A model generated the notes under the pieces. That model was not told where the DNA came from. It searched no databases and saw only the letters and a program-made list of their open reading frames with translations. Below, in pieces: positions 1 to 64,000 of a stretch of 64,000 nt of DNA. The position numbers and the translations under genes were made by a program. This DNA is from Candidatus Sumerlaeota bacterium (GTDB taxonomy: Bacteria > Sumerlaeota > Sumerlaeia > Sumerlaeales > Sumerlaeaceae). The number at the start of each line of letters is the position of its first letter. Within the stretch, counting starts at the first letter, position 1. The DNA lies in contig JAAZBM010000013.1 in NCBI GenBank assembly GCA_012513815.1, positions 1 to 64,000 on the forward strand. The letters are read 5' to 3'.

Positions 1-165
1 GTCGCCCCCCGCGTGGGGGGCGTGGATTGAAATGAGCATCATCGGGATGATAGTGTGTTCGGCCACGCGTCGCCCCCCGCGTGGGGGGCGTGGATTGAAA
101 TATTGATACTTATTGCACTATAAGAATCACATTGAATCGCCCCGCGTAGGAGTGTGACCTGAAGA
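1..165 (+). CRISPR. Type I-C-like CRISPR array, leader-distal end (cut by window edge)
   Basis: Two identical 32-33-nt repeats lie at 1-33 and 69-101. They begin GTCGCCCCCC and end GGATTGAAAT, with an internal GC-rich hairpin (GCCCCCC/GGGGGGC). The 35-nt spacer between them is at 34-68. A third, degenerate copy at 136-165 follows a 34-nt spacer, keeps the TCGCCCC-GCGTAGG core and has lost the ATTGAAAT end. Repeats ending in ATTGAAAC/T with this hairpin are typical of type I-C. Decay of the last repeat marks the leader-distal end, so the leader and cas genes should lie to the left, outside the window. No cas gene is visible here. Confidence 0.93.
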
Positions 166-223
166 GTAGAAGTCGACTGTGTTCGAGATGTAAGTCGGTA
201 TGTTTGTCATACTTAATACGGAT

Positions 224-302
224 AGAGTGGAGAGTTTCAACTATAGGTAAAGAGTGGAGATAAGGGTGGACTAAAAGTTGGTTAATTTGATTGAATTGGG
301 GC
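224..302. repeat. Dispersed intergenic repeat, copy 1
   Basis: An AGAGTGGAGAG-rich stretch leads into GGTGGACTAAAAG, then an AT-rich TTAATTTGATT segment and TTGGGGCG. The same ordered blocks recur at 4251-4380, 5811-5942 and 12520-12633, always between genes. This copy lies between the CRISPR end and the tRNA-Leu terminator. No transposase or coding potential is visible. Confidence 0.7.
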
Positions 303-312
303 GAGGTGTTTT

Positions 313-362
313 GGGGAAAAAGAAAATCCGAATCTCTTTCGGGTTGGGAAGGGATTCGGATT
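313..362 (-). terminator. Rho-independent terminator of tRNA-Leu
   Basis: The inverted repeat AATCCGAATC (325-334) / GATTCGGATT (353-362) is followed on the minus strand by TTCTTTTT. It lies directly downstream of the minus-strand tRNA-Leu. Confidence 0.8.
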
Positions 363-370
363 GATTTTTC

Positions 371-453
371 TGGTGCGGATGGTGGGATTTGAACCCACAT
401 GGTTTCCCGCTGGAACCTAAATCCAGTGCGTCTGCCAATTCCGCCACACCCGC
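371..453 (-). tRNA. tRNA-Leu (UAG anticodon)
   Basis: Read on the minus strand this folds as a cloverleaf. The acceptor stem GCGGGTG pairs with CATCCGC, the seven-base anticodon loop TTTAGGT gives anticodon UAG, and the T arm contains GGTTCAAATCC. The 3' CCA is encoded (371-373). Confidence 0.95.
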
Positions 454-489
454 ACGCAAATTGTCATGTTGTTTTACAATGGGAGGCGG

Positions 490-2364
490 CTAATCCTTCA
501 TGTCAAACGCTTGGGCGGGCGTCGAGAAGATGTCGTTGATGCGTTTCATGTCGAATTTGAGGGTTCTGTCGTAGTTGTAGATGCCGTTGTTTTCTTGCTC
601 GACATCGGTCAATTGGGTGAAGCACCATCCGGCGATGTGCGGATGTTTGTTGAGCGCCGTGACCATGCCTTGTAGTCTCTCGTAGTATTCGTCGATGGTT
701 TGGGGCGCGTCGCCATATCCCCACGCGTTCGAGTCTGCCGTGCGTCTGTCTTCCGGCACCCATTTGATGCCGCCGAATTCGTCCAGAATGTAGGGTTGTC
801 CCGCGTAGGCCGCATTTTCATTGGGATAGTTGCGATAGACGCCGCCGTTCTCGTCGTTCCACGCCATTTCCTCATCGAGTTTCCCGGGGTTCTGTTCATA
901 GTTGTGGGCGGTATACAAATCTGTCTTGACGTGAATCCAGCCGCTGCTGTCATTGACCGGTCTTGACGGGTCGAGCGCGTGGCACAGCGCATAGGAGTTC
1001 TCCATGGTGCGGGCAAAGGCTTCGCGATTGCTGATGAAGTGTTCGTTCCATGGCGTCCATGCGATGATTGACGGGTGGTTTCGGTCGCGCAGAATCACCT
1101 GTCCAAGTTCGTCCAGCATGTTGCGCGCGCCAAGCTCGTCATCAGGGCGCGTGCCCCAACTGGGCATTTCGCCCCATGTCAGATATCCGAGTTTGTCCGC
1201 GTGATAGTGGAAGCGTTCCTCGAAGACTTTTTGGTGCAGGCGTGCGCCGTTGAAGCCGGCCTTCATGGACATCTGAATGTCCTCTTGCAGTGCCTTGTCG
1301 GTGGGGGCTGTCCAGATCCCAGTGGGATAGAATCCTTGGTCAAGGACAAGTCGCAGGAAGAACGGTTTGTTGTTGATGTAGACCTTGCCGTTTTCGGTGT
1401 GGACTTTGCGCATTCCCGCATAGCTCTTAACCGTGTCGATGACTTTTCCGTTTTCGTCCACGACCTCAAACGCCACGTCATAAAGGAACGGATGTCCCGG
1501 CTCCCATGGCTTGGGATTCTTGATGGCAACAGTCAGCACGGCGCCATTGGCCTGCTTGCTTTCCTGTTTTGCGCTCGCGTGCGTCTCCGGGTCAGTGACG
1601 GTCACACGCAGGGTGTGCGATGACGAACAGTCGTAGAACTCGGGGATGAACGAGAAAGAGTCGCTGTCGAAATTGGGGATAATCTGCACGTTCTTGAGTC
1701 CGGTCCGGTCCGTGGCTTCCATCCAGACAGTCTGCCAGATTCCTGTCGTGCGCGTATAGAAGCAGCCGTAAGAATTGAATTGAGTGCTTTGCTTGCCCGA
1801 TGGCTGATGCCCATCACGCAAATAATCCTCGGCATGCAACACCACATTGTGCGGTTGCGCGTCGCCAAGCTGCTGCGTGACGTCCGCATCAAACGGACTG
1901 GAGCCGCCGACATGACGGGCGATTTCTTTGCCATCGACATAGAGCGTCGCGATGTAGTCGACGGCGCCAAAGTGCAACAGGATTCGTTTGCCTTTCCATT
2001 CCGACGGAATCTGAACGAATTTCTGGTACCAGACCGAGTTCATGAAATCCGTGTGCGCAACGCCCGACTCCTTGCTTTCGGGGCAGAAGGGCACCGTGAT
2101 CGTGTCCTTGAGTTTCTCTGCCTTAGGCAAATTGCGGTCGATTCCCGAATTCGCCTCATCAATCTCGAATGCCCATTGGCCGTTCAGGTTCAGCCATTCG
2201 CTGCGCTCGAACTGTGGGCGTGGGTGCTCCGGCCGCGGAATGCTCGCGTCGGTAGTGCTGTTATCTTTTGTCATAGCTAAATCCTTGTCTTGAGCATTGA
2301 TTGTCGTGTTGAGCATCAAACATAACGCGACGGCGATTGCGTGGCGAAATCTGATTGTTCTCAT
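490..2364 (-). CDS. Exported glycoside hydrolase family 2 protein
   Basis: A 624-residue GH2 enzyme (beta-galactosidase / beta-glucuronidase / beta-mannosidase clan) that should cleave beta-linked sugars outside the cytoplasm. Residues 1-24 form a signal peptide (hydrophobic stretch ending INAQ). A sugar-binding jelly-roll domain follows (about 50-215, motif LNLNGQWAFEID), then an Ig-like domain (about 220-320) and a TIM barrel (about 325-615). The acid/base is E441 in WTPWNEHF and the nucleophile is E529 in ILDEFGG. The start has a strong GGAAGGAG Shine-Dalgarno. It lies 26 bp downstream of purH on the same strand and is probably co-transcribed. Substrate is not predictable from sequence alone. 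Confidence 0.92.
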   Translation of the reverse strand: MRTIRFRHAIAVALCLMLNTTINAQDKDLAMTKDNSTTDASIPRPEHPRPQFERSEWLNLNGQWAFEIDEANSGIDRNLPKAEKLKDTITVPFCPESKESGVAHTDFMNSVWYQKFVQIPSEWKGKRILLHFGAVDYIATLYVDGKEIARHVGGSSPFDADVTQQLGDAQPHNVVLHAEDYLRDGHQPSGKQSTQFNSYGCFYTRTTGIWQTVWMEATDRTGLKNVQIIPNFDSDSFSFIPEFYDCSSSHTLRVTVTDPETHASAKQESKQANGAVLTVAIKNPKPWEPGHPFLYDVAFEVVDENGKVIDTVKSYAGMRKVHTENGKVYINNKPFFLRLVLDQGFYPTGIWTAPTDKALQEDIQMSMKAGFNGARLHQKVFEERFHYHADKLGYLTWGEMPSWGTRPDDELGARNMLDELGQVILRDRNHPSIIAWTPWNEHFISNREAFARTMENSYALCHALDPSRPVNDSSGWIHVKTDLYTAHNYEQNPGKLDEEMAWNDENGGVYRNYPNENAAYAGQPYILDEFGGIKWVPEDRRTADSNAWGYGDAPQTIDEYYERLQGMVTALNKHPHIAGWCFTQLTDVEQENNGIYNYDRTLKFDMKRINDIFSTPAQAFDMKD

Positions 2365-2390
2365 GGCTACTCCTTCCGGCGGTCGAGAGG

Positions 2391-3932
2391 TTAGTGTCTG
2401 AAGTGGCGCATGCCGGTGAAGACCATGATGATTCCATGTTCGTCGGCTGCAGCGAGAACTTCTTCGTCGCGGATGCTTCCGCCTGGCGAGATGATGGCCT
2501 TGATACCGATATCGGCGGCGAGGTCAACATTGTCGCGGAACGGGAAGAATGCGTCGCTGGCCATGTAGGCGCCGCGCACGGGCGACTGGGCTTTGGTTGC
2601 CGCAATCTTCGTGCTATCGATGCGGCTCATCTGGCCGGCGCCGATGCCGATTGTCGCATTTTTGTTCGTGTAAATAATCGCGTTCGACTTGACAAACTTC
2701 GCGATTTTCCACGCGAAAAGCAGCCCTTGCAAATCCTCTTCGGTGGGCTGTGCTTTGCTGACGACCTTCAGGTCGTCGCGTGTCAGTCTGCCCATGTCGC
2801 GGTCTTGGACGAGCGCGCCGCCGATGACACTGCGCACCATCTTCTGATTGTTGGGCGCCGTGAAAGCTCCGCCACAATCGAGGAGGCGCAAATTCTTTTT
2901 CTTTTCCAGAATGGCCAGCGCGTCCGGCTCAAAGGACGGCGCGATAATCGCTTCGAGGAAAATCTCGGCCATCTTCTCGGCTAGTGCGGCCGTGACAGGG
3001 CGATTCACCGCCGTGATTCCGCCATAGGCACTTGTCGGGTCGCAGGCACGCGCCGCGTTCCACGCCTCGACCAAATCCTCCGAACAAGCAACACCGCAAG
3101 GATTGTTGTGCTTGACGATGACCACTGTCGGGATCTCGGGGAACGAGCGGGCGATTTCCAGCGCGGCATCGAGGTCGAGAATATTGTTATAGGAAAGTTC
3201 TTTTCCGTGAAGTTGTTTGGCGTTCGCGACGCAAGTCTCGGAGCAGAGCGGGTCGCGATAGAAAGCCGCGGACTGGTGCGGATTCTCGCCATAGCGCAAA
3301 TCCTGCAGTTTGCTGAAGCCGACACTGAATGTGTCGGGATAAGGTTCAAAATCCTTGCCGAGCCACGACGTGATGGCCGCGTCATAGGCGGAGGTGTGGG
3401 CGATGGCTTTGGCCGCGAGATGCTTGCGGATGCTGAGTTTGGCGTTGTCATCGAGGGAAGAATCAAACAGCGATTTGAGGGCCTCGTAGTCGCTCTGTTG
3501 GGCAACCACAGCCACATCGCGGAAGTTCTTCGCCGCCGCGCGGAGCAGCGAAACGCCGCCGATATCAATCTTCTCGATGATATCTGATTCCGTCGCTGAG
3601 GCCGACTTCATCGTTTCGACGAAGGGATAGAGCGTGACAATGACATAGTCAATGGCGGCCATTTTCGCGTCAGCCAGAGTGGTCATGTCCGCGGGATTGG
3701 CGCGACGGGCAAGGATTCCGCCGAAAATCTTCGGATGCAAAGTCTTCACGCGTCCATCAAGAATCTCCGGTTGTTCCGTGTAATCCGCCACAGATAAGGC
3801 CGGAAGACCACAGTCCCTCAGAAACTTGAGAGTGCCACCGGTAGACAGAAGCTGTACGCCCTGTTTGTGTAAAAAAGTTGCCAGGTCTTCGAGGCCTGTT
3901 TTGTCGTAAACACTGATGAGTGCTGTTTTCAT
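2391..3932 (-). CDS. purH: Bifunctional AICAR transformylase / IMP cyclohydrolase
   Basis: Catalyses the last two steps of de novo IMP synthesis: formyl transfer to AICAR and ring closure of FAICAR. The N-terminal MGS-like cyclohydrolase domain shows [20 protein letters not shown] and [14 protein letters not shown]. The transformylase domain shows RYGENPHQ and KHNNPCGVA with the catalytic Lys-His pair (K274, H275). Length (513 aa) is normal. An upstream in-frame ATG at 3941 has GGA directly abutting it, so the ATG at 3932 with GGA nine bases away is preferred. The GH2 gene follows on the same strand. The product IMP feeds the guaB3-guaA pair at 7.8-10.6 kb. Confidence 0.96.
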
Positions 3933-4099
3933 TGCCAACATTCCAAAATAGAGTACCCCCGATAAGATGAGGTCTGAATCATCAATACGATTGATATGGA
4001 ATTTCTATCGGTGAATCCCTGTGAAGTTTTGCGTAAAAAAGTGCGTGAAGAAAATAAATAAAACGTCGCCATTGCAGTAAGTACAATCCGTCACCATAT

Positions 4100-4175
4100 G
4101 GGGGCATAGCTCAGCTGGGAGAGCACAAGGCTGGCAGTCTTGGGGTCAGGGGTTCGAACCCCCTTGCCTCCACCA
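4100..4175 (+). tRNA. tRNA-Ala (GGC anticodon)
   Basis: A 76-nt cloverleaf. The acceptor GGGGGCA pairs with TGCCTCC, the D arm contains AGCTCAGCTGGGAGAGC, the anticodon loop CTGGCAG gives GGC, and the T arm is GGGGTTCGAACCCC-like. The terminal CCA is encoded at 4173-4175. Confidence 0.96.
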
Positions 4176-4181
4176 TAGTTT

Positions 4182-4226
4182 AATCCGCACCACACATGAG
4201 TTTGTGTGAGGCGGATTTCTTTTTTA
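4182..4226 (+). terminator. Rho-independent terminator of tRNA-Ala
   Basis: The stem AATCCGC (4182-4188) / GCGGATT (4211-4217) is extended inside by CACAC/GTGTG and followed by TTCTTTTTT. It starts seven bases after the tRNA. Confidence 0.9.
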
Positions 4227-4250
4227 TGTTTTTGGTAGACCCAAAAAACA

Positions 4251-4380
4251 GAGTTGAGAGTGGAGAGTGGAGTGGTGGACTAAAAGCTATATATATTAAA
4301 TATTGGGCCTATTTGGCTTAGTTGGCTTGGCTGTTAGTGGTAGAGTGGAATGTGGTTGTTTAATTAGTTTAGATGGGGGA
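4251..4380. repeat. Dispersed intergenic repeat, copy 2
   Basis: The core at 4251-4288 reads GAGTTGAGAGTGGAGAGTGG and continues AGTGGTGGACTAAAAGCT. It matches copy 3 (5877-5921) almost base for base, apart from one internal unit. An AT-rich stretch and a GGGCCTATTTGGC segment follow. Together with copy 3 it brackets the DMT transporter gene in direct orientation. Confidence 0.7.
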
Positions 4381-4494
4381 CGAAAGTGTTCTTGGGGAAA
4401 AGCGAAGTCCGAATTCTTCTCTGTTGGTGAAAGATTTAAATTTTGCTTTTCTCTCTGAGCATATGATGAACGCGGTATGGTCAATATGTCTATA

Positions 4495-5499
4495 TCAACA
4501 TAGCTCTGTCCCATTATGAGAATGATGATGCTCCATACCATTACCAATATGGTCATGCGTGAATGTATGTGTATGGGTTGTGCCGTCATGCGTATGCTTA
4601 ATCGTATGTGTATGCAGATGGCTATGATGCGTTAATAACGTATCCAGTACCACCAAGGTGGTTCCGACGAACATGATGAGCAACGCAACTACAAATGTAA
4701 CCGTCAGTGGTTCGCGTAGAACGGCAAGAGAAAGGATAGCACCGATAAACGGAGCAACCGCATAGTATGCGCTTGTTTTTACCGCGCCAAGTTCTTTCTG
4801 CGCGCGGATATATACAAAAATACTCAACCCATAGGCAACAAAGCCAAGTATAAGCGCCAAGAGAAACCATGTGTTTGAGGGAATCGTTTCACCGATTATC
4901 AGCGCTACAATAAATGACCCGAGTCCCGAAAAAATGCCCTTTAGGATGACTATTTTGTAGGTGTTTTTATCGGAGATTTTCCGTGTACAATTGTTTTCAA
5001 ACCCCCAACAAATGCATGCCAAAATTACAAAAATAGAACCGAAAGAAAACTGAAGGCATGATAAATTCTGAAAGGAGAGTAACGCACTCGACAAGGTTAT
5101 TAGGGTAATTGCAATCCAGAGTTTTCGGGAGATGGTCTCTTTGAAAACAATCAGCGCAATGATAGATGTCGCGACAATTTCGGAATTATTGAGTAGAGAC
5201 ACATGGGCTGCAGGTGCTTTTGATAGCCCGAACATAAGCAAAATCGGAGCTGTAATATCAAGCAAAATCATGCCGAGAACATATGGCAAATCCTTTTTAC
5301 TAAGTTTGTTCTCATTTTGCTTAAATCTATGGGGAACAAAAAGATAAACAATCGCAATTCCTATACCAGCACCAAAGTATAAGAACGAGGCTAACATTGT
5401 TGGCTCGATATGAGAGAGCAAAACCTTGGAAAACGGAGTGCTTGAAGCGTAGAATACGGCCGCCAACAACGCTAGTCCAATGGCCGAAACCGCTTTCAT
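4495..5499 (-). CDS. DMT/EamA-family transporter with histidine-rich tail
   Basis: A 334-residue membrane protein with about ten hydrophobic segments arranged as two EamA repeats (about 1-140 and 145-285). It is likely a metabolite or drug exporter of the inner membrane; substrate unknown. After the last membrane segment, residues about 288-330 form a tail very rich in His (repeated HTH, HDH and HHH clusters), which could bind divalent metal or buffer ions. His-rich tails are known on some EamA proteins, so this is not a frameshift. The start has an AAGGA Shine-Dalgarno. Copies 2 and 3 of the dispersed repeat flank the gene. Confidence 0.85.
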   Translation of the reverse strand: MKAVSAIGLALLAAVFYASSTPFSKVLLSHIEPTMLASFLYFGAGIGIAIVYLFVPHRFKQNENKLSKKDLPYVLGMILLDITAPILLMFGLSKAPAAHVSLLNNSEIVATSIIALIVFKETISRKLWIAITLITLSSALLSFQNLSCLQFSFGSIFVILACICWGFENNCTRKISDKNTYKIVILKGIFSGLGSFIVALIIGETIPSNTWFLLALILGFVAYGLSIFVYIRAQKELGAVKTSAYYAVAPFIGAILSLAVLREPLTVTFVVALLIMFVGTTLVVLDTLLTHHSHLHTHTIKHTHDGTTHTHTFTHDHIGNGMEHHHSHNGTELC

Positions 5500-5988
5500 G
5501 GGATTGTTCCTTCTTCAAGTTTTACTAAATTCTGTTTTTTGCAATACAATATTACATAAACAAACGATTTTAGTCGTACTAGAGAGATGACTTTGATTGG
5601 CATGGTCAAGCATTTGCCGACACCGGTGGAGTTCAAGTCGAACACCAACTAGATTTGACACCATCGCGTGGTGCTCAATGAGCAGGCGGCTTTGTGATCG
5701 TCTTGACAGCGATATTCTACATCCTCTTCTGGTAGAATCCTATCCTAAAATATAGCGAGTCCGGGTCGGCGGGGGTAGGCGCCATCGACAAAATACGCAA
5801 CTAAGGAATAGGGCACTAAGCCCAATAAGGCCACTGGACGACTGGGGCGACTAAACAGAGTGGAGAGCTTCAAATAGAGTTGAGAGTGGAGAGTTGAGAG
5901 TGGAGTGGTGGACTAAAAGCTGCTTAATTGAAATTTGGGGTGAATAAAGGACTTATTTGGTATTATTTCTTTCGTGAGGTAAGTAAAA
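5500..5988. other. Intergenic stretch, no gene recognised
   Basis: This holds the promoter side of the DMT gene and, at 5811-5942, copy 3 of the dispersed repeat. A 21-codon ATG-started frame near 5587 has no recognisable product. I see no RNA gene, integrase remnant or terminator. Confidence 0.6.
5811..5942. repeat. Dispersed intergenic repeat, copy 3 (fullest copy)
   Basis: Begins GGGCACTAAGCCCAATAAGG, then GGGGCGACTA, AGAGTGGAGAGCTTCAA (shared with copy 1) and a tandem TTGAGAGTGGAGAG unit. It ends GGTGGACTAAAAGCTGCTTAATT and TTTGGGG. The left part is shared with copy 4 and the middle part with copies 1 and 2. Confidence 0.7.
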
Positions 5989-6597
5989 ATGAAAGCATTT
6001 ACGTTGATTGAGTTGTTGATTGTCGTAGCGATTATCGCTATTCTGGCCAGTATAGCCGTTCCTAATTTTCTGGAGGCTCAGACTCGTGCTAAGGTGGCAC
6101 GCGCTTCGAGTGATATGCGGACTCTTGTTACTGCTGTTGAATCTTATGCGGTTGATTGGAATGCATATCCAGCGCCGGGCGGTGTGACTGCCGCCGGTGT
6201 GGTGCATATTCCCGGTCAGGCACTGGGTGGATACACGAATAAGTTTTTGCCGCCTGCGGTGACGACGCCTATCTCGTATGTGAACAGTTTGCTGTCGGAT
6301 ATTTTCTTCGAGAAGAATGCCTCGGTTGAGCAACGTTATATTTATTACTCGTATCTGGAGGGTGAAGCCCGTCGTTTCCCAGCGGCGTTCCCGCCGAATT
6401 CCGCGCCTGCGTATCGTCTGGAGAAGTTGGGGCCGTATGTGTTCTGGGCGTGTGGTCCTGATGGCGACCGCATTGACCTTGCGCCTCCGCAGGTGCCGGC
6501 TCTTGGCCCTCTGCAGCTTGGTTTCTATGACCCGTCCAATGGCACCATGAGTAATGGCGATTTGGTGCGTGGCAAGTATCTCAGCAGTTCGATGTAG
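5989..6597 (+). CDS. Prepilin-type (pseudopilin) protein
   Basis: A 202-residue type II pseudopilin / type IV pilin-like protein. It starts with a very short leader and the class III signal MKA-FTLIELL, then a hydrophobic helix (about 5-30). The helix continues into NFLEAQTRAKVARASSDMRTL, typical of the large pseudopilin families of PVC-type bacteria. The residue before the cleavage site is Ala rather than the usual Gly. The C-terminal part (about 60-200) is a globular extracellular domain without recognised fold. A GAGGT Shine-Dalgarno precedes the ATG. No secretion ATPase or prepilin peptidase is nearby. The next gene follows within 15 bp. Confidence 0.9.
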   Translation: MKAFTLIELLIVVAIIAILASIAVPNFLEAQTRAKVARASSDMRTLVTAVESYAVDWNAYPAPGGVTAAGVVHIPGQALGGYTNKFLPPAVTTPISYVNSLLSDIFFEKNASVEQRYIYYSYLEGEARRFPAAFPPNSAPAYRLEKLGPYVFWACGPDGDRIDLAPPQVPALGPLQLGFYDPSNGTMSNGDLVRGKYLSSSM

Positions 6598-6611
6598 GGT
6601 TGACTGCGACG

Positions 6612-7565
6612 ATGTTTAAGCGCTTGTGTTTGTTTTTGGTGATGGCGTTGTCGGCCGTGTGTTGTGCACAGGAGACGACGCCTACCGAGCGCCTTGTGTT
6701 TGCCGGTCCGCCCGAGGGCATATTGTCGTTGCCTGTTTTGCGCATGATTGAGACGACTTCCGGTTCGGACGTCGAGTTCGTCGAATGGAAGACGCCGGAT
6801 CAATTACGTTCGCTTATTTCGTCTCGTCGCGCTGATGTTGTGGCTTGCCATGTGAATGTGGCTGCCAATTTCGCGAATCGTGGGGCGGATGTGCGGTTGC
6901 TCAATGTGACGTTGTGGAAGTTGTTTTGGCTTGTCGGGACGGCCGATAACGCCTCACTGACGTCGGCCGGTTTGTCGGGGCTGCAAGTCGGTGTGCCTCT
7001 CAAGGGCGATTTACCCGATGTTTTGATTTCGACACTAAAGAAAAAACTCAACAACGGCATGACGCTGATGTATGCGCCATCGTCGGTGTCTCTCGCCCAC
7101 TGGCTGCTTGGCGGCAAAACGAATCTAGCGATGCTGCCCGAACCGGTGGCGTCCAGCTTGCTTGTCAAGTCGCACAAGGCGAACGGTAGTATGCGTCGCA
7201 GCCTCGATGTTCAGCAGTTATGGAGCGAGGCTTTTGGTGGCCCGTCGCGGTTGCCCTTCGCGGGGATTGCCGCCGTCGGGGATCGTGTCAGCGATGCTCG
7301 CCTTCGACAGTTTGTGTCGGATTACGCGGATGCCGCACGTTGGTGCCGGGAGAATCCTCACGAGGCGGCGCTGTTGCCGTCGCGTCATATGCCCACAACA
7401 GCGCTCGATATTGACGCGCTTGGGCAATCGCTTGGGATTGCGCCTCCGCAGCCTGAACGCGCAGCGGATTGCCGCCGCGAAATCGAGGACTATTTGCGGG
7501 TGATTGAGAATGAGAATCCGAATCTTATCGGAAACAAGCTTCCCGACGCAACGTTTTATTTTTAG
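6612..7565 (+). CDS. Periplasmic substrate-binding protein, NMT1/THI5-like
   Basis: A 317-residue exported protein with signal peptide (residues 1-19, ending VCCA-QE). It resembles the ABC-transporter binding proteins of the NMT1/THI5/SsuA/TauA group: a two-lobed body with LLNVTLWKLFWLVG, LSGLQVGVPLKGDLPD and a lobe-2 segment AHWLLGGKTNLAMLPEP. A likely ligand would be a pyrimidine, sulfonate or similar small molecule, but that is a guess. A TTG at 6600 is an alternative start; the ATG at 6612 leads straight into the signal peptide. It sits just behind the prepilin gene. No permease or ATPase is adjacent, so it is an orphan component. Confidence 0.75.
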   Translation: MFKRLCLFLVMALSAVCCAQETTPTERLVFAGPPEGILSLPVLRMIETTSGSDVEFVEWKTPDQLRSLISSRRADVVACHVNVAANFANRGADVRLLNVTLWKLFWLVGTADNASLTSAGLSGLQVGVPLKGDLPDVLISTLKKKLNNGMTLMYAPSSVSLAHWLLGGKTNLAMLPEPVASSLLVKSHKANGSMRRSLDVQQLWSEAFGGPSRLPFAGIAAVGDRVSDARLRQFVSDYADAARWCRENPHEAALLPSRHMPTTALDIDALGQSLGIAPPQPERAADCRREIEDYLRVIENENPNLIGNKLPDATFYF

Positions 7566-7764
7566 TTTGAATCGTGAAGGTTTCGTGAAAAAAATATTTT
7601 GTGATGAAGCAAATGCGCGTCCCGCACTACTTAAAGCAAATTGACAAAGAGGTCGCTTGATTCTTAGGGGCGAGTTCGGTTCATCACAAGAACGAAAGCT
7701 CGCACGGCTGTGCCAATGTCAGAGACAAATTATTTTATCTTGATAGGCAAGAGGAGTTTTTCTA

Positions 7765-8925
7765 ATGGGTGAATGGATAGGGCGCGGTCGTAAAGCTCGC
7801 CGTTCGTATGGATTTGACGAAATAGCGATTGTTCCGGGTGCAGTGACAATCAATCCGGATGAGGTTGATGTTTCTTGGGAACTGAATGGCAAGAAGTTTG
7901 AAATTCCGATTATCGCCGCCGCGATGGATGGCGTTGTAAGCCCTGATTTTTCCGTTTTGATGGGACAAATGGGCGGACTGGCGATGTTGAATCTTGAAGG
8001 TGTTTGGAGCCGCTATGACGACCCGACCGATATTTTGTCGGAGATTGCCCAAGCCACACCTGAGCGCGCCACCGAGCTTGTTCAGAAGCTGTATGAGCCT
8101 GAAGTTCGCGAAGATTTGATTTCGAAGCGCATTGAGTATATTAAGAGCAAGGGCGTAACGCCGATTGTGTCGGCGATTCCGCAAAAGGCCGAGCGTCTGG
8201 CGAAGTTGACCGAAGAAGCCGGTTGCGAGATTTTTGTTGTTCAATCAACCGTTTCGACCGTGCGGCATATTTCCAGTGCATACAAGACTCTTGATTTGGC
8301 AAAGCTAGTCGAGAGCACCCGCATGAGCGTGATGGTTGGCAACTGCGTCAGCTACGAAGTCGCGCTTGAGTTGATGGAATGCAAGCCTGCCGCTGTTATC
8401 ATCGGCGTTGGTCCGGGCGCAGCTTGCACGAGCCGTGGCGTTCTTGGTATCGGTGTGCCGCAAGTGACGGCAACCGTTGATGGCGCGGCCGCTCGCGACA
8501 AGTACTATATGCGCACGGGACGCTACATTCCCATCATCACCGACGGTGGCATGAATGTTGGCGGCGACATCTGCAAGGCGTTTGCCTCCGGCGCGGATGC
8601 TGTGATGGTTGGCAGCGCGTTCGCGAAGGCCAAGGAAGCTCCCGGCCGTGGATTCCACTGGGGCATGGCGACACCACACGCCAACCTGCCACGCGGTACA
8701 CGTGTACGCGTTGGAACAACCGGCTCGCTTGAAGAGATTCTCTTCGGCCCGGCGCACTTGGACGATGGTTCCCAGAACCTGATTGGTGCTCTGCGGACAT
8801 CGATGGGCAGTGTCGGCGCGATGAATATTCGCGAGATGCAGCGCGTCGAACTTGTGATTGCTCCGGCAATCAAGACCGAAGGAAAGGTCTTCCAGAAGGC
8901 ACAGAATATCGGCATGTGCAAATAG
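7765..8925 (+). CDS. guaB3: GuaB3-type IMP dehydrogenase family protein
   Basis: A 386-residue protein of the GuaB3 branch of the IMPDH/GMP reductase family, lacking CBS domains. It begins with the branch-typical GRGRKARRSYGFDEIAIVPG. The catalytic cysteine is C221 in GVGPGAACTSR, and the phosphate-binding part is DGGMNVGGDICKAF with GADAVMVGSAFA. GuaB3 proteins were long annotated as of unknown function; a cyanobacterial member is reported to be an active IMPDH. guaA directly downstream fits conversion of IMP to XMP to GMP. A GAGGAG Shine-Dalgarno supports the start. No classical GuaB is seen in this window. Confidence 0.9.
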   Translation: MGEWIGRGRKARRSYGFDEIAIVPGAVTINPDEVDVSWELNGKKFEIPIIAAAMDGVVSPDFSVLMGQMGGLAMLNLEGVWSRYDDPTDILSEIAQATPERATELVQKLYEPEVREDLISKRIEYIKSKGVTPIVSAIPQKAERLAKLTEEAGCEIFVVQSTVSTVRHISSAYKTLDLAKLVESTRMSVMVGNCVSYEVALELMECKPAAVIIGVGPGAACTSRGVLGIGVPQVTATVDGAAARDKYYMRTGRYIPIITDGGMNVGGDICKAFASGADAVMVGSAFAKAKEAPGRGFHWGMATPHANLPRGTRVRVGTTGSLEEILFGPAHLDDGSQNLIGALRTSMGSVGAMNIREMQRVELVIAPAIKTEGKVFQKAQNIGMCK

Positions 8926-8960
8926 GCGCAGAGGCTGATTGCAACTGATGATGAAATGAT

Positions 8961-9005
8961 GAGCAGGCGGGGCGAAACAACAAAAAGTCGCTGCCTGCTC
9001 AATTC
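8961..9005 (+). terminator. Hairpin between guaB3 and guaA (attenuator-like)
   Basis: The inverted repeat GAGCAGGC (8961-8968) / GCCTGCTC (8993-9000), with an inner GCGA/TCGC pairing, is followed by AATTCAATTT. The weak T-tract suggests partial termination or mRNA processing rather than a strong stop. Confidence 0.5.
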
Positions 9006-9036
9006 AATTTAACACTCTAATTTGGAAAACGAAACG

Positions 9037-10572
9037 ATGATTTTAGTTCTTGATTTTGGCAGCCAAACCTCACAGCTCATCGCCCGCAAAGTGCGCGGCC
9101 TTGGCGTGTATTCACAGATTATCCCCTTTAGCACACCTATCGACGAGATTCGCAAACTGAACCCGACAGGCATTATCTTCTCGGGCGGGCCGGCATCCGT
9201 GTCGGACGATGGGTCGCCACGGATTGACCCGGCGGTGCTCGAACTGGGTGTTCCGATTTTGGGCATTTGCTACGGAATGCAACTGATGGTGCATATGCTG
9301 GGCGGCGAGGTGCGCGGGCAGAACAGCAGCGAGTATGGCCCGGCAATCCTGCATCCGAGGAAGTCGGATGAGCCGCTACTCGACGGCATCGCGGACAATT
9401 CGAAGGTCTGGATGAGCCACAACGACGCCGCGGTGCGACTGCCCGACGAGTGGCTGACGCTGGCCGGTACGGACAGCTGCGAACAGGCTATGGTGCGCCA
9501 TACCTCGCGGCCGCTGATGGGCGTGCAGTTTCACCCCGAAGTGCATCATAGCGTTTGCGGGCCGCAACTGCTCAAGAATTTTGTCTTCCATGTGTGCAAG
9601 GCCGCAGCCGACTGGAAACTGGAAGATTTCATCGAGAAAACCTGCGATGACATTCGTGCGTTGCTGGCCGGACATCCCGGCTCGCGCATCGTCTGCGCAA
9701 CCAGCGGCGGTGTGGATAGCACGGTGCTGGCGACGCTGCTGCATAAGGCGGCGGGCGACCGGTTCTTGCCCGTATTCGTGGATAACGGCGTTTTGCGTAT
9801 GGATGAAGCCGAAAGTGTCCGGAAAAATTTTCGCGAAAAACTGGGAATCGAACTGACTTTTGCCGATGCTTCGGATCATTTTCTTGATTTGTTGCAGGGC
9901 GTGACTGAACCGGAAAATAAACGCCGGATTATCGGTCGCGAATTCGTGAATGTATTCCTGAAAGAATTGTCCGAAAAAGATTTCCTCGCGCAAGGGACGC
10001 TGTATCCCGATGTGATTGAGTCGGTCAATGTGAAGGGGCCATCGTCCAAGATTAAGACGCACCATAATCGTGTGCCGGAAATTCTGGCGCTGATGGAGCA
10101 AGGCCGTGTCGTCGAGCCGCTCAAGGAGCTGTTCAAGGACGAGGTGCGGGAGTTGGGCGCCAAGCTTGGGATTCCGCACGAGATGCTCTGGCGGCAACCC
10201 TTCCCCGGGCCGGGATTGGCGGTTCGCATCCTCGGCGAGGTGACCCGCAAACGGCTGGATATTTTGCGGCAAGCGGACAAGATTATCGTTGAAGAAATCA
10301 AGGCGGCCGGGCTTTATGAAAAATGCTGGCAATCGTTCGGCGTTCTGCTACCCGTCAAGGCCGTCGGCGTGATGGGCGATGCCCGCACTTACGCCGATGT
10401 GATTGCGGTGCGCGCGGTCGAAAGCGTCGATGCCATGACCGCCGATTTCGCGCATCTTCCTTGGGAAGTCCTTGGAAAAATCAGCTCGCGGATTATCAAC
10501 GAAGTACGCGGCGTCAATCGCGTTGTTTATGATGTGAGCAGCAAACCGCCCGCGACGATTGAGTGGGAATAG
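9037..10572 (+). CDS. guaA: GMP synthase (glutamine-hydrolysing)
   Basis: Converts XMP to GMP with ATP and glutamine. The N-terminal class I amidotransferase domain carries the triad C78 (GICYGMQLM), H166 and E168 (QFHPEVHH). The ATP-pyrophosphatase domain has SGGVDST at 223-229, and the C-terminal dimerisation domain ends in IEWE. The ATG at 9037 is preferred to a TTG at 9022, which has no Shine-Dalgarno. Its last 144 bp are duplicated at 12368-12511, so this 3' end marks the left boundary of a small island and may have been supplied by it. The reading frame is intact. Confidence 0.97.
   Translation: MILVLDFGSQTSQLIARKVRGLGVYSQIIPFSTPIDEIRKLNPTGIIFSGGPASVSDDGSPRIDPAVLELGVPILGICYGMQLMVHMLGGEVRGQNSSEYGPAILHPRKSDEPLLDGIADNSKVWMSHNDAAVRLPDEWLTLAGTDSCEQAMVRHTSRPLMGVQFHPEVHHSVCGPQLLKNFVFHVCKAAADWKLEDFIEKTCDDIRALLAGHPGSRIVCATSGGVDSTVLATLLHKAAGDRFLPVFVDNGVLRMDEAESVRKNFREKLGIELTFADASDHFLDLLQGVTEPENKRRIIGREFVNVFLKELSEKDFLAQGTLYPDVIESVNVKGPSSKIKTHHNRVPEILALMEQGRVVEPLKELFKDEVRELGAKLGIPHEMLWRQPFPGPGLAVRILGEVTRKRLDILRQADKIIVEEIKAAGLYEKCWQSFGVLLPVKAVGVMGDARTYADVIAVRAVESVDAMTADFAHLPWEVLGKISSRIINEVRGVNRVVYDVSSKPPATIEWE
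10429..10572 (+). repeat. Direct repeat A: 3' end of guaA (left island boundary)
   Basis: The last 144 bp of guaA including the stop codon. It matches 12368-12511 with 9 mismatches and no gaps. The first 44 bp are identical, and a second block of 38 bp is also identical. All nine differences fall in third codon positions and are synonymous. Confidence 0.95.
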
Positions 10573-10643
10573 GCTAGGAATTTGAAAAAGCCTGTCCACA
10601 CTGGTATTTCGACGATAGATCCGTTACATCAAAATTCGAAATA

Positions 10644-10686
10644 GAGAGCTAACTGATTTTGACTAAGTCAGTTAGCTCTCTTTATT
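10644..10686 (+). terminator. Terminator downstream of guaA
   Basis: A perfect 13-bp stem, GAGAGCTAACTGA (10644-10656) / TCAGTTAGCTCTC (10668-10680), has an 11-nt loop and is followed by TTTATT. It separates guaA from the convergent AIPR gene and lies inside the island. Confidence 0.85.
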
Positions 10687-10707
10687 ATGAAGCTTTGAAA
10701 GATCTGT

Positions 10708-11904
10708 CTACGACATGGTTGAATAAGCAACCGTCATATACAAGGTCTTCCATATGTTTGGGTCTTTTCCGACAGACTGTGGATTGTTCCCGAGAGCGCG
10801 ACTCATTGAGACTGTTGAATCTACGAGATTCGGACCTGCCTTTTCCAAAACGTCAAACGGATCAGTTTTCCAACAGTAACAATCGTCTTTCTCCTCAAGC
10901 AGAGCGCGAAAAGCACCAAGGATCGGGTAGATAAAGCCAGAAGGAGATCTATATTTCATTTCATTCTCCATAAATTTAGACTTGAATGTCTCCCCGTTCT
11001 TTGGCATCGAGACCCCCTTTATTGCTCCATATCTTTCACTTGGGTTTTTTACGGTATAAAAATCATTCATTTTTACCTCGATCTTGTCATGCAGCATGAA
11101 AATATCTGCCATAATTTCACGCATCTTCACATAGGGGTTTTTCGCATCTTTACCGTGTTCCTTGTGATCGGCTATGTAAAGATCAATACATTTCTTTTTT
11201 GAGCTATAGGAGTTAATGGGCAAGGAGTCTATGTCAGTGTATCTATCAAGATTGAACATATTAAGAATAGCAAGGATGTCTGATACATCAATGTCGCCGG
11301 AGTCGTTCTCCTTAAAGAATACCCTTTTTTTCTTCATGTACGGTTCGTTCGCAAGAGTGTTCTTAATCAAATCAAACCGGTTTTCGAGTTCGGCTATAGA
11401 CTTGTCCTGAACTTGGACAGATGTATTTCGAGCCGCAGCAAGTTCTTGAAAAATATCCTCAACACCTGTGAGGATTTCCAATTTAACATATTGCTCTCTT
11501 GGTTCAAGCTGTTGTCTGTTTTCTAAAATGGTTCTATAAGTATGACCACCATCGACATTGCCATGATACTCAAAATTTTCGAACGTAATAGTAAGTTCAT
11601 TAGCGTAATTATTGTATTTTACGTCTTTAGCAGAAAGAAGTAACCCACGGTTAAGTAGATAAAAGTCTGACTCGCTGGTCTTTGCAAGAGAATCTTTGAT
11701 CTTCTTCACAACATTGGTTGTCATCTTTTGCTCACGTGGATTCGTTTCCATTGGAATATTGTCTGGAATACTCTTCACGTCGCAGATTGCATAGTACATC
11801 TCAGCAGGATGCATTTCGCCTGTTTCTGAGTTGCGATATGGATTTGGTATTTTTCGGAAAGATTCCACTTTGAATGTCAAAGTTTTGCTTTCTTCGTTAT
11901 TCAT
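10708..11904 (-). CDS. AIPR-family abortive-infection/phage-resistance protein
   Basis: A 398-residue soluble protein without signal or membrane segments. Three blocks in family order match the AIPR (abortive infection phage resistance) domain. They are a helix ending in FYLLNRGLLLSAKDV (81-95; family F..NNG...A), NVDGGHTYRTI (116-126; family VNGGQT), and AAARNTSVQVQDKSI (156-170; family NxQ..V...dL). The C-terminal half (about 190-398) is unassigned. A strong AAGGAG Shine-Dalgarno sits eight bases before the ATG. It is preceded by the XRE regulator on the same strand, with a perfect 18-bp palindrome between them. Phage defence is inferred from family and island context; the mechanism cannot be read from sequence. 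Confidence 0.7.
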   Translation of the reverse strand: MNNEESKTLTFKVESFRKIPNPYRNSETGEMHPAEMYYAICDVKSIPDNIPMETNPREQKMTTNVVKKIKDSLAKTSESDFYLLNRGLLLSAKDVKYNNYANELTITFENFEYHGNVDGGHTYRTILENRQQLEPREQYVKLEILTGVEDIFQELAAARNTSVQVQDKSIAELENRFDLIKNTLANEPYMKKKRVFFKENDSGDIDVSDILAILNMFNLDRYTDIDSLPINSYSSKKKCIDLYIADHKEHGKDAKNPYVKMREIMADIFMLHDKIEVKMNDFYTVKNPSERYGAIKGVSMPKNGETFKSKFMENEMKYRSPSGFIYPILGAFRALLEEKDDCYCWKTDPFDVLEKAGPNLVDSTVSMSRALGNNPQSVGKDPNIWKTLYMTVAYSTMS

Positions 11905-11996
11905 GATATTTCTCCTTGTCTTTCAAGACATTATATTTGGATACGCGATATCCATCGCCATCCAGAATTACATATTGCCGTGTCTTGATAATATTC

Positions 11997-12014
11997 AACG
12001 TCATATATGACGTT
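11997..12014. promoter_or_regulatory. Perfect 18-bp palindrome, candidate operator
   Basis: AACGTCATATATGACGTT is fully self-complementary. It lies immediately after the stop codon of the XRE gene and about 90 bp before the AIPR start. An XRE dimer bound here would control AIPR expression. A weaker imperfect palindrome, GATAT-CTT-ATATC, lies at 12316-12328 upstream of the XRE gene. Confidence 0.55.
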
Positions 12015-12230
12015 TTAAACAATATCCTTAAATAATTCGGCCATAGACAGTCCTGTAGCTTCTGCAATCTTCTGACATTGTTCTAATGTTATGCTGTGTT
12101 CACCACGCTCGATACGACCATAGTAAGCACGACTAATCCCGCAAAACTTAGCAAATGCTTCTTGCGTCATATTGCGAGCTTCACGTATTTTTCTAAGGAT
12201 ATCACCAAACTGTTTATCTATCTGTGCCAC
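12015..12230 (-). CDS. XRE-family regulator, restriction-controller-like
   Basis: A 71-residue single-domain helix-turn-helix protein. It contains FGDILRKIREARNMTQEAFA, then GISRAYYGRIERGEHSITLEQCQKIAEATGLSMAELF. The size and the IERGEHSIT...LSMAELF layout resemble the C (controller) proteins that time expression of restriction-modification genes. The frame stays open to a GTG at 12275, but that codon has no Shine-Dalgarno. The GTG at 12230 has GAGG seven bases upstream and gives the usual controller length. It is probably co-transcribed with, and regulator of, the AIPR gene downstream. Confidence 0.85.
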   Translation of the reverse strand: MAQIDKQFGDILRKIREARNMTQEAFAKFCGISRAYYGRIERGEHSITLEQCQKIAEATGLSMAELFKDIV

Positions 12231-12367
12231 ATATTGTCCTCGCTGTAGTTTAAAACATAAATAAACTGTTTTCACTTAACGATTCAAACAGCATATTGCG
12301 CAATCCTTAAAAGACGATATCTTATATCATTTGCCAGCGATGTCGCTTTTCAATATAGTAACAGTCT

Positions 12368-12511
12368 GATGCCATGACCGCCGATTTCGCGCATCTTCCT
12401 TGGGAAGTCCTCGGGAAAATCAGCTCGCGAATTATCAACGAAGTCCGCGGTGTCAATCGCGTTGTTTATGATGTGAGCAGCAAACCGCCTGCTACAATCG
12501 AGTGGGAATAG
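12368..12511 (+). pseudogene. Direct repeat B: orphan copy of the guaA 3' end (right island boundary)
   Basis: 144 bp encoding the same last 47 residues and stop as guaA, at 135/144 identity, but with no start codon or ribosome site. Every difference is silent, so this tail evolved inside a functional guaA. It is most simply the original host tail displaced when the island brought its own. The dispersed host repeat starts eight bases after it, which supports that view. Confidence 0.93.
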
Positions 12512-12519
12512 TTGACAGT

Positions 12520-12633
12520 GGGCAATAAGCCCAATAGGGCAACTAAGAGAATGAGTAGGGCAACTAGTGTCTACTGGGTGACTATGTAGAGTGGCGTGGT
12601 GGATTAGGGCTGTTTTAGTTTGAGTTTGGGGAG
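12520..12633. repeat. Dispersed intergenic repeat, copy 4
   Basis: GGGCAATAAGCCCAATAGGG, GGGCAACTA, AGAGTGGCGTGGTGGATTAGGG and GAGTTTGGGG appear in the same order as in copy 3. The copy abuts the right boundary of the guaA island and overlaps the 3' end of the Lnu-like gene by 19 bp. Confidence 0.65.
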
Positions 12634-13115
12634 AGGGATTTCAGATTCTGTAGGTCTTGTTTGTCTGTCTCGCGGAGGTCGTAGCCCGTGTGGAATGCCT
12701 CTTGTCCTTTGATTGAAATGGCGGGGATGGTACGTCCCGCGTAGGTGACGGTGGTGAAGTAGTCGGCGGGGAATTGGTAGCGACCTCCGGTGGGGTCTGC
12801 TTGTGATGCCGTTCCGTCGGGCATTACTTGGAACGGGTGTATGTCGATGTAGCTCAGCCGTGGATGGTATAGCTCGATGCGGACGGGACGCCAATCGGTT
12901 GTGATTTTGTAGCCGTGCGCGGTTAGTAGGTCAAGTAGTTGTTGTGTGTACGTCGCGTCGAAGTCGATGTCTATGTCGCGGTGTGGTCGCGTCTGGCGGC
13001 CGCATAGCGCATCGACGCCCCAACCGCCGTCGAGCCAGTAGGGTATGCCGGCGGCTTCTATTAGGTCTAGTACGGTGAAAAGGTCTTCTTGTGTCGTAAT
13101 CTCTTTTTGTTGCAC
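12615..13115 (-). CDS. Lincosamide nucleotidyltransferase-like protein
   Basis: A 166-residue protein close in length and layout to Lnu(A)/LinA enzymes that nucleotidylate lincosamides. The nucleotidyltransferase signature is YWLDGGWGVDALCG (26-39) with the metal-binding acidic cluster HRDIDIDFDA. SYIDIHPF, and GQEAFHTGYDLRETDKQDLQN near the C-terminus, are also Lnu-like. It starts with GTG, preceded by AAGGA. Whether it confers resistance or modifies another small molecule is unknown. Its last bases overlap the dispersed repeat, and it sits just outside the guaA island in an accessory strip. Confidence 0.8.
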   Translation of the reverse strand: MQQKEITTQEDLFTVLDLIEAAGIPYWLDGGWGVDALCGRQTRPHRDIDIDFDATYTQQLLDLLTAHGYKITTDWRPVRIELYHPRLSYIDIHPFQVMPDGTASQADPTGGRYQFPADYFTTVTYAGRTIPAISIKGQEAFHTGYDLRETDKQDLQNLKSLSPNSN

Positions 13116-13208
13116 TGGGTGTTCCTTGTTGGTGGGATAAGACGGGAGGGTTCTTTGTCTATAGTATCATACATTATATTGGGTTGTATTTTTATTCATG
13201 GAGATGTG

Positions 13209-13655
13209 ATGATGGGAAAGGTTGATGAGTTTTATGTTGCGGTGGGGGAGGCTGTGACGGTGGCGCTGGCGACGGCGGCGGATGGCGTGGTGTCGATGCG
13301 GGTGGTCAGTCCGGTGTTGTATGATGGGGGGATTTTGTTTTTTACGGCCGCCGATTCGAGGAAGTATCGGCAATTGGCGGCGAATCCGGTGTGTTGTGTT
13401 TCTGTCGGACCATTTTTCGCGGAAGCAACTGCGGAGTTTTTGCATGGGTGTATGCTGCCTGAGAATGGCGTTTTGCGTGATGCTTATTGCGCAAAGTTTC
13501 CGGATGCTTTCGCTGAGGGTGTGGCTTTTGGCGGACGTGGATCGGAGTTTGTTTTGCTCCATCCGACGCGTCTTTCGGGGTGGGCTTTCCCTGATGATGT
13601 GCCTACTGCCGAGGGGATTCCCACTGTTCCGTTTGATATTGCTATAGAGTCGTGA
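13209..13655 (+). CDS. Pyridoxamine 5'-phosphate oxidase-family protein
   Basis: A 148-residue flavin-binding split-barrel protein, much shorter than true PdxH. It begins DEFYVAVGEAVTVALATAADGVVSMRVV, written here only as that N-terminal strand pair, and continues through ILFFTAADSRKYRQLAANPVC, as in the small FMN-dependent members of the family. The function of these small members is usually unknown; cofactor binding or xenobiotic reduction is plausible. The start is at the first of two adjacent ATGs after GGAG. It runs divergently from the Lnu-like gene and 13 bp ahead of the DNA-glycosylase homologue, so the latter pair may be co-transcribed. Confidence 0.75.
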   Translation: MMGKVDEFYVAVGEAVTVALATAADGVVSMRVVSPVLYDGGILFFTAADSRKYRQLAANPVCCVSVGPFFAEATAEFLHGCMLPENGVLRDAYCAKFPDAFAEGVAFGGRGSEFVLLHPTRLSGWAFPDDVPTAEGIPTVPFDIAIES

Positions 13656-13668
13656 TGGGAGTTTTGCT

Positions 13669-14493
13669 ATGATTGAATTGCCGGAAGCGCTTACGTTGGC
13701 GCGGCAGCTGTCGGAAGCTGTTGTGGGGAAAACCGTGCGAGGTGTATTGCCACCGACGAAACCGCATAAGTTTTGTTGGTGGTCGGGCGAGCCTGCCGAT
13801 TATGCTCCGCAACTTTGTGGGGCGCGAATTGTCGGCGCTAAAGGATTCGGGATTTTTGTTGAAATCGAGTTTGATAATGGGCTGTCGTTGTGTGTCAATG
13901 ACGGAGTGAATGTGCGGTTGATTGAGGTCGCGAATGCCCCTAAGGATTATCAGTTGTTGATTGAGTTCGCGGACGCGACGGCGCTTGTGCTGACGGTGGC
14001 GATGTATGGAGGCATCGTTTTGCACCGTGAGGATTATGATAACACGTATTGGCAGAAGAGCCGTGCGGCGATGTCGCCGTTTGATAAGGCATTTAAGGCG
14101 CATTTTGTGTCGCTGCTGAAATCGTGTAAGCCGACGATGAGCGCTAAGGCGTTTCTGGCGACGGAGCAACGCTTTCCGGGGATTGGGAATGGCGTCGTGC
14201 AGGATGTTTTGTTTGCGGCGGGGATTCACCCTAAGCGGAAGCTGGGCACGTTGGAGGTGGACGATGGCGATCGTTTGCGGAAATGCGTGGTCAGTGTGCT
14301 GCGGGCGATGGTGGATGGCGGCGGTCGCGATACCGAGAAGGATTTGTTTGGTAATGCTGGGCAGTATCGGACGCAGATGTCGAAGCATACGGTTGGTTGC
14401 GGCTGCCCGACGTGTGGGACGCTGATTCGCAAGGAGGCGTATATGGGTGGTTCTGTTTACTATTGTACAACGTGTCAGCCGCTCGGAAACTAA
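13669..14493 (+). CDS. Fpg/Nei-family DNA glycosylase homologue lacking the N-terminal proline
   Basis: A 274-residue member of the formamidopyrimidine-DNA glycosylase / endonuclease VIII family. It has the N-terminal ELPEA helix, the helix-two-turn-helix region (QRFPGIGNGVVQDVLFAAGI, 165-184) and a C-terminal zinc finger C-x2-C-x16-C-x2-C (CPTC...YYCTTC). Classical enzymes begin Met-Pro-Glu and use the exposed proline as nucleophile; this one begins Met-Ile-Glu. Related Firmicutes/Bacteroidetes proteins share that replacement, so it defines a subgroup rather than a sequencing error. Lyase chemistry may be altered or lost. A GGGAG Shine-Dalgarno precedes the ATG. Confidence 0.85.
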   Translation: MIELPEALTLARQLSEAVVGKTVRGVLPPTKPHKFCWWSGEPADYAPQLCGARIVGAKGFGIFVEIEFDNGLSLCVNDGVNVRLIEVANAPKDYQLLIEFADATALVLTVAMYGGIVLHREDYDNTYWQKSRAAMSPFDKAFKAHFVSLLKSCKPTMSAKAFLATEQRFPGIGNGVVQDVLFAAGIHPKRKLGTLEVDDGDRLRKCVVSVLRAMVDGGGRDTEKDLFGNAGQYRTQMSKHTVGCGCPTCGTLIRKEAYMGGSVYYCTTCQPLGN

Positions 14494-14544
14494 TCGCGCC
14501 GTTTGGTGATAATTGAGAATAAAGAATTTGGATAATGATTAATA

Positions 14545-14982
14545 GTGAACTTTACGCCGATTGATTTGCGTAGCTGGCCTCGCGGTCAGATGTTTTATTA
14601 CTTTTCCAAGATGCCTCCGACTGGTTATTCGATGATCGTGAATGTTGATGTGGACGGCGTATAGGACTTTATTTCCGGATTTTTATCGCGTTTATCTGGA
14701 GAATCAGCGCCGGTTTGGCGCGGTCATGGCGTTTTGGGTCAACCGCAGACGCCACCTCCGGCTAATGCCGATACGGTGTCGTGTATTCCGTGGGTGAGCT
14801 TCGAGCATTTCGCGGTTCACAGCTGCGAGAATAAGCCGTACTATTTTCCGTCGGTTGAGGTGGGGAAGTTTGTTGAGCGTGAGGGGCGCGTGCTAATGTC
14901 GCTCTCGCTGACGTGTCATCACGCAACGACGGACGGTTATCACATCGAGAGATTCCTTGAGGGGTTGCGTTCGGATATGTAA
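14545..14982 (+). pseudogene. Chloramphenicol acetyltransferase family, degraded
   Basis: The GTG frame from 14545 encodes NFTPIDLRSWPRGQMFYYF and SMIVNVDV, the N-terminus of CAT-type acetyltransferases. It then hits a TAG at 14662. After the stop the same frame continues to the CAT C-terminal part, with SCIPWVSFEHFAVH, YYFPSVEVGKFV and the catalytic HHATTDGYH, ending at 14982. Only about 45 codons lie between the two parts where intact proteins have more than 100. The gene therefore carries an internal deletion plus a stop and is non-functional. No Shine-Dalgarno is visible. Confidence 0.85.
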
Positions 14983-15050
14983 CATTTGGAGCAGTATCTG
15001 TAGACGCTGCGATTTGTGTCAAAAATCGCAATAGATTGCACAACTTGTTA

Positions 15051-15078
15051 TTGAGTTCTTTGTTTTTGTCTGTATAGT
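15051..15078 (+). promoter_or_regulatory. Candidate sigma70-type promoter of the thi operon
   Basis: TTGAGT (15051-15056) and TATAGT (15073-15078) are 16 bp apart, placing the start about 7-10 bases later, right at the beginning of the TPP riboswitch. Confidence 0.6.
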
Positions 15079-15088
15079 ATACCTGAAC

Positions 15089-15173
15089 AACGGGGAGCTT
15101 GTGTGGCACAGGCTGAGAGGAAGGTTCGACCTTCGACCCTTGAACCTGATTTGGATAATGCCAACGGAGGGAT
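15089..15173 (+). promoter_or_regulatory. TPP (THI-box) riboswitch
   Basis: Contains the conserved elements in order: ACGGGG, GGCTGAGAGG, ACCCTTGAACCTGAT, TGGATAATGCCA and CGGAGGGA. Ligand-dependent folding would lower expression of thiSFGHE when thiamine pyrophosphate is plentiful. Confidence 0.96.
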
Positions 15174-15190
15174 GTCGAAGACAAAATCTT

Positions 15191-15230
15191 TTGAGCAACA
15201 GCTGAATCGGTGGTTGCTCAAATTTGTTTT
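15191..15230 (+). terminator. Riboswitch expression-platform terminator
   Basis: The stem TTGAGCAAC (15191-15199) / GTTGCTCAA (15213-15221) is followed by ATTTGTTTTTG, between the TPP aptamer and thiS. It indicates transcriptional control. Confidence 0.8.
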
Positions 15231-15243
15231 TGTGGGTGATTGG

Positions 15244-15438
15244 ATGGTAAGGATAAACGGGGAAGATTGTGATGCCGAAGGCAAAACAGTTGCGGAGTAT
15301 CTTGCGTTAGCTGATTATGATTTGAGGCTAATCGTTGTCGAGCGCAATGGCGAGATTGTGCCGAAGGGCACTTATGCCGAGGCGTTATTGCAGGATGGTG
15401 ATGTTGTCGAAGTCGTTCGCTTTGTGGGGGGTGGGTGA
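15244..15438 (+). CDS. thiS: Sulfur carrier protein ThiS
   Basis: A 64-residue ubiquitin-like carrier that is adenylated and thiocarboxylated at its C-terminus to deliver sulfur to the thiazole of thiamine. It starts MVRINGEDCDAEG, has the beta-grasp pattern LRLIVVERNGEIVPKG and ends in the obligatory Gly-Gly (VVRFVGGG). The ATG at 15244 gives the usual ThiS length. It is the first gene after the TPP riboswitch and terminator, directly followed by thiF. Confidence 0.93.
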   Translation: MVRINGEDCDAEGKTVAEYLALADYDLRLIVVERNGEIVPKGTYAEALLQDGDVVEVVRFVGGG

Positions 15439-15439
15439 G

Positions 15440-16084
15440 ATGATGCCGACGAAGGATGAGTTGCTCGCGGCGTTGGAGAAGCACCATGGGCGGGATTTGC
15501 AACGGAAGTTGTCTGCTGCGACGGTGGCGATTTGCGGTTTGGGTGGTTTAGGTTCAACAATCGCCGTTGCCCTTGCGCGTGCGGGCATTGGTCATTTGGT
15601 TTTGATTGACTATGACCGTGTGGAGTTGTCGAATCTGAATCGTCAACAATATAAGGTCGCGCAAATCGGAATGCTTAAGACGAAAGCACTTGCCGAGAAT
15701 ATTGGAGAGATTGCGCCTTTTGTCGAGGTCGTGACGCATACGATTAAGATGCATTCCGGCAACAGTCAGGAGCTATTGCGAGACGTCGATATCGTTTGTG
15801 AAGCCTTTGATGATGCGGAGGCGAAGACGATGTTGTCAATGGTGGTTTTGGAGAATGTGCGAGGTACGTATTTTGTCGCGGCTTCGGGAATCGCCGGTCT
15901 TGGTGACGCTAACCGGATACAAACTCGCCGGATTACGCCGCACTTCTATCTTTGCGGCGATTCTGTCAGTGATGTTTGTGATAGTCTGGAGCTTGTTGCT
16001 TCACGTGTGATGCTTTGCGCGTTGCATCAGGCTCATGCAGTTATCCGCATTATCGCGGAACATGATAGTTTAGGAGAGACATAG
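15440..16084 (+). CDS. thiF: Sulfur carrier protein adenylyltransferase ThiF
   Basis: A 214-residue E1-like enzyme that adenylates the ThiS C-terminus. The Rossmann ATP site is CGLGGLGSTIAVALARAG, and DYDRVELSNLNRQQY carries the family Asp and Arg/Gln residues. It lacks the zinc-binding CxxC pairs of longer MoeB-like proteins, as in the short ThiF subgroup of anaerobes that work with ThiH. It begins two bases after the thiS stop at either of two adjacent ATGs. Confidence 0.9.
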   Translation: MMPTKDELLAALEKHHGRDLQRKLSAATVAICGLGGLGSTIAVALARAGIGHLVLIDYDRVELSNLNRQQYKVAQIGMLKTKALAENIGEIAPFVEVVTHTIKMHSGNSQELLRDVDIVCEAFDDAEAKTMLSMVVLENVRGTYFVAASGIAGLGDANRIQTRRITPHFYLCGDSVSDVCDSLELVASRVMLCALHQAHAVIRIIAEHDSLGET

Positions 16085-16087
16085 ACT

Positions 16088-16861
16088 ATGCAAAATGACG
16101 ACAAACTTGTGATTGGTGGTCATGAGTTTTATTCGCGGTTTATCTTGGGTTCCGGCAAGTACTCGATGCAGCTGCTTGAGGCGGCAATCCGTGATGCCGG
16201 CGCGGAAATTATTACGTTGGCAATTCGAAGAGCCAACAATAAAGAGAAGGACAGTATTCTGAGCTATATTCCGTCGGGTGTTACATTGCTCCCCAACACT
16301 TCGGGAGCACGAGACGCCGCGGAGGCTGTGCGCATCGCCCGACTGGGGCGCGAGTTGGGGTGCGGGGATTTTGTGAAAATCGAAATCATGAGAGACTCGA
16401 AGTATTTGCTGCCGGATAACGCGGAGACGATTCGCGCTACTGAGCTTCTTGCACGCGAGGGATTTGTGTGCATGCCCTATATGTATCCTGATTTGTATGC
16501 GGCGCGCGATCTTGTGAATGCCGGTGCCGCGACAATCATGCCTTTGGCTGCTCCCATTGGTTCGAACAAAGGTTTGGCGACACGTGAGTTCATTCGCATT
16601 TTGATTGATGAAATTGATTTGCCGATTATTGTGGATGCCGGTATCGGCAGACCTTCGCAAGCGTGCGAGGCGATGGAGATGGGGGCGGCGGCAATTATGG
16701 CTAATACCGCGCTGGCCACATCGGGGAATCTCTCGCTTATGGCATCGGCATTCCGTATGGCCATCGAAGCCGGGCGCAAGGCATATCTTGCCGGGCTAGG
16801 CAGAGTGGTTGCCCGTGGGGCTGTGGCGTCTGACCCATTGACGGGATTCTTGCGTGATTAG
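16088..16861 (+). CDS. thiG: Thiazole synthase ThiG
   Basis: A 257-residue TIM-barrel enzyme that forms the thiamine thiazole from deoxyxylulose 5-phosphate, dehydroglycine and ThiS thiocarboxylate. It has the family motifs [18 protein letters not shown] (68-73) and the Schiff-base lysine K97 in [17 protein letters not shown]. The phosphate-binding loops are APIGSNKGL and [18 protein letters not shown] precedes the start, three bases after thiF. Confidence 0.95.
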
Positions 16862-16875
16862 GGAGTGAAACAGAA

Positions 16876-18129
16876 ATGAAAAATCACTATTTGTTCGACT
16901 CGGAGTCTCTTTCGCAGGCTATAATTGAGAAGAAACATCGACTGGAAAACGACCCGTCTGCTCGGAAAAATATCATGGATTATTTGCCTGGGATGGAGAG
17001 GATTGATTCTGATGTGTGTGGGGATGTTATGGAGCAAGTGTCACGGTTTGACTATGCTCGCTATACTGAGCGCGATGTTCGGGAAGCGCTGTTGAGCGAG
17101 AACTGCTCCATTGATGATTTTATGGCGCTGCTGTCGCCTGCGGCCGAACCCTATCTGGAGGCGATGTGCTGGAAGGCGCAGGCGATTACCGGTAGGTATT
17201 TTGGTAATACTGTTTATCTGTTCACGCCGCTGTATATCGCGAATTATTGCGAGAACTACTGCGTTTATTGCGGGTTCAATTGCTACAATCAAATCAGGCG
17301 TGTCAAGTTGACCATGGCGCAAATTCAACATGAGATGGAGATTATCGCCGGTCAGAATATTGAGGAGATTCTTCTTTTGACGGGCGAGAGTCATGTACAG
17401 AGTAGCATTACTTATATTGGTGAGGCCTGCAAGCTTGCGCGAAAGTATTTCCGTATGGTTGGGCTTGAGGTTTATCCCGTCAATACGGATGACTACCGCT
17501 TTCTTCATGAATGTGGAGCTGACTATGTGACGGTGTTTCAGGAGACATATGATACAGTGCAGTATGAAGCATTGCATTTGTGTGGGCATAAACGTGTTTG
17601 GCCTTATCGTTTTGATGCTCAGGAGCGTGCTTTGCGTGGCGGGATGCGAGGCGTTGGCTTTTCCGCGTTGCTGGGGTTGTCTGACTTTCGCAAGGATGCG
17701 TTGGCGGGTGCGTTGCATGTTTACTATTTGCAACGGAAGTATCCTCATGCGGAGATGTCGCTCTCTTGTCCGCGGCTACGTCCTATCGTCAACAATAGCA
17801 GAATCAATCCGCAAGATGTTCACGAAAGACAGCTATGCCAGATACTCTGCGCTTACCGAATCTTTCTGCCTTTTGTTGGGATTACGGTTTCGTCCCGTGA
17901 GAAGGCGTCGTTTCGCAATGGTATTGTCAAAATTGCGGCGACTAAGGTTTCTGCGAGTGTCTCGACGGGCGTTGGCGACCATGAGAGTAAGTACACGGGA
18001 AAGAATAGCGAGCAAGCGCAGGGTGACGAACAGTTTGAGATTAATGATTCGAGAAGTATGGCAGAGATGCGCCGCGATATCGCGCGCGAAGGTCTTCAGC
18101 CGGTACTGAATGATTATCTTTATGTTTAA
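16876..18129 (+). CDS. thiH: 2-iminoacetate synthase ThiH (radical SAM)
   Basis: A 417-residue radical SAM enzyme that cleaves tyrosine to dehydroglycine and p-cresol, the oxygen-sensitive route to the thiazole. The [4Fe-4S] cysteines are C125, C129 and C132 in CENYCVYCGF. Further family motifs are LLLTGE, LEVYPVNTDDY and MSLSCPRLRP. Its use in place of glycine oxidase ThiO fits an anaerobe. It overlaps the next gene by eight bases. Confidence 0.95.
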   Translation: MKNHYLFDSESLSQAIIEKKHRLENDPSARKNIMDYLPGMERIDSDVCGDVMEQVSRFDYARYTERDVREALLSENCSIDDFMALLSPAAEPYLEAMCWKAQAITGRYFGNTVYLFTPLYIANYCENYCVYCGFNCYNQIRRVKLTMAQIQHEMEIIAGQNIEEILLLTGESHVQSSITYIGEACKLARKYFRMVGLEVYPVNTDDYRFLHECGADYVTVFQETYDTVQYEALHLCGHKRVWPYRFDAQERALRGGMRGVGFSALLGLSDFRKDALAGALHVYYLQRKYPHAEMSLSCPRLRPIVNNSRINPQDVHERQLCQILCAYRIFLPFVGITVSSREKASFRNGIVKIAATKVSASVSTGVGDHESKYTGKNSEQAQGDEQFEINDSRSMAEMRRDIAREGLQPVLNDYLYV

Positions 18130-18730
18130 GATATTTTGTGTTACAAATCGACATGTGTGTCACGGCGATTACCTGACGCGAATCAGAAACCTTGTGGAGT
18201 GCAGGATGTTGTCGGGGTTGATTCTGCGCGAGAAAGATATGTTGGAAAATGAGTATCGCGCTCTCGCGGCGCAAGTCTGTCGAATCTGTGAAAGCAGTGA
18301 TTGTCTTTGTGTGCTTCATCGCTTCGTTGATGTCGCAAAAGAACAGAACTATCGGACTGTGCATTTGCCTATGCCCATTTTGCGAAGTCTTTCAGAAAAC
18401 ACAATGAGGGAGTTTGATTTGCTTGGGACGTCATGCCATTCGTTGAAGGAGGCACAGGAGGCGGAACAACTGGGATGTCATTATGTTATAGTAGGGCATC
18501 TCTTTCCTAACGCGTGTAAAAGATGGCAGCTCGGGCGCGGGGTGAATTTCTTGAAAAGCGTTTGCTCGGGCGTTGACATTCCCGTCTATGCAATAGGAGG
18601 AATTTGCATCGAGAATATCACATTAATTCGGGATGCAGGCGCGGCGGGCGCTTGTCTTATGAGTTCGATGATGGTGTGTGAAAATCCGGAGTGTTATGTT
18701 AAAACACTGCAAGAAAGATTGGAGTTTTAA
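18122..18730 (+). CDS. thiE: Thiamine phosphate synthase-like protein (ThiE/TenI)
   Basis: A 202-residue TIM-barrel protein of the ThiE/TenI family. It shows ILREKD (pyrimidine-binding region), LLGTSCHSLKEAQEAE, YVIVGHLFP, the GRGVNFL segment and PVYAIGGI. As the last gene of thiSFGHE it most likely joins thiazole and pyrimidine phosphates, but the thiazole tautomerase TenI has the same fold and cannot be excluded. The ATG at 18122 lies inside the thiH end, giving translational coupling. Confidence 0.82.
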   Translation: MFKIFCVTNRHVCHGDYLTRIRNLVECRMLSGLILREKDMLENEYRALAAQVCRICESSDCLCVLHRFVDVAKEQNYRTVHLPMPILRSLSENTMREFDLLGTSCHSLKEAQEAEQLGCHYVIVGHLFPNACKRWQLGRGVNFLKSVCSGVDIPVYAIGGICIENITLIRDAGAAGACLMSSMMVCENPECYVKTLQERLEF

Positions 18731-18819
18731 GGTGGTCATATTTCGTTCTTTTAAACGCCAACTTTACAGAATAGTTGCAGTTCAGTTGGTTAGGTATTAG
18801 TAAAACTACGGAGGAAAAT

Positions 18820-19308
18820 ATGAGTAATAAGAAAAGTTTGGTAGCCTATTTCTCTTGCAGTGGTATCACGAAGCGCGTTGCCAAAACGTTGGCCGATGCT
18901 GTCGGCGGTGACTTGTATGAGATTCGTCCGGTTGATACGTATACAAAGGCGGATTTGGATTGGATGGACAAGAAGAGTCGCAGTACTCTTGAGATGAATG
19001 ATCCCGCCTGCCGCCCTGCGATTGATGGTCGAGTTTCCGATATGTCGCAGTACGATGTTGTTTATTTGGGCTTTCCCATTTGGTGGTACATCGCACCAAG
19101 TATCATCAACACTTTCCTTGAAAGCTATGATTTCGCGGGCAAGACTATCGTGCCATTCGCTACTTCAGGCAGCAGTGGACTCGGCAAGACCGAAGCCGGT
19201 TTACACAAGATTTGTCCCGACACGGTGAAGTGGCGTCCGGGGCGGATGCTCAACGGCAATCCGTCGACGGCGGACCTTATGGACTGGGTCAAGAGTCTGA
19301 AACTGTAG
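18820..19308 (+). CDS. Flavodoxin
   Basis: A 162-residue flavodoxin-fold electron carrier or quinone-reductase-like protein. The FMN phosphate loop is YFSCSGITKRVA, followed by DVVYLGFPIWWYIAPSIINTFLE and PFATSGSSGLGKTE around the isoalloxazine. Flavodoxins of this subgroup are common in anaerobes. A GGAGG Shine-Dalgarno fixes the ATG. It stands alone, about 90 bp after the thi operon, and could supply electrons to ThiH, though nothing in the sequence proves that. Confidence 0.88.
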   Translation: MSNKKSLVAYFSCSGITKRVAKTLADAVGGDLYEIRPVDTYTKADLDWMDKKSRSTLEMNDPACRPAIDGRVSDMSQYDVVYLGFPIWWYIAPSIINTFLESYDFAGKTIVPFATSGSSGLGKTEAGLHKICPDTVKWRPGRMLNGNPSTADLMDWVKSLKL

Positions 19309-19401
19309 TCTTGCTGTCGCACTGTTTTATGTTGTATTTTGAACTGTTTTCCGTGAGCTGCCAATGTGTCTTGGCTCGACTGGCGAATGGGTGGAGTTGT
19401 T

Positions 19402-19989
19402 GTGAATAGCAAGCCCTTGTCAGAGATGAATTTGGAAGAGTTGTGGATGCTGTTCCCCATTATTTTGTGTCCGCATAATCCTGCGTACGCGCAGTGGTAT
19501 GATGCGGCACGGACGGCGTTACTGTCGTCTCTTGCGCCTGATGCTGTGGCGCGGATCAGTCATATCGGGAGCACTGCTGTTGCCGGTTTGGTGGCTAAAC
19601 CGACAGTGGATATTCTGCTTGAGTTAACCGCTGATTATTCGGTTGCGGCCGCCTCGCGGGATATCGTGGATAATGGCTGGTTGTTGATGTCGAGTGTCTA
19701 TGAACCGGACTTGAAGCAGGTGTACAATAAGGGTTATACACCGGAGGGTTTCGCGGAGCGTGTGTATCATCTTCATGTGCGTCGGTTGGGCGATTGGGAC
19801 GAGTTGTATTTTCGGGATTATCTGATTGCACATTCGGATGTCGCGGCGGAGTATGGGAGTTTGAAATTGAGTTTGCATAAGCCTTATGAGCATGACCGCA
19901 ACGGATATACTGAGGCGAAAACGGATTTTATTAGGCAAAAAACAATCGCCGCGAGACTCGAGTTTCCACGGCGATATGCAATTGATTGA
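19402..19989 (+). CDS. GrpB/UPF0157 family nucleotidyltransferase-like protein
   Basis: A 195-residue protein with the GrpB signature ARISHIGSTAVAGLVAKPTVDILLEL (given here by its ends, ISHIGSTAV and AKPTVDIL). YHLHVRRLGDWDELYFRDYL and the C-terminal YTEAKTDFI are also family features. Members are predicted minimal nucleotidyltransferases; their substrates are mostly unknown. The chosen GTG start has GGTGGAG just upstream; an ATG at 19387 is the alternative. It converges on glgP with 21 bp between stops. Confidence 0.85.
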   Translation: MNSKPLSEMNLEELWMLFPIILCPHNPAYAQWYDAARTALLSSLAPDAVARISHIGSTAVAGLVAKPTVDILLELTADYSVAAASRDIVDNGWLLMSSVYEPDLKQVYNKGYTPEGFAERVYHLHVRRLGDWDELYFRDYLIAHSDVAAEYGSLKLSLHKPYEHDRNGYTEAKTDFIRQKTIAARLEFPRRYAID

Positions 19990-20010
19990 TTGCCTGCGAG
20001 GCATTTGGAT

Positions 20011-22530
20011 TTAGGGGATGGGTTGAATGTTCCAAATGTCGCGCGCGTATTCTTCGATGGCTCGGTCGCTACTGAACTTGCCCATGCGAGCGACATTAAG
20101 CACGGCTTTGCGTCCCCATTCCTTTTTGTTGAGGAAGAGTTTATCTGCTTTATTCTGCGCGTCGAGATAGAGCTGGAAGTCGCCGACGTGGAAGTAGGGG
20201 TCACCCTGATTGAGCATTGATTGCCACACCCAACGGTAGCGTCCGGGGTCTTCGGGGAAGAGCTTTTCCGCATTGTTGAAAACATCGAGAACTCTTCTCA
20301 AATCTGGATTTGCGTGATAGATATCCCACGGGCGATACTGTCCGGTTGTCTTGAGCGTGTGGATTTCGGCATCACTGTGACCGAACACAAAGATGTTTTC
20401 GTTTCCGATTTCCGCCAGCATTTCGACGTTCGCACCGTCGTATGTACACATTGTCAACGCGCCGTTCATGGCGAACTTCATGTTGCCAGTTCCTGATGCT
20501 TCCTTGCCCGCAGTCGAAATCTGTTCGCTGAGGTCAGTGGCGGGCATGATGCGTTCAGCTAAGCTCACGCGATAATCCCTCATGAAAAGCACTTGCATGT
20601 ATGCGCTGACTTTGGGGTTGTCCTTGATGAGATTCTGCAAGTCGTTCGCGAGTCGGACGATTTGCTTCGCTGCCCAGTATCCCGGCGCCGCTTTGCCCGA
20701 GAAAATGTAGGTGCGCTTGACATCAGGAATTTTATCATCCTCGATGATGGAGAGGTACTCGTGAATCACACGCATAATCATGAGCAGCTGGCGTTTGTAT
20801 TCGTGAATTCTTTTGGCGATGCAGTCAAACATCGAATCCGGATCAATGACGATGTCCTTCGTATCGTGTACATACTTCGCGAAACGGGTTTTGTTGTTAC
20901 GCTTGATGTTCATGAAGTCCTCGACCCATTGCTCGTCGAGTGCATACGGTTCGAGGTCGCGGAGTTTGTAGAGGTTCGTAATCCATCCGTTGCCGATGGT
21001 CTTCGTGATAAGCTCGGCAAGTCCTGGGTTTGCCTTGAGCAGCCAACGACGCGGGGTGACGCCGTTTGTTATGTTCGAAAACTTTTCGGGCGTCATCTCG
21101 TAGAACTGCGGGACGAGGTTTGTCTGTACGAGTTGCGAGTGTAGCTCCGCAACGCCGTTTACTGCGTGACTGCCGACGATTGCCAAGTGCGCCATACGTA
21201 CCATCTTTTGTCCGTAGACATCTTCGATGATGGAGATTGCACGGATGCGCTGTTCATCGTTCGGGTAGAATTTGCGGACTGTGTCGAGGAAGCGCTGGTT
21301 GATTTGCTGAATGATATAAAGATGGAATGGGAGGACACGTTTGAGTAGTGACTCGCTCCATGTCTCGAGGGCTTCGGGTAGCAGTGTATGGTTCGTGTAG
21401 CCCATGACATTGGTGGTGACTTTCCATGCCTTGTCGATTGTGCAGTGATGTTCTACAATCAACACGCGCATCAGCTCTGCCACTGCCAGCGCGGGGTGCG
21501 TGTCATTGAGTTGAATGGCGACATACTCGTGAAGGTGCGTGACCTTAATGTCGTTCTTAATCGTTCTGCGCATAATGTCGCGGATGGCACATGAAACAAA
21601 GAAGTATTCCTGAAGCAGACGCAGTTCGCGTCCGGCGTCGACGGCATCGCTTGGATAGAGAACTTTCGAGATGTTCTCGGATGAAAGTTTGTCGCTGATT
21701 GCGTTGAAATAGGCCCCCTCGTTGAACTGAATCAAGTCGAATTCGTGCGTTGAAGTCGCGCTGTAGAGCCTGAGCCAGTTGCAGGTGTGGCCGCCGTAGC
21801 CGATGATTGGCATGTCTGCCGGTATTCCGCGGATATACTTGCAGTCGAGCCACTCGACTTTGCTTTCGCCGTTGCGGTCCGTGGCGATTTCGAGACGTCC
21901 GTGCGTGGGGACCGTTACGAATTCATCCGGATGCTCGACAAGCCATGGCGTTCCCTGTGTACGCCAGTTGTCCGGGCGTTCCACCTGTCCGTTGACAGGG
22001 TCGATTTCTTGTCTGAAAATGCCGTACTCGTAGTTGATGCCATAGCCAAAGCCGGGCATGTCAAGGGTTGCCAAACTCTCGAGGAAACAGGCAGCCAGAC
22101 GCCCCAGACCACCATTGCCTAGGGCGGCGTCGATTTCGAGGTCACGCAGATTGTCGATGTCATAGCCGAGTTGCTGCATGACACTTTCGGCGACTTCGAG
22201 GCAGTCGAGGTTTGTCAGATTGTTGCCGAGGCTTCGGCCGACTAGGAACTCCATCGACAGATAATAGACGCGCTTTGCTTTTGCGTTTGTGTAACGCAAT
22301 TCGGTCTCCAACATTCTGTCGACCATCAGGTCACGCACAGTCAGGCTGACGGCGCGCAGAGTGTCTTCGTCACTGATGTGTCCCCACTGGTGTCCGAGAG
22401 TGTAGCGGAGGTGATAGCGCAAGAGGGCGAGAAATCGCTCCTGCGTGATTTTCCCGGTTCCGGTCAGACTCTGTTCTTCAGCGGCACCCGCTCCGATACT
22501 GTGTTTGATTGCGTTGAGGTCATTATTCAT
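20011..22530 (-). CDS. glgP: Glycogen/maltodextrin phosphorylase
   Basis: An 839-residue GT35 alpha-glucan phosphorylase releasing glucose-1-phosphate from glycogen or maltodextrin. The N-terminal part has LSMEFLVGRSLGNNL and AALGNGGLGRLAACFLES. The PLP-binding lysine is at about residue 685 in EASGTGNMKFAMNGAL. Length is typical of bacterial enzymes. It follows pyrC by 19 bp on the same strand and probably shares its transcript. Confidence 0.96.
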   Translation of the reverse strand: MNNDLNAIKHSIGAGAAEEQSLTGTGKITQERFLALLRYHLRYTLGHQWGHISDEDTLRAVSLTVRDLMVDRMLETELRYTNAKAKRVYYLSMEFLVGRSLGNNLTNLDCLEVAESVMQQLGYDIDNLRDLEIDAALGNGGLGRLAACFLESLATLDMPGFGYGINYEYGIFRQEIDPVNGQVERPDNWRTQGTPWLVEHPDEFVTVPTHGRLEIATDRNGESKVEWLDCKYIRGIPADMPIIGYGGHTCNWLRLYSATSTHEFDLIQFNEGAYFNAISDKLSSENISKVLYPSDAVDAGRELRLLQEYFFVSCAIRDIMRRTIKNDIKVTHLHEYVAIQLNDTHPALAVAELMRVLIVEHHCTIDKAWKVTTNVMGYTNHTLLPEALETWSESLLKRVLPFHLYIIQQINQRFLDTVRKFYPNDEQRIRAISIIEDVYGQKMVRMAHLAIVGSHAVNGVAELHSQLVQTNLVPQFYEMTPEKFSNITNGVTPRRWLLKANPGLAELITKTIGNGWITNLYKLRDLEPYALDEQWVEDFMNIKRNNKTRFAKYVHDTKDIVIDPDSMFDCIAKRIHEYKRQLLMIMRVIHEYLSIIEDDKIPDVKRTYIFSGKAAPGYWAAKQIVRLANDLQNLIKDNPKVSAYMQVLFMRDYRVSLAERIMPATDLSEQISTAGKEASGTGNMKFAMNGALTMCTYDGANVEMLAEIGNENIFVFGHSDAEIHTLKTTGQYRPWDIYHANPDLRRVLDVFNNAEKLFPEDPGRYRWVWQSMLNQGDPYFHVGDFQLYLDAQNKADKLFLNKKEWGRKAVLNVARMGKFSSDRAIEEYARDIWNIQPIP

Positions 22531-22549
22531 GATGCGATGGTCTTTCCGT

Positions 22550-23851
22550 TCATGTTATTTTGGGGTCATCGCGGCGGAAAACCACTTTTCCGCTGACTAA
22601 AGTGGTCGTGATGACGCCACAGAGTGTTTCTCCGATAAAGCAATTGTTCGAGCTTTTGGAGTGGAAAAAATCCTTGGTGATGAGTTGCGACTTATTGAGA
22701 TCGATGATGGTGATGTCCGCGGGCGCTCCAAGAGAGAGCGAACCACGCGGGGCGATCTTGATGATGTCCGCTGGTGCTTGCGTCATTTTCTGGATGAGCA
22801 TCGAGACAGACAGCCTGCTGGTTTTGACCAAGTAGGTGTAGCACGCGGGGAAGGCAGTTTCGAGGCCGATTGTTCCAAATGGCGCAAGTGTGATGGGCAT
22901 GTCTTTCTCGATGTCCGTGTGCGGCGCATGGTCAGTCGCAATGCAGTCAATCGTGCCATCGATGAGGGCTTCGATGAGCGCTTGGCGATCTTCTTCCGAG
23001 CCGAGCGGAGGATTCATTTTCGCGTTTGTGTTGAAGTCCGCGAGTTTTTCATCCGTCAGGCAGAGATGATGAGGAGTCGCTTCTGCCGTGATGTTGACTC
23101 CCTGTTTTTTCCCCTGCCGAATGTGGCAGAGTGAGGCTTTTTTTGAAACATGCTGAATGTGGATGTGGCCGCCGGTCATGGCTGCCAAGTCGACATCGCG
23201 TGCCACTTGGATGCTCTCGGCTTGAGGCGGAATGCCCTTCAAACCGATTCTTGTGCTGACCAATCCGTCGTGCATAACGCCTTCATCGGAGAGTTGTTTG
23301 TCTTCGCAATGGTCAAGAATAGGCAAGCCGAACATAGTAGAGTACTCGAGCGCGCGGCGCATGATTTCGGCGTTCATCACGGGGTTACCGTCGTCAGTGA
23401 ATCCTTTGACTCCGGCATAATAGAGATCGCCGAACTCGACAATTTCTTCCCCGGCGAGGTTCTTGGTGACCGTCCCCATCGGGTAAACATTGACAATCGC
23501 GTCGATGTCCGCACGTGTTTTGATGAACTTGACTACTGCCGCACTGTCGCAAACGGGGGATGTGTTGCCCATGGGGCAAATGGACGTGTAGCCGCCAGCC
23601 GCCGCTGCCATTGTTCCGGTTTTGATGGTCTCTTTGTCTTCACGCCCCGGCTCGCGGAGGTGAGTGTGTAGGTCAATGAATCCGGGGCAGACAATCTTGT
23701 CTGTTGCGTCGATGACGACAGGGTCTGATGGGAAATCGTCGATGACTCCGACTTTAGCGATGACACCGTCGACAATAAGAATGTCTCCGATTGTATCAAG
23801 GTTGTTCGCGGGGTCAATGATTCGCCCGTTTTTTATGATAGTTGTTTCCAT
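22550..23851 (-). CDS. pyrC: Dihydroorotase
   Basis: A 433-residue amidohydrolase closing carbamoyl-aspartate to dihydroorotate in pyrimidine synthesis. The metal-binding motif is GFIDLHTHLREPG (H62, H64), with LDHCEDKQL, HIQHVSKKAS and CIATDHAPHT supplying the remaining ligands and catalytic Asp. Length and motifs match the class I (multifunctional-type) PyrC. A TTG two codons upstream opens the frame; the ATG at 23851 is the likelier start. glgP follows directly. Confidence 0.93.
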   Translation of the reverse strand: METTIIKNGRIIDPANNLDTIGDILIVDGVIAKVGVIDDFPSDPVVIDATDKIVCPGFIDLHTHLREPGREDKETIKTGTMAAAAGGYTSICPMGNTSPVCDSAAVVKFIKTRADIDAIVNVYPMGTVTKNLAGEEIVEFGDLYYAGVKGFTDDGNPVMNAEIMRRALEYSTMFGLPILDHCEDKQLSDEGVMHDGLVSTRIGLKGIPPQAESIQVARDVDLAAMTGGHIHIQHVSKKASLCHIRQGKKQGVNITAEATPHHLCLTDEKLADFNTNAKMNPPLGSEEDRQALIEALIDGTIDCIATDHAPHTDIEKDMPITLAPFGTIGLETAFPACYTYLVKTSRLSVSMLIQKMTQAPADIIKIAPRGSLSLGAPADITIIDLNKSQLITKDFFHSKSSNNCFIGETLCGVITTTLVSGKVVFRRDDPKIT

Positions 23852-23978
23852 AATCAATATCTTTTACTCATATAATAGTGTTGAATTCCGATGAAAACAA
23901 AAATCATGACTGTTGAAGATGTGGTGGGATTTCTGTTACGGTATAATAAAACGCATTTAGAGGAGTCACAGAGTCTTT

Positions 23979-26012
23979 ATGAGAATTTTCGTCTATATCG
24001 CCGGTGCGATGATGTTTATGTGTCCCGGGCTGTTTTGCTGTGGTGGTCAGTCGGTGTGGCTGGATGAACTGGCCAATGTCGACAGGATTGAGCATGGCGC
24101 TCATGGACTGGTTACTCCTCGGGTTTCGACGAATTACAAGGAACGCGATAAGGACGGCAACCGGAAGTATTTTCCGATGACGTTGGGGGGTCAGGTCTAT
24201 GAGCGGGGCGTTGGGGTTCATGCTCGCAGTGAGATATTTGTGCGGCTGTCCGGAGATGTTGAGCGCTTTGATGCGGTTGTGGGGCTTGACGATTCTGTTG
24301 GTGAGCGTGGGGCGGTGGTTTTTGAGATTTGGAGCGACGACCGTCTGCTGACGTCATCCGAACGAATCACGGGGGCGGGGAACGGAATTCCTGTGTCTGT
24401 AGCGCTGAATGACGCGAAGCGACTGGCGCTCATTGTCGATACGACGGGAACAAGTATCGCGAATTGTCATTTTGACTGGGCGGACGCGAAGTTTGTGATG
24501 AAGGACGAGGCAAAGACAAGCCCGTCGTTGTGCTTTATGGATGACGTCACGACGCCAGTTATTGTTTGTGATGATGGTGATGAACCGCGTTTTCATGGGC
24601 CGCAGGTGGTTGGGGCTTCCCCGGGGAAACCATTTTTGTTTCGTGTTCCGGCTACGGGAAATTCTCCGCTGACTTATCGGTGCGAGGATTTGCCTGATGG
24701 ATTGACGCTTGATGCGGCAACGGGGATTATCAGTGGGTGCATCGTGTCTGAGGGATTGCATCTTGCGCATGTTGTCGTGACAAATAATCGCGGTTCGGCA
24801 GAGCGTGAGTATGCCTTTGTTGCTCGGCCGAATCGGCTTGCGCTGACGCCGCCGATGGGGTGGAATTCGTGGAACTGTTTTCACTGGGCCATCAATGACA
24901 AGCTTGTGCGCGAGATGGCTGATTGCTTCGAGACGCTCGGGCTTGCAGCTCACGGGTATCAGTATGTGGTGATTGATGATGTTTGGCAGGCTGATAAAGT
25001 GCGGCCAACGACGGGCGCTTTGTGTGCCGCTAAGCAAAAGTTTCCCGATATGAAGGGACTGGCAGATGCATTGCATGATAAGGGGCTGAAGTTTGGCATC
25101 TATAGTTCGCCGGGGGCGACGACTTGCGCGAATTTCGCGGGAAGCTATCAGCACGAACAGGAGGACGCCGATCAGTTTGCCGCATGGGGGATTGATTATC
25201 TGAAATATGACTGGTGCGGGTACTCTAAGGTTGTTCCGAATTTCTCGAGGGGTGAACTTATCAAGCCGTACAAATTGATGTCGGATTGTCTGCACTCGAC
25301 GTCGCGCGACATCGTTTTTAGTTTGTGCCAATACGGGATGGGAAGCGTTTGGGAGTGGGGACGTACCGAGGCCGGGGGAAATCTGTGGCGCACGACCGGC
25401 GATATTATCGATACATGGGGGTGCATGAGTACGATTGGTTTTGCCCAGAAGGACAAGGCACAGTGGGCATGTCCCGGCGGGTGGAATGACCCGGATATGC
25501 TGACGGTGGGGTGGGTTGCTTGCACGAGGAAACTGCATCCATCGCTACTAAAACCCAATGAGCAACTGACGCATATCTCACTGTGGAGTTTGTTGTCTGC
25601 ACCGCTGATGATTGGTTGCGATTTGACGAAGATGGATGACTTTACACGCAGTCTGCTGACGCATAGCGAAGTCATTGATATCAATCAGGATGTTCTGGGA
25701 CGGCAGGCCGACCGAGTGGACCGGGACGGGTTTGGCGAGGTTTGGGCAAAGGAATTGTCGGATGGGACGATCGCTGTGGGTTTGTTTAATCGCGATATTG
25801 TGTCGAGGAAAGTGTGCGCCGATTTTGCGAAGCTGGGGCGAGCGGGCGGAGTGGCGGAGCCTGTGCGTGACGTTTGGCAATGCCGGGATCTCGGGGAGTT
25901 CAAAGACGGCATTACGCTGGATGTACCCGGGCATGGAGTCGTGTTGCTCAAGATTGGTACACCGCACGAGGTTCCTATCACCGAGAGCTTGAAGCGTTCC
26001 GGGATGATTTAA
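23979..26012 (+). CDS. Exported GH27 alpha-galactosidase with NPCBM domain
   Basis: A 677-residue secreted glycosidase that should remove alpha-galactose (or related) units from oligo- or polysaccharides. It has a signal peptide (1-23), an NPCBM carbohydrate-binding domain (about 25-175, with YERGVGVHARS) and a putative-Ig domain (about 200-285, LPDGLTLDAATGIISG). The GH27 barrel (about 288-580) starts TPPMGWNSWN. The nucleophile is D411 in YLKYDWCGY and the acid/base lies in GGWNDPDML. A C-terminal beta-domain closes the protein. It precedes the WecA-like gene by 29 bp, possibly in one transcript. Confidence 0.93.
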   Translation: MRIFVYIAGAMMFMCPGLFCCGGQSVWLDELANVDRIEHGAHGLVTPRVSTNYKERDKDGNRKYFPMTLGGQVYERGVGVHARSEIFVRLSGDVERFDAVVGLDDSVGERGAVVFEIWSDDRLLTSSERITGAGNGIPVSVALNDAKRLALIVDTTGTSIANCHFDWADAKFVMKDEAKTSPSLCFMDDVTTPVIVCDDGDEPRFHGPQVVGASPGKPFLFRVPATGNSPLTYRCEDLPDGLTLDAATGIISGCIVSEGLHLAHVVVTNNRGSAEREYAFVARPNRLALTPPMGWNSWNCFHWAINDKLVREMADCFETLGLAAHGYQYVVIDDVWQADKVRPTTGALCAAKQKFPDMKGLADALHDKGLKFGIYSSPGATTCANFAGSYQHEQEDADQFAAWGIDYLKYDWCGYSKVVPNFSRGELIKPYKLMSDCLHSTSRDIVFSLCQYGMGSVWEWGRTEAGGNLWRTTGDIIDTWGCMSTIGFAQKDKAQWACPGGWNDPDMLTVGWVACTRKLHPSLLKPNEQLTHISLWSLLSAPLMIGCDLTKMDDFTRSLLTHSEVIDINQDVLGRQADRVDRDGFGEVWAKELSDGTIAVGLFNRDIVSRKVCADFAKLGRAGGVAEPVRDVWQCRDLGEFKDGITLDVPGHGVVLLKIGTPHEVPITESLKRSGMI

Positions 26013-26041
26013 AACTCATCTCGATTGTCTTGTGTTAGGTC

Positions 26042-27136
26042 ATGACAATTAACATAGCTTACATATTATTGGCACTTTGCAGCTTTTTGTGTGCACTATT
26101 GACCGTTCCGATTGCGCTTGTATTCGGTCGCCGCTTTGGGTTCATGGACCAACCCGGCGAACGCAAAATTCATAGCACGGCGATCATTCGTTGCGGTGGC
26201 GTGGGAATATGGCTCGCGTTTTTTGTCTCCTTTGTCGGCGTTCTGTTGGCGTTGCCGTATGTGCAGGATATGGATTTGTTTCCGAGTTCTCTGAAAGTTT
26301 ACATCGCTAATGTTGGGTTGATGATGCCCAAAATTGCGGCTTTGCTGTTTGGCGCGTGTGTTGCGTTCGCGACCGGTTTGTGGGATGACAAGAAATTGTT
26401 GTCGCCCCGGGTCAAGCTGTTTTGGCAACTCGTTGCGATTGTCCCCTTGCCGTTTGTTGGCATAACCGCCAATTGCTTTTTGGGGTCTGCGGTGTTGTCC
26501 GGGATTCTGACGATATTTTGGGTTTTGCTTATCACGAACGCTTTCAATCTGCTTGATAATATGAATGGGCTGAGCGCTGGTGTTGCGATAATCGCTTGCT
26601 TCTGTTTTTATCTGATTTCGTCGGCGAGTGGCGAATGGTTCATGATGGCGATGTTCGCGATATTCGCCGGTTCGATTGCGGGATTTTTACCGTACAATTT
26701 CCCGAAAGCCAAACTCTTTATGGGTGACAGCGGTTCACTTTTTATTGGGTATATGTTGGGGACGCTGAGCGTTTTGGTGTCCTATTACAAAGTCGCGCTG
26801 CCAACGGCGCTCCCTGTTCTGTCGCCTCTAATCATTCTGGCCGTGCCGCTTTATGATACTCTGAGTGTGATGTGGATTCGATATCGCGCAGGTCAGCCGC
26901 TGATGAAGGGGGATCGAAATCATATCAGTCACCGTCTGGAAGCGTTGGGTTTTAGTCGCACGGGCGCTGTCGTGATGGTGTGGGCGCTGTCGCTGGCGGT
27001 TGGTGTTGGTGCAGTTAATCTTCGCTCGTTGGCGTTGCCCGGCGCATTGATTGCGGTTTCGCAAATCGTTTTGTGGTTTGTGATTTTCCATATTGTCGAG
27101 CGTCATGCCAATGCTCGCATTCGCTCTCGGGAATAA
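26042..27136 (+). CDS. Undecaprenyl-phosphate sugar-1-phosphate transferase (WecA/MraY family)
   Basis: A 364-residue inner-membrane enzyme with about ten to eleven transmembrane helices. It has the PNPT family motifs: GLWDDKKLLSPRVK, NAFNLLDNMNGLSAG, FMGDSGSLFIGYMLG and the cytoplasmic GDRNHISHRL. It should transfer a HexNAc-1-phosphate to the lipid carrier, starting O-antigen, teichoic-type or exopolysaccharide synthesis. HISHRL places it in the WecA/TagO group rather than MraY. It pairs functionally with the O-antigen-ligase-like gene at 40.2 kb. Confidence 0.92.
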   Translation: MTINIAYILLALCSFLCALLTVPIALVFGRRFGFMDQPGERKIHSTAIIRCGGVGIWLAFFVSFVGVLLALPYVQDMDLFPSSLKVYIANVGLMMPKIAALLFGACVAFATGLWDDKKLLSPRVKLFWQLVAIVPLPFVGITANCFLGSAVLSGILTIFWVLLITNAFNLLDNMNGLSAGVAIIACFCFYLISSASGEWFMMAMFAIFAGSIAGFLPYNFPKAKLFMGDSGSLFIGYMLGTLSVLVSYYKVALPTALPVLSPLIILAVPLYDTLSVMWIRYRAGQPLMKGDRNHISHRLEALGFSRTGAVVMVWALSLAVGVGAVNLRSLALPGALIAVSQIVLWFVIFHIVERHANARIRSRE

Positions 27137-27162
27137 TGTAGCACCCGCCCGCCGGAAGTTGG

Positions 27163-30108
27163 TTAGTGTGTTATTTCGAACTGTTTTTCGTCTTGCATGC
27201 GCAGGATGTGTTCATACTGATAGAAGGGTATTGGCTCGGAATAATAGAAACCCTGAATTAAGTCCGTGCCGCATTCGTTGACAAGGAAGTCGCGCTGTTT
27301 CTTGTTTTCGACGCCTTCCGAAATCACCGCCAGACCCAACTCGTGCGCCATGTTGATGATGCCCTTAATCATTGGCTTGATTCGCTGGTGGTTGTCGAGT
27401 TTCTGAATGAAGGTTTTGTCGAGTTTAATGGAACTCGCGGGGAGCTGATGGAGCATACTGAAGCTCGAATACTCTGTCCCGAAGTCATCAATCGCGAAAC
27501 GGATACCGCCGTCTTGCAGTTCGCATAGCACCTCGACCATGTGCGCGGGGGAGTCCGCCAAAACGGATTCCGTAATCTCCATGCACAGCGAATGCATCGG
27601 CAGATGGTACTTGTTCAGGATTTCGAGCGTTTTGTTTACGAAGTCGATTTGCATGAGCTGAATGACAGAGACATTGATGTTGAGGCGGTCGATGTCGATA
27701 CCGGCATCAATCCATTCTCGCATTTGTTTGCATGCTTTGTCGATGAGCATCAGGCCAATCGGATTGATGAGGCCCGTGTGTTCGGCGATGGGAATGAACT
27801 CTCCCGGCGAGATGTTGCCAAGCCTTTTGTCGTTGAGGCGGAGGAGAATTTCGCCAGCGCAGAACTTTTGTTTTTTGACGCTGAAAAGAGGCTGAACAAG
27901 TAGCGTGAAGCTGTCATTGCTAAGGGCGTTTTTCAGGACTTCAATGATATCGACTTGTCTTGTGAATCTCGACGATACGGTCGAGTCGCAGAAGACTAAT
28001 GGCTTTGCGGTGCGCTTGGCTTCCGTATAGGAGAAGTCGATTTCGCTGGTGATGTTTTTGAAGGATTGTTCGTTTTTGCTGTCGAAAAGAATGATAACTG
28101 TCGAGATGGTTCCGATGTACGAAACGTTTCTCACGAACCATGGGAAACTGAATCGTTCGATAATGGTGAGGGCTTTGTCGTATGCTTCCTCTTCGTCAAT
28201 ATCCTCGGCGCAAACCAAGAATTTGTCGCCTCCGTATCTAAAGACGCTATCTTGTCCGTAGTTCTCTCTGAGCCATTTGGCGACTTCCTGCAATATGGCC
28301 GTTCCGTTCGATTGACCGTATGCGCTGTTGACGCTCTTGAAGTCATTCATGCCAAACATAATCATTGCACCATGAGCCTCGCGTTCGTTAAGGTCGTCCA
28401 TTTTGCGGGAAAGGGCGAGGCGGTTGCCGATACCAAGCACAAAGTCCGTCATCAGGCGCTGCTGTTGGCGTTTGTTGCGGTTGAGCAAATGGCGGATGTA
28501 AAAGCCCAAGAATGTGATTGTGATGAAGAACAGTGCCGAGATGATATGCGTAAAATACATGTGGACGAATTCGTAAAGCGTTCTTTGTGTCTTGATGTTG
28601 AATGTGTTATCCAACGCAATGTCGGCAGCTGTTTTGTTGGGAATTGAGCTAATGCATTTGTTCAGGATGGTGACCATCTGTGGTGGTTCGTTCGGGCCAA
28701 TTGCCAGACGGAAATACTGCATGATGGGAGTGGTCAGGAGGACATTAAGGCGCTTTTGCAGAATAGCACTGCGGCTGTGGTAGTCCACAGAAAGCTGAAT
28801 GTCCATGATTAAATCAGTATTGCCGTCGATGAAGCTGTCGTACATTTCTTTTTGTGTCGAGACTCTGCGAATCAACATGTTCGGAAAATTGTGTTGGAGG
28901 TACCTAATCTTGTTGATTCTGTCGGTGTAAACCGTGATGATTGGGTTCTTGTTCTGTAAGGCGTTCCGTTCTCCGCAGATTGAGTCGTGCGAAATGAGTA
29001 GTGGGCGCGTGTAGAGAAAGCCACTGCCACGCATATAGTTTGCTGTGAGCAAGATGTTTACTTTTCCGTTTTTGAACGCCTTAACGGAGTCTTCGACCGA
29101 ATTGAAAACAACGCAACGTAGGCGAAGTGAAGGATTGTTCTTATTAAGCAATGCAATCATCTGTGGGAAGATGCCTTCGATTTGCTGAGTTTCCGGATTC
29201 CAGTTGGAGAACGGCGGCGAGTTATTGACGAGTCCGACTGTTCGGATGCCGCCGGATTGCAAAAGAGTTTGTTCTTCGGCAGTTAATTCGCTGACGATTT
29301 CGTAATCAGTCCCAAAGTAGTGCTGGGAGAGCATGTCGTAAAACTCAGGAATCTCTAATGCAATATTGCGTTGCGCAAGTCTGAAGTCTTGACGCAGTGT
29401 GATATTGGTATTCAGGAGGAAGAAGAACGGCTGTGGCGACAAAACCATGATGGAATCGCATGATGGTGTCTTCTGGAAATTGGAGGTCAACAGTGCGGCA
29501 ATCTCATTATCTTTGAGGGCTTGGCGCGCATTTGCAATGTTCTCATAGATGAATGGAACATAATCATAACCGAACTTTTCGTTGTATGTCTCGAACTTTT
29601 CCAAAGTCCCGGAGTTCTTGACGAAGCCAATGTTCATTCCATCGAGGAAAACCTGGGGGCGGTTACTGGGTACATACATGCCGATGCATTTTGTGCCGGC
29701 ATGATAGGTGATAAACTCCGATGCCGTCGTCTCTTCATTTTCCTCCGTAAACGGGTCACAGCCGATATCGATTTCATCATTCCGAAGTTTTTCACGGAGG
29801 GTTTCAGTTGAATCACACTTGACGAAACTGTAAAGCCACCCGGTGTGTTTTGATATTTCGGCGAGATAGTCATAGAAATAGCCGGAATAGGTTACCGCTC
29901 CGTTCTTGTCGGCTTGGTGTTCTTCGAAAAGATTCTCCGATGGTATGACTCCGACGCGAATGGACAATGGGACGGATGTTTGTTGCGCGTATGTTAGCCC
30001 GATACAGTTGACCAAGAGAGTGAACAAAAAAAACAGGCGAATGCAATGCCAGCTTTTTTGCTCGAAGAGGATGCAGAGTTTTAGAAGACCAAGTTTCGGT
30101 ATAATCAT
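27163..30108 (-). CDS. Two-SBP sensor with degenerate GGDEF and EAL domain (c-di-GMP phosphodiesterase)
   Basis: A 981-residue membrane sensor. A signal-anchor (about 22-42) is followed by two periplasmic substrate-binding domains of the SBP_bac_3 type (about 48-270 and 280-530), a transmembrane helix (about 535-560), a GGDEF domain and an EAL domain. The GGDEF signature is GGDKF at 626-630, so cyclase activity is probably lost. The EAL domain keeps E753 (EIL for EAL), the Asn of NVSV, the Glu of EITES, D874/D875 (DDFGT), K895 and E931. It should therefore hydrolyse c-di-GMP in response to a periplasmic ligand. It ends the long argC-lysC unit, 12 bp after the membrane transferase gene. Confidence 0.9.
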   Translation of the reverse strand: MIIPKLGLLKLCILFEQKSWHCIRLFFLFTLLVNCIGLTYAQQTSVPLSIRVGVIPSENLFEEHQADKNGAVTYSGYFYDYLAEISKHTGWLYSFVKCDSTETLREKLRNDEIDIGCDPFTEENEETTASEFITYHAGTKCIGMYVPSNRPQVFLDGMNIGFVKNSGTLEKFETYNEKFGYDYVPFIYENIANARQALKDNEIAALLTSNFQKTPSCDSIMVLSPQPFFFLLNTNITLRQDFRLAQRNIALEIPEFYDMLSQHYFGTDYEIVSELTAEEQTLLQSGGIRTVGLVNNSPPFSNWNPETQQIEGIFPQMIALLNKNNPSLRLRCVVFNSVEDSVKAFKNGKVNILLTANYMRGSGFLYTRPLLISHDSICGERNALQNKNPIITVYTDRINKIRYLQHNFPNMLIRRVSTQKEMYDSFIDGNTDLIMDIQLSVDYHSRSAILQKRLNVLLTTPIMQYFRLAIGPNEPPQMVTILNKCISSIPNKTAADIALDNTFNIKTQRTLYEFVHMYFTHIISALFFITITFLGFYIRHLLNRNKRQQQRLMTDFVLGIGNRLALSRKMDDLNEREAHGAMIMFGMNDFKSVNSAYGQSNGTAILQEVAKWLRENYGQDSVFRYGGDKFLVCAEDIDEEEAYDKALTIIERFSFPWFVRNVSYIGTISTVIILFDSKNEQSFKNITSEIDFSYTEAKRTAKPLVFCDSTVSSRFTRQVDIIEVLKNALSNDSFTLLVQPLFSVKKQKFCAGEILLRLNDKRLGNISPGEFIPIAEHTGLINPIGLMLIDKACKQMREWIDAGIDIDRLNINVSVIQLMQIDFVNKTLEILNKYHLPMHSLCMEITESVLADSPAHMVEVLCELQDGGIRFAIDDFGTEYSSFSMLHQLPASSIKLDKTFIQKLDNHQRIKPMIKGIINMAHELGLAVISEGVENKKQRDFLVNECGTDLIQGFYYSEPIPFYQYEHILRMQDEKQFEITH

Positions 30109-30120
30109 TACTGTCGAGTT

Positions 30121-31914
30121 CTATTTAGTACAATAGAATCCCCACGTGTCATTTATTGGTTTGTTTTCAATTAAAGAGTAATTTTTTCCGCATGATTTTA
30201 GCACGCGATTTCGCCAAACACTAAACGAAACCGGTATCGCCACTTCGTTTTTGCTCAAGGCGAAGATTGCGCTTCCCGAGGTCAAATGTTCGTCTGTGGC
30301 AGGGAGCAAATTCGCAGGGGAGAGGACGGAGGTGTGGAGCAACACATCGCATTTTGTCGCCGATGTGGATAAATCCGTGATGGGGGTTAGGCGTGGAACA
30401 ATGCCTTTTTGTCGGGCATAATCAGCGATGGAGGCAATGACCTCGTTTTTGATGTTGTTGTCAGTCTTAACCGCGACGCCGATTGTTTTGCCGTCGTTCC
30501 AGAGACTGTAAATATGGGGGATTACGGCGGTGTCGCGGAGATGCTCGGCAGTGACATAATCAGCTTTGAGCGCTCGACTAGAGATTTGCCCCGTTTTCAT
30601 GATGTAAGCCGTGCCGAGTAGTAGGATGCCCAAGAGAAAAGCGTGCAAAGCCTGTCTGCCGTAGCTACGCCATAGTGTGATAATGAGGAGGACAAAGACG
30701 ATGATGATGTATTGCGTCGGACAGATTAGGACGACTGCCATACCTGCAAGGATGAACAGCAAATTGCGCAGAATGTTTGTCAGTTTCCGCCCGGCGAAGA
30801 CAGCTTGGAGTTGTTGCGATGCAAGTACACCTATCAGCGCGCAGAGGAACATCGTTGTCCCGAGCATGTAGCGGGCATAGATGTGCGGCCATGCCAAGTA
30901 GCCGACGAAAAATGTCGCCGCACCAATGATGAGCATACCTTCGGTAAAAAAACCGGCGATAAATCTTGATGGGTGTAGGTGAATGGTTCTATTGTATCGG
31001 AGCAAGAGGGTGAGGATAATCCATAAGAAAATGATGCCGAATAGTTGGTCAATGATAAGGGTGGAATACTGGCTGAGTGTGCCAAGCCAATTTGATGTGG
31101 CGTCGGCGTATTGACTTGTGTATTGGCCCTGAATACCTTTTGAGAACAAGTCCGTTTTGCCTGCGTAAAAACAGATGACCGATGCGATGAGGATGAGTGA
31201 CGCAAACGCCGACCATGCCGCGTTGCGCTTGCGAATGAGCGCGGCGCAACATATGACCCAGAGCAGAATCAGGGCGATGGGCGCGAAAATCAGTTTGGTG
31301 AAGATGACGAGCATGAGTAACAGGGCGCCAATCAGCATGAGCGGCCAAACACTCCACCACCGTTTTGCCCGCCATGCGCAGAGGATGGCAAAGCACCCGG
31401 CCGAGGCGAAAAAGACTGCGTATGAATCCGTTGTGAAGAGTCTGAACCAGTTGGCCTGCAAGGACTGGAAGTCTGTGGCGCCCGGAATCTCGGCTGTCAA
31501 GAACAGCACGGCGCCTATCCAACTGCCGATGAGCGCGCCGAGTGCCTGACGGGTTCCGGTCGCGCGATACGCAATCATCATGATAAACAAACAGGTCAGC
31601 GCAAGTAACGCCAAATGAACAATGTGAGCCATGCGGAGGTTAGCGAGTAGGTAGAGGCCTGCGCTCACGAGGTCTATGCTTGGCCGATAGCTGTTCGCGA
31701 AACGCGGGTCGGCATCGGCGAATAGCCCTACGGGGCCACCCTGTTCGAGCGACGAGAGGACAATCTTGCCATGGTCAAACATCGAGACATCATCAATCAG
31801 TGAGAATGGAAGGCTTGCTGCATCCCAATAAAACCAGTATCCGATGATAATAAGCACGACAAACAGAAGAGTCGCGAGAAGAAGATGAAACCCACCTTGC
31901 ATTTTGTTATGCAT
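30121..31914 (-). CDS. Polytopic membrane protein, GT-C glycosyltransferase-like
   Basis: A 597-residue protein with about 12 hydrophobic helices and a C-terminal soluble part (about 470-597). An acidic pair in the first outside loop (LIDDVSMFD) after helix 1 resembles the catalytic loop of lipid-carrier-dependent GT-C transferases. No finer family is recognised. The ATG at 31914 has AGGAAGG upstream; a longer frame to 31959 would overlap the previous gene. It lies between the dehydrogenase and the c-di-GMP sensor and may build a surface glycan. Confidence 0.65.
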   Translation of the reverse strand: MHNKMQGGFHLLLATLLFVVLIIIGYWFYWDAASLPFSLIDDVSMFDHGKIVLSSLEQGGPVGLFADADPRFANSYRPSIDLVSAGLYLLANLRMAHIVHLALLALTCLFIMMIAYRATGTRQALGALIGSWIGAVLFLTAEIPGATDFQSLQANWFRLFTTDSYAVFFASAGCFAILCAWRAKRWWSVWPLMLIGALLLMLVIFTKLIFAPIALILLWVICCAALIRKRNAAWSAFASLILIASVICFYAGKTDLFSKGIQGQYTSQYADATSNWLGTLSQYSTLIIDQLFGIIFLWIILTLLLRYNRTIHLHPSRFIAGFFTEGMLIIGAATFFVGYLAWPHIYARYMLGTTMFLCALIGVLASQQLQAVFAGRKLTNILRNLLFILAGMAVVLICPTQYIIIVFVLLIITLWRSYGRQALHAFLLGILLLGTAYIMKTGQISSRALKADYVTAEHLRDTAVIPHIYSLWNDGKTIGVAVKTDNNIKNEVIASIADYARQKGIVPRLTPITDLSTSATKCDVLLHTSVLSPANLLPATDEHLTSGSAIFALSKNEVAIPVSFSVWRNRVLKSCGKNYSLIENKPINDTWGFYCTK

Positions 31915-31946
31915 AGTTACTGCCTTCCTGCTATGATTGTGTGGCG

Positions 31947-32993
31947 CTAGGAAAAGCACCGCTTGAGATACTTGTTTGTCTTGACCAGTTCAAGGAACTC
32001 TGGGACGCAATCGCGTGACGAGAGAACTGTGTAGTAATGATTTTTGATGGATGGCGCAAGCTGAATTGCCTCTGTCCATTCGCTTGTTGAAAATGGCTCT
32101 TGCGCGATAAAGTCCCAGAAGCCGATTTTTTCGAAGAGTTCGCCGAGGCGGTCGTTTGTCTGCTTTTGTAGGAGCGAGCACACGTATGTCGCGACGCCGA
32201 CTTGTAGGCCGTGCATCCGAGGTTTGCGTGAGATGCGATCCAACGCATGCGAAATGAGATGTTCGCTGCCACTGGCGGGTCTTGAGGAGCCGGCGATTTC
32301 CATCGCGACGCCGTTCATCATCAGAGCCGTCGCCAGAATTTTGATTCCTTCGAGTGTACGCTCGGGGCATGCCATAAACTGAAATACTGTCGCGTCTGAC
32401 AGGAGCGCCGCCAAATCGTTAACCGGCGTGTTAACCGCATGGAATGCCATTTTCCAGTCGACAATGGCGCTGACTTTACCCATCAAATCACCAATTCCCG
32501 CGAACCAAATGATGTCGGGACAGTCAAGACAAATCTGGGTGTCGACGACCACAGCGTAAGGTTGTTTGCTGGGCAAACTGCGACGCTTGCCGCCAACGGT
32601 CAGGCTACTCTGGGGCGAGCAAAAGCTGTCGTTTGATAGGGCGGTCGGAACGGAATAGAAGGGCTTGTTTGCGAGGAAAGACACATAGCGTGCAACGTCG
32701 AGCGCCTTGCCGCCACCGATTCCGATGCAGGCGTGGCAGTCGCTGCTGAGATGAGTGAACAATTCGCTTGCATGTTCGAATGACGCGTCGGTGATAAGCA
32801 GCTCGTCCAAAATGGTGATGTTGTTATCTTTGAGTGAGAGGCGTGCCCGGTCGATAATCGAATCGATGCCGGGGCTGTAGAAGAAGGAAACCTTGGTGAA
32901 TTGCGGTCGCGCAAGATAGATGCCGAGTCTGTCAATGGCGCCTTTCTTGATGCGAACAACTGATGGAATGCTGATGAAATCATTGAAAGTCAT
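31947..32993 (-). CDS. Iron-containing alcohol dehydrogenase, glycerol-1-phosphate dehydrogenase-like
   Basis: A 348-residue NAD(P)-dependent dehydrogenase of the EgsA/AraM branch. The nucleotide loop is GIGGGKALDVARY (93-99), then VPTALSNDSFCSPQSSL, GIGDLMGK and SRPASGSEHLISHALD, with metal-binding His residues and HGLQVGVAT. This pattern is that of sn-glycerol-1-phosphate dehydrogenase (DHAP to G1P), an enzyme of archaeal lipids and some bacterial surface polymers. Other substrates are possible. A HAD phosphatase gene lies 32 bp upstream. GAGGTG precedes the ATG. Confidence 0.8.
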   Translation of the reverse strand: MTFNDFISIPSVVRIKKGAIDRLGIYLARPQFTKVSFFYSPGIDSIIDRARLSLKDNNITILDELLITDASFEHASELFTHLSSDCHACIGIGGGKALDVARYVSFLANKPFYSVPTALSNDSFCSPQSSLTVGGKRRSLPSKQPYAVVVDTQICLDCPDIIWFAGIGDLMGKVSAIVDWKMAFHAVNTPVNDLAALLSDATVFQFMACPERTLEGIKILATALMMNGVAMEIAGSSRPASGSEHLISHALDRISRKPRMHGLQVGVATYVCSLLQKQTNDRLGELFEKIGFWDFIAQEPFSTSEWTEAIQLAPSIKNHYYTVLSSRDCVPEFLELVKTNKYLKRCFS

Positions 32994-33025
32994 GATGTAA
33001 ACACCTCGTAATGTATTACAAAAGT

Positions 33026-33709
33026 CTATCGCAACAGTTCACTTGCAACCTGATTCCATCTTGTGAACTTCACAAACGGTTCATTTCTGCTTGTTAATTC
33101 GTCAGCGAGCCAACCTGTCGCAAAGCGTCTGGTGGGCGGCAAGAGCAGCGCTGATTGTAGGTCGGGGCGGCCATCTCCGGCAAACGCGGAACTGTCAGAC
33201 ACGCCGATGAAATATTGCGTTGCCTGCTTTTTGTTGATGCCTGTCTCGACGCAGAAGAAAGGCGAAGATTCGGGGAGGGTCAGATGCAGTCCGGGTTTCC
33301 CCGAGATGAAGCCTCCCGTGTTTGCCGCAACGTAGGCGACACCGGGACGCATCTCGTCGAGGGTGGTTGTCATCGGGATGCCTGCTCGGTTGAGATGCTG
33401 GCGGATGTACCATTCGGCTCCGGCGGAAACGATGGCGAGCGACCAACCGGCCATCGATATCTTTTCAAAGGATTCGGCAAAATCGGGGTCCAGTTTCATC
33501 ATATCCAAGGCAGGGTCCATCGCGTCTTCGGTCTTGTCGATTGTGCCCATGATTCCCTGCATCGCTTCGAAATGAGTGATTTTGTGGGCAATGTAATCGT
33601 CCCAAAACCTCATGCAATCAGGGGCTGTCATGTGTAGTTTTTGAATTGTCAGATAGAAATCGACAGCCGAGATTGTTCCGTCGAAGTCCGAGATGAGGGT
33701 CTTAATCAT
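33026..33709 (-). CDS. HAD-family phosphatase (MtnX-like)
   Basis: A 227-residue HAD hydrolase. Motif I is DFDGT (8-12), motif II is SAGAEWY, and motif IV is FAGDGRPD. The order and the cap size resemble MtnX / PSP-like phosphatases acting on small phosphorylated metabolites. No other methionine-salvage gene is present, so a salvage role is unlikely. Placement between the anchored protein gene and the glycerol-1-phosphate-dehydrogenase-like gene suggests it dephosphorylates a sugar or glycerol phosphate. Its start overlaps the previous stop by four bases (ATGA). Confidence 0.82.
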   Translation of the reverse strand: MIKTLISDFDGTISAVDFYLTIQKLHMTAPDCMRFWDDYIAHKITHFEAMQGIMGTIDKTEDAMDPALDMMKLDPDFAESFEKISMAGWSLAIVSAGAEWYIRQHLNRAGIPMTTTLDEMRPGVAYVAANTGGFISGKPGLHLTLPESSPFFCVETGINKKQATQYFIGVSDSSAFAGDGRPDLQSALLLPPTRRFATGWLADELTSRNEPFVKFTRWNQVASELLR

Positions 33710-35304
33710 TTTCCAAATACCAGATTGTAGTGTTTGCCTTGTTCTTGCATGGGTTTGATTTCGATTATTTCCGAATCAGTCTCAGGCCCATCATGCTGAA
33801 CAACATATTCGCCCGATTCGAGTTCAACAGCCCAAATGCCATTGCTCTGAATCTTGCATTCCGCCGCCGGTTCGATGCTTCCGCGAGGAATAAAGCGCAA
33901 GAGAGTTGCCGCAGTCGGGGAACCGTTCTTTTGCTTGACGTCGCCGCCAATACGGACGGTGTGGCCGAAGGCAATTTCCGCACTGAGTGAGGATTCCGCC
34001 GTCGCGTAGAAGATGTTCGCCGACTTCTGGCGCATGGAATTCTTGGGATGAGTTGCCGTGATTGTGTAGGTTGTTTCGGGGGCTAGGTTCTCGAAGTGGA
34101 ACTTGCCCTCGGGTGATGATGTCGCAAACTGCGATTTGATATCCGCGTTGTAGCGTGATGTCAACACCATAGGCGCGTTGGCAAGTGGCATCGCATCTTC
34201 GGAAACCGAAATGTCAATTCCCGGCGGCTGGCGGCGCAGGCGCACTTGAGCCGCGTTCGGGGAATTCGTGTCGACCTTGACGGTGAGCGAAACTGTTGTG
34301 TATCCCGGCGCTCCGGCTTCGAGCTTGTAATCGCCATAAGGGATATCAAGCTTAACTTGCGTTCCCAGTGAATTGATTCCCTGAAAAACGGAGCTATAGT
34401 TGAAATCGCGTGGGCAACGTTGGCGCGCCATTTTGACGATAAGATTCGGAATCTCCGTTTGTTTGGACGCCGTCGCGTTGATGGTGAATTCGATGGGTTT
34501 GCGGAATGTCAACACGATGGGATGCGCTGGCGTTTTGCCTTCGGTGATGACTTCCGATTCGGCGATGAAGCCGTTCCATTCGCCGACAAGTAAAAGCGGG
34601 TTGTTCGTCGCAATCTCGGGCAGGTCAACTTCCTGATCGGTGAAGGATTCGATGGTTTGCGCTTTCGAGGCGATGTGCCATTGTCTTTGCCCCGTTTGTG
34701 GAGCAGTGCGGGCTTCATACCACGCGAGCTGAACCGTTCCGTCCAGTGATGTGCGTTCGCCGTTGTCCGCAATGTAATAGATTAATCCTTTGATGCCACT
34801 CGGTTGCGCTTTCGAGACGCTTGTGTCATTGTTGGGTGTTGTCGTCTTGTCATCCTCGGCAGGTTGTTGCACTTCGGGGTCGAGATAAATCTCGATTGCT
34901 CCGTTGTCAAGCGGTACTTGTGAGATGATGTTTTGCAAGTAACCTGTGGCACATGTCTTAACCGAGGCGATTGGCTTGCTGTGAGGCAGGTTCAATGTAA
35001 GATGACCGTTGATGTCCGACGTTCCTGTCGCCGCGGGCTTTTCGCCATGTGCTCCGGTGATAAATGCCTCGACAATGGCGTTCGCAATCGGCTTCATTTT
35101 CAGGTCAAAAACGATGAACTCCGTGGGTTGCGCATCCGCCAAAATTGGGCTGTGACTCGTAGGTGCCGGGGTATAGGTTGGTTTGGGGAAAATCGGGCTG
35201 TCGGGCGACTTGGTGTTGAATACGAAGAAGAATGCCCATCCAAGAAATGCGAGGGATAGCACGAATGCAACGATGGCACAGATGAGGGCAATCTTGAGTT
35301 TCAT
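33706..35304 (-). CDS. Membrane-anchored multi-beta-sandwich protein, function unknown
   Basis: A 532-residue protein with one N-terminal transmembrane helix (about 5-30), a Pro-rich linker, then several carboxypeptidase-regulatory/Cna-B-like beta-sandwiches. Recurrent features include GHLTLNLP, YGDYKLEAGAPGY, GKFHFENLAPETTYTITA and ESGEYVVQHDGP. Such domains usually present or stabilise extracytoplasmic surfaces. No catalytic motif is recognised. It is translationally coupled to the HAD gene. Confidence 0.7.
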   Translation of the reverse strand: MKLKIALICAIVAFVLSLAFLGWAFFFVFNTKSPDSPIFPKPTYTPAPTSHSPILADAQPTEFIVFDLKMKPIANAIVEAFITGAHGEKPAATGTSDINGHLTLNLPHSKPIASVKTCATGYLQNIISQVPLDNGAIEIYLDPEVQQPAEDDKTTTPNNDTSVSKAQPSGIKGLIYYIADNGERTSLDGTVQLAWYEARTAPQTGQRQWHIASKAQTIESFTDQEVDLPEIATNNPLLLVGEWNGFIAESEVITEGKTPAHPIVLTFRKPIEFTINATASKQTEIPNLIVKMARQRCPRDFNYSSVFQGINSLGTQVKLDIPYGDYKLEAGAPGYTTVSLTVKVDTNSPNAAQVRLRRQPPGIDISVSEDAMPLANAPMVLTSRYNADIKSQFATSSPEGKFHFENLAPETTYTITATHPKNSMRQKSANIFYATAESSLSAEIAFGHTVRIGGDVKQKNGSPTAATLLRFIPRGSIEPAAECKIQSNGIWAVELESGEYVVQHDGPETDSEIIEIKPMQEQGKHYNLVFGK

Positions 35305-35306
35305 GT

Positions 35307-36266
35307 TTAGCGAGTCTCACGCAAATAAGATTTCGCGCATGCATAGAGTAGCGGCAGCATGATTTCGTGATGTCCGGTCAACGAGATTGGTTGTCCGCCG
35401 GTCTTTGTTGGCCTGTTCACAACGTTTGTGTTTGGTCTGTAATGCTGAATCATGTCCATGTTGATGGCGGTAAAGTTGCGGACGCTTGAGCCGAGATTTC
35501 TCGCGACGGTCAACGCCTTGAGGAATACTTCGGGAAGTATGACCGCGCTACCAACATTCAGGATGACACCACCGTCCGCGATGTTAGGTAGTATCCCTGC
35601 CAACAGGCGGAAGTCGCGGTGCGAGCCTTTGGCGCACAGGTCCGGTTCGAAGGAAACTTGTTGATGAATTGTGTCTGTGCCGATGGCAACATGGACGGTG
35701 AGCGGCACACCAAGCCTGTGCGCGTTGGCGACAATGCTGAATCGCTCGTAGGGGGCTTGCATGTGACGCAGTCCGCGTCCCAGCGCTTCGCCGAGTCCGC
35801 ATCCAACCTTGACGCCTTCGCGGATAATACGGTTCATGTTTTCGGCGGTCTCTTGAACCATGCCAAACATCCCCGTTTCAAGTCCGGCTTCGACATCTTC
35901 GCTTGTGTGTCCGTAGGAGGCAAGCTCAAAATCGTGAATTGTTCCGGCGCCGTTCATGCAGACGCAGCTAATCAATCCTTCTTCCATCATGCGCACCACA
36001 AGCGGACTCAGTCCGCATTTGATGACATGAGCACCCATCATCATCACGACAGAGCGATGATTGTTGTATGCTTGCGCGATGGCGTGTCCGGCATAACGCA
36101 ATTCGTATGCTTTGAGGACATTTGGCAGCGAATCAAAAAAGTCCGCCAGCGGCAAGTGTACATTCGGCACACGTGCCATCAGCGTCAGATCTACTTTGGT
36201 CGGGCGGTTCTGGACAGAATATGTTTTGACTTGCGAAAGGTCTGCTCTCTTTGGTGGATCAATCAT
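35307..36266 (-). CDS. Deoxyhypusine-synthase-like protein
   Basis: A 319-residue soluble protein of a bacterial family that resembles deoxyhypusine synthase. It shows MMGAHVIKCGLSPLV, CMNGAGTIHDFELA (compare GA-x-x-HD of the NAD site), VHVAIGTDTIHQ, VGSAVILPEVFLKAL and TGHHEIMLPLL. Bacteria lack eIF5A, so the substrate is probably a polyamine or another amine donor; its role is not established. It starts directly on the lysC stop (TAA then ATG) and ends two bases before the anchored beta-protein gene. Confidence 0.6.
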   Translation of the reverse strand: MIDPPKRADLSQVKTYSVQNRPTKVDLTLMARVPNVHLPLADFFDSLPNVLKAYELRYAGHAIAQAYNNHRSVVMMMGAHVIKCGLSPLVVRMMEEGLISCVCMNGAGTIHDFELASYGHTSEDVEAGLETGMFGMVQETAENMNRIIREGVKVGCGLGEALGRGLRHMQAPYERFSIVANAHRLGVPLTVHVAIGTDTIHQQVSFEPDLCAKGSHRDFRLLAGILPNIADGGVILNVGSAVILPEVFLKALTVARNLGSSVRNFTAINMDMIQHYRPNTNVVNRPTKTGGQPISLTGHHEIMLPLLYACAKSYLRETR

Positions 36267-37505
36267 TTAGTGGCCTTCGCTCAAATTAAATTTTTCGTGA
36301 ATCGCCCTGACTGCTTTGTCGAGGTCTTTTTCGCGAATGAGTACAGAGACTTTGATTTCGGAGGTGCCGATGTTTTCGATATTGATATTGTTCTCAGCGA
36401 GGGCTTGGAACATTGTTGCCGCCACATTGGCGTGGCTTTTCATTCCGACGCCGACGACCGAAAGCTTGGCGACTTCATTGTCCGCGACGATGCGTGCCGC
36501 GCTATTCTCATTCTTGAACTTCTCCAGAACGTCCATGGCTCTCTTGAGATCGTCAATGGATACCGTGAAGGAAATGTCATTGATGTTGTCTCTGCTGACA
36601 TTCTGAATGATGAGGTCGATGATGATTCCGGCCTCGCCGAGAACCGTAAACAGATTAGCGGCGATTCCGGGTTTATCCGGGACTCCTAATACGGAGATTT
36701 TAGCGACATTGCGATTGAACGCGACTCCGCTGACAACGATATCTTCCATTTCTTTTACCTCTTTAATAACTTTAGTTCCGAGAACATCCGGGTGAAAACT
36801 GCTACGTACTTGAAGCGGGACATTGAATTTCTTTGCGACTTCAACGCAACGCGAATGCAGGACCTTCGCTCCGAGGCTTGCCAGTTCCAGCATTTCATCG
36901 TAGCTGATAATGTCGAGTTTGCGTGCGTTCGGGACGATTCTGGGGTCGCATGTGTAGACACCATCGACATCGGTGTAGATGTCACAGTCCGCCTTGAGTG
37001 CGGCTGCCAGTGCGACAGCGGTCAGGTCGGAGCCACCTCTTCCGAGAGTGGTAATCTCGCCGTCTTCCGTGATTCCTTGGAAACCGGCGACGATGAGAAT
37101 GTTGCCATCCCTAAGTTCCTCGCGCATGACTTTGTCGCGCACATTGAGGATTTTCGCCCGTGTATGTTCAGCGTCCGTTTTAATGCCGACTTGCCATCCC
37201 GTCATTGACTTTGCTTTGTATCCCATGGCTTCAATGGTCATGGCCAACATGGCAATTGAAACTTGTTCGCCCGTGCTGAGCAGCATATCAATTTCGCGCA
37301 CGGGCGGATTGTCTGTGACTTCTGCCGCAAGTTTGATGAGTCCGTCTGTTGTCTTGCCCATGGCCGAGACGACAACCACGACCGACTTGCCGCGTTCCTT
37401 TTCGCTGATAGCGATTTTTGCGACGTTTTTTATGTGTTGAGCGTCAGCGACCGATGAGCCGCCGAATTTCATCACAATAATCTGATCGGAATCTTTATCC
37501 GCCAT
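36267..37505 (-). CDS. lysC: Aspartate kinase
   Basis: A 412-residue kinase making aspartyl phosphate for lysine, threonine and methionine. The N-terminal kinase domain has KFGGSS (13-18), STGEQVSIAMLA and TTLGRGGSDLTAVALA. Two ACT domains follow (about 270-410: VPDKPGIAANLF and GVGMKSHANVAATMFQAL), indicating feedback control by lysine and/or threonine. It is the third gene of the argC-led unit, 11 bp after the Rieske gene. Confidence 0.95.
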   Translation of the reverse strand: MADKDSDQIIVMKFGGSSVADAQHIKNVAKIAISEKERGKSVVVVVSAMGKTTDGLIKLAAEVTDNPPVREIDMLLSTGEQVSIAMLAMTIEAMGYKAKSMTGWQVGIKTDAEHTRAKILNVRDKVMREELRDGNILIVAGFQGITEDGEITTLGRGGSDLTAVALAAALKADCDIYTDVDGVYTCDPRIVPNARKLDIISYDEMLELASLGAKVLHSRCVEVAKKFNVPLQVRSSFHPDVLGTKVIKEVKEMEDIVVSGVAFNRNVAKISVLGVPDKPGIAANLFTVLGEAGIIIDLIIQNVSRDNINDISFTVSIDDLKRAMDVLEKFKNENSAARIVADNEVAKLSVVGVGMKSHANVAATMFQALAENNINIENIGTSEIKVSVLIREKDLDKAVRAIHEKFNLSEGH

Positions 37506-37516
37506 TCTAAACTATC

Positions 37517-37819
37517 CTATTCCATTTCCACTACAATTTCATTATTAACAATGACCACGGTATATCCTTTTAATTTGATAAACCGATTCGTCAGGCATTT
37601 GCCGTCTCTGAGATCAAACTGGTGTTGATGCCATTGGCAGGTGACGATGTTTCCGTTCAACTGTCCTGAGCCAATCAAAGCCTTTCGGTGTGGACATTGC
37701 CCATCGTAGGCAAAATACTTTCCTTCAAGATTCACAACCAAAAAGACTAAATCCTCATAAAAAAAAGTTTTCATTGAGTTCTTTTGGATTGTGTCCGCTT
37801 GTCCCAGATTGATTTTCAT
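37517..37819 (-). CDS. Rieske [2Fe-2S] protein
   Basis: A 100-residue stand-alone Rieske ferredoxin. Cluster ligands are C42/H44 in CPHRKAL and C61/H64 in CQWHQHQFDL. It lacks a signal peptide, so it is cytoplasmic, and resembles the NirD/small-ferredoxin type electron carriers. No oxygenase partner is visible nearby. Its ATG overlaps the argC stop by one base (TAATG). Why it lies between argC and lysC is unclear. Confidence 0.9.
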   Translation of the reverse strand: MKINLGQADTIQKNSMKTFFYEDLVFLVVNLEGKYFAYDGQCPHRKALIGSGQLNGNIVTCQWHQHQFDLRDGKCLTNRFIKLKGYTVVIVNNEIVVEME

Positions 37820-38856
37820 TACATAAGTCCGGTACCTTCGGGCAGTCCGAACATGATGTTCATGTTCTCGACAGCCTGTCCGGCTGCGCCTTTGACCAGA
37901 TTGTCAATGGCGGAGAATGCAATGATTGTGTGTGTGCGCTCGTCAATGGCTACGCCCAAATCGCAGAAGTTTGTGTTGAGTACATTGTTGATTTGCGGGA
38001 ATTTGCCGAGGGGCATGATGCGGACAAATGGCTCTCCGGCGTAGAAATCCGTCATTCTCTGATGCAGGTCTTCGAGTGTCGGCATGGTGGTCTCCGGCGC
38101 GAGTTTGATGAAGCAATCCGCCATGATTCCGGCATAGAACGGGCCAACATGAGGGACGAAGAGAGTCTTGACGGGCTGTTTGGCGATGAGGCTCAGTTCC
38201 TGCTCGATTTCGGGAGTGTGCTGGTGCGTCCCAATGCGATAGGCTCGGACGTTCTCGTTGACGTTGATGAACAAATTCTCTTCTTTTGCGGTTCTCCCGG
38301 CTCCCGAGGCTCCCGACACCGCGTCAATTATAATTGGCTCTTGCGAGGCGAGGCCCGTCTTGGCGAAGGGGGCACATGCCAGAATCGATGCGGTTGTGTA
38401 GCAGCCGGGGTTTGCCAGAATCTTTGTTTTGCAGATTTGCGCCCGGTGCAGTTCAGGCAGACCATAGACGGCTGTCGCAAGCGCCTTGGGGTGAGTGTGC
38501 TGCTTGCCATACCATTTCTCGAAATCATCGGTGTTCTTTAAGCGATAGTCGGCGCTGAGGTCAATAAGCTTTTTGTCGGCGTCCATTAATTGGTCGACAA
38601 TGGCGAAAGTGTCCGTGGGCCGTTTGCATGAGAAGACAATGTCGACTTCTTGCAGTAACTCGTCGCTGTATGCGGAGTATGTCAACTCGGTGCGATGACG
38701 TAGGAATGTGTGTGTGTCGCAGACAGGCGCGCCTGGTTGAGTCTCGCTGACTGCCCATTTGATTTGCGCTTGCGGATGTCTCAACAAGATATCCATAAGC
38801 TTTCCTGCGCTGATGCTTGCGCCACCATATATGCCGATTCTGATTTTAGACACCAT
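37819..38856 (-). CDS. argC: N-acetyl-gamma-glutamyl-phosphate reductase
   Basis: A 345-residue NADPH-dependent reductase of arginine synthesis. The N-terminal Rossmann loop is GIYGGASISAGKL and the catalytic cysteine is C152 in ANPGCYTTA. SGASGAGR and GTHQHTPEIEQEL are typical of ArgC. AGGAG precedes the ATG. It heads the minus-strand unit that runs down to 27.2 kb. No other arg gene is present in the window. Confidence 0.95.
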   Translation of the reverse strand: MVSKIRIGIYGGASISAGKLMDILLRHPQAQIKWAVSETQPGAPVCDTHTFLRHRTELTYSAYSDELLQEVDIVFSCKRPTDTFAIVDQLMDADKKLIDLSADYRLKNTDDFEKWYGKQHTHPKALATAVYGLPELHRAQICKTKILANPGCYTTASILACAPFAKTGLASQEPIIIDAVSGASGAGRTAKEENLFINVNENVRAYRIGTHQHTPEIEQELSLIAKQPVKTLFVPHVGPFYAGIMADCFIKLAPETTMPTLEDLHQRMTDFYAGEPFVRIMPLGKFPQINNVLNTNFCDLGVAIDERTHTIIAFSAIDNLVKGAAGQAVENMNIMFGLPEGTGLM

Positions 38857-38952
38857 CTATACTCCTGTCTACTTATTATATCTTTTTGTTTTACAAGCCG
38901 GTTTTGATTTGTATTGTATGAGTACATTGAATATGATGGTGGTGAGGATATC

Positions 38953-40173
38953 ATGGCGTTTGTCGAAAAGCTGACATTGTCTGTTCTAATCGTAGTGTGT
39001 TTGATGATGATTTGTCCGTCGTCGACAGTGGCACAAGAGGGGCAGTCGTTCCATCGCGGGGTGCCAATCGGTTCTTCGGCGAAGGGTAATATTCCGAAAA
39101 GGGCAGGCAAGAAAGCCAAAGTTCCAGCAAAAGCGTACAAAACAGATATCGAGCGTCGTCTTGATTTGGCGGGTTTGCCAACGACGGATGAGGCTTTGTT
39201 GCGTTGGATGACCGAGGGACTCAATGGGGGACAGTCGCTACGACAAAGCCCTGATTTGCCCAAGGAACACGCGCAACTGGGCGTTGATGCCATTGCGTTG
39301 TTTGGGGTGCATCGGTGCACCGAGTCTGTTCCGACTTTGATTGAGATTGCCGCAGGACGTATTCCGGTCGGGCTGGCTCAGCTTATTGAGATGGATATTA
39401 TGCGTATGGTGAGCGATGAACGGGAATTGTATCGGACGAAAGCGACGAAGATTTTCCAGTATAACGCTGTCGTTTCGCTTGGGTTGATTGGCGATACTCG
39501 GGCATTGCCCGTGGTGATGGCCTCCTTCCGCGGAGAAGAGAGCGCTGCGGCACGGCTCCAGTTTGCGAATTCGGTTGTCTTGCTGGGCGGAATCGAAGGT
39601 CTTGATTGGCTTGTTACGGCGGTCGGGTCGGACGAGAAGAGACTGTCGACGGCGGCGGCACGATGCATCTATATTCTGACGGGCGAGGACTTCGGGCTGA
39701 CGGCTGTGACTTCGCTAGCGAAGCGGAAGACAATCGCGGAAAAGTACACAAGATGGTGGAAGGGCGCTCGTGGCTCTTTCCAGTTGGATTTGCATTCGGT
39801 GGAGATGCGGCGCAACGCTCCGGTACTGGAAAGCCATGGCGACGAATCGACGCTGCGCGGCCGGTTGCGTGTTTGCAGTCAGTATGTCGATCCCAAGAGT
39901 TTGTCGAAAAGCCCGCAGTATCGCTCGCAACTCATTGGCGCCGGGACGTCCATTAATCGTGACCTTGAAACGCTGATTCTGGATAAGTATGAGGATGTCG
40001 ATATTCGGATGGAGGCGCTCAATGTTTATTATGAGATTAATCGCCAAACATCCAGAACGCGTGCGACTATGCGGAAATTCCTCGGGAAGGCCGGTAATGT
40101 GGTAGATCATGAAGTGGCGGAGAAGGCGCGTCTTTTGAAATTGACTTTGGAATCGGATTATAAGAAGTCGTAG
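38953..40173 (+). CDS. Exported HEAT-like repeat protein, function unknown
   Basis: A 406-residue protein with a signal peptide (residues 1-28, ending TVAQE). After a basic linker (GNIPKRAGKKAKVPAK) come helical repeats of HEAT/PBS-lyase character (about 90-240), for example GLIGDTRALPVVMASF and LLGGIEGLDWLVTAV. The C-terminal third (about 290-406) is also helical and unassigned. The ATG at 38953 has GAGG upstream. It overlaps the next gene's GTG by one base, so the two may act together at the cell surface. Confidence 0.75.
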   Translation: MAFVEKLTLSVLIVVCLMMICPSSTVAQEGQSFHRGVPIGSSAKGNIPKRAGKKAKVPAKAYKTDIERRLDLAGLPTTDEALLRWMTEGLNGGQSLRQSPDLPKEHAQLGVDAIALFGVHRCTESVPTLIEIAAGRIPVGLAQLIEMDIMRMVSDERELYRTKATKIFQYNAVVSLGLIGDTRALPVVMASFRGEESAAARLQFANSVVLLGGIEGLDWLVTAVGSDEKRLSTAAARCIYILTGEDFGLTAVTSLAKRKTIAEKYTRWWKGARGSFQLDLHSVEMRRNAPVLESHGDESTLRGRLRVCSQYVDPKSLSKSPQYRSQLIGAGTSINRDLETLILDKYEDVDIRMEALNVYYEINRQTSRTRATMRKFLGKAGNVVDHEVAEKARLLKLTLESDYKKS

Positions 40174-41717
40174 TGGACGAACGCAATTCTGAAATAACGA
40201 CTATTGACCATAATGAGATGGATGATGTCGAGCAGCTAAAACGTGCTCGGTCCGTTGCCAGAATACTCTTTGCGGTGTTTGGCGTCAGTCTGATATCTCT
40301 TGTCCTCATGTTTTTCTTCTATCAGTTTATGCCGCTTAGCATGAGTCAGTATTATGTCTGGGTTCCCGCGTTCGCCATTATCAGTGCGAGCGCCATCATG
40401 TTTGCCATGATGTTTCCGCATCGTGTCTTCTATGCATTTATTGGTGTGTCCATGGCGATGCCGCTGTTTTTTGAGGATGTCTCCGTCGGTGCGGGCTTCA
40501 TGAAGCTCTATCTGGCGGATTTTGTTTTTATCTTTTGCGCGGCCTTACTGGCGTTTGATTTGTTCAACGGCAAACTGCATTTTCGACGAATCGCGTTCAA
40601 TAAATACGTTGTGCTGTTTTTCCTCGTCGGTTTGTTCGGCGTTTATCTAGGTTTGTTTGTCTCGGGCAACCGGTTCGATAAAGTGTTTGGTGACTATCGG
40701 CGCAGTTTCTTTTATTTTGCCAACTACTTTGTCGCACTGTATCTGATACGCGACAAACGTGACTTGCAGATTTTGCTGCGTGTACTGCTAACTGCTTCGG
40801 CACTGACAATTCCCATCGGGCTTGTTCAGTTGGCGATGGGCAAGGGGTATGTTCGTTCGCCTATCGATGCGGCGCACGTGTTGTCATGGATGCAGTGTAC
40901 CTTCCTCTCCTTTTCCATTTACTATGGGGTGGCTCATCTTCTCTACCAGCCGGGCGTGCAAACCAAGCGGTGGGCAAGTCTCGTTTTGCTTGGAATTTTG
41001 ATTACGATTATCGCTAACTTCCGTTCGAGTTGGTTGGGACTCATCTTGGGTTTTATGGGTATGTTCTTCTTCTTCCCCCGAGCGCAAAAGATAAAGTTTA
41101 TTGTTGTTGGGATTGCGGTGGCTTTTGTAATCGTCATGGGGATGTTTGTTTTGTGGGATCAGAAGATTTTCGAGAACAGAACCCTTGGCGAAGAAGTCGC
41201 TCGCAAGGCCGATGTCGGTAATACGAATATTGACCTGAATGTATTATGGCGCTACCAGTCCTATGATGCCGCGTTTAGGCAAATCTCACTTCATCCGATT
41301 CTGGGGTCAGGGCTTGGCACTTATTTGACGTTCCATATTCCGACCTCGCGTGGCACCCAGACACTCGCGCTCGACCATAATGTTCACAATTCCTTCTTGT
41401 GGATTTTTATGTCCTTGGGTATACCCGGGATTTTGTCTCTGTTCGCGATGCACGGGTACTATCTGTGGTCAATTTGTAGTTATCTGCGCCATTGTTCGTG
41501 GGCGCGTGGCAAGACTACGGTTATGGCGTGTGGCGGTTATTATGTGACGGCCATGACGGCGACATTTTTTCAGAATTATCTCGAACAAGCCGTGACGGTG
41601 ACAGTGCTTGGGACTATCTGTGCTGTAACGATGCTGAAAATTTACTACACCCCATCGCGGTATATGCATAAGAACAATGAGGGTAATGTTTCATCAGTCA
41701 GTGTGCCTCTGGCTTGA
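40173..41717 (+). CDS. O-antigen ligase/polymerase family membrane protein
   Basis: A 514-residue protein with about 12 transmembrane helices and the WaaL/Wzy_C pattern. It has a FRSSWLGLILGFMGM helix, a large outside loop, then HPILGSGLGTYLTF and DHNVHNSFLWIFMSLGIPG. It should transfer lipid-linked glycan to an acceptor or polymerise it. The GTG at 40173 overlaps the previous stop; an ATG at 40218 is an alternative start. It fits with the WecA-like gene at 26 kb as part of surface-glycan assembly. Confidence 0.85.
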   Translation: MDERNSEITTIDHNEMDDVEQLKRARSVARILFAVFGVSLISLVLMFFFYQFMPLSMSQYYVWVPAFAIISASAIMFAMMFPHRVFYAFIGVSMAMPLFFEDVSVGAGFMKLYLADFVFIFCAALLAFDLFNGKLHFRRIAFNKYVVLFFLVGLFGVYLGLFVSGNRFDKVFGDYRRSFFYFANYFVALYLIRDKRDLQILLRVLLTASALTIPIGLVQLAMGKGYVRSPIDAAHVLSWMQCTFLSFSIYYGVAHLLYQPGVQTKRWASLVLLGILITIIANFRSSWLGLILGFMGMFFFFPRAQKIKFIVVGIAVAFVIVMGMFVLWDQKIFENRTLGEEVARKADVGNTNIDLNVLWRYQSYDAAFRQISLHPILGSGLGTYLTFHIPTSRGTQTLALDHNVHNSFLWIFMSLGIPGILSLFAMHGYYLWSICSYLRHCSWARGKTTVMACGGYYVTAMTATFFQNYLEQAVTVTVLGTICAVTMLKIYYTPSRYMHKNNEGNVSSVSVPLA

Positions 41718-41754
41718 AATAGGCAGACGCATTCTGAGTTATGGAGATAGAAAA

Positions 41755-43098
41755 ATGTCGGATAAAAAAGAATCCTGCAACTGTTTAGAGTTCAATCCGG
41801 TGAGTGCTCCGGATTATCTTCCCAAAGAACAATTGCGTGGTTTGCAGAGTCAACGGCTGCGGAAGATTGTGTCACTTGCATACAATAACGTGCAGCTTTA
41901 TAAAGAGCGTATGGACGCTATCGGTGTCAAGCCCGAAGATATCAAGACGATTGATGATTTGCGTCGTATGCCCTTTACACAGAAAACAGATTTGCGTGAT
42001 TATTACCCCTTTGGACTCTTTGCCGTTCCGATGTCGGATGTTGTTCGTGTCCATGCTTCGAGCGGCACGACGGGTAAACCGATTGTTGTTTCGTATACCA
42101 AGGAAGATTTGAATGTCTGGTCAAGCGCCATGATGCGTTGTATGGCCGCGGCCGGTCTGGGCAAAGGCGATATCGTTCAGGTCGCTTACGGTTATGGGCT
42201 GTTTACCGGTGGTCTGGGCGCTCATTATGGCGCAGAGACTCTGGGCGCGACAGTTATTCCTGTTTCAGGCGGTCATACGGATCGGCAGCTGATGCTGATG
42301 CGTGACTTTGGGACGACTGCTATTTGCTGTACACCGAGCTATTTCGTTCATATGATTGAGAAGGCCGAGGAGCTGGGAATCAGTTTTGAGGAGTTGCCGC
42401 TGCGTGTCGGTATCTTTGGTGCAGAGCCGTGGACGGAGGGTATGCGTCAGTATATCAAACGGAATGCGGGAATTCAGGCGTTTGATATTTACGGACTGAG
42501 CGAGATTGTCGGCCCGGGCTGTGGCATTGAGTGCGTGAATCATGATGGATTGCATATCCTTGAGGATTTGTTCTATGTGGAAATCGTGAATCCCGAAACG
42601 GGCGAACCGCTGCCGGATGGCGAAGAGGGCGAGTTGGTGCTGACGACGCTGTCGAAGTACGCGATGCCTATGATTCGCTATCGCACACACGACATCACTT
42701 CTATCATTCCCGAGCCGTGCTCTTGCGGCCGCACATTACGTCGTATCCGCCGTATCGGTCGGCGTAGCGATGATATGTTCATCATTCGTGGCGTCAATGT
42801 TTTTCCGTCCCAGATTGAGACGGCATTGCTTTCGGTTGAGGGAACTCTGCCTCATTATCAGATTGTGCTCTCGCGACATCAGGGACTGGATGAGATGGAA
42901 GTTCAGGTCGAAATCACGGGCGAAATGTTTGCGGATACCATCAGTGGGATGGAGGAGTTGCGCCGGAAAATCTCTTACAGTATCGAGCGTATCGTGAACA
43001 TCCGTGCCAAGATTATGTTGGTTGAACCCAATACGATTGTCCGTAGTGAGGGCAAGGCTAAGCGTGTTGTCGACAATCGGCAAGATGATGTCAAATAA
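41755..43098 (+). CDS. paaK: Phenylacetate-CoA ligase family protein
   Basis: A 447-residue adenylate-forming ligase activating an aryl- or arylacetic acid to its CoA thioester. The ATP-binding loop is VHASSGTTGKPIV, with FGAEPWTEGMR, YGLSEIVGPG and RYRTHDI as further core motifs. The zinc-like CSCGRTLRRI segment and C-terminal RGVNVFPSQIE are PaaK-typical. The pairing with a small tandem-ACT protein 23 bp downstream is common in anaerobes, where the ligase salvages arylacetates (phenylacetate, indoleacetate). GGAG precedes the chosen ATG. Confidence 0.9.
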   Translation: MSDKKESCNCLEFNPVSAPDYLPKEQLRGLQSQRLRKIVSLAYNNVQLYKERMDAIGVKPEDIKTIDDLRRMPFTQKTDLRDYYPFGLFAVPMSDVVRVHASSGTTGKPIVVSYTKEDLNVWSSAMMRCMAAAGLGKGDIVQVAYGYGLFTGGLGAHYGAETLGATVIPVSGGHTDRQLMLMRDFGTTAICCTPSYFVHMIEKAEELGISFEELPLRVGIFGAEPWTEGMRQYIKRNAGIQAFDIYGLSEIVGPGCGIECVNHDGLHILEDLFYVEIVNPETGEPLPDGEEGELVLTTLSKYAMPMIRYRTHDITSIIPEPCSCGRTLRRIRRIGRRSDDMFIIRGVNVFPSQIETALLSVEGTLPHYQIVLSRHQGLDEMEVQVEITGEMFADTISGMEELRRKISYSIERIVNIRAKIMLVEPNTIVRSEGKAKRVVDNRQDDVK

Positions 43099-43121
43099 GA
43101 GAGTTATGGAGGAATTGAGTC

Positions 43122-43553
43122 ATGAGAATCAAACAAGTGTCAGTTTTTTTGGAAAATCGTCCGGGGCAAATCAGCGCTCCGTGTCGTGTTCTTGCCAATG
43201 CCGGAATCAATATCCTTACGCTTTCGTTGGCTGATACACAACAATTTGGTATTTTGCGTTTGGTGCTGGATGACTGGGAGAAGGGCTGTGATGTCCTCAA
43301 ACAGGCCGGGCATTTGGTCAAGATTACCGATGTTATCGCGGTGGAGGTTTCTCATACTCCGGGTGGGATGGCAAGTGTTCTCGAACTCCTTGAGCACAAT
43401 AAGGTAAATGTTGAGTATATGTATGCCAGTCATTATCGTCAAAAGCAAGCGGCGGCGGTTGTGTTCCGATTTTCGGACCCTGATGCCGCAGAGAAGATTT
43501 TGACAGAGAATAATATCCATATCATTTCGTCCGTAGAAGAATTTGATGCCTAA
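43122..43553 (+). CDS. Tandem ACT-domain protein
   Basis: A 143-residue protein of two ACT domains (about 1-70 and 71-140): VFLENRPGQISAPCRVLANAG and SHTPGGMASVLELLEHNKV (first pattern shown in part). ACT pairs of this kind bind amino acids and sit beside PaaK-type ligases. It is probably a regulator sensing an aromatic amino acid. GGAGG precedes the ATG. Confidence 0.9.
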   Translation: MRIKQVSVFLENRPGQISAPCRVLANAGINILTLSLADTQQFGILRLVLDDWEKGCDVLKQAGHLVKITDVIAVEVSHTPGGMASVLELLEHNKVNVEYMYASHYRQKQAAAVVFRFSDPDAAEKILTENNIHIISSVEEFDA

Positions 43554-43603
43554 CTGTACCATCCGGTGACAGACGATTGATGAATAAAGTGATTGAGTAA
43601 CTA

Positions 43604-45085
43604 ATGATGAGTGAATCAGTATCGGCTTGTGCGTCGACAGCGAAGAGTGTGCCGATTACGATTGCCCGTGGGGACGGTATCGGCCCGGAAATAATGAGCG
43701 CCGTTTTGGCGGTTTTGGATGCCGCAGACGCCGCGCTTGATGTCGAAGAAATCGAGATTGGGGAGAAAGTCTATAAGAGTGGCATTCCTACGGGAATGTC
43801 GTCGTCTGCTTTTGAATCACTCAAGCGGACACACGTTTTTCTCAAGGCTCCCATCACAACGCCTCTTGGTGGTGGCTACAAGAGTTTGAATGTTACAACA
43901 CGTAAGGCCTTTGGTCTGTTTGCCAATGTGAGGCCTTGTGTCAGTTATCATCCTTTTGTCAGTACAAAACATCCTAAGTTGGATGTGGTGATTGTGCGTG
44001 AGAATGAGGAAGATTTGTATGCGGGAATTGAGTACAGGCAGACGGTTGATTGTGTGCAGGGACTGAAGCTGATGACGCGTCCTGCGTGTGAGCGTATTAT
44101 TCAGTATGCTTTTGATTATGCCCGGCGTTATCATCGCCGGAAGGTGACTTGCTTTAGCAAAGATAACATCATGAAACTGACGGATGGTCTGTTTCATAAA
44201 ACGTTTTTGGAGATTGGCGAGCAGTATCCCGACATCGAGAAGGACCATCGTTTGATTGACATCGGAACTGCGCTTCTTGCGGATTTGCCGGAGATGTTTG
44301 ATGTGATTGTCGCTCCGAATTTGTACGGAGATATTATTTCGGATGTCGCCGCTCAGATCGCCGGCAGTGTTGGTCTGGCCGGGTCTGCCAATATCGGCAC
44401 GGGGTGCGCTATGTTCGAGGCCATCCACGGGAGCGCTCCGACAATCGCTGGGCAGAATATCGCGAATCCCTCCGGTTTGTTGTTGGCCGCCGTGATGATG
44501 CTTGTGCATATTGGTCAAGGCCCAGTCGCGGAACGCATTCATAATGCGTGGTTGCGAGCCATCGAGGATGGCGTCCATACGAAGGATTATCACAGCGATG
44601 TTTCCCGTTTGGCTGCTGTTGGAACAAAAGAGTTCGCGCTTGCCGTTATTGAACGGTTGGGTTCCGCGCCGAAGATTATGTCGCCTGTGTGCTATCGCGC
44701 ATCGGATGCCGCATCACCTGTGATGAGCGAGTATCACTACACGAGACCGACCGAAACGAAGATGTTGGTGGGCGTGGATGTGTTTGTCGATTTGCCTGAC
44801 GCGGATGTCAACGCATTCGCGAAACAGTTGCAGGATCTGACTCCGAAGCTGTTGCGATTGTCCGTCATCGAAAATCGTGGTATCAAGATTTGGCCTGATG
44901 GTAGTGTGTACAGTTTGTGCTGTGACCACTGGCGTTGTCGCTTTATGGGCGAGGGCGAAAGTCTGACGCATGACGCGATTGTGAGTCTGCTGTCGGCTCT
45001 CGCGCAGTCCGGTATTGACTTTATTCAAACGGAGAATTTGTACAATTTTGATGGGAAACCGACCTATAGTGTGAGTTTGGGCTAA
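43604..45085 (+). CDS. icd: Isocitrate dehydrogenase, Thermus-type long form
   Basis: A 493-residue decarboxylating dehydrogenase (isocitrate to 2-oxoglutarate). It has the dinucleotide/substrate core GDGIGPEIM, NVTTRKAFGLFANVRP, VIVRENEEDLYAGIEYRQT and NLYGDIISDVAAQIAGSVGLA. An extra C-terminal domain (about 370-493, ending in NFDGKPTYSVSLG) is that of the Thermus/rickettsial subgroup. Cofactor preference is not certain from sequence. The neighbouring ligase and ACT protein may share the transcript (50 bp gap). Confidence 0.9.
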   Translation: MMSESVSACASTAKSVPITIARGDGIGPEIMSAVLAVLDAADAALDVEEIEIGEKVYKSGIPTGMSSSAFESLKRTHVFLKAPITTPLGGGYKSLNVTTRKAFGLFANVRPCVSYHPFVSTKHPKLDVVIVRENEEDLYAGIEYRQTVDCVQGLKLMTRPACERIIQYAFDYARRYHRRKVTCFSKDNIMKLTDGLFHKTFLEIGEQYPDIEKDHRLIDIGTALLADLPEMFDVIVAPNLYGDIISDVAAQIAGSVGLAGSANIGTGCAMFEAIHGSAPTIAGQNIANPSGLLLAAVMMLVHIGQGPVAERIHNAWLRAIEDGVHTKDYHSDVSRLAAVGTKEFALAVIERLGSAPKIMSPVCYRASDAASPVMSEYHYTRPTETKMLVGVDVFVDLPDADVNAFAKQLQDLTPKLLRLSVIENRGIKIWPDGSVYSLCCDHWRCRFMGEGESLTHDAIVSLLSALAQSGIDFIQTENLYNFDGKPTYSVSLG

Positions 45086-45178
45086 CAAAAAAACGAGAAT
45101 GTCCATTTTTCTTAGAATAGTCCAAGTTCTGAGTGTTGATTATACTTGAAAACCCAAAATGTGGGAGAGAAGAAAGAA

Positions 45179-46225
45179 ATGGCAAAATTAAAAGCCGGTG
45201 TTATTGGAACCGGTTCCATTGGCAATGCTCATTTACAGGGCTATACCAATTGCAAGTCGCAAGTCACGATTTATGCGATTTGCGATTTAAACAAAACTCG
45301 TCTCGATGAGATGGGTGAAAAGTATGGTGTTCCTACGGAACGCCGCTATACGGATTACAAAGAAATGTTAGCAAAAGAGAAGCTTGATATGGTTTCCGTT
45401 TGCACATGGAATTGTTATCACTATGAAATCGCTACCGCTTGCATCAAGGCCGGGATTCCCACCTTGTGCGAGAAGCCGATGACGATTGACATTGAAGATG
45501 CCAAGAAGTTGGCCGCTCTTGCCAAAAAGACCGGCGTCAAGAATATGGTTGCGTTTAGTCATCGTTTCAGCCGTCCAAAGTTGGCTGCTAAGGAATTGCT
45601 TGACAGTGGCAAACTCGGTGACCCGTTCATGATTCGTATTCGTTTTGCTCATGGCGGACCTTATCCCGGTTGGGCGCAGAGTGATTGGTTCTATGACCCC
45701 AAGCGCTGTGGCTATGGTGCCTTGATGGATATGGGTATTCACGCGATTGACTTTATGCATTTCGCGATTGGCCCCGTCAAGCGTGTTTCCGCGATGATGG
45801 CAACACTACGCAAGAAAATCAAAGTCGAAGATAACGCGATTATCGTTTGCGATTTTGGCCCCAAGAAGAAGTGCCTTGGTTACATCGAATGCGGTTGGAC
45901 TTCCAAGCCCGGCTTCAGCGGTGTTGAGATTTACTGTGACAAAGGAACCATTATTGTCAATGAGCAGACTCAAGATTTCCAAGTCATCGCCGGTAGCGCG
46001 AATCCGTCCTACGCGGATGAGCTTGAGTATAAAAAACTTAATGTTGCTGAAGGACCGACTGGTTGGGAATACCAACTAAAGGCATGGGTCGACTATGTCG
46101 CCGGTAAGAAAAAGAATTGTTTCAAGTATCCTATCCCGAATTTCGAAGATGGATACAAGAGCGTTGTTGTCGGTTTGAAAGCCGCTGAGTCTTCCAAGAC
46201 CGGCAAGACAATCGACATCAAGTAA
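45179..46225 (+). CDS. Gfo/Idh/MocA-family oxidoreductase
   Basis: A 348-residue NAD(P)-dependent sugar or inositol dehydrogenase. The Rossmann loop is GVIGTGSIGNAHLQGY, with CEKPMTIDIEDAKKL carrying the conserved EKP lysine and MDMGIHAIDFMHF the substrate-side His/Asp. The C-terminal alpha/beta domain completes the fold. Substrate unknown; this family is often linked to glycan use. The frame opens at a TTG further up; the ATG at 45179 follows a purine-rich site. A strong terminator follows. Confidence 0.9.
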   Translation: MAKLKAGVIGTGSIGNAHLQGYTNCKSQVTIYAICDLNKTRLDEMGEKYGVPTERRYTDYKEMLAKEKLDMVSVCTWNCYHYEIATACIKAGIPTLCEKPMTIDIEDAKKLAALAKKTGVKNMVAFSHRFSRPKLAAKELLDSGKLGDPFMIRIRFAHGGPYPGWAQSDWFYDPKRCGYGALMDMGIHAIDFMHFAIGPVKRVSAMMATLRKKIKVEDNAIIVCDFGPKKKCLGYIECGWTSKPGFSGVEIYCDKGTIIVNEQTQDFQVIAGSANPSYADELEYKKLNVAEGPTGWEYQLKAWVDYVAGKKKNCFKYPIPNFEDGYKSVVVGLKAAESSKTGKTIDIK

Positions 46226-46248
46226 TTGAGATTGATGTTATCGTTTGT

Positions 46249-46286
46249 GGAGCAGTGTCCGTTTGTTGGGCATTGCTCCTTTTTTG
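46249..46286 (+). terminator. Rho-independent terminator after the Gfo/Idh gene
   Basis: The stem GGAGCA (46249-46254) / TGCTCC (46274-46279), with further inner CC/GG pairing, is followed by TTTTTTTG. Confidence 0.88.
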
Positions 46287-46376
46287 TGACGACAATGGGC
46301 GCGAACAAAAGAATAACAATGGTTTCTTATGCGCAAGGTGAGGATTCTTTTTTTTTCATGGTAAGTCATTAAGATA

Positions 46377-46907
46377 ATGAGAAAGAAAACAGAAATAGTT
46401 TTGACGTTTTTGAGTCTGATGTGTAGTGTTGTTTGCGGGCAAACGACGACTCCCATCGAAGCAGTGGACGATGTGAATGAGAGTACCGCCTCGGTGGTCT
46501 CGATGCTTCAGTCCGCGCCGATGCCTGTTGTCTCCGACTCTACGATGCGATTGGGCAAGCCGATGAAAATCATGAAGGTAATCGATACGCCCGAAACGAC
46601 AATTACCGCTATTATGGTTTCGGTGCCTGAAGGCCATGAGGATCGGATGCATAAGTTGCGTGATGCCTATACGACGGCCGGTTTGTCTTCGGCGGATGTT
46701 GCTAAGCTGTTACAGATTGATGCCAAAATGATTCTGGCACGTGAGGCAGGTAATACGGCCAGTGTCGCTCCCTTGGCTGAGGAACGAAACAAAATTTTGT
46801 CGATGAGCCAACGCCAAAAGGTGCGTGACTATTTGATTGGGGATGCCTTGAAGCGCAAAGCGGAAAAAAGACCAGAGACGACAACAGGGAGTTTGACGCA
46901 GGAATAA
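46377..46907 (+). CDS. Exported small protein, function unknown
   Basis: A 176-residue protein with a signal peptide (1-21, ending VVCGQ). The rest is hydrophilic, with a helical part (about 85-150: LRDAYTTAGLSSADVAKLL and EERNKILSMSQRQKVRDYL) that may form a coiled coil. No family is recognised. It is the first gene of a run with yjbQ, the STAS gene and dxr; yjbQ starts two bases after its stop. Confidence 0.7.
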   Translation: MRKKTEIVLTFLSLMCSVVCGQTTTPIEAVDDVNESTASVVSMLQSAPMPVVSDSTMRLGKPMKIMKVIDTPETTITAIMVSVPEGHEDRMHKLRDAYTTAGLSSADVAKLLQIDAKMILAREAGNTASVAPLAEERNKILSMSQRQKVRDYLIGDALKRKAEKRPETTTGSLTQE

Positions 46908-46909
46908 TA

Positions 46910-47323
46910 ATGTTGCAGGTCATTCGTGTAGCAACAGAGAAACGCGTTCAGTTGCAGAATATCACCGCACAGGTGCGTGATATTGTCCGTCGGTCCGGTG
47001 TTAATTCCGGGTTGTGCTATGTTTATTGCCCACATACGACCGCTGCGATAACGGTCAACGAAAATGCGGATCCTGATGTTTGTTCGGATATTACACGCTT
47101 TATCGGGAAATTGGTTCCGGCAGATTTTGGATTCGACCACGCCGAAGGTAACAGCGATGCTCATGTGTTGTCGTCGTTGTTTGGTGTTGGCAAGACTTTC
47201 ATTATTGAGCAAGGCGATTTGCTTCTTGGGCAGTGGCAGGGGATATATTTCTCGGAATTTGATGGGCCGCGCAACCGTACAGTATATGTAAGCATAATAA
47301 AAGAAGAGGATGTGCAATCATGA
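46910..47323 (+). CDS. yjbQ: YjbQ/UPF0047 family (secondary thiamine-phosphate synthase)
   Basis: A 137-residue protein with the family blocks CPHTTAAITVNENADPDV, HAEGNSDAHVLSSLFG and GQWQGIYFSEFDGPRNR. E. coli YjbQ can replace ThiE in vivo to a small degree, but its main role is unsettled. It overlaps the STAS gene by four bases (ATGA). Confidence 0.93.
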   Translation: MLQVIRVATEKRVQLQNITAQVRDIVRRSGVNSGLCYVYCPHTTAAITVNENADPDVCSDITRFIGKLVPADFGFDHAEGNSDAHVLSSLFGVGKTFIIEQGDLLLGQWQGIYFSEFDGPRNRTVYVSIIKEEDVQS

Positions 47324-47868
47324 CAAACGGACAGTTTGAGCCGGGTGATGATCGTATAGTGTTTGCGGATTTGGGCAAAGGTGTTTATGTCATAGCCATA
47401 TCCGGTCGCGCGAATTATGCCATTACGCCTGATTTGCGTTCCTTGACACAAAAGCTGTCGGCCGAGTCGCTGACAAGTCCTGATAAATATTCTTTCATTT
47501 TTGACATGGAAAACGTTGAGACAATGGATTCGACTTTTATGGGAGCGATGGCCGGTATTGCGTTACGCCAAAAGAAAGATACGTCAACAAAGATTGTTCT
47601 CTGTAATCTCAATCCCCATTGCCAACAACTGCTTAGCACACTTGGCGTCAGTCATTTTGTTGAGTTGCGTGTCGCGGATCCTTCCACCGCTCAAATGAAG
47701 TGGCAGACCGCTGATAAGGAAACGCTATCTAAGGTTGAAATGACAACGATGATGCTGGAAGCTCATGAGACGTTGAGTAATCTGGTGTCGAGCAACGAGG
47801 TGCAGTTTGCCGGTGTCATTGATTATCTGAAGAAGAGTTTGCAGGATCAGTCCGGTAAAAAGAATTAA
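47320..47868 (+). CDS. STAS-domain protein (anti-sigma-factor-antagonist-like)
   Basis: A 182-residue protein. The STAS domain (about 18-115) has FDMENVETMDSTFMGAMAG, in which S71 is the position phosphorylated in SpoIIAA-type antagonists. A helical C-terminal extension (about 120-182) is extra. It likely takes part in partner-switching control, though no cognate kinase or sigma factor is in the window. It is coupled to yjbQ and followed by dxr after three bases. Confidence 0.85.
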   Translation: MTNGQFEPGDDRIVFADLGKGVYVIAISGRANYAITPDLRSLTQKLSAESLTSPDKYSFIFDMENVETMDSTFMGAMAGIALRQKKDTSTKIVLCNLNPHCQQLLSTLGVSHFVELRVADPSTAQMKWQTADKETLSKVEMTTMMLEAHETLSNLVSSNEVQFAGVIDYLKKSLQDQSGKKN

Positions 47869-47871
47869 CTG

Positions 47872-49035
47872 ATGTCGTCAAAGAAACGCATTCTTCTGTT
47901 AGGTTCCACCGGCAGTATTGGTCGGCGCACCATTGATGTTATTTCTGATTTTCCCGATTTGTTTGAGATTGCCGGTCTGGCGACAAATACGAATACCGAG
48001 TTGCTTATGCGTCAACTCGACAAGTTCAAGGTTCCCTTTGTTTGTGTTTCGGATACGGCTGCCGCGGAGCAAGTACGCGGCGAAATCGAGGCGCATAACA
48101 CGTGTCTGTTGACGGGAGAAAACGCATTGTCGGAATTAGTGGAACGCGCCGAAGCTGATATAGTTCTTGTGGCGACTGTCGGGTTTACGGGATTGCGTCC
48201 GACGGTGCGGGCAATTGAGTGCGGTTGTGCCATCGCGCTTGCAAATAAGGAAGTGCTGGTCGCTGCGGGTGATTTCGTGATGGATTTGGCGCAGCGTCAT
48301 TCGGTGAAAATCCTTCCGGTCGACAGCGAACACAACGCGATTTTCCAGTGTTTGCAAAGCTGCACCAAACAGTCTGATGTGTACAAGCTTGTGCTGACCG
48401 CGTCGGGCGGGCCGTTCCGCAACTATACGCCGGAACAGATGGAATCCATTACCGTCGAGCAGGCGCTAAAGCATCCGACGTGGAATATGGGGCGGAAGAT
48501 TACGATTGATTCCGCGACTATGATGAACAAAGGTTTTGAGGTCATCGAGGCAATGCATTTGTTTTCGGTGACGGCAGCACAGATAAAAGTTCTCATTCAT
48601 CCGCAGAGTATCATCCATTCCATGGTGACGTTTGTTGATGGTTTGTCGCTTGCGCAGCTTGGCCGTACTGATATGTATCTGCCTATACAGTATGCGCTGA
48701 CTTATCCGAAGCGTCTCGCGAATCCGTTGCCGCGTCTTGACTTGGCGATGATGGAAAAACTGACGTTCTACAAGCCAAATCTCAAGTTGTTTCCGTGTTT
48801 GCAACTTGCGTATGACGCCATTGATATGGGGGGAGTCGCGACCGTTGCGCTCAATGCCGCTAACGAGGTTGCCGTCGCTCAGTTTTTGAATCGCGAAATC
48901 AAGTTCACACAAATCGCGGATGTTATCCGTCGCGGTTTGGAACAAACGCCGGATTTGAAAGCTGATAGTCTGGAGAATATTTTTATGACGGATAATAAAA
49001 TCCGCACTTTGGCTGTATCTAACAGTTTGAAATAA
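47872..49035 (+). CDS. dxr: 1-deoxy-D-xylulose 5-phosphate reductoisomerase
   Basis: A 387-residue NADPH enzyme of the MEP isoprenoid pathway. It has LLGSTGSIGRRTIDV (NADPH loop), ALANKEVLVAAG, LPVDSEHNAIFQCL and TASGGPFR. WNMGRKITIDSATMMNKGFEVIE (start and end shown: WNMGRKITID, MMNKGFEVIE) and HPQSIIHSMV are also present. Length is standard. Confidence 0.96.
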   Translation: MSSKKRILLLGSTGSIGRRTIDVISDFPDLFEIAGLATNTNTELLMRQLDKFKVPFVCVSDTAAAEQVRGEIEAHNTCLLTGENALSELVERAEADIVLVATVGFTGLRPTVRAIECGCAIALANKEVLVAAGDFVMDLAQRHSVKILPVDSEHNAIFQCLQSCTKQSDVYKLVLTASGGPFRNYTPEQMESITVEQALKHPTWNMGRKITIDSATMMNKGFEVIEAMHLFSVTAAQIKVLIHPQSIIHSMVTFVDGLSLAQLGRTDMYLPIQYALTYPKRLANPLPRLDLAMMEKLTFYKPNLKLFPCLQLAYDAIDMGGVATVALNAANEVAVAQFLNREIKFTQIADVIRRGLEQTPDLKADSLENIFMTDNKIRTLAVSNSLK

Positions 49036-49079
49036 GAAATCTGTTCGTTTTTATCAGACGAAGATTTAAGGAAACATAC

Positions 49080-49424
49080 ATGACAGAGAAAAAAGACATT
49101 TTTGAGCAAGCTGCAGAGAATCCCAAGGAACTCTTAGAGAACCGCAAGGGTTTGTACTTGATGATTAATGCCATTGCAAAACATGCTGATTTTTACGAGC
49201 GCGAGCACCGTCATCTGTTTTTTGAAAACAAAGATATGGTGAAGATCGCGACCGACGAAATCACAAACGGAAAGGTCAAAATCTTTAGGAGCAAGGATTC
49301 TGCCATGGAATGCCTGAAACATAATCAAGAAGAAATGCTGGCAAAGGCGGCCGCCGAAGCTGAGTCTTATGAGAATGAAGTTGCTTCTGTTGCCACAGAG
49401 GAAGCCCCTAAGACCGAAGAATAA
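49080..49424 (+). CDS. RNA polymerase omega-subunit-like small protein
   Basis: A 114-residue acidic protein. The middle segment (about 20-75: NRKGLYLMINAIAKHADF, then MVKIATDEITNGKVKI) follows the RpoZ/Rpb6 pattern of a helix after NR.. and an A..EI..GK strand-helix. The C-terminal 30 residues are Glu/Ala-rich. AAGGA precedes the ATG. The assignment is by pattern only; it could be an unrelated small protein of the dxr unit. Confidence 0.5.
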   Translation: MTEKKDIFEQAAENPKELLENRKGLYLMINAIAKHADFYEREHRHLFFENKDMVKIATDEITNGKVKIFRSKDSAMECLKHNQEEMLAKAAAEAESYENEVASVATEEAPKTEE

Positions 49425-49447
49425 TCGCGTCTCACAGAATAGAATTT

Positions 49448-49486
49448 GCGGTCTTGCTCGTTCAGGCGGGCAAGACCGCTTTTGTA
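49448..49486. terminator. Terminator between convergent units
   Basis: The perfect stem GCGGTCTTGC (49448-49457) / GCAAGACCGC (49470-49479) is followed by TTTTGTATT. It ends the dxr unit and separates it from the convergent ABC-transporter operon. Confidence 0.88.
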
Positions 49487-49489
49487 TTC

Positions 49490-50341
49490 TTAGAGTTTCA
49501 TGCCTGTCAGGCTGATACCTTCGATGAAGGACTTTTGCGTGAAGAAGAACAGGATGATGATGGGGAGAATCATCAGTGTCGCCGCGGACATCAGCAGTGT
49601 GACATCTGTTCCGCCGTGTTTGTTCTGGAACTGTTGCAGCCCCAGAGCCAGTGTGAATTGTTCGGGATCCATGAGGTAAATCAGCGGACCGAGGAAATCG
49701 TTCCATACGGCCATGAAGCAGAATAGTCCGACTACCATCAGCGCCGGATGCGCTAGTGGGATGATGATTTTCCAGAAGATTCCCCACTCGCTACAACCGT
49801 CAATGATGGCGGCTTCGCTCAATTCTTTGGGAATTGACAGGAAGAATTGACGGAGTAAAAAGATGTTATATGCAGAGCCGAAGAACGCGGGGACCCATAG
49901 GGGAAGATTCGTTCCAATCCATCCAAACGCCTTGAACTCCGCATAGAGCGGAACCATCATGACCGGGAATGGAATCATCATCGTTGCTAAGGTCAGGAGA
50001 AAGAATTTCTCACGTCCCGGCCACGCAAACCGCGAGAATCCGTATGCCGCCATGGCACAACTGATGGTGGTGCCAATGACGCTCGCGAAACACAGAAAGA
50101 GGGTGTTGGCCGTGTAACGCCAGAACGGAATGGTCTGCGTGACGTCCCAGTAATTCTTCCAGTGCAACTCGTGTGGAAACCATGTCGGGGGCGCCATGTT
50201 TGCTTCTACGATGTCTTTGAGCGATGTGCAAATCATCCAGTACAGGGGGAAGAGAAAGATAGCACTGAACGCGAGGAGCAGAATGTAGAGCGGAATCTTC
50301 GCAATGAAATCACTGACTTTTCTTGATGATATCACGGACAT
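49490..50341 (-). CDS. Sugar ABC transporter permease, MalG-type
   Basis: A 283-residue inner-membrane subunit with six transmembrane helices. The EAA loop that contacts the ATPase is ELSEAAIIDGCSEWGIFWKI, and the C-terminus FIEGISLTGMKL is typical of MalG-type carbohydrate permeases. The ATG at 50341 has GGAGG upstream and begins just after the partner permease stop. Confidence 0.93.
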   Translation of the reverse strand: MSVISSRKVSDFIAKIPLYILLLAFSAIFLFPLYWMICTSLKDIVEANMAPPTWFPHELHWKNYWDVTQTIPFWRYTANTLFLCFASVIGTTISCAMAAYGFSRFAWPGREKFFLLTLATMMIPFPVMMVPLYAEFKAFGWIGTNLPLWVPAFFGSAYNIFLLRQFFLSIPKELSEAAIIDGCSEWGIFWKIIIPLAHPALMVVGLFCFMAVWNDFLGPLIYLMDPEQFTLALGLQQFQNKHGGTDVTLLMSAATLMILPIIILFFFTQKSFIEGISLTGMKL

Positions 50342-50342
50342 T

Positions 50343-51224
50343 CTATGCGCCTCCATAATAGATATGTTTGCGTGATATCATGTGTGCGACCCATGTGAGC
50401 GCCGCAATCATAAAGAAGAGGATGACGGCCATCGCGCAGGCATAGCCCATGTTGAGGTATCTGAATGCCTGTTGGAATAGGTACATCGAGTAGAAGAGCG
50501 TTGAACGGAGCGGGCCGCCGTTTGTCATGATGAACGGCACCGCGAAAATCTGGAGTGTGCCTATGCAACCCATGATGAGGTTGAAGTAGATGACGGGCGA
50601 GATGAGCGGTAGGGTGATGTGGCGAATTTGTTGATACCAGTTAGCGCCGTCGACACGGGCCGCATCATAGAAATCGCGGGGAACTTCCTGAAGGCCCGCA
50701 AGGTATATCACGACAGCCTGACCACATCCCCACAATCCCGTAATGACTAATGCCGGTTTTGCCCAGAGTGTGCTGCCGAGCCAGTCCGGGCCTGTGACGC
50801 CGACCATCTCGAGTAGCGCATTGATGGCGCCGTCGTTCGTGCGGAATAACCAGTTCCACAGAATCGCCAGTGCGACAAGGGGAACGAGTGACGGCAGGAA
50901 GAAAATGGTGCGAAATAAGGGGCGGGCAATGATGCCTTGGTTGAGTAAAATCGCGAGGAACAGGGAAACAATCATGCCGAATGGCAGTGCCATCGCCGCG
51001 TAAATCCAAGTGTTGGAGAGCGTTTTGAGGAAGACCTCATCCACGAATAAATCCTTGTAGTTCTGCAGTCCGACGGGTGCGGGCGCATTAAGGAGTGAGT
51101 AGTCTGTGAAGCTGTAGTAGACGCTCATGATTGTCGGGTAGAGTGTGAACAAACACATTCCGATAATCCATGGCATGGTGAACAGCAGACCTTTGATGAT
51201 GTTGGACTTTTCCGTTTTTGTCAC
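50343..51224 (-). CDS. Sugar ABC transporter permease, MalF/UgpA-type
   Basis: A 293-residue permease with six transmembrane helices and the EAA-type loop EVPRDFYDAARVDGANWYQQ. It partners with the MalG-type subunit. The GTG at 51224 overlaps the binding-protein stop by four bases (GTGA) and follows GAGAGGAT; a TTG two codons upstream is less likely. Confidence 0.92.
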   Translation of the reverse strand: MTKTEKSNIIKGLLFTMPWIIGMCLFTLYPTIMSVYYSFTDYSLLNAPAPVGLQNYKDLFVDEVFLKTLSNTWIYAAMALPFGMIVSLFLAILLNQGIIARPLFRTIFFLPSLVPLVALAILWNWLFRTNDGAINALLEMVGVTGPDWLGSTLWAKPALVITGLWGCGQAVVIYLAGLQEVPRDFYDAARVDGANWYQQIRHITLPLISPVIYFNLIMGCIGTLQIFAVPFIMTNGGPLRSTLFYSMYLFQQAFRYLNMGYACAMAVILFFMIAALTWVAHMISRKHIYYGGA

Positions 51225-52618
51225 TGCCAATTATCCTCTCTGTCCCATTCCTTTTGGCGCAACTGTTTGATTTTCGCCCATCGTTCGTTGCGTCGGTCAA
51301 GTATTGGCTGAATGCGAGTCTTGACTTTCTTCATCGCTTCGGCAGGTGTTTCCTGCAACTGCCATAGTGTTTCAATAGCTTGCAAGAGTTCGTCGTCGTA
51401 TTCGGTCGCAATCGAGAAGCGCGGCCATCCCTGTGAGCGAGGGCTTTCGGCAAGCTCACGGAAAATTTTGATGTATGGATGCGGATGATTCGTATAGAAA
51501 TCCGGCGATGTTTTCTTCAGAGGGGAGAAGCGCCACTGGCGTCGGCACAGGTCTTCCATCACATCTTGGCGCTGCACATACTTGATGAACTCCCATGCTT
51601 CATCCGGATGTTTGGCGCTCTTGGGGATTGACAGAATGCTGCATCCCGTTTGAGTTACGCAGCCCATTGCCGGGTCAACCATCGGAAATGGGGCAATGCC
51701 CAATTCCAAGTTCGGGGCACATATCTTGACAAATTGCAGGAAGTAATCTCCTTGCAATTCCATGGCGACTTTGCCTTGCATAAAGTAGTTCTGAGACGAT
51801 GCAAACGGCACCGTCTTCGTTCCGAAATGGTTAAGTTTTTTGATGGTGTACTTTTTAGCATACGACTGTATCCAGTCCCACGCTTGCATCGATTGTGGCG
51901 AATCGCAGGTCAGGTGCTCGCCATCCCAGTTTGTTCCGCCGAACCACATCGGCCATTGTGGTAGCCACCACCCCGGCTCGCAAGGCGAAAAACCCAATTG
52001 GACGATGTTGCCTTTCTCGTCATACTTGGTGAGTTTCTCCGCTACGGCATCCAATTCGGCAATGCTTGTGGGGGGCTTGTCCGGGTCGAGGCCAGCTTCG
52101 CGAAACAGCTTTTTATTGTAGTAGAGCGCCAGCGCCTCGGGAACGGCGGGCATACCCCAGACACGGTCTTCGTGTAGACAGAACATGAAGATTTGCGGTA
52201 GATAGTCGTCTCGGCTTAGGCCGTCGCGCTTCATGCGTCCATCGAGCGGCAACAGTGCGCCGCGCTCACTGTAGGTCATGATGTTCCGGTCGAAGAGTCC
52301 CGCTATGTCCGGCGGAATGCCTCCGGCAGTCGCCAGAAGAATTTTCTGGTCGATTTCTGTTACGCTGAAAAAATGCACCTGAATGGGTCTGCCATCTTTG
52401 TTGCGTATCTTTTCCGCGTTGAAACGGTCGACAATGGCGCGCATGGCATCGGCCTCAAAGTTCTGCCATTTCTCCCAGTATTCAAGAACAATCGGAGTCT
52501 CCTTGGTCACGACTTCATGTTTCGTGAAGACATCCGATAATTTCATCGTGTCGACCAAAAGATAAACGAAAAGCAAAATGCCGCATATCCATGCTAGAGT
52601 TGAGGAAAACTTCTTCAT
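51221..52618 (-). CDS. Sugar ABC transporter substrate-binding protein
   Basis: A 465-residue family 1 extracellular solute-binding protein, held by an N-terminal membrane helix (about 5-25) without lipobox. Fold segments include WEKWQNFEADAMRAIVDRFN, TAGGIPPDIAGLF and YYNKKLFREAGLDPDKPP. It also has MQGKVAMELQGDYFL and AWEFIKYVQRQDVM. A carbohydrate ligand is probable. It starts directly on the creatininase stop (TAA then ATG). Confidence 0.9.
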   Translation of the reverse strand: MKKFSSTLAWICGILLFVYLLVDTMKLSDVFTKHEVVTKETPIVLEYWEKWQNFEADAMRAIVDRFNAEKIRNKDGRPIQVHFFSVTEIDQKILLATAGGIPPDIAGLFDRNIMTYSERGALLPLDGRMKRDGLSRDDYLPQIFMFCLHEDRVWGMPAVPEALALYYNKKLFREAGLDPDKPPTSIAELDAVAEKLTKYDEKGNIVQLGFSPCEPGWWLPQWPMWFGGTNWDGEHLTCDSPQSMQAWDWIQSYAKKYTIKKLNHFGTKTVPFASSQNYFMQGKVAMELQGDYFLQFVKICAPNLELGIAPFPMVDPAMGCVTQTGCSILSIPKSAKHPDEAWEFIKYVQRQDVMEDLCRRQWRFSPLKKTSPDFYTNHPHPYIKIFRELAESPRSQGWPRFSIATEYDDELLQAIETLWQLQETPAEAMKKVKTRIQPILDRRNERWAKIKQLRQKEWDREDNWQ

Positions 52619-53431
52619 TTATTTCTCAAAGTTTCTGATGCTTTTTTCTCTCTCGAAAAATTCCTTTTCAAGTGCGGGCGCGACTTCATCCGCTTTGACT
52701 CTTTTGATGAAGTCAGCCAGACCTTTGACGAGGATTTCCTGCCAAATTTTCCCCTTCTCGGGATTGGCAGTTCGTGCGTCTCCGGCGTAGTGGTCAGGAT
52801 ATTTCGAGTACCATTTGATGCCCAAAAATCCGTCCGTCTCGAAAGCCTTAAGACGGTCCAGACTGTGCGTCGGTTCGGCGATTTGATCCATGCGTACTCC
52901 CTGCGGATAATCGCACATGGTGTAGCTTGTCTCGGTTTCGCATGCGTGTCCGCCAGTGTCTTTTGCTTCGCGAATTGCGAGCCATTGCTTCCATAGTTCG
53001 GGGTCGGGGATCCATTTTTCCTGGACATAGACGGTGTATGGTTTCTGTTTCCAGAGTTGTGTTTGAGCGAAGTAGTTCAACATAAAATCGTTGCCGCCGT
53101 GGCCGTTGTAGATGACGATTTTTCGGAATCCGTTGCGGCCGATTTCGTCGCAAACGCCTTGGATGACTTGCAGTGTCAGGGATGGTTCTAGCGTGACACA
53201 GCCCGGGAAGCATCTTGCCTCATAGATTTGTCCGAAATAGAAAGGTGGAAAAACCATAACGTTTTCTCTCTCTCCGGCCAGACAACCGATGCGATGCGCC
53301 GTCAGATAGTCCGTACCGAGACAGAGGTGTTCACCGTGCTTTTCGAGGACGCCCATCGTCAGGACGCATATCTTTTGCGCGTCAATCACGGCCTGCTTAA
53401 AATTCGGTGAAGGTAACATTTCCCACTGCAT
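52619..53431 (-). CDS. Creatininase-family amidohydrolase
   Basis: A 270-residue metal enzyme of the creatininase / FAPy-deformylase-like family. Metal-binding motifs are LEKHGEHLCLGTD (30-41), YNGHGGNDF and GGHACETETSYTM, all with the expected His, Asp and Glu. The ATG at 53431 follows AAAGGA; longer frames lack a ribosome site. As first gene of a sugar-uptake operon it may process the imported compound or an amidic derivative; the substrate is unknown. Confidence 0.88.
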   Translation of the reverse strand: MQWEMLPSPNFKQAVIDAQKICVLTMGVLEKHGEHLCLGTDYLTAHRIGCLAGERENVMVFPPFYFGQIYEARCFPGCVTLEPSLTLQVIQGVCDEIGRNGFRKIVIYNGHGGNDFMLNYFAQTQLWKQKPYTVYVQEKWIPDPELWKQWLAIREAKDTGGHACETETSYTMCDYPQGVRMDQIAEPTHSLDRLKAFETDGFLGIKWYSKYPDHYAGDARTANPEKGKIWQEILVKGLADFIKRVKADEVAPALEKEFFEREKSIRNFEK

Positions 53432-53467
53432 AACATTAAAATCCTTTCGCTCTTGTTTACTTGTTCC

Positions 53468-53496
53468 ATTTTGCCACAAAACGCGGTGAAAATCAA
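53468..53496 (-). promoter_or_regulatory. Candidate promoter of the creatininase-ABC operon
   Basis: On the minus strand TTGATT (53496-53491) and CAAAAT (53473-53468) are 17 bp apart, about 40 bp before the start codon. Confidence 0.4.
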
Positions 53497-53584
53497 CAAG
53501 AGAATGCATGGATAGATGAAAAGTCTTTCATTACAGGGGTAAGTTGATAACAAGAAATAGATTAAGCTAAGTCAGGAATTATTG

Positions 53585-54673
53585 ATGGAAATAGCACTTT
53601 TGGGGCTTCCAAAATCCGGTAAAACAACGATTTTTAACGCATTGACAGGTAGCACGGCTGCCACATCGGCTTTTGCATCGGGGAAGGCAGAACCCAATAT
53701 CGCGATTGTCAAGGTTCCTGATGAGCGTGTCGGCAAACTTTCGGAGATGTACACCCCCAAGAAGACCACGTATGCGACCGTTAAGTATGTGGATGTTGCC
53801 GGTATTGGTGGCGATGGGTCGGAGCATGGTGTACCGGAGGCTTTGTTGCAGCATGTGGGCAAGAGCGATGCTCTGATTGCGGTTGTGCGTGGCTTTAGTG
53901 ATGATATGCAGGGTGCCCCGAATCCAGTGAGTGACGCGGAATCGATTCATATGGAGATGGTTTTCAGTGATATGGCCAAGGTGGAGAATCGTCTGGCCCG
54001 TATCGATAAGTCGATTGGAAAAATCACCGGTCGTGAGAAGGATATGATGGTCCATGAGAAGGATGCTCTGGAGAAAATCAAGCCTGCTTTGGAGTCCAAT
54101 CTTCCGGTGCGTAGTGTCGAATTGAGCGAAGAAGAGGGAAAGTCCATTCGCGGTTTTCAATTCCTGACAGCCAAGCCGACGCTTTATATCGTGAATGTGG
54201 GCGAGGACGGTATGGCTGATGGCCCGAGCCTCGCCGCTAAGGTTCGCGAGGCCGTTGGCGGTTATCCCGGGACGATGGCTGAATGGTTTGCCGGTGAAGT
54301 TGAGATGGAAATCGCCCGCCTTGACGGTGATGACCGGACCATGTTCCTGTCGGAGTATGGTCTTGAATCTCCCGCAGGAGAACGTATGATTCGCCTTAGC
54401 TATGATCTGTTGGGGTATATTAGTTTCCTGACGGCCGGAGCGGACGAGGTGCGTGCTTGGACCATCATCAAGGGGTCGAGCGCTCCGCAAGCCGCCGGTG
54501 TGATTCATAGCGATTTTGAACGCGGATTCATCAGAGCGGAAGTCATCGGTTTTGACTGCCTGATGGAATATAATGGCTTCGCGAACGCGAAGAAGGCCGG
54601 TAAGGTTAGGCTTGAAGGCAAGTCGTACATCATGAGCGATGGCGATGTTGTGAATTTTCTCTTCAGTGTATAG
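53585..54673 (+). CDS. ychF: Redox-regulated ATPase YchF (Obg-like)
   Basis: A 362-residue P-loop ATPase of the OBG family associated with ribosomes. G1 is GLPKSGKTT, followed by the switch-region YVDVAGIGGDGSEHG and a coiled-coil insertion (about 115-185). The C-terminal TGS domain (about 280-362) contains SYDLLGYISFLTAGADEVRAW in part and ends SDGDVVNFLFSV. The DxxG stretch is DVAG. The ATG at 53585 is preferred to a TTG one codon upstream. Confidence 0.93.
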   Translation: MEIALLGLPKSGKTTIFNALTGSTAATSAFASGKAEPNIAIVKVPDERVGKLSEMYTPKKTTYATVKYVDVAGIGGDGSEHGVPEALLQHVGKSDALIAVVRGFSDDMQGAPNPVSDAESIHMEMVFSDMAKVENRLARIDKSIGKITGREKDMMVHEKDALEKIKPALESNLPVRSVELSEEEGKSIRGFQFLTAKPTLYIVNVGEDGMADGPSLAAKVREAVGGYPGTMAEWFAGEVEMEIARLDGDDRTMFLSEYGLESPAGERMIRLSYDLLGYISFLTAGADEVRAWTIIKGSSAPQAAGVIHSDFERGFIRAEVIGFDCLMEYNGFANAKKAGKVRLEGKSYIMSDGDVVNFLFSV

Positions 54674-54751
54674 ATTTAGTGACGGTTTTAGGTCTCTCTG
54701 TGTATAAACAGAGGGAAAATTGCCCATTTCATTTTAATAAGGAAAAACGAT

Positions 54752-55498
54752 ATGTATAAGATAGTTTTGCTTCGGCATGGCCAGAGCGAATGGAACCTCG
54801 AAAACCGTTTCACGGGCTGGACCGATGTCGATTTGAGCGAACAGGGACGTCATGAGGCCGGTGAAGCCGGAAAGGTTATGGCCGCGGAAGGCTACAAGTT
54901 TGATCTTGTTTTTACGTCTGTCCTTAAGCGCGCCATCCGTACCATGCAACTTGCCATGGAAAACCTTGATCAGATGTGGGTTCCGGTGGTTCGTGCTTGG
55001 GAGCTCAATGAACGTCACTATGGTATGCTTCAGGGGTTGAATAAGTCCGAGACAGCCGCGAAACATGGCGAGGCGCAGGTGAAAATCTGGCGTCGTTCGT
55101 ATGATGTTCCACCTCCTCCTCTGACGGAAGATGACCCTCGTTATCCGGGCAATGACCGCCGCTATCAGAAGTTGGACAAGAAGGACCTTCCGCTTACGGA
55201 AAGCCTGAAAGAGACCGTCGCCCGCGTTGTCCCGTATTGGGAGAAAGTGATAGCGCCCGAGGTCAAGAGTGGCAAAAATGTCATTATCGTTGCTCATGGG
55301 AACAGCTTACGCGCCTTGGTGAAGTATCTGGATTCGGTGACGGAAAAAGATATTCTCGAGCTTAATATCCCTACGGGTGTTCCGCTGGTTTACGAGCTTG
55401 ACGAGAACCTCAAGCCCATCAAGCATTATTACCTTGGTGACCAAGACGCCATTGCCGCCGCACAGGCCGCAGTTGCTAATCAGGGCAAAGCCAAGTAG
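54752..55498 (+). CDS. gpmA: 2,3-bisphosphoglycerate-dependent phosphoglycerate mutase
   Basis: A 248-residue glycolytic enzyme (3-PG to 2-PG). The phosphohistidine motif is [20 protein letters not shown], the acid residue lies in [12 protein letters not shown], and the second His is in [19 protein letters not shown] precedes the ATG. Confidence 0.96.
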
Positions 55499-55575
55499 TT
55501 TTAGCGAAGTCGATTTATTATGGGGAGCCTGTCAGCGTACAGCCTCCCTGTATTGCCATAATGTAAGGTTGTTTG

Positions 55576-57126
55576 ATGAATTATTTGCCGGTGACTTTTC
55601 GCGACAAAAAAGTGTGTTCATTGCCCGTGCCGTCGACGCGCATGGGCTGGGCGTTGCTCATTTTTGTGGCGGTCGTATTGCTCTATCTTCCCTTTCTGGG
55701 CGATTCTCTGATTCGCACAGCCGATGAAGGTCAACGGGCTGTTCCTCCGCTTGAAATGTTGCGTAGCGGCGATTGGGTTGTTCCGCGTTTGAATGCGGAA
55801 GTTTACCTCAAGAAACCTCCGATGGTGTACTGGCAGGTTGCCCTTTTCTATAAACTATTCGGTGTGAGCGAGTTTGTCGCTCGCATCTCGATGGTGTTGT
55901 GTGGCGCGTTGCTGTGCGCCGTGACTTATTTGTGGGCACGGGGTTTTTGCAACAACAAGACGTCCGTTCTGGCGGCTGTGATTTGCGCCGCAAACGCGAT
56001 TGTCATGTTCAAGAGTCGCGAATGCCAGATTGATATTCCCCTGACGCTGTTTATTGTGCTGTGTCTCTGGGCATGGATGATTGCTCTGAGGCGCATTGCG
56101 CAGGGGACAAAAGGCTGGTTCGGAGCGTTGCTGCTTGGCACCGTGGCTCTGGCTATCTCGCATTTGTATAAAGGCCCTGTGGGGTTTGTCTTCGGCGCGG
56201 TCGCGTGGGTCGGGACAGTGGTGTGTTTGCGCCAGTGGTCTTTGATAAAAAACGCTCGGTGGTGGAGCTGCTTGCTGATGGTGGTTTTGTCCGTCATTCC
56301 CGTGTTTGTGTGGGCTTACCTTGTGATTGCTGATTTGGGCTGGCAGCAGGTGATGGATATCTGGCTCTATGAGGCCGAACTGCATCTCGTCAAGGCGACG
56401 CCTATCAACAGTGGGCCGCCGTGGTACTATGTTGAACGCATCATCGTGTGTTTTATTCCGTGGATTGTTTGGGCAGGGGCGCTGTTTATGCCCGCGTTCT
56501 GGAAGTATTGCAAAGAGAGCGACCGGCATTTTGAGTGGGCATATCTGAGCGGCACGGTGCTGTTTTCGTTGGTTTTCTTGAGCCTGAACACCTCCAAAGA
56601 AACGGAATACATGCTCGGGTTGGTTGCGCCTTTTTCGATTTTGTTGGCGTTGAGCAGTGAGTGGTTATGCTCGGTGCGTGGTGTGGTTGCGGATGAGCGC
56701 AAGGCGATGACAGTCTATCGCCGTATTGGGGGTTCGCCACTCGTGCTTGTCTTTGGTGTGGTGGCATGGATTGTGTCCTCTTGGGTCATCTTCCCGATTG
56801 TTTGGCATGTCGACAGCAAAAAGCTTGACCCAAAAACGATCGCGACGGTTGTTCATGATTTGCGCCATAATCAAAACATCCCGGTTGCGGTTCATGATTT
56901 GATGGGAACTCGGCCGTATGTCTACTATTATCTCAATGAGCTGTATCCGTATGTGAACACGATTCCCGAGATTCAGGCGTGGTTTCGTGAGCACCCGAAT
57001 GGCGCTCTGCTGACGAAGACGGATACTTGGGATTATATGACAAGTGCCGGGGAGCTTATGCCTCCGGTTCGGCGTTTGTTCGAGACCTCAGAAAAAGGCA
57101 ATTTGGTTTTGGTTCAGCCTCAATAA
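55576..57126 (+). CDS. ArnT/PMT-like glycosyltransferase (GT-C)
   Basis: A 516-residue membrane protein with about 10-11 helices. The first large outside loop has TADEGQRAVPPLEMLRSGDW and LKKPPMVYW, the catalytic-Asp and KPP features of family 39/83 transferases such as ArnT. It probably moves a sugar from a polyprenyl carrier to lipid A, protein or glycan. The C-terminal 100 residues are soluble. The frame begins with TTG then ATG; the ATG is taken. Confidence 0.85.
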   Translation: MNYLPVTFRDKKVCSLPVPSTRMGWALLIFVAVVLLYLPFLGDSLIRTADEGQRAVPPLEMLRSGDWVVPRLNAEVYLKKPPMVYWQVALFYKLFGVSEFVARISMVLCGALLCAVTYLWARGFCNNKTSVLAAVICAANAIVMFKSRECQIDIPLTLFIVLCLWAWMIALRRIAQGTKGWFGALLLGTVALAISHLYKGPVGFVFGAVAWVGTVVCLRQWSLIKNARWWSCLLMVVLSVIPVFVWAYLVIADLGWQQVMDIWLYEAELHLVKATPINSGPPWYYVERIIVCFIPWIVWAGALFMPAFWKYCKESDRHFEWAYLSGTVLFSLVFLSLNTSKETEYMLGLVAPFSILLALSSEWLCSVRGVVADERKAMTVYRRIGGSPLVLVFGVVAWIVSSWVIFPIVWHVDSKKLDPKTIATVVHDLRHNQNIPVAVHDLMGTRPYVYYYLNELYPYVNTIPEIQAWFREHPNGALLTKTDTWDYMTSAGELMPPVRRLFETSEKGNLVLVQPQ

Positions 57127-57203
57127 CTATATAATAGTATTGAAGACTTCGGGCATAATAGCGGTATTTTAAGTTAAATTATCAGTGTGTAAACGAGGCA
57201 TTC

Positions 57204-57752
57204 ATGGCGAAAAAGTCAGAGAAAGTGACTGTTGATGAAAAGAATCTCAGCTCACTCTTAAGTGTCGATGCCATTAAATCTATTTTTGAGTTGATGAATC
57301 AAAATGAGATTGGCGAGTTGGATTTGGAGCATGGCGATGTTCGCATCAAAATCGTCGGCAAGAATCAGCAGCCAGCCGCCGCTCCGGCGACCGTTCTGTT
57401 ACCGCAAGCGGGTTCTTTGTCACTCACGTCGTCTGCCTTGAGCAGTGTTGCCCCTGCCGATTCCTCGGCCACTGAGGCGAAGACGTCTGCTTCCGAGGCG
57501 AAGAGTGCTCCTAATGTTCGTTTGATTCGTGCGCCGATGGTTGGTACTTTTTATGGTCGTCCTTCTCCGGATGTTTCTGCGTTTGTGGCCCCCGGCGACG
57601 AAGTTACCCCCGAAACCGTTGTTTGCCTAATTGAAGCGATGAAGTTATTCAATGAAATCAAAGCGGAAACAACAGGCAAAATCGTGAAGGTTCTTGTCAA
57701 GGACGGCACACCCGTCGAGTTTCATCAGCCCTTGTTTGAAATTGAAGATTAA
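57204..57752 (+). CDS. accB: Biotin carboxyl carrier protein of acetyl-CoA carboxylase
   Basis: A 182-residue BCCP. An N-terminal helix (about 15-50) is followed by an Ala/Pro/Ser linker (55-103) and the biotinyl domain (105-182) with EAMKLFNEI; biotin is attached at K147. The thumb segment RPSPDVSAFVAPGDEV is present. accC follows after two bases. It feeds malonyl-CoA into fatty-acid synthesis. Confidence 0.96.
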   Translation: MAKKSEKVTVDEKNLSSLLSVDAIKSIFELMNQNEIGELDLEHGDVRIKIVGKNQQPAAAPATVLLPQAGSLSLTSSALSSVAPADSSATEAKTSASEAKSAPNVRLIRAPMVGTFYGRPSPDVSAFVAPGDEVTPETVVCLIEAMKLFNEIKAETTGKIVKVLVKDGTPVEFHQPLFEIED

Positions 57753-57754
57753 TC

Positions 57755-59107
57755 GTGAGTATGATTCGGAAAGTATTAATCGCGAATCGTGGCGAGGTTG
57801 CGCTTCGAATTATCCGTGCCTGTAAAGAGCAGGGGATTCGCACAGTTGCCGTGTACAGCGAGGCTGACGAGGATTCTGTTCCTGTCAAGTTTGCCGATGA
57901 GCATGTTTGCATTGGACCGGCTCCGGCGTCGCAAAGCTACCTGAATATCCAGCAGATTATTTCGGCAGCCGAGATTACGGATTCCGATGCGATTCATCCG
58001 GGGTATGGTTTTCTGGCGGAGAATGCCGGATTTGCTGAATTGTGCGCGAAATGCAACATCAAGTTTATAGGCCCTGACGCGAATGCGATTCGTCATATGG
58101 GCGATAAGGCAACAGCCAAGCAAACCATGCGTGCCGCCGGTGTTCCCTGTATTCCCGGTAGCGATGGGGTTTGCGAGACTCTGGCGGATGCTGCAACCGT
58201 CGCCGATGAATGCGGCTATCCCGTGATTGTCAAGGCTTCGGCCGGTGGTGGTGGCAAAGGGATGCGGCTTGCTCAAGACCGCGCGGAGTTGGAGTCCGCC
58301 TATAACATGGCACGGATGGAGGCGCAAAAAGCCTTTGGCGATGGGTCTGTTTATGTCGAGAAATATGTGCTCAATCCCAAGCATGTGGAAGTGCAGATTA
58401 TCGCCGACCAGTTTGGGAATGTTGTCGCATTGGGCGAACGTGACTGCTCGCTTCAGCGGCGGCATCAGAAGCTGCTTGAGGAAAGTCCGTGTGTTGTTCT
58501 GGACGAGGAAACTCGCCAGAAGATGTACGCGGCCGCGATTAAGGCTGCCAAAGCCGTCAATTATACGAGCGTTGGTACAGTAGAATTCCTCTATAGTTCG
58601 CAGACAAAAGAGTTTTATTTCATGGAAATGAATACGCGTATTCAGGTCGAGCATCCCGTCACGGAAGAAGTGACCGGTATTGACTTGATGAGCGAGATGC
58701 TGCATGTAGCCAGTGGACTGGCATTGCCGTTCCGTCAGGAAGATATCAAGCAAAGTGGCCATGCGATTGAGTGCCGTATCAATGCGGAAGACCCGGAGCG
58801 CGGGTTCTGTCCATCGCCTGGGAAAATCACGACATACTATATGCCCGGCGGCATTGGAGTACGTGTCGATTCGCATTGCTATCAGGGCTATGTGATTCCG
58901 CCCTATTATGATTCGATGATTGCCAAGTTGATTATTCATGCTCCAACCCGCAAGGAATGCGTCCGCCGGGCGTTGCGTGCACTGGACGAATTTTACATCG
59001 AAGGTATCGCGACAACCTTGCCGTTCTATCGCAATGTATTGATGTCCAAGCCTTTCCTTCGCGGAACATTCGGCACAGGATTCTTGGAAGAGTTTTTAGT
59101 GGATTAG
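57755..59107 (+). CDS. accC: Biotin carboxylase of acetyl-CoA carboxylase
   Basis: A 450-residue ATP-grasp enzyme that carboxylates biotin on AccB. The N-terminal domain has IANRGEVALRIIRAC and HPGYGFLAEN, the glycine-rich ATP lid is SAGGGGKGM (162-170), and the active-site part is FMEMNTRIQVEHPVTEE. It starts with GTG at 57755 or ATG at 57761. The carboxyltransferase genes are not in the window. Confidence 0.96.
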   Translation: MSMIRKVLIANRGEVALRIIRACKEQGIRTVAVYSEADEDSVPVKFADEHVCIGPAPASQSYLNIQQIISAAEITDSDAIHPGYGFLAENAGFAELCAKCNIKFIGPDANAIRHMGDKATAKQTMRAAGVPCIPGSDGVCETLADAATVADECGYPVIVKASAGGGGKGMRLAQDRAELESAYNMARMEAQKAFGDGSVYVEKYVLNPKHVEVQIIADQFGNVVALGERDCSLQRRHQKLLEESPCVVLDEETRQKMYAAAIKAAKAVNYTSVGTVEFLYSSQTKEFYFMEMNTRIQVEHPVTEEVTGIDLMSEMLHVASGLALPFRQEDIKQSGHAIECRINAEDPERGFCPSPGKITTYYMPGGIGVRVDSHCYQGYVIPPYYDSMIAKLIIHAPTRKECVRRALRALDEFYIEGIATTLPFYRNVLMSKPFLRGTFGTGFLEEFLVD

Positions 59108-59144
59108 CCGGTCATTACTGACAGAAAAGGAGAACTGACATATC

Positions 59145-60422
59145 TTGCGAAAATCCGCTTTGTTTTATCTTTTGTCTGTGCAGTTTTCCGAATATAAACG
59201 ATTGTCACTTCAGGCGATTGTGATTATTGCTTTTCTTGTCGCCATCGCAACGTTGACCGTTGGTTTGGGCAAGGGTATTCTTGCCGGTGTCAATAAGGCG
59301 CGCGAGCAGTTCCCACCCGGGGTGCTGACCGTCACGCCGAAGGATGTGAGTATTTCGATTCTGAAACTTTCGGTCGGGAAAATCGGAGATGATAACCTTG
59401 TGGAAATCAAGGCGTTGGAGGGTGTGAAGCAAGTTCATGCTCAGATGAATATCAAGATTCCACTGAAGGCCGAAGCGGAGTTTATGGGGCAGCAGGCTGT
59501 TTCGGATGTCGCGCTGCTCGGGATTGACGAAGAGTTGGTCAAAGGAGATGTGAAATCTCCGCTGAAGTTCACGTATGATGCGAACGATGCGAACACGCCG
59601 ATACCGGTGGTTTTGCCGATGTTGTTCGCGGATATTTTCAATCTTGCCTATGCGGAGTCGATGGGATTCCCTCGCTTGAACGAGGAGTATGTCCTCGGCA
59701 AACACTTCACTTTGTATTGTGGCGATAGCTATGTTTTCGGCACGTCGGGCGAGACGACGGCGACGGCTTTCCGATGCCAGATTGTGGGAATCACGAAGAC
59801 AGCGAATCTTGTCAATGGCGGTTATATCCCGTTGTCGGCCGCAAAATATCTTAATGAGAAGAATGGCAAGGATAAAGATTTTTACAGCAAAGTTTTTGTC
59901 GAGACAACGCCGCAGAATATTTCGGCTGTCGAGAAGAAAATCACGGATATGGGTTTCGCAGTCGAGAGCAACAGCGCCGTCTTGGAGAAAATACGTTTTG
60001 CGTCGCAGGTTCTCGTCGGGTTGCTACTGGTTTTCGCGTTGACAGTCATTTGCATTTCGCTCATGAGTTTGTACAATTTGTACAGTAGTCTTTACGAAGC
60101 GCGGCGTCAGGAGTTGGGTTTGATGCGTTGCGTTGGCGCGACACGGCACACACTGACCATTTTGTGTTTGTCGGAAACACTGTTGCGAACAGCACTGGCC
60201 GGGATTGTTGGTGGGGGCGTCGCGTTCTGGGTTTTGCGTTGGGCTGACCGTAGCCTTCTGGGAATGTTGCCCAAAATTAGTTTTATCCCGGAGTCATTTA
60301 TCCCGCTGAGTGTGTGGGATGTTTGCTCCATCGTCCTGATTATGATTATGCTTTGCGTTGGTCTGGTCTTCCCGAAAATCTACAGTCTTGGTAGAACCGT
60401 CCCCTCGCAACTGATGGACTAA
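59145..60422 (+). CDS. MacB/FtsX-type ABC permease
   Basis: A 425-residue permease with a first transmembrane helix (about 18-42), a large periplasmic domain (about 45-285) and three C-terminal helices. The last helices flank the cytoplasmic loop EARRQELGLMRCVGATRHTL, the FtsX_3 signature. Such proteins with a separate ATPase drive lipoprotein release, peptide export or cell-wall control. No ATPase lies next to it here. The likely start is TTG, with AAGGAGAA ten bases upstream; no ATG is near. Confidence 0.85.
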   Translation: MRKSALFYLLSVQFSEYKRLSLQAIVIIAFLVAIATLTVGLGKGILAGVNKAREQFPPGVLTVTPKDVSISILKLSVGKIGDDNLVEIKALEGVKQVHAQMNIKIPLKAEAEFMGQQAVSDVALLGIDEELVKGDVKSPLKFTYDANDANTPIPVVLPMLFADIFNLAYAESMGFPRLNEEYVLGKHFTLYCGDSYVFGTSGETTATAFRCQIVGITKTANLVNGGYIPLSAAKYLNEKNGKDKDFYSKVFVETTPQNISAVEKKITDMGFAVESNSAVLEKIRFASQVLVGLLLVFALTVICISLMSLYNLYSSLYEARRQELGLMRCVGATRHTLTILCLSETLLRTALAGIVGGGVAFWVLRWADRSLLGMLPKISFIPESFIPLSVWDVCSIVLIMIMLCVGLVFPKIYSLGRTVPSQLMD

Positions 60423-60432
60423 TTCCCACTGT

Positions 60433-61059
60433 TTAGCTGCGATTAAACAGCTTGTCCATGATTCCTTGGGGGGATGTTGACTTGGGTTCTTCGCGTGTCT
60501 TCAAGTAGGCCGATTCGGATTGCGCTGCGTATTGGCGCAGGCGTGGGTTGGAAGAACCACCATAATTGAGCGCGACTTCTTTGTCGATCTCTTTGGCTTT
60601 CGCGTATTGCCCCTCTTGTTCGTAGGCTCTTGCAATCGAAAACTTGGCGCGGCATTGCACCAATTCATTGTTTGGATACTCGCTCATGATTTGCTGCCAT
60701 TTGCTGATGGCCGCATGGTAGTTGCCCAATCGAGCATCACAATCCGCGATTGTCAACTTTGATAGCGGTGTGTATTCCTGGTCAGATGGAAAGTTCTTGA
60801 TGACCGCTTTGTGAACCTGCGCGATTTTGTCCATCTGGATATACTTCTTGTGTTTGTCGGGGTTGACATATCCGAGCGTGATGGATTCATATCGAGTCGC
60901 GTACGCAAACTGATCCTTAGCGGTTTGCAAATCCGGGATGACGAGTTCCTTGGCCTCGGGCGCTTTCTCCTTTTTGTTGGTCATGTTGGAGATGGCCGAG
61001 CATCCGTCAATGATTGTGAGCGAGAGAGCGAGTAAGATTAGCAGGCAAAAATGTCTCAT
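60433..61059 (-). CDS. BamD/TPR-like lipoprotein
   Basis: A 208-residue lipoprotein: signal peptide with lipobox IDGC (Cys20), then TPR-like helices, for example KLTIADCDARLGNYHAAISKWQQIM in part and ARAYEQEGQYAKAKEIDKEV. It resembles the outer-membrane assembly factor BamD and tol-associated YbgF-type proteins, but is shorter than BamD. Its ATG overlaps the rpe stop by four bases. Confidence 0.75.
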   Translation of the reverse strand: MRHFCLLILLALSLTIIDGCSAISNMTNKKEKAPEAKELVIPDLQTAKDQFAYATRYESITLGYVNPDKHKKYIQMDKIAQVHKAVIKNFPSDQEYTPLSKLTIADCDARLGNYHAAISKWQQIMSEYPNNELVQCRAKFSIARAYEQEGQYAKAKEIDKEVALNYGGSSNPRLRQYAAQSESAYLKTREEPKSTSPQGIMDKLFNRS

Positions 61060-61856
61060 TTTGAATGAGAGTCCTTTCGATTATTCGAGTTGGTTTTGAA
61101 ATGGACGCGCAGTTGTCGGCTTTGACACTTCAGAGCCTTTTTGAGCGCTTTGATGTTCTGTGCAATTGTTGCTTTGTCGTTGAACACAGCGGAGCCGGCG
61201 ACAAGCACATCAGCCCCCGCCTTGACAGGCAGAGCAATGGTTTGCGCGTTGACGCCTCCGTCTACTTCGATGGCAAAATTCAGTTTTTTCTTGGCGCGAA
61301 TCGCAGCGAGTTCACGTATTTTATCAATGCATGGCTGCAGCATCCCTTGTCCGCCAAATCCCGGTTCAACGGTCATGATGAGAATCATGTCGACTTGTGA
61401 GAGGTAGGGCAGTAGGGCGCTAACAGGGGTGTTGGGCTTGATGGAGAGACCGGCTAAAACTCCCGCGCGTTTGATGGCAGATAGTGTTTGCTTGATGGTC
61501 GCGCATGCTTCCGTGTGGAAGACGATGCAATTTGCTCCGGCCTTGATAAAGTTGTCCACCCATTTTTCGGGTTCTGTTATCATGATATGAACGTCGTAAA
61601 ACATCTCGGGCATCGCGTGTTTGAGTGCCTTGATGACCGGAGCTCCGAATGTGAGGTTCGGGACGAAGTGATTGTCCATGACGTCGCAATGGACCCATCT
61701 GCACCCGCAACGGCGTAGGTCACGTATCGCTGTTTTGAGAGATGAGAAATCCGCGCTGAGAATCGATGGCGACAGTTCTAACTCTGTCTCGTTGGGCATG
61801 GGGCGCGCAAAGTCATAAGGTTCGGTCATTGATTTGTTTGATTGCGAGATCTTCAT
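61056..61856 (-). CDS. rpe: Ribulose-phosphate 3-epimerase
   Basis: A 266-residue TIM-barrel epimerase of the pentose phosphate pathway. Motifs are LSPSILSADFSSL, VHCDVMDNHFVPNLTFG (metal-binding His/Asp), MILIMTVEPGFGGQ, EVDGGVNAQT and ADVLVAGSAVF. It carries about 25 extra residues at each end compared with typical Rpe. The N-terminal extension follows from an ATG that overlaps the preceding stop; an internal start is possible. Confidence 0.94.
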   Translation of the reverse strand: MKISQSNKSMTEPYDFARPMPNETELELSPSILSADFSSLKTAIRDLRRCGCRWVHCDVMDNHFVPNLTFGAPVIKALKHAMPEMFYDVHIMITEPEKWVDNFIKAGANCIVFHTEACATIKQTLSAIKRAGVLAGLSIKPNTPVSALLPYLSQVDMILIMTVEPGFGGQGMLQPCIDKIRELAAIRAKKKLNFAIEVDGGVNAQTIALPVKAGADVLVAGSAVFNDKATIAQNIKALKKALKCQSRQLRVHFKTNSNNRKDSHSK

Positions 61857-63154
61857 TTCTTCTTCGCCGTGTTGCCTTGCAAGAATTTCTGTGCACGCTC
61901 TCTATAGTCTTTCGCTCTTTCAGGTTGATTGGTTTCATCCGCGAGACTGGCGCCTAAGGTATATGCATCCTTTGTCACTTCCAAATTCAGTGACTTGTCA
62001 AGGAGCTTTGTCGCTTCGACAAAAATCGTTTTCGCTTCGTTATTCTTGCCATCCTTCTTAAGCTGTTTTCCCTTGTGGTACATAGCGTTTGCCAGATAGA
62101 GACAGCTTTGTGGGTTGTCTTGGTTGCAATCCAGAGCCTTTTTGTAATACATGATTGCATTGTCGATATTGTTGTCGGTATTGGTGCTGAGGGTTATTGT
62201 TCCAATGCCGATATAGGCTTTCACGTAATACGGATTTGCCTTCGGATCCTTCTCCGGTTGTTTGACATCTTTCAACTCCGAGCCAAGCTTCCGGAGCATA
62301 TCGTCGTAGCGTTTGTCCTTGAGCAGTTGCTCGAGATTGGAGATTGCCTGTGGCGACAGCGTCGGTTGAGTGGGCTTCGTGTTGAATTTGACGTAGCAGG
62401 TTGCAATGCAAGTGATGAAGAACAGAAACATACACGCCCAGCATATGAGGCGGAATGGCGTAATTTGAAATATGTTGAGGATTCGGTTCAATTTTGCTCC
62501 AAAAGAATCTACGCGTGGTGTCAATGCCGGAGCTTTACGTCCGGATTTGCTTTTGCGCGGTTGTGTGGTGTTTGCTGTGTTGTCGTTGTCTAAATTGTTG
62601 TCATCATATGAGACTTGCCCGGTTGGTTCGTTAATCCACATCGGCATGGGAACTCCGTTCCCCTCGTCGCCTGTTGTGTTGTCCACGATGTGCGGGTATT
62701 CTTGTTGAGCTTTTCGTCTGCGTGACGCGGGCTGTTGCTCCACGGGTTCTGCGTATGCGTCGTAAACAGGTTGTTGTGGCATCGGCTGTTGTTCGGACTT
62801 GTTTTTTCTGGCAGATTTATTCTGCAATGGGTCAACACCGCCTTCCCATGGCGCAAGCTGATCCACTGGTCTCTCAACGGGCTGATTTGATTTTGTAGCG
62901 ACATAAGTCCCGAGGCCATAACGGTCTGTTGAACCAAAGACTTCGGAGTCTTCGTCTTGTCGTAGTATTCTGTTGCGTTGGCGGTTGCCTGCCAACTTAA
63001 TCATCGCGAGAAGACGAAGCGTTGCTTCATTTTCGGGATCCATCGTCAATGCACGTTGAGCGATGGCTTTTGCTGCCGCAAAATCCCCATCTTTATAAGC
63101 CAAGTTGGCAGAATTCAGTAAGTTGTTAACTTCTTTATCCGGTGCATTATCCAT
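61853..63154 (-). CDS. TPR protein with a single membrane helix, function unknown
   Basis: A 433-residue protein. An N-terminal TPR unit (about 5-55, LAYKDGDFAAAKAIAQRALT) is followed by a long low-complexity Gln/Pro/Asn-rich linker (75-225) and a transmembrane helix (about 240-265). The C-terminal TPR array (about 280-433) contains IDNAIMYYKKALDCNQDNPQ and LYLANAMYHKGKQLKKDG. With TPRs on both sides of the membrane it may scaffold a complex. It is translationally coupled to rpe (ATGA). Confidence 0.75.
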   Translation of the reverse strand: MDNAPDKEVNNLLNSANLAYKDGDFAAAKAIAQRALTMDPENEATLRLLAMIKLAGNRQRNRILRQDEDSEVFGSTDRYGLGTYVATKSNQPVERPVDQLAPWEGGVDPLQNKSARKNKSEQQPMPQQPVYDAYAEPVEQQPASRRRKAQQEYPHIVDNTTGDEGNGVPMPMWINEPTGQVSYDDNNLDNDNTANTTQPRKSKSGRKAPALTPRVDSFGAKLNRILNIFQITPFRLICWACMFLFFITCIATCYVKFNTKPTQPTLSPQAISNLEQLLKDKRYDDMLRKLGSELKDVKQPEKDPKANPYYVKAYIGIGTITLSTNTDNNIDNAIMYYKKALDCNQDNPQSCLYLANAMYHKGKQLKKDGKNNEAKTIFVEATKLLDKSLNLEVTKDAYTLGASLADETNQPERAKDYRERAQKFLQGNTAKKK

Positions 63155-63207
63155 TGTAAAACGAAGTTCTTCCTAACCTAATCATTACATCAAGACCTGC
63201 ATAATTG

Positions 63208-64000
63208 TCATAGCGACTGACTTTTTCTGAGACGTGTCACGCGAATGACGCCTTTGCTCTGAGACAGTTTTTTGCAGACTCTGCTCAATTGACTGGAGCC
63301 AGATATTTCGAGGGTAAACAAGCCATGGAAAACATTGTCGCGCGATTCCGAATTGACTCCGGAAATCGAGATGTTTTCACTGGCGATAACGCCTGCCAAG
63401 TCGCTGAGTAATCCTTTGCGATCGTTACATTCTAGCCGCACTTGAACGCTTCTGGTCGTTGGATTCATGAGATCCCATGACGCGACAAGCACGCGTCCGG
63501 AAGGGCTGCGACCCTTGAGCTTCGTGATGTTTTTGCAGGACGTTGTGTGGATGGTCACGCCTTTGCCGACTGTCACATATCCGACAATATCCTCGCCCGG
63601 GAGCGGGTTGCAGCATTTCGCGAAACGAATCTCCGCGTTTGAGATGCCGCCGACGATGACTCCTTTTGCGGACTGAATGCTTTTGTTGGGAACCTTTGGC
63701 GTTTTTGCTTGTTTCGCCTGCAAGTCTTCTGCCCAGCATCTCGAGATAATCTGCGCTGTTGTCAGCGTCCCGAGGCCAATCTCCGCAATGGCGTTTTCGA
63801 ATTTGGTGACACGGAGAATTTTGATATGTGGGGTGATGTGGCTCTCGATGGAGGCCCAATCCGTATTCAACCCTTTGACCCTTAGCGTTCGGGCAAGCAT
63901 TTCCTTGCCTCGCTTGAAGTTGATTTCATATTCGCAAGTGCGGAGATAGTGACGAATCCTCGACCACGCTCGAGCGGTTTTGGCGATTTGTAGCCAATCT
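63208..64000 (-). CDS. RelA/SpoT-family (p)ppGpp synthetase/hydrolase, C-terminal part
   Basis: The 3' 263 codons of a Rel-type protein; the gene runs off the right edge and the catalytic domains lie outside. At the edge the frame reads DWLQIAKTARAWSRIRHYL, then EINFKRGKEML, the helical region after the TGS domain. The zinc-finger/RIS part has FAKCCNPLPGEDIVGYVTVG and TIHTTSCKNI, and a C-terminal ACT domain has NDRKGLLSDLAGVIASENI. The protein thus has the full regulatory end of long RSH enzymes. It is separated from the TPR gene by 53 bp. Confidence 0.93.
   Translation of the reverse strand, partial: DWLQIAKTARAWSRIRHYLRTCEYEINFKRGKEMLARTLRVKGLNTDWASIESHITPHIKILRVTKFENAIAEIGLGTLTTAQIISRCWAEDLQAKQAKTPKVPNKSIQSAKGVIVGGISNAEIRFAKCCNPLPGEDIVGYVTVGKGVTIHTTSCKNITKLKGRSPSGRVLVASWDLMNPTTRSVQVRLECNDRKGLLSDLAGVIASENISISGVNSESRDNVFHGLFTLEISGSSQLSRVCKKLSQSKGVIRVTRLRKSQSL

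Follow-up and report, generated by a model that had tools for sequence, protein, structure and literature searches.

Behind guaA, in an incomplete metagenome-assembled genome of Sumerlaeota (66% complete, 17 contigs), lies an islet of ~1.94 kb that has about an even chance of being a recent arrival, captured by host recombination between two alleles of the guaA 3' region. The last 144 nt of guaA recur downstream as a direct repeat with a spacing of 1939 nt, 135/144 identity and no gaps in a copy-to-copy comparison (Table 1), as the preliminary description of this DNA had reported, and this repeat is the longer of two direct-repeat families of at least 40 nt in the window, the whole 64-kb stretch that was analysed. 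The final base of each copy is the final base of the stop codon TAG, and the sequences flanking the copies on either side are unrelated. Repeat positions 1-44 are identical and all nine mismatches lie within positions 45-132; because nine random mismatches would all spare the first 44 positions with P = 0.033, the 44-bp block is a weak feature taken alone. All nine differences between tail 1 and tail 2 are silent third-codon changes, with no amino-acid changes, which has P = 3e-6 if all are neutral. Both tails therefore appear to have been functional gene ends until recently, which argues against a local duplicate left to decay.

Table 1. Features of the guaA islet and its flanks (positions in the window)
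Feature	Coordinates	Strand	Evidence
guaA (GMP synthase), now ending in tail 1	9037..10572	+	ORF; GMP_synt_C E 8.1e-45, GATase E 1.5e-43
Tail 1: terminal 144 bp of guaA and probable incoming allele	10429..10572	+	incoming status suggested by the native-looking flank of tail 2
Hairpin, 17-bp stem then T-rich DNA, between convergent guaA and AIPR	10643..10681	.	consensus match
AIPR-family protein, 398 aa	10708..11904	-	PF10592 E 7.1e-34, cut-off passed
Cro/C1 (HTH_3) regulator, ~71 aa	12015..12230	-	PF01381 E 4e-19; PADLOC 'control protein' profile E 1.7e-17
AT-rich region upstream of the HTH gene, whose end at 12367 is the final foreign base, at the right junction	12231..12367	.	
Tail 2: displaced end of guaA, matching tail 1 at 135/144 with nine silent changes	12368..12511	+	
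Start of native-looking downstream DNA: short repeat of own genome	12519..12547	+	similarity matches in own genome

The DNA between the tails is 1795 bp long, with a GC content of 0.385 against 0.569 in guaA and 0.536 downstream, and holds two clear genes, for an AIPR-family protein and a Cro/C1-type HTH regulator, plus a hairpin. No integrase gene, tyrosine or other, was found in 10573-12367 using the ORF list and Pfam profiles. In these respects the initial picture of 1.8 kb of AT-rich DNA with two genes and no integrase was accurate, but the suggestion of a satellite-like element gains no support from an insert of two genes without an integrase: satellite hallmarks (integrase, replication and capsid-remodelling genes, as in P4- or PICI-like elements) are absent from the two insert genes as searched with Pfam and PHROGs. 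The HTH gene lies upstream of the AIPR gene in the same direction, and its probable GTG start at 12230 was picked by eye; the guaA start was placed at ATG 9037, and the mechanical ORF begins at TTG 9022. The hairpin is likely a terminator, as predicted from its sequence, and a Rfam scan at gathering scores found nothing. The AT-rich region upstream of the HTH gene has no second copy in the window.

The AIPR protein matches PF10592 at 118.3 bits (cut-off 25) over residues 53-366, and the nearest relative found is from a Bacillota plasmid (51% identity). HTH-AIPR pairs on Bacillota plasmids have the same two neighbours, with AIPR proteins 32-51% identical to that of the islet, but their genes are divergent, whereas those of the islet run in the same direction, and the islet HTH protein shares only 31% identity with its best plasmid counterpart. 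Residues 28-165 of the AIPR structure model (pLDDT 76, pTM 0.57) bear a weak likeness to ParB/SspE folds: the best VIA structure comparison aligned 98 residues at 3.7 A with Z 5.5, and the seven VIA rows shown are all ParB, Noc or SspE. Foldseek with the model returned nothing at E<=0.001, and a sequence search of solved structures gave a best E of 0.31. PADLOC produced a weak AbiU match only (E 0.0021) and PHROGs profiles produced no match. As a single query against genome contigs and viral contigs the islet protein returned nothing useful, and neither did the first 21 bases of the repeat in viral contigs. The motif R-x4-6-H, the single feature by which a HEPN RNase was sought, is absent from the whole AIPR protein. 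Such a domain lies outside the Pfam definition of AIPR, and an N-terminal HEPN RNase domain has been ascribed to AIPR proteins in an excerpt of PMC3506569. Judging from sequence, the AIPR protein is a probable anti-phage or toxin-like cargo controlled by the Cro/C1 regulator, and the islet would have a putative role in defence.

The right flank of the islet looks native because a short repeat that begins 8 bases past tail 2 recurs at six further places in the same genome (E 3e-6 to 0.04); the copy within the window, at 5811-5835, is intergenic and is the only one inspected. Together with the silent-only differences, this native-looking repeat supports the earlier proposal that an insertion gave guaA a new tail and displaced the old one to the right. 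The available 66% of the genome contains no extra copy of the islet or its tails. A search confined to the tyrosine type found one recombinase gene in this genome, on another contig, and the downstream genes of the window, sought behind guaA in other Sumerlaeota, gave a weak ThiF match only.

Second guaA tails were looked for in other genomes, as had been proposed as a check, and the survey revealed four comparable islets; a guaB control revealed two further islets of like build, and these six have inserts of 257-877 bp and repeats of 57-251 bp. Same-contig second tails number at least two for guaB (376/395 genomes matched) versus at least three for guaA (377/395 matched), with short guaB tails more easily missed because guaB match scores are lower. 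The pattern is not guaA-specific, given that the control yielded the same kind of islet; a hotspot confined to guaA was rejected on its two same-contig second tails, and a guaA-specific integration system is likewise not supported. Pooled across the seven islets, the tails differ silently at 50 codons, including three swaps of stop codon, and in amino acid at three, where neutral drift predicts ~75% amino-acid changes and at most ~7 of the 53 observed differences can be neutral (95% level), for a set in which six of seven islets came from protein searches, which are biased towards tails whose amino acids are intact. In the seven inserts, the main ORFs that were scanned include no tyrosine or serine integrase, and the insert of G409 carries a Y1-transposase-like gene. 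The longest identical block sits at differing places across the seven cases, so no common crossover core is seen, and the crossover that had been placed in the left 44-bp block of the guaA repeat could not be established. Homology runs past the stop codon by 27 bases in G409 and 16 bases in G337, and an end at the stop is therefore not universal.

Among these cases, G190 has the order guaA-methyltransferase-tail-other ORF-holB, its congener G285 has guaA-methyltransferase-holB, and its congener G403 has guaA, ~0.38 kb and holB; G190 thus reads as two alternative guaA-holB intervals joined with a tail between them. Second tails that lay on a different contig or at the end of one (G680, G254, G328, G469, G527, a further one in G344, and guaB in G264) were not counted, and a lone tail in G156 was also left out; the second tail of G254 has an in-frame stop and that of G328 a frameshift. 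Second matches within long open frames were taken as paralogues and excluded. The background scan yielded two more repeat pairs, which were rejected as tandem paralogues on the other strand, presumably PilT-like and polyphosphate-kinase-like.

If the islet arrived by host recombination, it would consist of the guaA tail of a related species followed by the AIPR gene and the HTH regulator. Donor DNA from this relative, beginning within guaA and extending into its downstream defence-type genes, would have entered the cell and recombined with the resident guaA via common sequence, with a crossover in or upstream of the tail, and the far end of the fragment would have been joined into the resident guaA 144 bp before the stop. 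The gene would have been kept whole by adopting the donor ending, with the resident ending and native downstream DNA displaced rightward; we infer both the donor and this molecular path. The silent-only tails, the low-GC insert, the integrase-free inserts, the lack of a common core and the guaB islets favour this reading, which we hold with middling confidence, and the alternative congener intervals of G190 also count in its favour. Published routes of this kind (PMC3240628) are the integration of linear DNA that has circularised, which needs RecA and a single crossover, and illegitimate recombination with homology at one end. Such integration of donor DNA has in common with the islet one homologous and one non-homologous join, a small added segment and no element-borne enzyme; it is known from laboratory competence and conjugation assays, whereas the islets form a natural series. 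Among the titles and abstract starts of the open-licence PMC articles listed, none described islets that lack an integrase and lie between two tails of a core gene.

Certain observations sit uneasily with capture of donor DNA. In three of the seven cases (G236, G337 and G344) the final cargo ORF stops no more than a few bases from tail 2, which is neater than random fragment ends, and the 44 identical starting bases of the guaA repeat are compatible with a crossover core. The tails of G344 share no identical run longer than 14 bp, which is short for RecA. By a rough estimate, 5/753 gua genes have a second tail against 0/~1,050 other genes (P 0.013), which hints at an enrichment of gua genes that is unexpected under a site-independent process.

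The main rival is an integration of the e14/icd type that was later reduced: a tail-carrying element would have entered site-specifically at the guaA 3' end and subsequently lost its integrase and most of its genes, leaving a CIME-like remnant, or would have relied on an integrase in trans. Its architecture fits prophage e14 at icd in E. coli K-12, where, in the excerpt of PMC11148124, foreign DNA lies behind an essential gene that has adopted the incoming 3' end and had its old end displaced, with a long repeat whose differences are mostly silent (a 165-bp duplication with 12 nucleotide changes and two conservative amino-acid changes). However, the cryptic prophage e14 has an integrase gene, whereas the islet has 1.8 kb, two genes and no integrase. 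The 3' end of guaA is a known target of GIsul2, ATE-1, a Brucella IncP island and a streptococcal ICE in excerpts of PMC9376610, PMC5704250 and PMC4701971, with GIsul2 at GAGTGGGA (PMC9376610) and streptococcal repeats that contain exactly the gene's 3' end (PMC4701971), but the islands, ICEs and IMEs described there have tyrosine integrases and the islet does not. Streptococcal tyrosine-integrase ICEs have repeats of 12-54 bp and the GIsul2 site is the extreme 3' end of guaA, in contrast to the 144-bp repeat of the islet; the GIsul2-type core is present and identical in tail 1 and tail 2, but a crossover there would not copy the 132 bp of gene to its left, which would be left unexplained. CIMEs, elements without integration or transfer genes that keep attL and attR (excerpt of PMC5704250), resemble the islet in being repeat-bounded, integrase-less blocks at a gene end, and the islet has direct repeats of the target-gene end on both sides with only the AIPR and HTH genes between them; it differs in that no related ICE or IME with shared sites was found in the available 66% of the genome and no common core was seen among comparable cases. 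The position of the 44-bp identical block at the expected left end and the tyrosine recombinase encoded on another contig also agree with site-specific integration. It is nevertheless rather unlikely, in view of the integrase-free main ORFs of the seven islets, the lack of a shared core position, the same pattern at guaB, and the E. coli genomes, where 5375 of 5426 matched and only two extra tail places appeared (tails well below ~50 bp would escape). The counted second tails are also barely decayed, leaving little time for losing most of an element; the islet may be a decayed island, as first proposed, but the second tail itself shows no decay.

A quite improbable alternative is partial curing, in which a larger resident island was trimmed to its left part, the present islet, by recombination downstream with DNA of an island-free relative, joined inside its guaA tail, so that tail 2 would be the newcomer. 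The sequence pattern is symmetrical with that of capture, and trimming would account for the small size and the missing integrase. Congener G285 lacks the tail and AT-rich ORF that make up the right-hand DNA of G190, as this alternative would have it, but tail 2 of G190 differs from each congener at one base fewer than tail 1 does. The right flank of the Sumerlaeota islet carries a repeat of its own genome, which a same-genus donor could also have, and the ORF list reveals no evidently truncated gene at the right junction. A merger of two population strains in one metagenome contig is highly improbable: the genome is incomplete and strain mixtures yield silent-only allelic differences, but at the right junction unrelated DNA meets the guaA interior with no k-mer-long sequence in common, so the junction should exist in a real molecule, and the same anatomy occurs in six other genomes. 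Local tandem duplication of the guaA end followed by insertion of the AIPR pair, named at the outset as the alternative that could refute an insertion, is barely conceivable and was rejected; the copies do lie in the same orientation 1.9 kb apart, but they have nine silent and no amino-acid differences, and the repeat stops exactly at the stop codon and does not continue.

Integration at gene ends is usually attributed to integrases. The seven small islets, in which no tyrosine or serine integrase was seen and whose tails diverge almost only silently, suggest that such modules can be picked up singly via host recombination with a core gene, and two or three of the seven carry defence-type or toxin-like genes. 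More tentatively, small defence or toxin-antitoxin-like modules behind core genes may spread between species as recombinase-free, tail-homing cassettes that use the core-gene 3' end as both homology arm and entry site, here guaA in Sumerlaeota, and both guaA and guaB in a second phylum. Each entry would leave a second allelic tail, and core-gene tails would therefore be a readable record of acquisition. If this is true, a simple search for core genes with a second tail would bring recent captures to light, together with the donor allele and direction, and would be useful in uncultured phyla without a recognised mobile element.

Tail 1, the last 144 bp of guaA, recurs 1939 bp downstream as tail 2 with 135 of 144 positions identical and no gaps; identity is unbroken over the first 44 positions, homology ends at the stop codon, and no longer direct repeat than this pair turned up in a repeat scan of the window. 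Comparison of both copies bears out the repeat claimed in the preliminary description, and the intervening DNA is, as also claimed there, AT-rich: its GC content is 38.5% against 56.9% in guaA and 53.6% downstream, an AIPR-family gene and an HTH_3 regulator are its only clear genes, and none of its genes encodes an integrase. The AIPR gene is convergent with guaA, with a hairpin (17-bp stem) between them, and the PF10706 gene adjoins the right side of this islet directly. A second low-GC block (42-43%) lies elsewhere in the window just after tRNA-Ala, where an EamA transporter gene sits between two direct repeats of 58 bp (83% identity, 1633 bp apart).

Features of the window and of other loci with second gene tails (G, other surveyed genomes; L, loci read in genomes; C, own-genome contigs)
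Genome	Feature	Position	Strand	Details
Window	tail 1 of guaA	10429-10572
Window	tail 2 of guaA	12368-12511
Window	AIPR-family gene	insert	minus	PF10592, E 7.1e-34
Window	HTH_3 regulator	insert	minus	E 4e-19
Window	aminoglycoside-2''-adenylyltransferase-family gene	12615-13115	minus	PF10706, E 3.6e-58
Window	low-GC block, EamA gene	4250-5940		PF00892, E 1.9e-33
Own genome	tyrosine recombinase	C10:374051-374662 (L151)		PF00589, 463-aa open frame
G020	guaA islet, at contig end	L082:4588-4958, L083		95 identical bases, then different stop codon; 257-bp insert, 74-aa membrane-like ORF
G409	guaA islet			251-bp repeat, 27 bp past stop; 802-bp insert, Y1-transposase-like gene, E 2.6e-5
G190	guaA islet			87-bp repeat; 877-bp insert, methyltransferase
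G344	guaA islet			57-bp repeat; 747-bp insert, aspartyl-protease-like ORF and 103-aa ORF
G344	further ~12-bp guaA-end copy	L132, oriented 2586-2605		GAATGGGAGTAA
G236	guaB islet			66-bp repeat; 68-aa ORF, AbiEii-like nucleotidyltransferase (PF08843, E 9e-7)
G236	Cas12a N-terminal fragment, 142 aa	L154:2726-3154, between guaB and guaA		PADLOC E 3.4e-20
G337	guaB islet			90-bp repeat, 16 bp past stop; DUF4258-like ORF (E 6.4e-5, just below cut-off), 74-aa ORF

All nine differences between the two tails are silent and at third codon positions. About three quarters of changes in an unused tail would be expected to alter amino acids, and nine of nine silent under neutral build-up has P = 3e-6, so that both tails most likely served as working guaA ends through separate histories and were united recently. 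Such a pattern speaks for recombination between relatives and, by the same figures, against a local duplicate left to decay. Beginning 8 bases beyond tail 2 is a stretch with matches at six further loci of the own genome (E 3e-6 to 0.04), and the one copy inspected, within the window, is intergenic; what follows tail 1 is not repeated in this way within the window, its own palindrome aside. On this evidence tail 2 is more likely the original guaA end and tail 1 the incoming one, although a same-genus donor could carry the repeat too.

The own genome (1.88 Mb) is 66% complete, and the only tyrosine recombinase found in its assembly lies near a gene that presumably encodes an S24-type phage repressor. 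The best named guaA relative, from a Candidatus Sumerlaeaceae MAG, has 68% amino-acid identity over the best segment, and guaA nucleotide identity to the seven same-family genomes is 66-72%. The AIPR, HTH and next downstream genes, sought behind guaA in 35 other Sumerlaeota genomes (stretches of up to 20 kb, many shortened by contig ends), gave one weak ThiF match only.

A protein search with the 45-aa guaA tail matched 36 of 40 Sumerlaeota genomes, 377 of 395 in a second phylum and 170 of 195 in a third, with more than one match in 75 genomes of the latter two, among which second-tail cases are lower bounds. Counting was confined to same-contig second tails close to guaA, and the search yielded at least four such cases besides the window (G020, G409, G190 and G344). 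More distant same-contig second matches, among the matches listed, lay only in longer open frames and are probably paralogues. G344 carries the further short copy directly behind its guaA stop codon and, besides its second tail, a third on another contig. In G020 one small membrane-like ORF separates guaA from the second tail and another follows that tail; the contig breaks at the repeat, where the two contigs have ~99 bases in common. In E. coli, a 260-bp guaA tail query matched 5375 of 5426 genomes and two extra places.

As a control, the 45-aa guaB C-terminus matched 376 of the 395 genomes of the second phylum, twice in five of them: two same-contig islets (G236 and G337), one match at a contig start (G264) and second long copies in G465 and G501. 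Second-tail islets therefore occur beyond guaA. The second guaB tail of G236 overlaps the Cas12a fragment by one base, the fragment beginning on the last base of the tail's stop codon. A gene-blind scan of 1.21 Mb passed three known cases (window, G409 and G236); two other repeat pairs were rejected as paralogues. The gua genes appear enriched (5/753, P 0.013) against a roughly estimated 1,050 background genes.

Pooled, the seven cases differ silently at 50 codons, including three stop-codon swaps, and in 3 amino acids, two of these from G236, in a sample in which six cases came from protein queries biased to intact tails and the window was found otherwise; neutral drift could explain at most about 7 of the 53. 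The window has its longest identical block at the left, G409 around the stop codon and G337 inside the repeat, and in G344 this block is only 14 bp, so that no common crossover site is visible among the seven. In G236, G337 and G344 the last cargo ORF ends -6 to +3 bp from the second tail, in the other cases 23-244 bp from it.

Two congeners allow a closer comparison in G190, which belongs to another genus than the window. Up to a gene that we take to be holB, the order is guaA-methyltransferase-holB in G285, guaA, ~0.38 kb, holB in G403, and guaA-methyltransferase-tail 2-AT-rich ORF-holB in G190; the small cargo of this interval differs in each of the three species (L131, L200 and L201 for G190, G285 and G403). 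The DNA right of tail 2 in G190 is what G285 is without, and at the one site separating the G190 tails, tail 2 agrees with both congeners. G190 seems to join two alternative intervals, each with its own guaA tail, an arrangement that lends support to recombination between the allelic 3' regions of guaA and cautions that the newcomer may be either side. Tails 1 and 2 of G236 guaB differ from congener G319 at 5 and 7 positions, respectively, and gene content behind guaB differs between the two.

The AIPR protein is closest to one from a Terribacillus plasmid (51%), against 37% for a same-family Sumerlaeota copy, suggesting acquisition from afar. Relatives occur in 49 of 72,556 plasmid and 3 of 50,697 phage records and, by profile, on five viral contigs; an HTH gene adjoins AIPR, divergently, in six of seven plasmid regions read. 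In a structural model (pLDDT 76), residues 28-165 show a weak alignment to ParB and SspE, with a best Z of 5.5, and all seven matches listed are of these kinds. The HEPN R-x4-6-H motif is absent from the AIPR protein, which gave one weak match in PADLOC and none in PHROGs. AIPR is linked in PMC3506569 with abortive infection and with DndB, and PMC9122126 names it as one of the genes in the antiviral hotspots of phage satellites; a role in defence is plausible.

Host recombination between allelic gene 3' regions, without an element-borne integrase, has about an even chance of being the origin of the window islet, and would account for the small size of the islets, their variable tail length, the missing core, the cases at guaB and the position of the tail ends at the stop codon or shortly beyond it. 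In published assays (PMC3240628), circularised linear DNA integrates by a RecA-dependent single crossover, and illegitimate integration with homology at one end was also demonstrated. Site-specific integration, reduced afterwards or acting in trans, is the less probable course: the window islet has the anatomy of prophage e14 at icd (PMC11148124), and guaA is a target of known elements, but the integrase, common core and larger size of such elements are all missing. Partial curing is more doubtful still. The weight of the finding lies in the recurring series of islets more than in the single window locus.

What the first reader, a model, noticed from the sequence alone, without database searches (positions are those of the whole stretch)
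10708..12275. Two-gene AIPR plus controller-like XRE module as a compact candidate defence system
The only cargo of the guaA island is an AIPR-like protein and a 71-residue XRE regulator resembling restriction controller proteins. No nuclease, methylase or toxin is beside them. A controller protein normally delays a toxic effector until an antidote is present, so the AIPR protein may itself be the effector, or an autoregulated abortive-infection device. I do not know a described system of exactly this two-gene form.
Basis: partly seen in the sequence, partly recalled or inferred. Interest (0 to 1): 0.75.

Follow-up and report, generated by a model that had tools for sequence, protein, structure and literature searches.

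The report
XRE–AIPR cassette with RNA leader
A horizontally acquired two-gene cassette (a small DNA-binding regulator and an 'abortive infection' AIPR protein) turns out to be one of many such pairs scattered through bacteria, and its AIPR messenger RNA begins with a conserved folded hairpin that is absent from the RNA family library searched, which points to an unusually tightly controlled, probably toxic, defence protein.

Summary
Confirmed: 10708-11904(-) is an AIPR protein (PF10592, E 7e-34) and 12015-12275(-) an XRE regulator whose best PADLOC hit is an R-M control protein. They are the only cargo of a 1.8-kb low-GC insert between guaA and a second copy of the guaA 3' end (9 differences, all synonymous). 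A census shows that the pair is a recurrent stand-alone module: an XRE gene adjoins AIPR in 67 of 90 loci (background 4 of 387 genes), and no other neighbour recurs in more than 7. The usual arrangement is divergent; the window and its two nearest relatives are same-strand variants. Two cis elements were not in the finding. (1) A palindrome, AACGTCATATATGACGTT, centred about 42 nt before the predicted AIPR start site. (2) A 3'-bulged RNA hairpin at the AIPR mRNA 5' end, with strong covariation (7 of 9 pairs), found essentially only in front of AIPR and with no Rfam match in the window. AIPRs without XRE carry a different conserved leader, mostly followed by a terminator-like hairpin. Best reading: a compact defence effector under XRE and mRNA-leader control. 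Toxicity, phage defence and what binds the hairpin are untested.

The parts
10708..11904 (-). AIPR protein gene, 398 aa
   Evidence: PF10592 E 7.1e-34; invariant D118-G119-G120-H121, N55, R57, N85, N160, R333 across 51 homologues; AF2 pLDDT 93.4
12015..12275 (-). XRE (Cro/C1-type HTH) regulator gene; probable start is the GTG at 12230 (71 aa)
   Evidence: HTH_3 E 6.5e-19; PADLOC R-M control protein E 2.9e-17; XRE adjoins AIPR in 67 of 90 loci
11997..12014 (.). Perfect palindrome AACGTCATATATGACGTT, inferred XRE operator
   Evidence: Unique in the window at up to 3 mismatches, 0.02 expected; conserved or palindrome-preserving in relatives
11969..11998 (-). Predicted AIPR promoter: TTGAAT (11993-11998), 18-nt spacer, TATGTA (11969-11974)
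   Evidence: Read by eye from sequence and comparison with L022 TCGACA-17-TACAAT; the consensus scan does not list it; TATAAT-likeness peaks 30 nt from the palindrome centre in 35 loci
11939..11963 (-). 3'-bulged hairpin GGAUG-GCGAU-GGAU-AUCGC-g-UAUCC at the predicted 5' end of the AIPR mRNA
   Evidence: Covariation; R1 hit 35.7 bits, E 2.5e-6; fold
11917..11930 (-). Second small hairpin UGUCU-UGAA-AGACA, directly before the ribosome-binding site AAGGAG (11912-11917)
   Evidence: Fold; comparable inverted repeats at this place in many relatives, not tested statistically
10643..10681 (.). Long hairpin beyond the AIPR stop codon, possible terminator; the scan scores it on the + strand, A/T-rich on both sides
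   Evidence: 17 pairs
10432..10572 (+). 3' end of guaA, left boundary of the insert
12371..12511 (+). Second copy of the guaA 3' end, right boundary of the insert
   Evidence: 9 differences in 141 bp, all at third codon positions

Best explanation
A horizontally mobile, self-contained XRE-AIPR cassette. SHOWN by sequence comparison: the pair is a recurrent module; an operator-like palindrome sits before the AIPR promoter; AIPR mRNA leaders carry an AIPR-specific, covarying, 3'-bulged hairpin. INFERRED: the XRE dimer binds the palindrome and switches the AIPR promoter; its centre near -42 resembles the lambda cI OR2/PRM position (own knowledge), so activation is possible as well as repression. 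The 5' hairpin adds post-transcriptional control, most simply by AIPR binding its own leader and shutting off translation. AIPR is the effector of a compact anti-phage or anti-plasmid (abortive-type) defence, held low until infection or stress upsets this control. AIPR may be related to DndB/DUF262/ParB-like (DGQHR-motif) proteins, so nucleotide or nucleic-acid binding is its likeliest biochemistry.
For: Recurrence of the pair: 67 of 90 loci against 4 of 387 background genes; only recurrent neighbour. Palindrome beats shuffles in 31 of 67 XRE+ upstream regions and 1 of 21 XRE-less; promoter spacing peak. Hairpin covariation in two clades; specificity of R1 and R3 for the AIPR leader. XRE-less AIPRs have another AIPR-specific leader. 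Purifying selection on AIPR (L022 vs L023 dN 0.014, dS 0.36). Carriage on small plasmids and a guaA insert. AIPR linked to R-M and defence operons in the literature (PMC2292703; PMC3506569; PMC9523054).
Against: No functional data: toxicity, phage exclusion, XRE-DNA and AIPR-RNA binding are all untested. Most loci checked are not in evident defence islands. AIPR is nearly absent from viral contigs. No solved structural homologue; no HEPN-type R-X4-6-H motif.
Confidence: 0.5

Rival explanations
1. Selfish toxin-antitoxin (addiction) module: AIPR is the toxin, XRE the antitoxin or repressor, and the pair persists by post-segregational killing rather than by phage defence.
For: Two genes with a dedicated HTH partner; on small plasmids (PML21, 5.6 kb, 5 annotated genes) and as sole cargo of the insert; XRE also resembles HipB/Y4mF-type antitoxins.
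Against: XRE proteins are far more divergent than the AIPRs they accompany (16-35% vs 32-51% identity to the window protein), unlike a tightly co-evolving antitoxin; many AIPRs have no XRE; AIPR is large for a type II toxin.
Confidence: 0.2
2. RNA-antitoxin (type III-like) module: the leader hairpin RNA itself binds and inhibits AIPR protein; XRE only sets transcription.
For: The hairpin goes with AIPR across clades, and XRE-less forms have the order structured RNA, terminator-like hairpin, protein gene.
Against: One hairpin, no tandem repeats; no evident terminator between hairpin and AIPR in the window; no evidence of RNA processing.
Confidence: 0.12
3. AIPR is not an effector but a DndB-like DNA-binding regulator or modulator; the cassette rewires host or element gene expression.
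For: Weak fold resemblance to DndB-like, ParB-like and GmrSD-N proteins; PMC3506569 puts the DndB N-terminus in the AbiU1/AIPR family and calls dndB a negative regulator.
Against: Stand-alone spread with no regulated neighbour; fold E-values are weak.
Confidence: 0.1
4. The hairpin is a second DNA operator (inverted repeat) for XRE rather than an RNA structure.
For: It is an inverted repeat close to the promoter.
Against: Stem sequences diverge with compensatory changes and G-U pairs, the unpaired bulge is one-sided, it follows the predicted start site, and a bulged hairpin also heads XRE-less AIPRs.
Confidence: 0.06
5. Remnant of a larger R-M or Z1/mza operon that lost its other genes.
For: AIPR is common in R-M operons (PMC2292703); some relatives keep Z1, methylase, Mrr-like or TIR-like genes (L014, L020).
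Against: Recurrent stand-alone pairs with conserved operator and leader and purifying selection in relatives.
Confidence: 0.04

Closest known systems
AIPR family PF10592 (AbiU1/AIPR)
   Same: HMM match well over the cut-off
   Different: Compact 398-aa form; no HEPN-type motif although PMC3506569 describes an N-terminal HEPN domain in AIPR proteins
AbiU (abiU1 + abiU2) of Lactococcus lactis
   Same: Two-gene system (PMC3985639); PADLOC AbiU profile gives the only PADLOC match of the AIPR protein (E 0.002)
   Different: AbiU2 is a HEPN-family protein (PMC3710099), not an XRE; the AbiU match is weak and partial
mza-like and Z1/methylase systems with AIPR
   Same: Contain an AIPR protein (PMC9523054); L014 has XRE, AIPR and Z1 side by side
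   Different: No Z1, MutL/MORC, nuclease or methylase in the window
R-M controller (C) proteins
   Same: Small XRE, PADLOC control-protein profile; operator-like palindrome at an activating/repressing distance from a promoter
   Different: No R-M genes; palindrome is before AIPR, not before XRE
Type III toxin-antitoxin systems
   Same: Structured RNA upstream of a suspected effector gene; terminator-like hairpin between them in XRE-less relatives
   Different: No tandem repeats; single bulged hairpin in the 5' UTR; no evident terminator in the window
guaA-integrating islands such as GIsul2
   Same: Insert at the guaA 3' end; GAGTGGGA motif (PMC9376610) present at both ends
   Different: No integrase; a 141-bp guaA tail duplication instead of a short att repeat

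Membership tests
AIPR (PF10592) | Profile match above the curated cut-off | tested here: met
   118.3 bits, cut-off 25
AIPR (as described in PMC3506569) | N-terminal HEPN toxin domain (R-X4-6-H) | tested here: not met
   Only R17, R57, R86, H121, R159, R333 conserved among R/H columns; no R-X4-6-H; no HEPN Pfam hit
XRE/Cro-C1 HTH | HTH_3 domain | tested here: met
   E 6.5e-19
R-M controller protein | Adjacent restriction and methylase genes | tested here: not met
   None in the insert; methylase families near 7 of 90 loci each
R-M controller protein | Operator before its own gene | tested here: not met
   Only one site in the window, downstream of XRE; in divergent relatives one site could serve both genes
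AbiU | AbiU1-type effector | tested here: inconclusive
   PADLOC AbiU E 0.0021, residues 52-170 only
AbiU | AbiU2 (HEPN) partner | tested here: not met
   Partner is an XRE
mza / Z1 systems | Z1 and MutL/MORC-type partners | tested here: not met
   Absent beside the pair in the window
Type III toxin-antitoxin | Tandem-repeat RNA antitoxin and terminator before the toxin gene | tested here: not met
   Single hairpin; no minus-strand terminator between XRE and AIPR
Type II toxin-antitoxin | AIPR toxic, XRE neutralises it | not testable with these tools
   Needs bench assays
DndB/ParB/DUF262 (DGQHR) superfamily | Shared fold and DGQHR-like motif | tested here: inconclusive
   Invariant DGGH; weak viral-library matches to DndB-like, ParB-like, GmrSD-N proteins; no PDB match
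Known RNA families (Rfam 15) | Match to any covariance model | tested here: not met
   Window 10500-12600: only a chance-level hit; XRE-less leaders: none
Abortive-infection defence | Phage exclusion with death or dormancy of infected cells | not testable with these tools
   Needs bench assays

The most novel reading that the evidence does not exclude
AIPR cassettes are a previously unrecognised class of RNA-controlled defence: the bulged leader hairpin (and, in XRE-less lineages, a conserved attenuator-like leader) is itself the sensor or antitoxin, binding AIPR protein or a phage or host factor, so that a small AIPR-specific RNA decides whether the effector fires.
Probability: 0.2. Interest if true: 0.85.

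Novelty: new variant of a known kind. Interest (0 to 1): 0.62.

Why it matters
AIPR is a common but mechanistically dark defence-associated family, usually seen inside larger R-M, Z1 or mza-like operons. A minimal two-gene form with a defined operator-like site and a defined RNA element makes its function testable with about 2 kb of DNA. The AIPR-specific leader RNAs suggest an RNA layer in the control of abortive-infection genes and give a search handle for more such modules.

Tried and rejected
(a) Hairpin as a known RNA: no Rfam match in window 10500-12600 even at a relaxed threshold; none in the XRE-less leaders. (b) The 35-aa ORF overlapping the hairpin and the AIPR start: a similar peptide can be read in L022/L023, but across relatives the stem bases co-vary as an RNA would, so it is not proposed as a gene. 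(c) Short DNA patterns of XRE-less leader, operator and hairpin against viral contigs: 10, 0 and 15 hits; the patterns are short enough that most hits are probably chance, so not used. (d) A second operator before XRE: none at up to 3 mismatches. (e) HEPN catalytic motif: absent. (f) Solved structural homologue: none. (h) XRE-less leader as a general riboswitch: model R2 gave one weak match in 246 genomes, so it looks AIPR-specific. (i) dN/dS of the window against L022/L025 could not be computed (synonymous sites saturated). (j) Insert DNA on plasmids: no nucleotide match. (l) A MAFFT alignment of whole leaders was spoilt by wrong trimming and dropped.

Full report
OBSERVATION. The AIPR and XRE genes exist where stated. 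AIPR (10708-11904, minus) matches PF10592 with 118 bits against a cut-off of 25. The XRE (12015-12275, minus; probably 71 aa from the GTG at 12230) matches HTH_3, and its best PADLOC profile is an R-M control protein. The stretch is about 38% GC in a 50-60% GC neighbourhood. It lies between guaA and a second copy of the last 141 bp of guaA; the 9 differences between the copies are all at third codon positions. Both tails were therefore under coding selection until recently, as expected if the insert brought another lineage's guaA tail or displaced the native one. No integrase is in the insert. The guaA 3' end is a known attachment site (GAGTGGGA, PMC9376610), and that motif is present at both ends. 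How a 1.8-kb insert without an integrase moved is not explained.

CENSUS. A pattern scan of GTDB species genomes gave 80 kept loci (71% down to about 32% identity), and plasmid and phage records gave more. Counting each locus once, an XRE adjoins AIPR in 67 of 90: 64 divergent (six of these are listed there as overlapping because of over-long ORF starts) and 3 same-strand (window, L022, L023). Of 387 other genes of at least 300 aa in the same loci, 4 have an XRE within 250 bp. The XRE family is the only recurrent neighbour (66 loci by clustering; next come two families, methylases as I read their sequences, near 7 loci each). Caveats: loci were picked by similarity to the window, some are near-duplicates, and some XRE-negatives are cut by contig ends (L024, L041). 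The AIPR tree needs 5 changes for the XRE labels (shuffled mean 13.6), puts the window among gut Bacillota sequences (nearest L022, Oscillospiraceae) and groups the same-strand cases it contains, so the cassette probably reached this host by horizontal transfer and the same-strand form is derived. Spread is patchy: 8 of 345 and 3 of 344 genomes in two orders. AIPR of this type is rare on viral contigs (6 loci). AIPR evolves under purifying selection in relatives (L022 vs L023, dN 0.014, dS 0.36).

OPERATOR. Between XRE and AIPR lies AACGTCATATATGACGTT (11997-12014), unique in the window with up to 3 mismatches, 0.02 expected. Relatives have the same site or palindrome-preserving variants (ACGCTATATATAGCGT), and other clades have other palindromes (ATGCACCATGGTGCAT, GGAACCATGGTTCC, ACCGCATATATGCGG). 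Best palindromes beat shuffles (p up to 0.05) in 31 of 67 XRE+ upstream regions and in 1 of 21 XRE-less ones. In 35 loci TATAAT-likeness peaks 30 nt from the palindrome centre (mean 3.46 of 6), with a second peak at 35; 30 nt puts the centre near -42, next to the -35 element. From general knowledge of lambda cI at OR2/PRM this position allows activation; it also allows repression. XRE binding is inferred, not shown. In divergent loci one site could serve both promoters. In the window XRE lies on the other strand, and no copy of the site lies before XRE.

RNA LEADER. The AIPR 5' regions of relatives share a hairpin with a 3'-side bulge, differing in sequence but not in shape. On 15 G/GU-type sequences 97.8% of cells pair (78.5% shuffled; slid versions at most 54%), 7 of 9 pairs have double changes, and the covariation score is 0.719 vs 0.293, 0 of 500. 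On 11 A/UC-type sequences from another clade it is 96.6%, 7 of 8 pairs, 0.616 vs 0.299. Caution: these sequences were chosen because they can form this architecture, which inflates the paired percentage and the covariation; the more independent checks are the searches. Covariance model R1 over 1.16 Mb gave 22 hits with E below 0.1, all on the sense strand just before AIPR, including loci not used in training such as L022, L023, L036, L047 and L077. In 8 whole genomes the best hit is this site and only two weaker extra hits appear. R3 behaves likewise, with L110-L112 not used in training, although L110 and L112 repeat hairpins of training loci. Some XRE+ loci (L015, L016, L049, L053, L061, L062) show no such hairpin by the simple test. 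The window leader folds with the bulged G at -16.4 kcal/mol, z -2.3. Rfam has no match in the window. The position fits the predicted mRNA 5' end, so a protein-binding translational operator or an mRNA-stabilising element is plausible. My preferred reading, AIPR binding its own leader, is inferred.

XRE-LESS RELATIVES. Thirteen loci (L066, L068, L071, L075, L082, L090, L092, L095, L097, L103, L104, L113, L114) carry instead a leader with a bulged hairpin, then a nearly invariant CCAGUAUCU...AGAUGUGG stem, often a terminator-like hairpin, and often a second AGAUGUGG-like copy at the ribosome-binding site. Model R2 finds them all before AIPR (L103 not in training), and gives one weak match in 246 genomes. 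L095 has both this leader and a divergent XRE 283 bp away. In these lineages RNA control may stand in for the XRE.

PROTEIN. AF2 gives a confident model (pLDDT 93.4). No PDB fold match. The viral library returns AIPR first, then among others DndB-like, ParB-like and GmrSD-N-like proteins at weak E-values, in line with PMC3506569, which places the DndB N-terminus in the AbiU1/AIPR family. That paper also says AIPR proteins carry an N-terminal HEPN toxin domain; here no conserved R-X4-6-H exists, so this compact form would need another activity.

MECHANISM AND STATUS. Shown by computation: module identity, recurrence, operator-like palindromes, covarying AIPR-specific leaders. Inferred: XRE-operator control, leader binding, toxicity, defence. 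Prior art: AIPR in R-M operons (PMC2292703), in Z1 and mza-like systems (PMC9523054), in P4-satellite hotspot cassettes (PMC9122126) and the two-gene AbiU (PMC3985639). In the library I could search I found no description of an XRE-AIPR pair as a system or of AIPR leader RNAs; most subscription papers and preprints lie outside that library.

Noticed in passing
L066:5837-5894, L104:2345-2399 and 11 other AIPR loci: XRE-less AIPR genes have their own conserved leader RNA (bulged hairpin, CCAGUAUCU...AGAUGUGG stem, often a terminator-like hairpin, often a second AGAUGUGG-like copy at the ribosome-binding site), with no Rfam match where tested; possibly an attenuator or riboswitch-like control.
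   Followed up: partly
12371-12511: Second copy of the guaA 3' end, diverged only at third codon positions, at the far side of a 1.8-kb insert that has no integrase; how the insert moved is unexplained.
   Followed up: partly
12615-13115: Just beyond the insert lies a gene matching the aminoglycoside-2''-adenylyltransferase family (PF10706, E 3.6e-58); such family matches need not mean resistance.
   Followed up: no
L020:95-4150: A human-gut contig filed as phage (MT838632) has an AIPR (split in two ORFs) after what look by eye like a methylase, an Mrr-like and a TIR-like gene: a larger AIPR operon type.
   Followed up: no
L017:1-5598: A 5.6-kb Enterococcus plasmid (PML21) carries the divergent XRE-AIPR pair beside replication genes and little else; tblastn hits of equal identity lie on similar-sized plasmids filed under E. 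durans and Corynebacterium ulcerans.
   Followed up: no
11902-12009 (-): A 35-aa ORF overlaps the hairpin and the AIPR start codon; a similar peptide can be read in L022 and L023. Probably a by-product of the hairpin, but a leader peptide is not excluded.
   Followed up: partly
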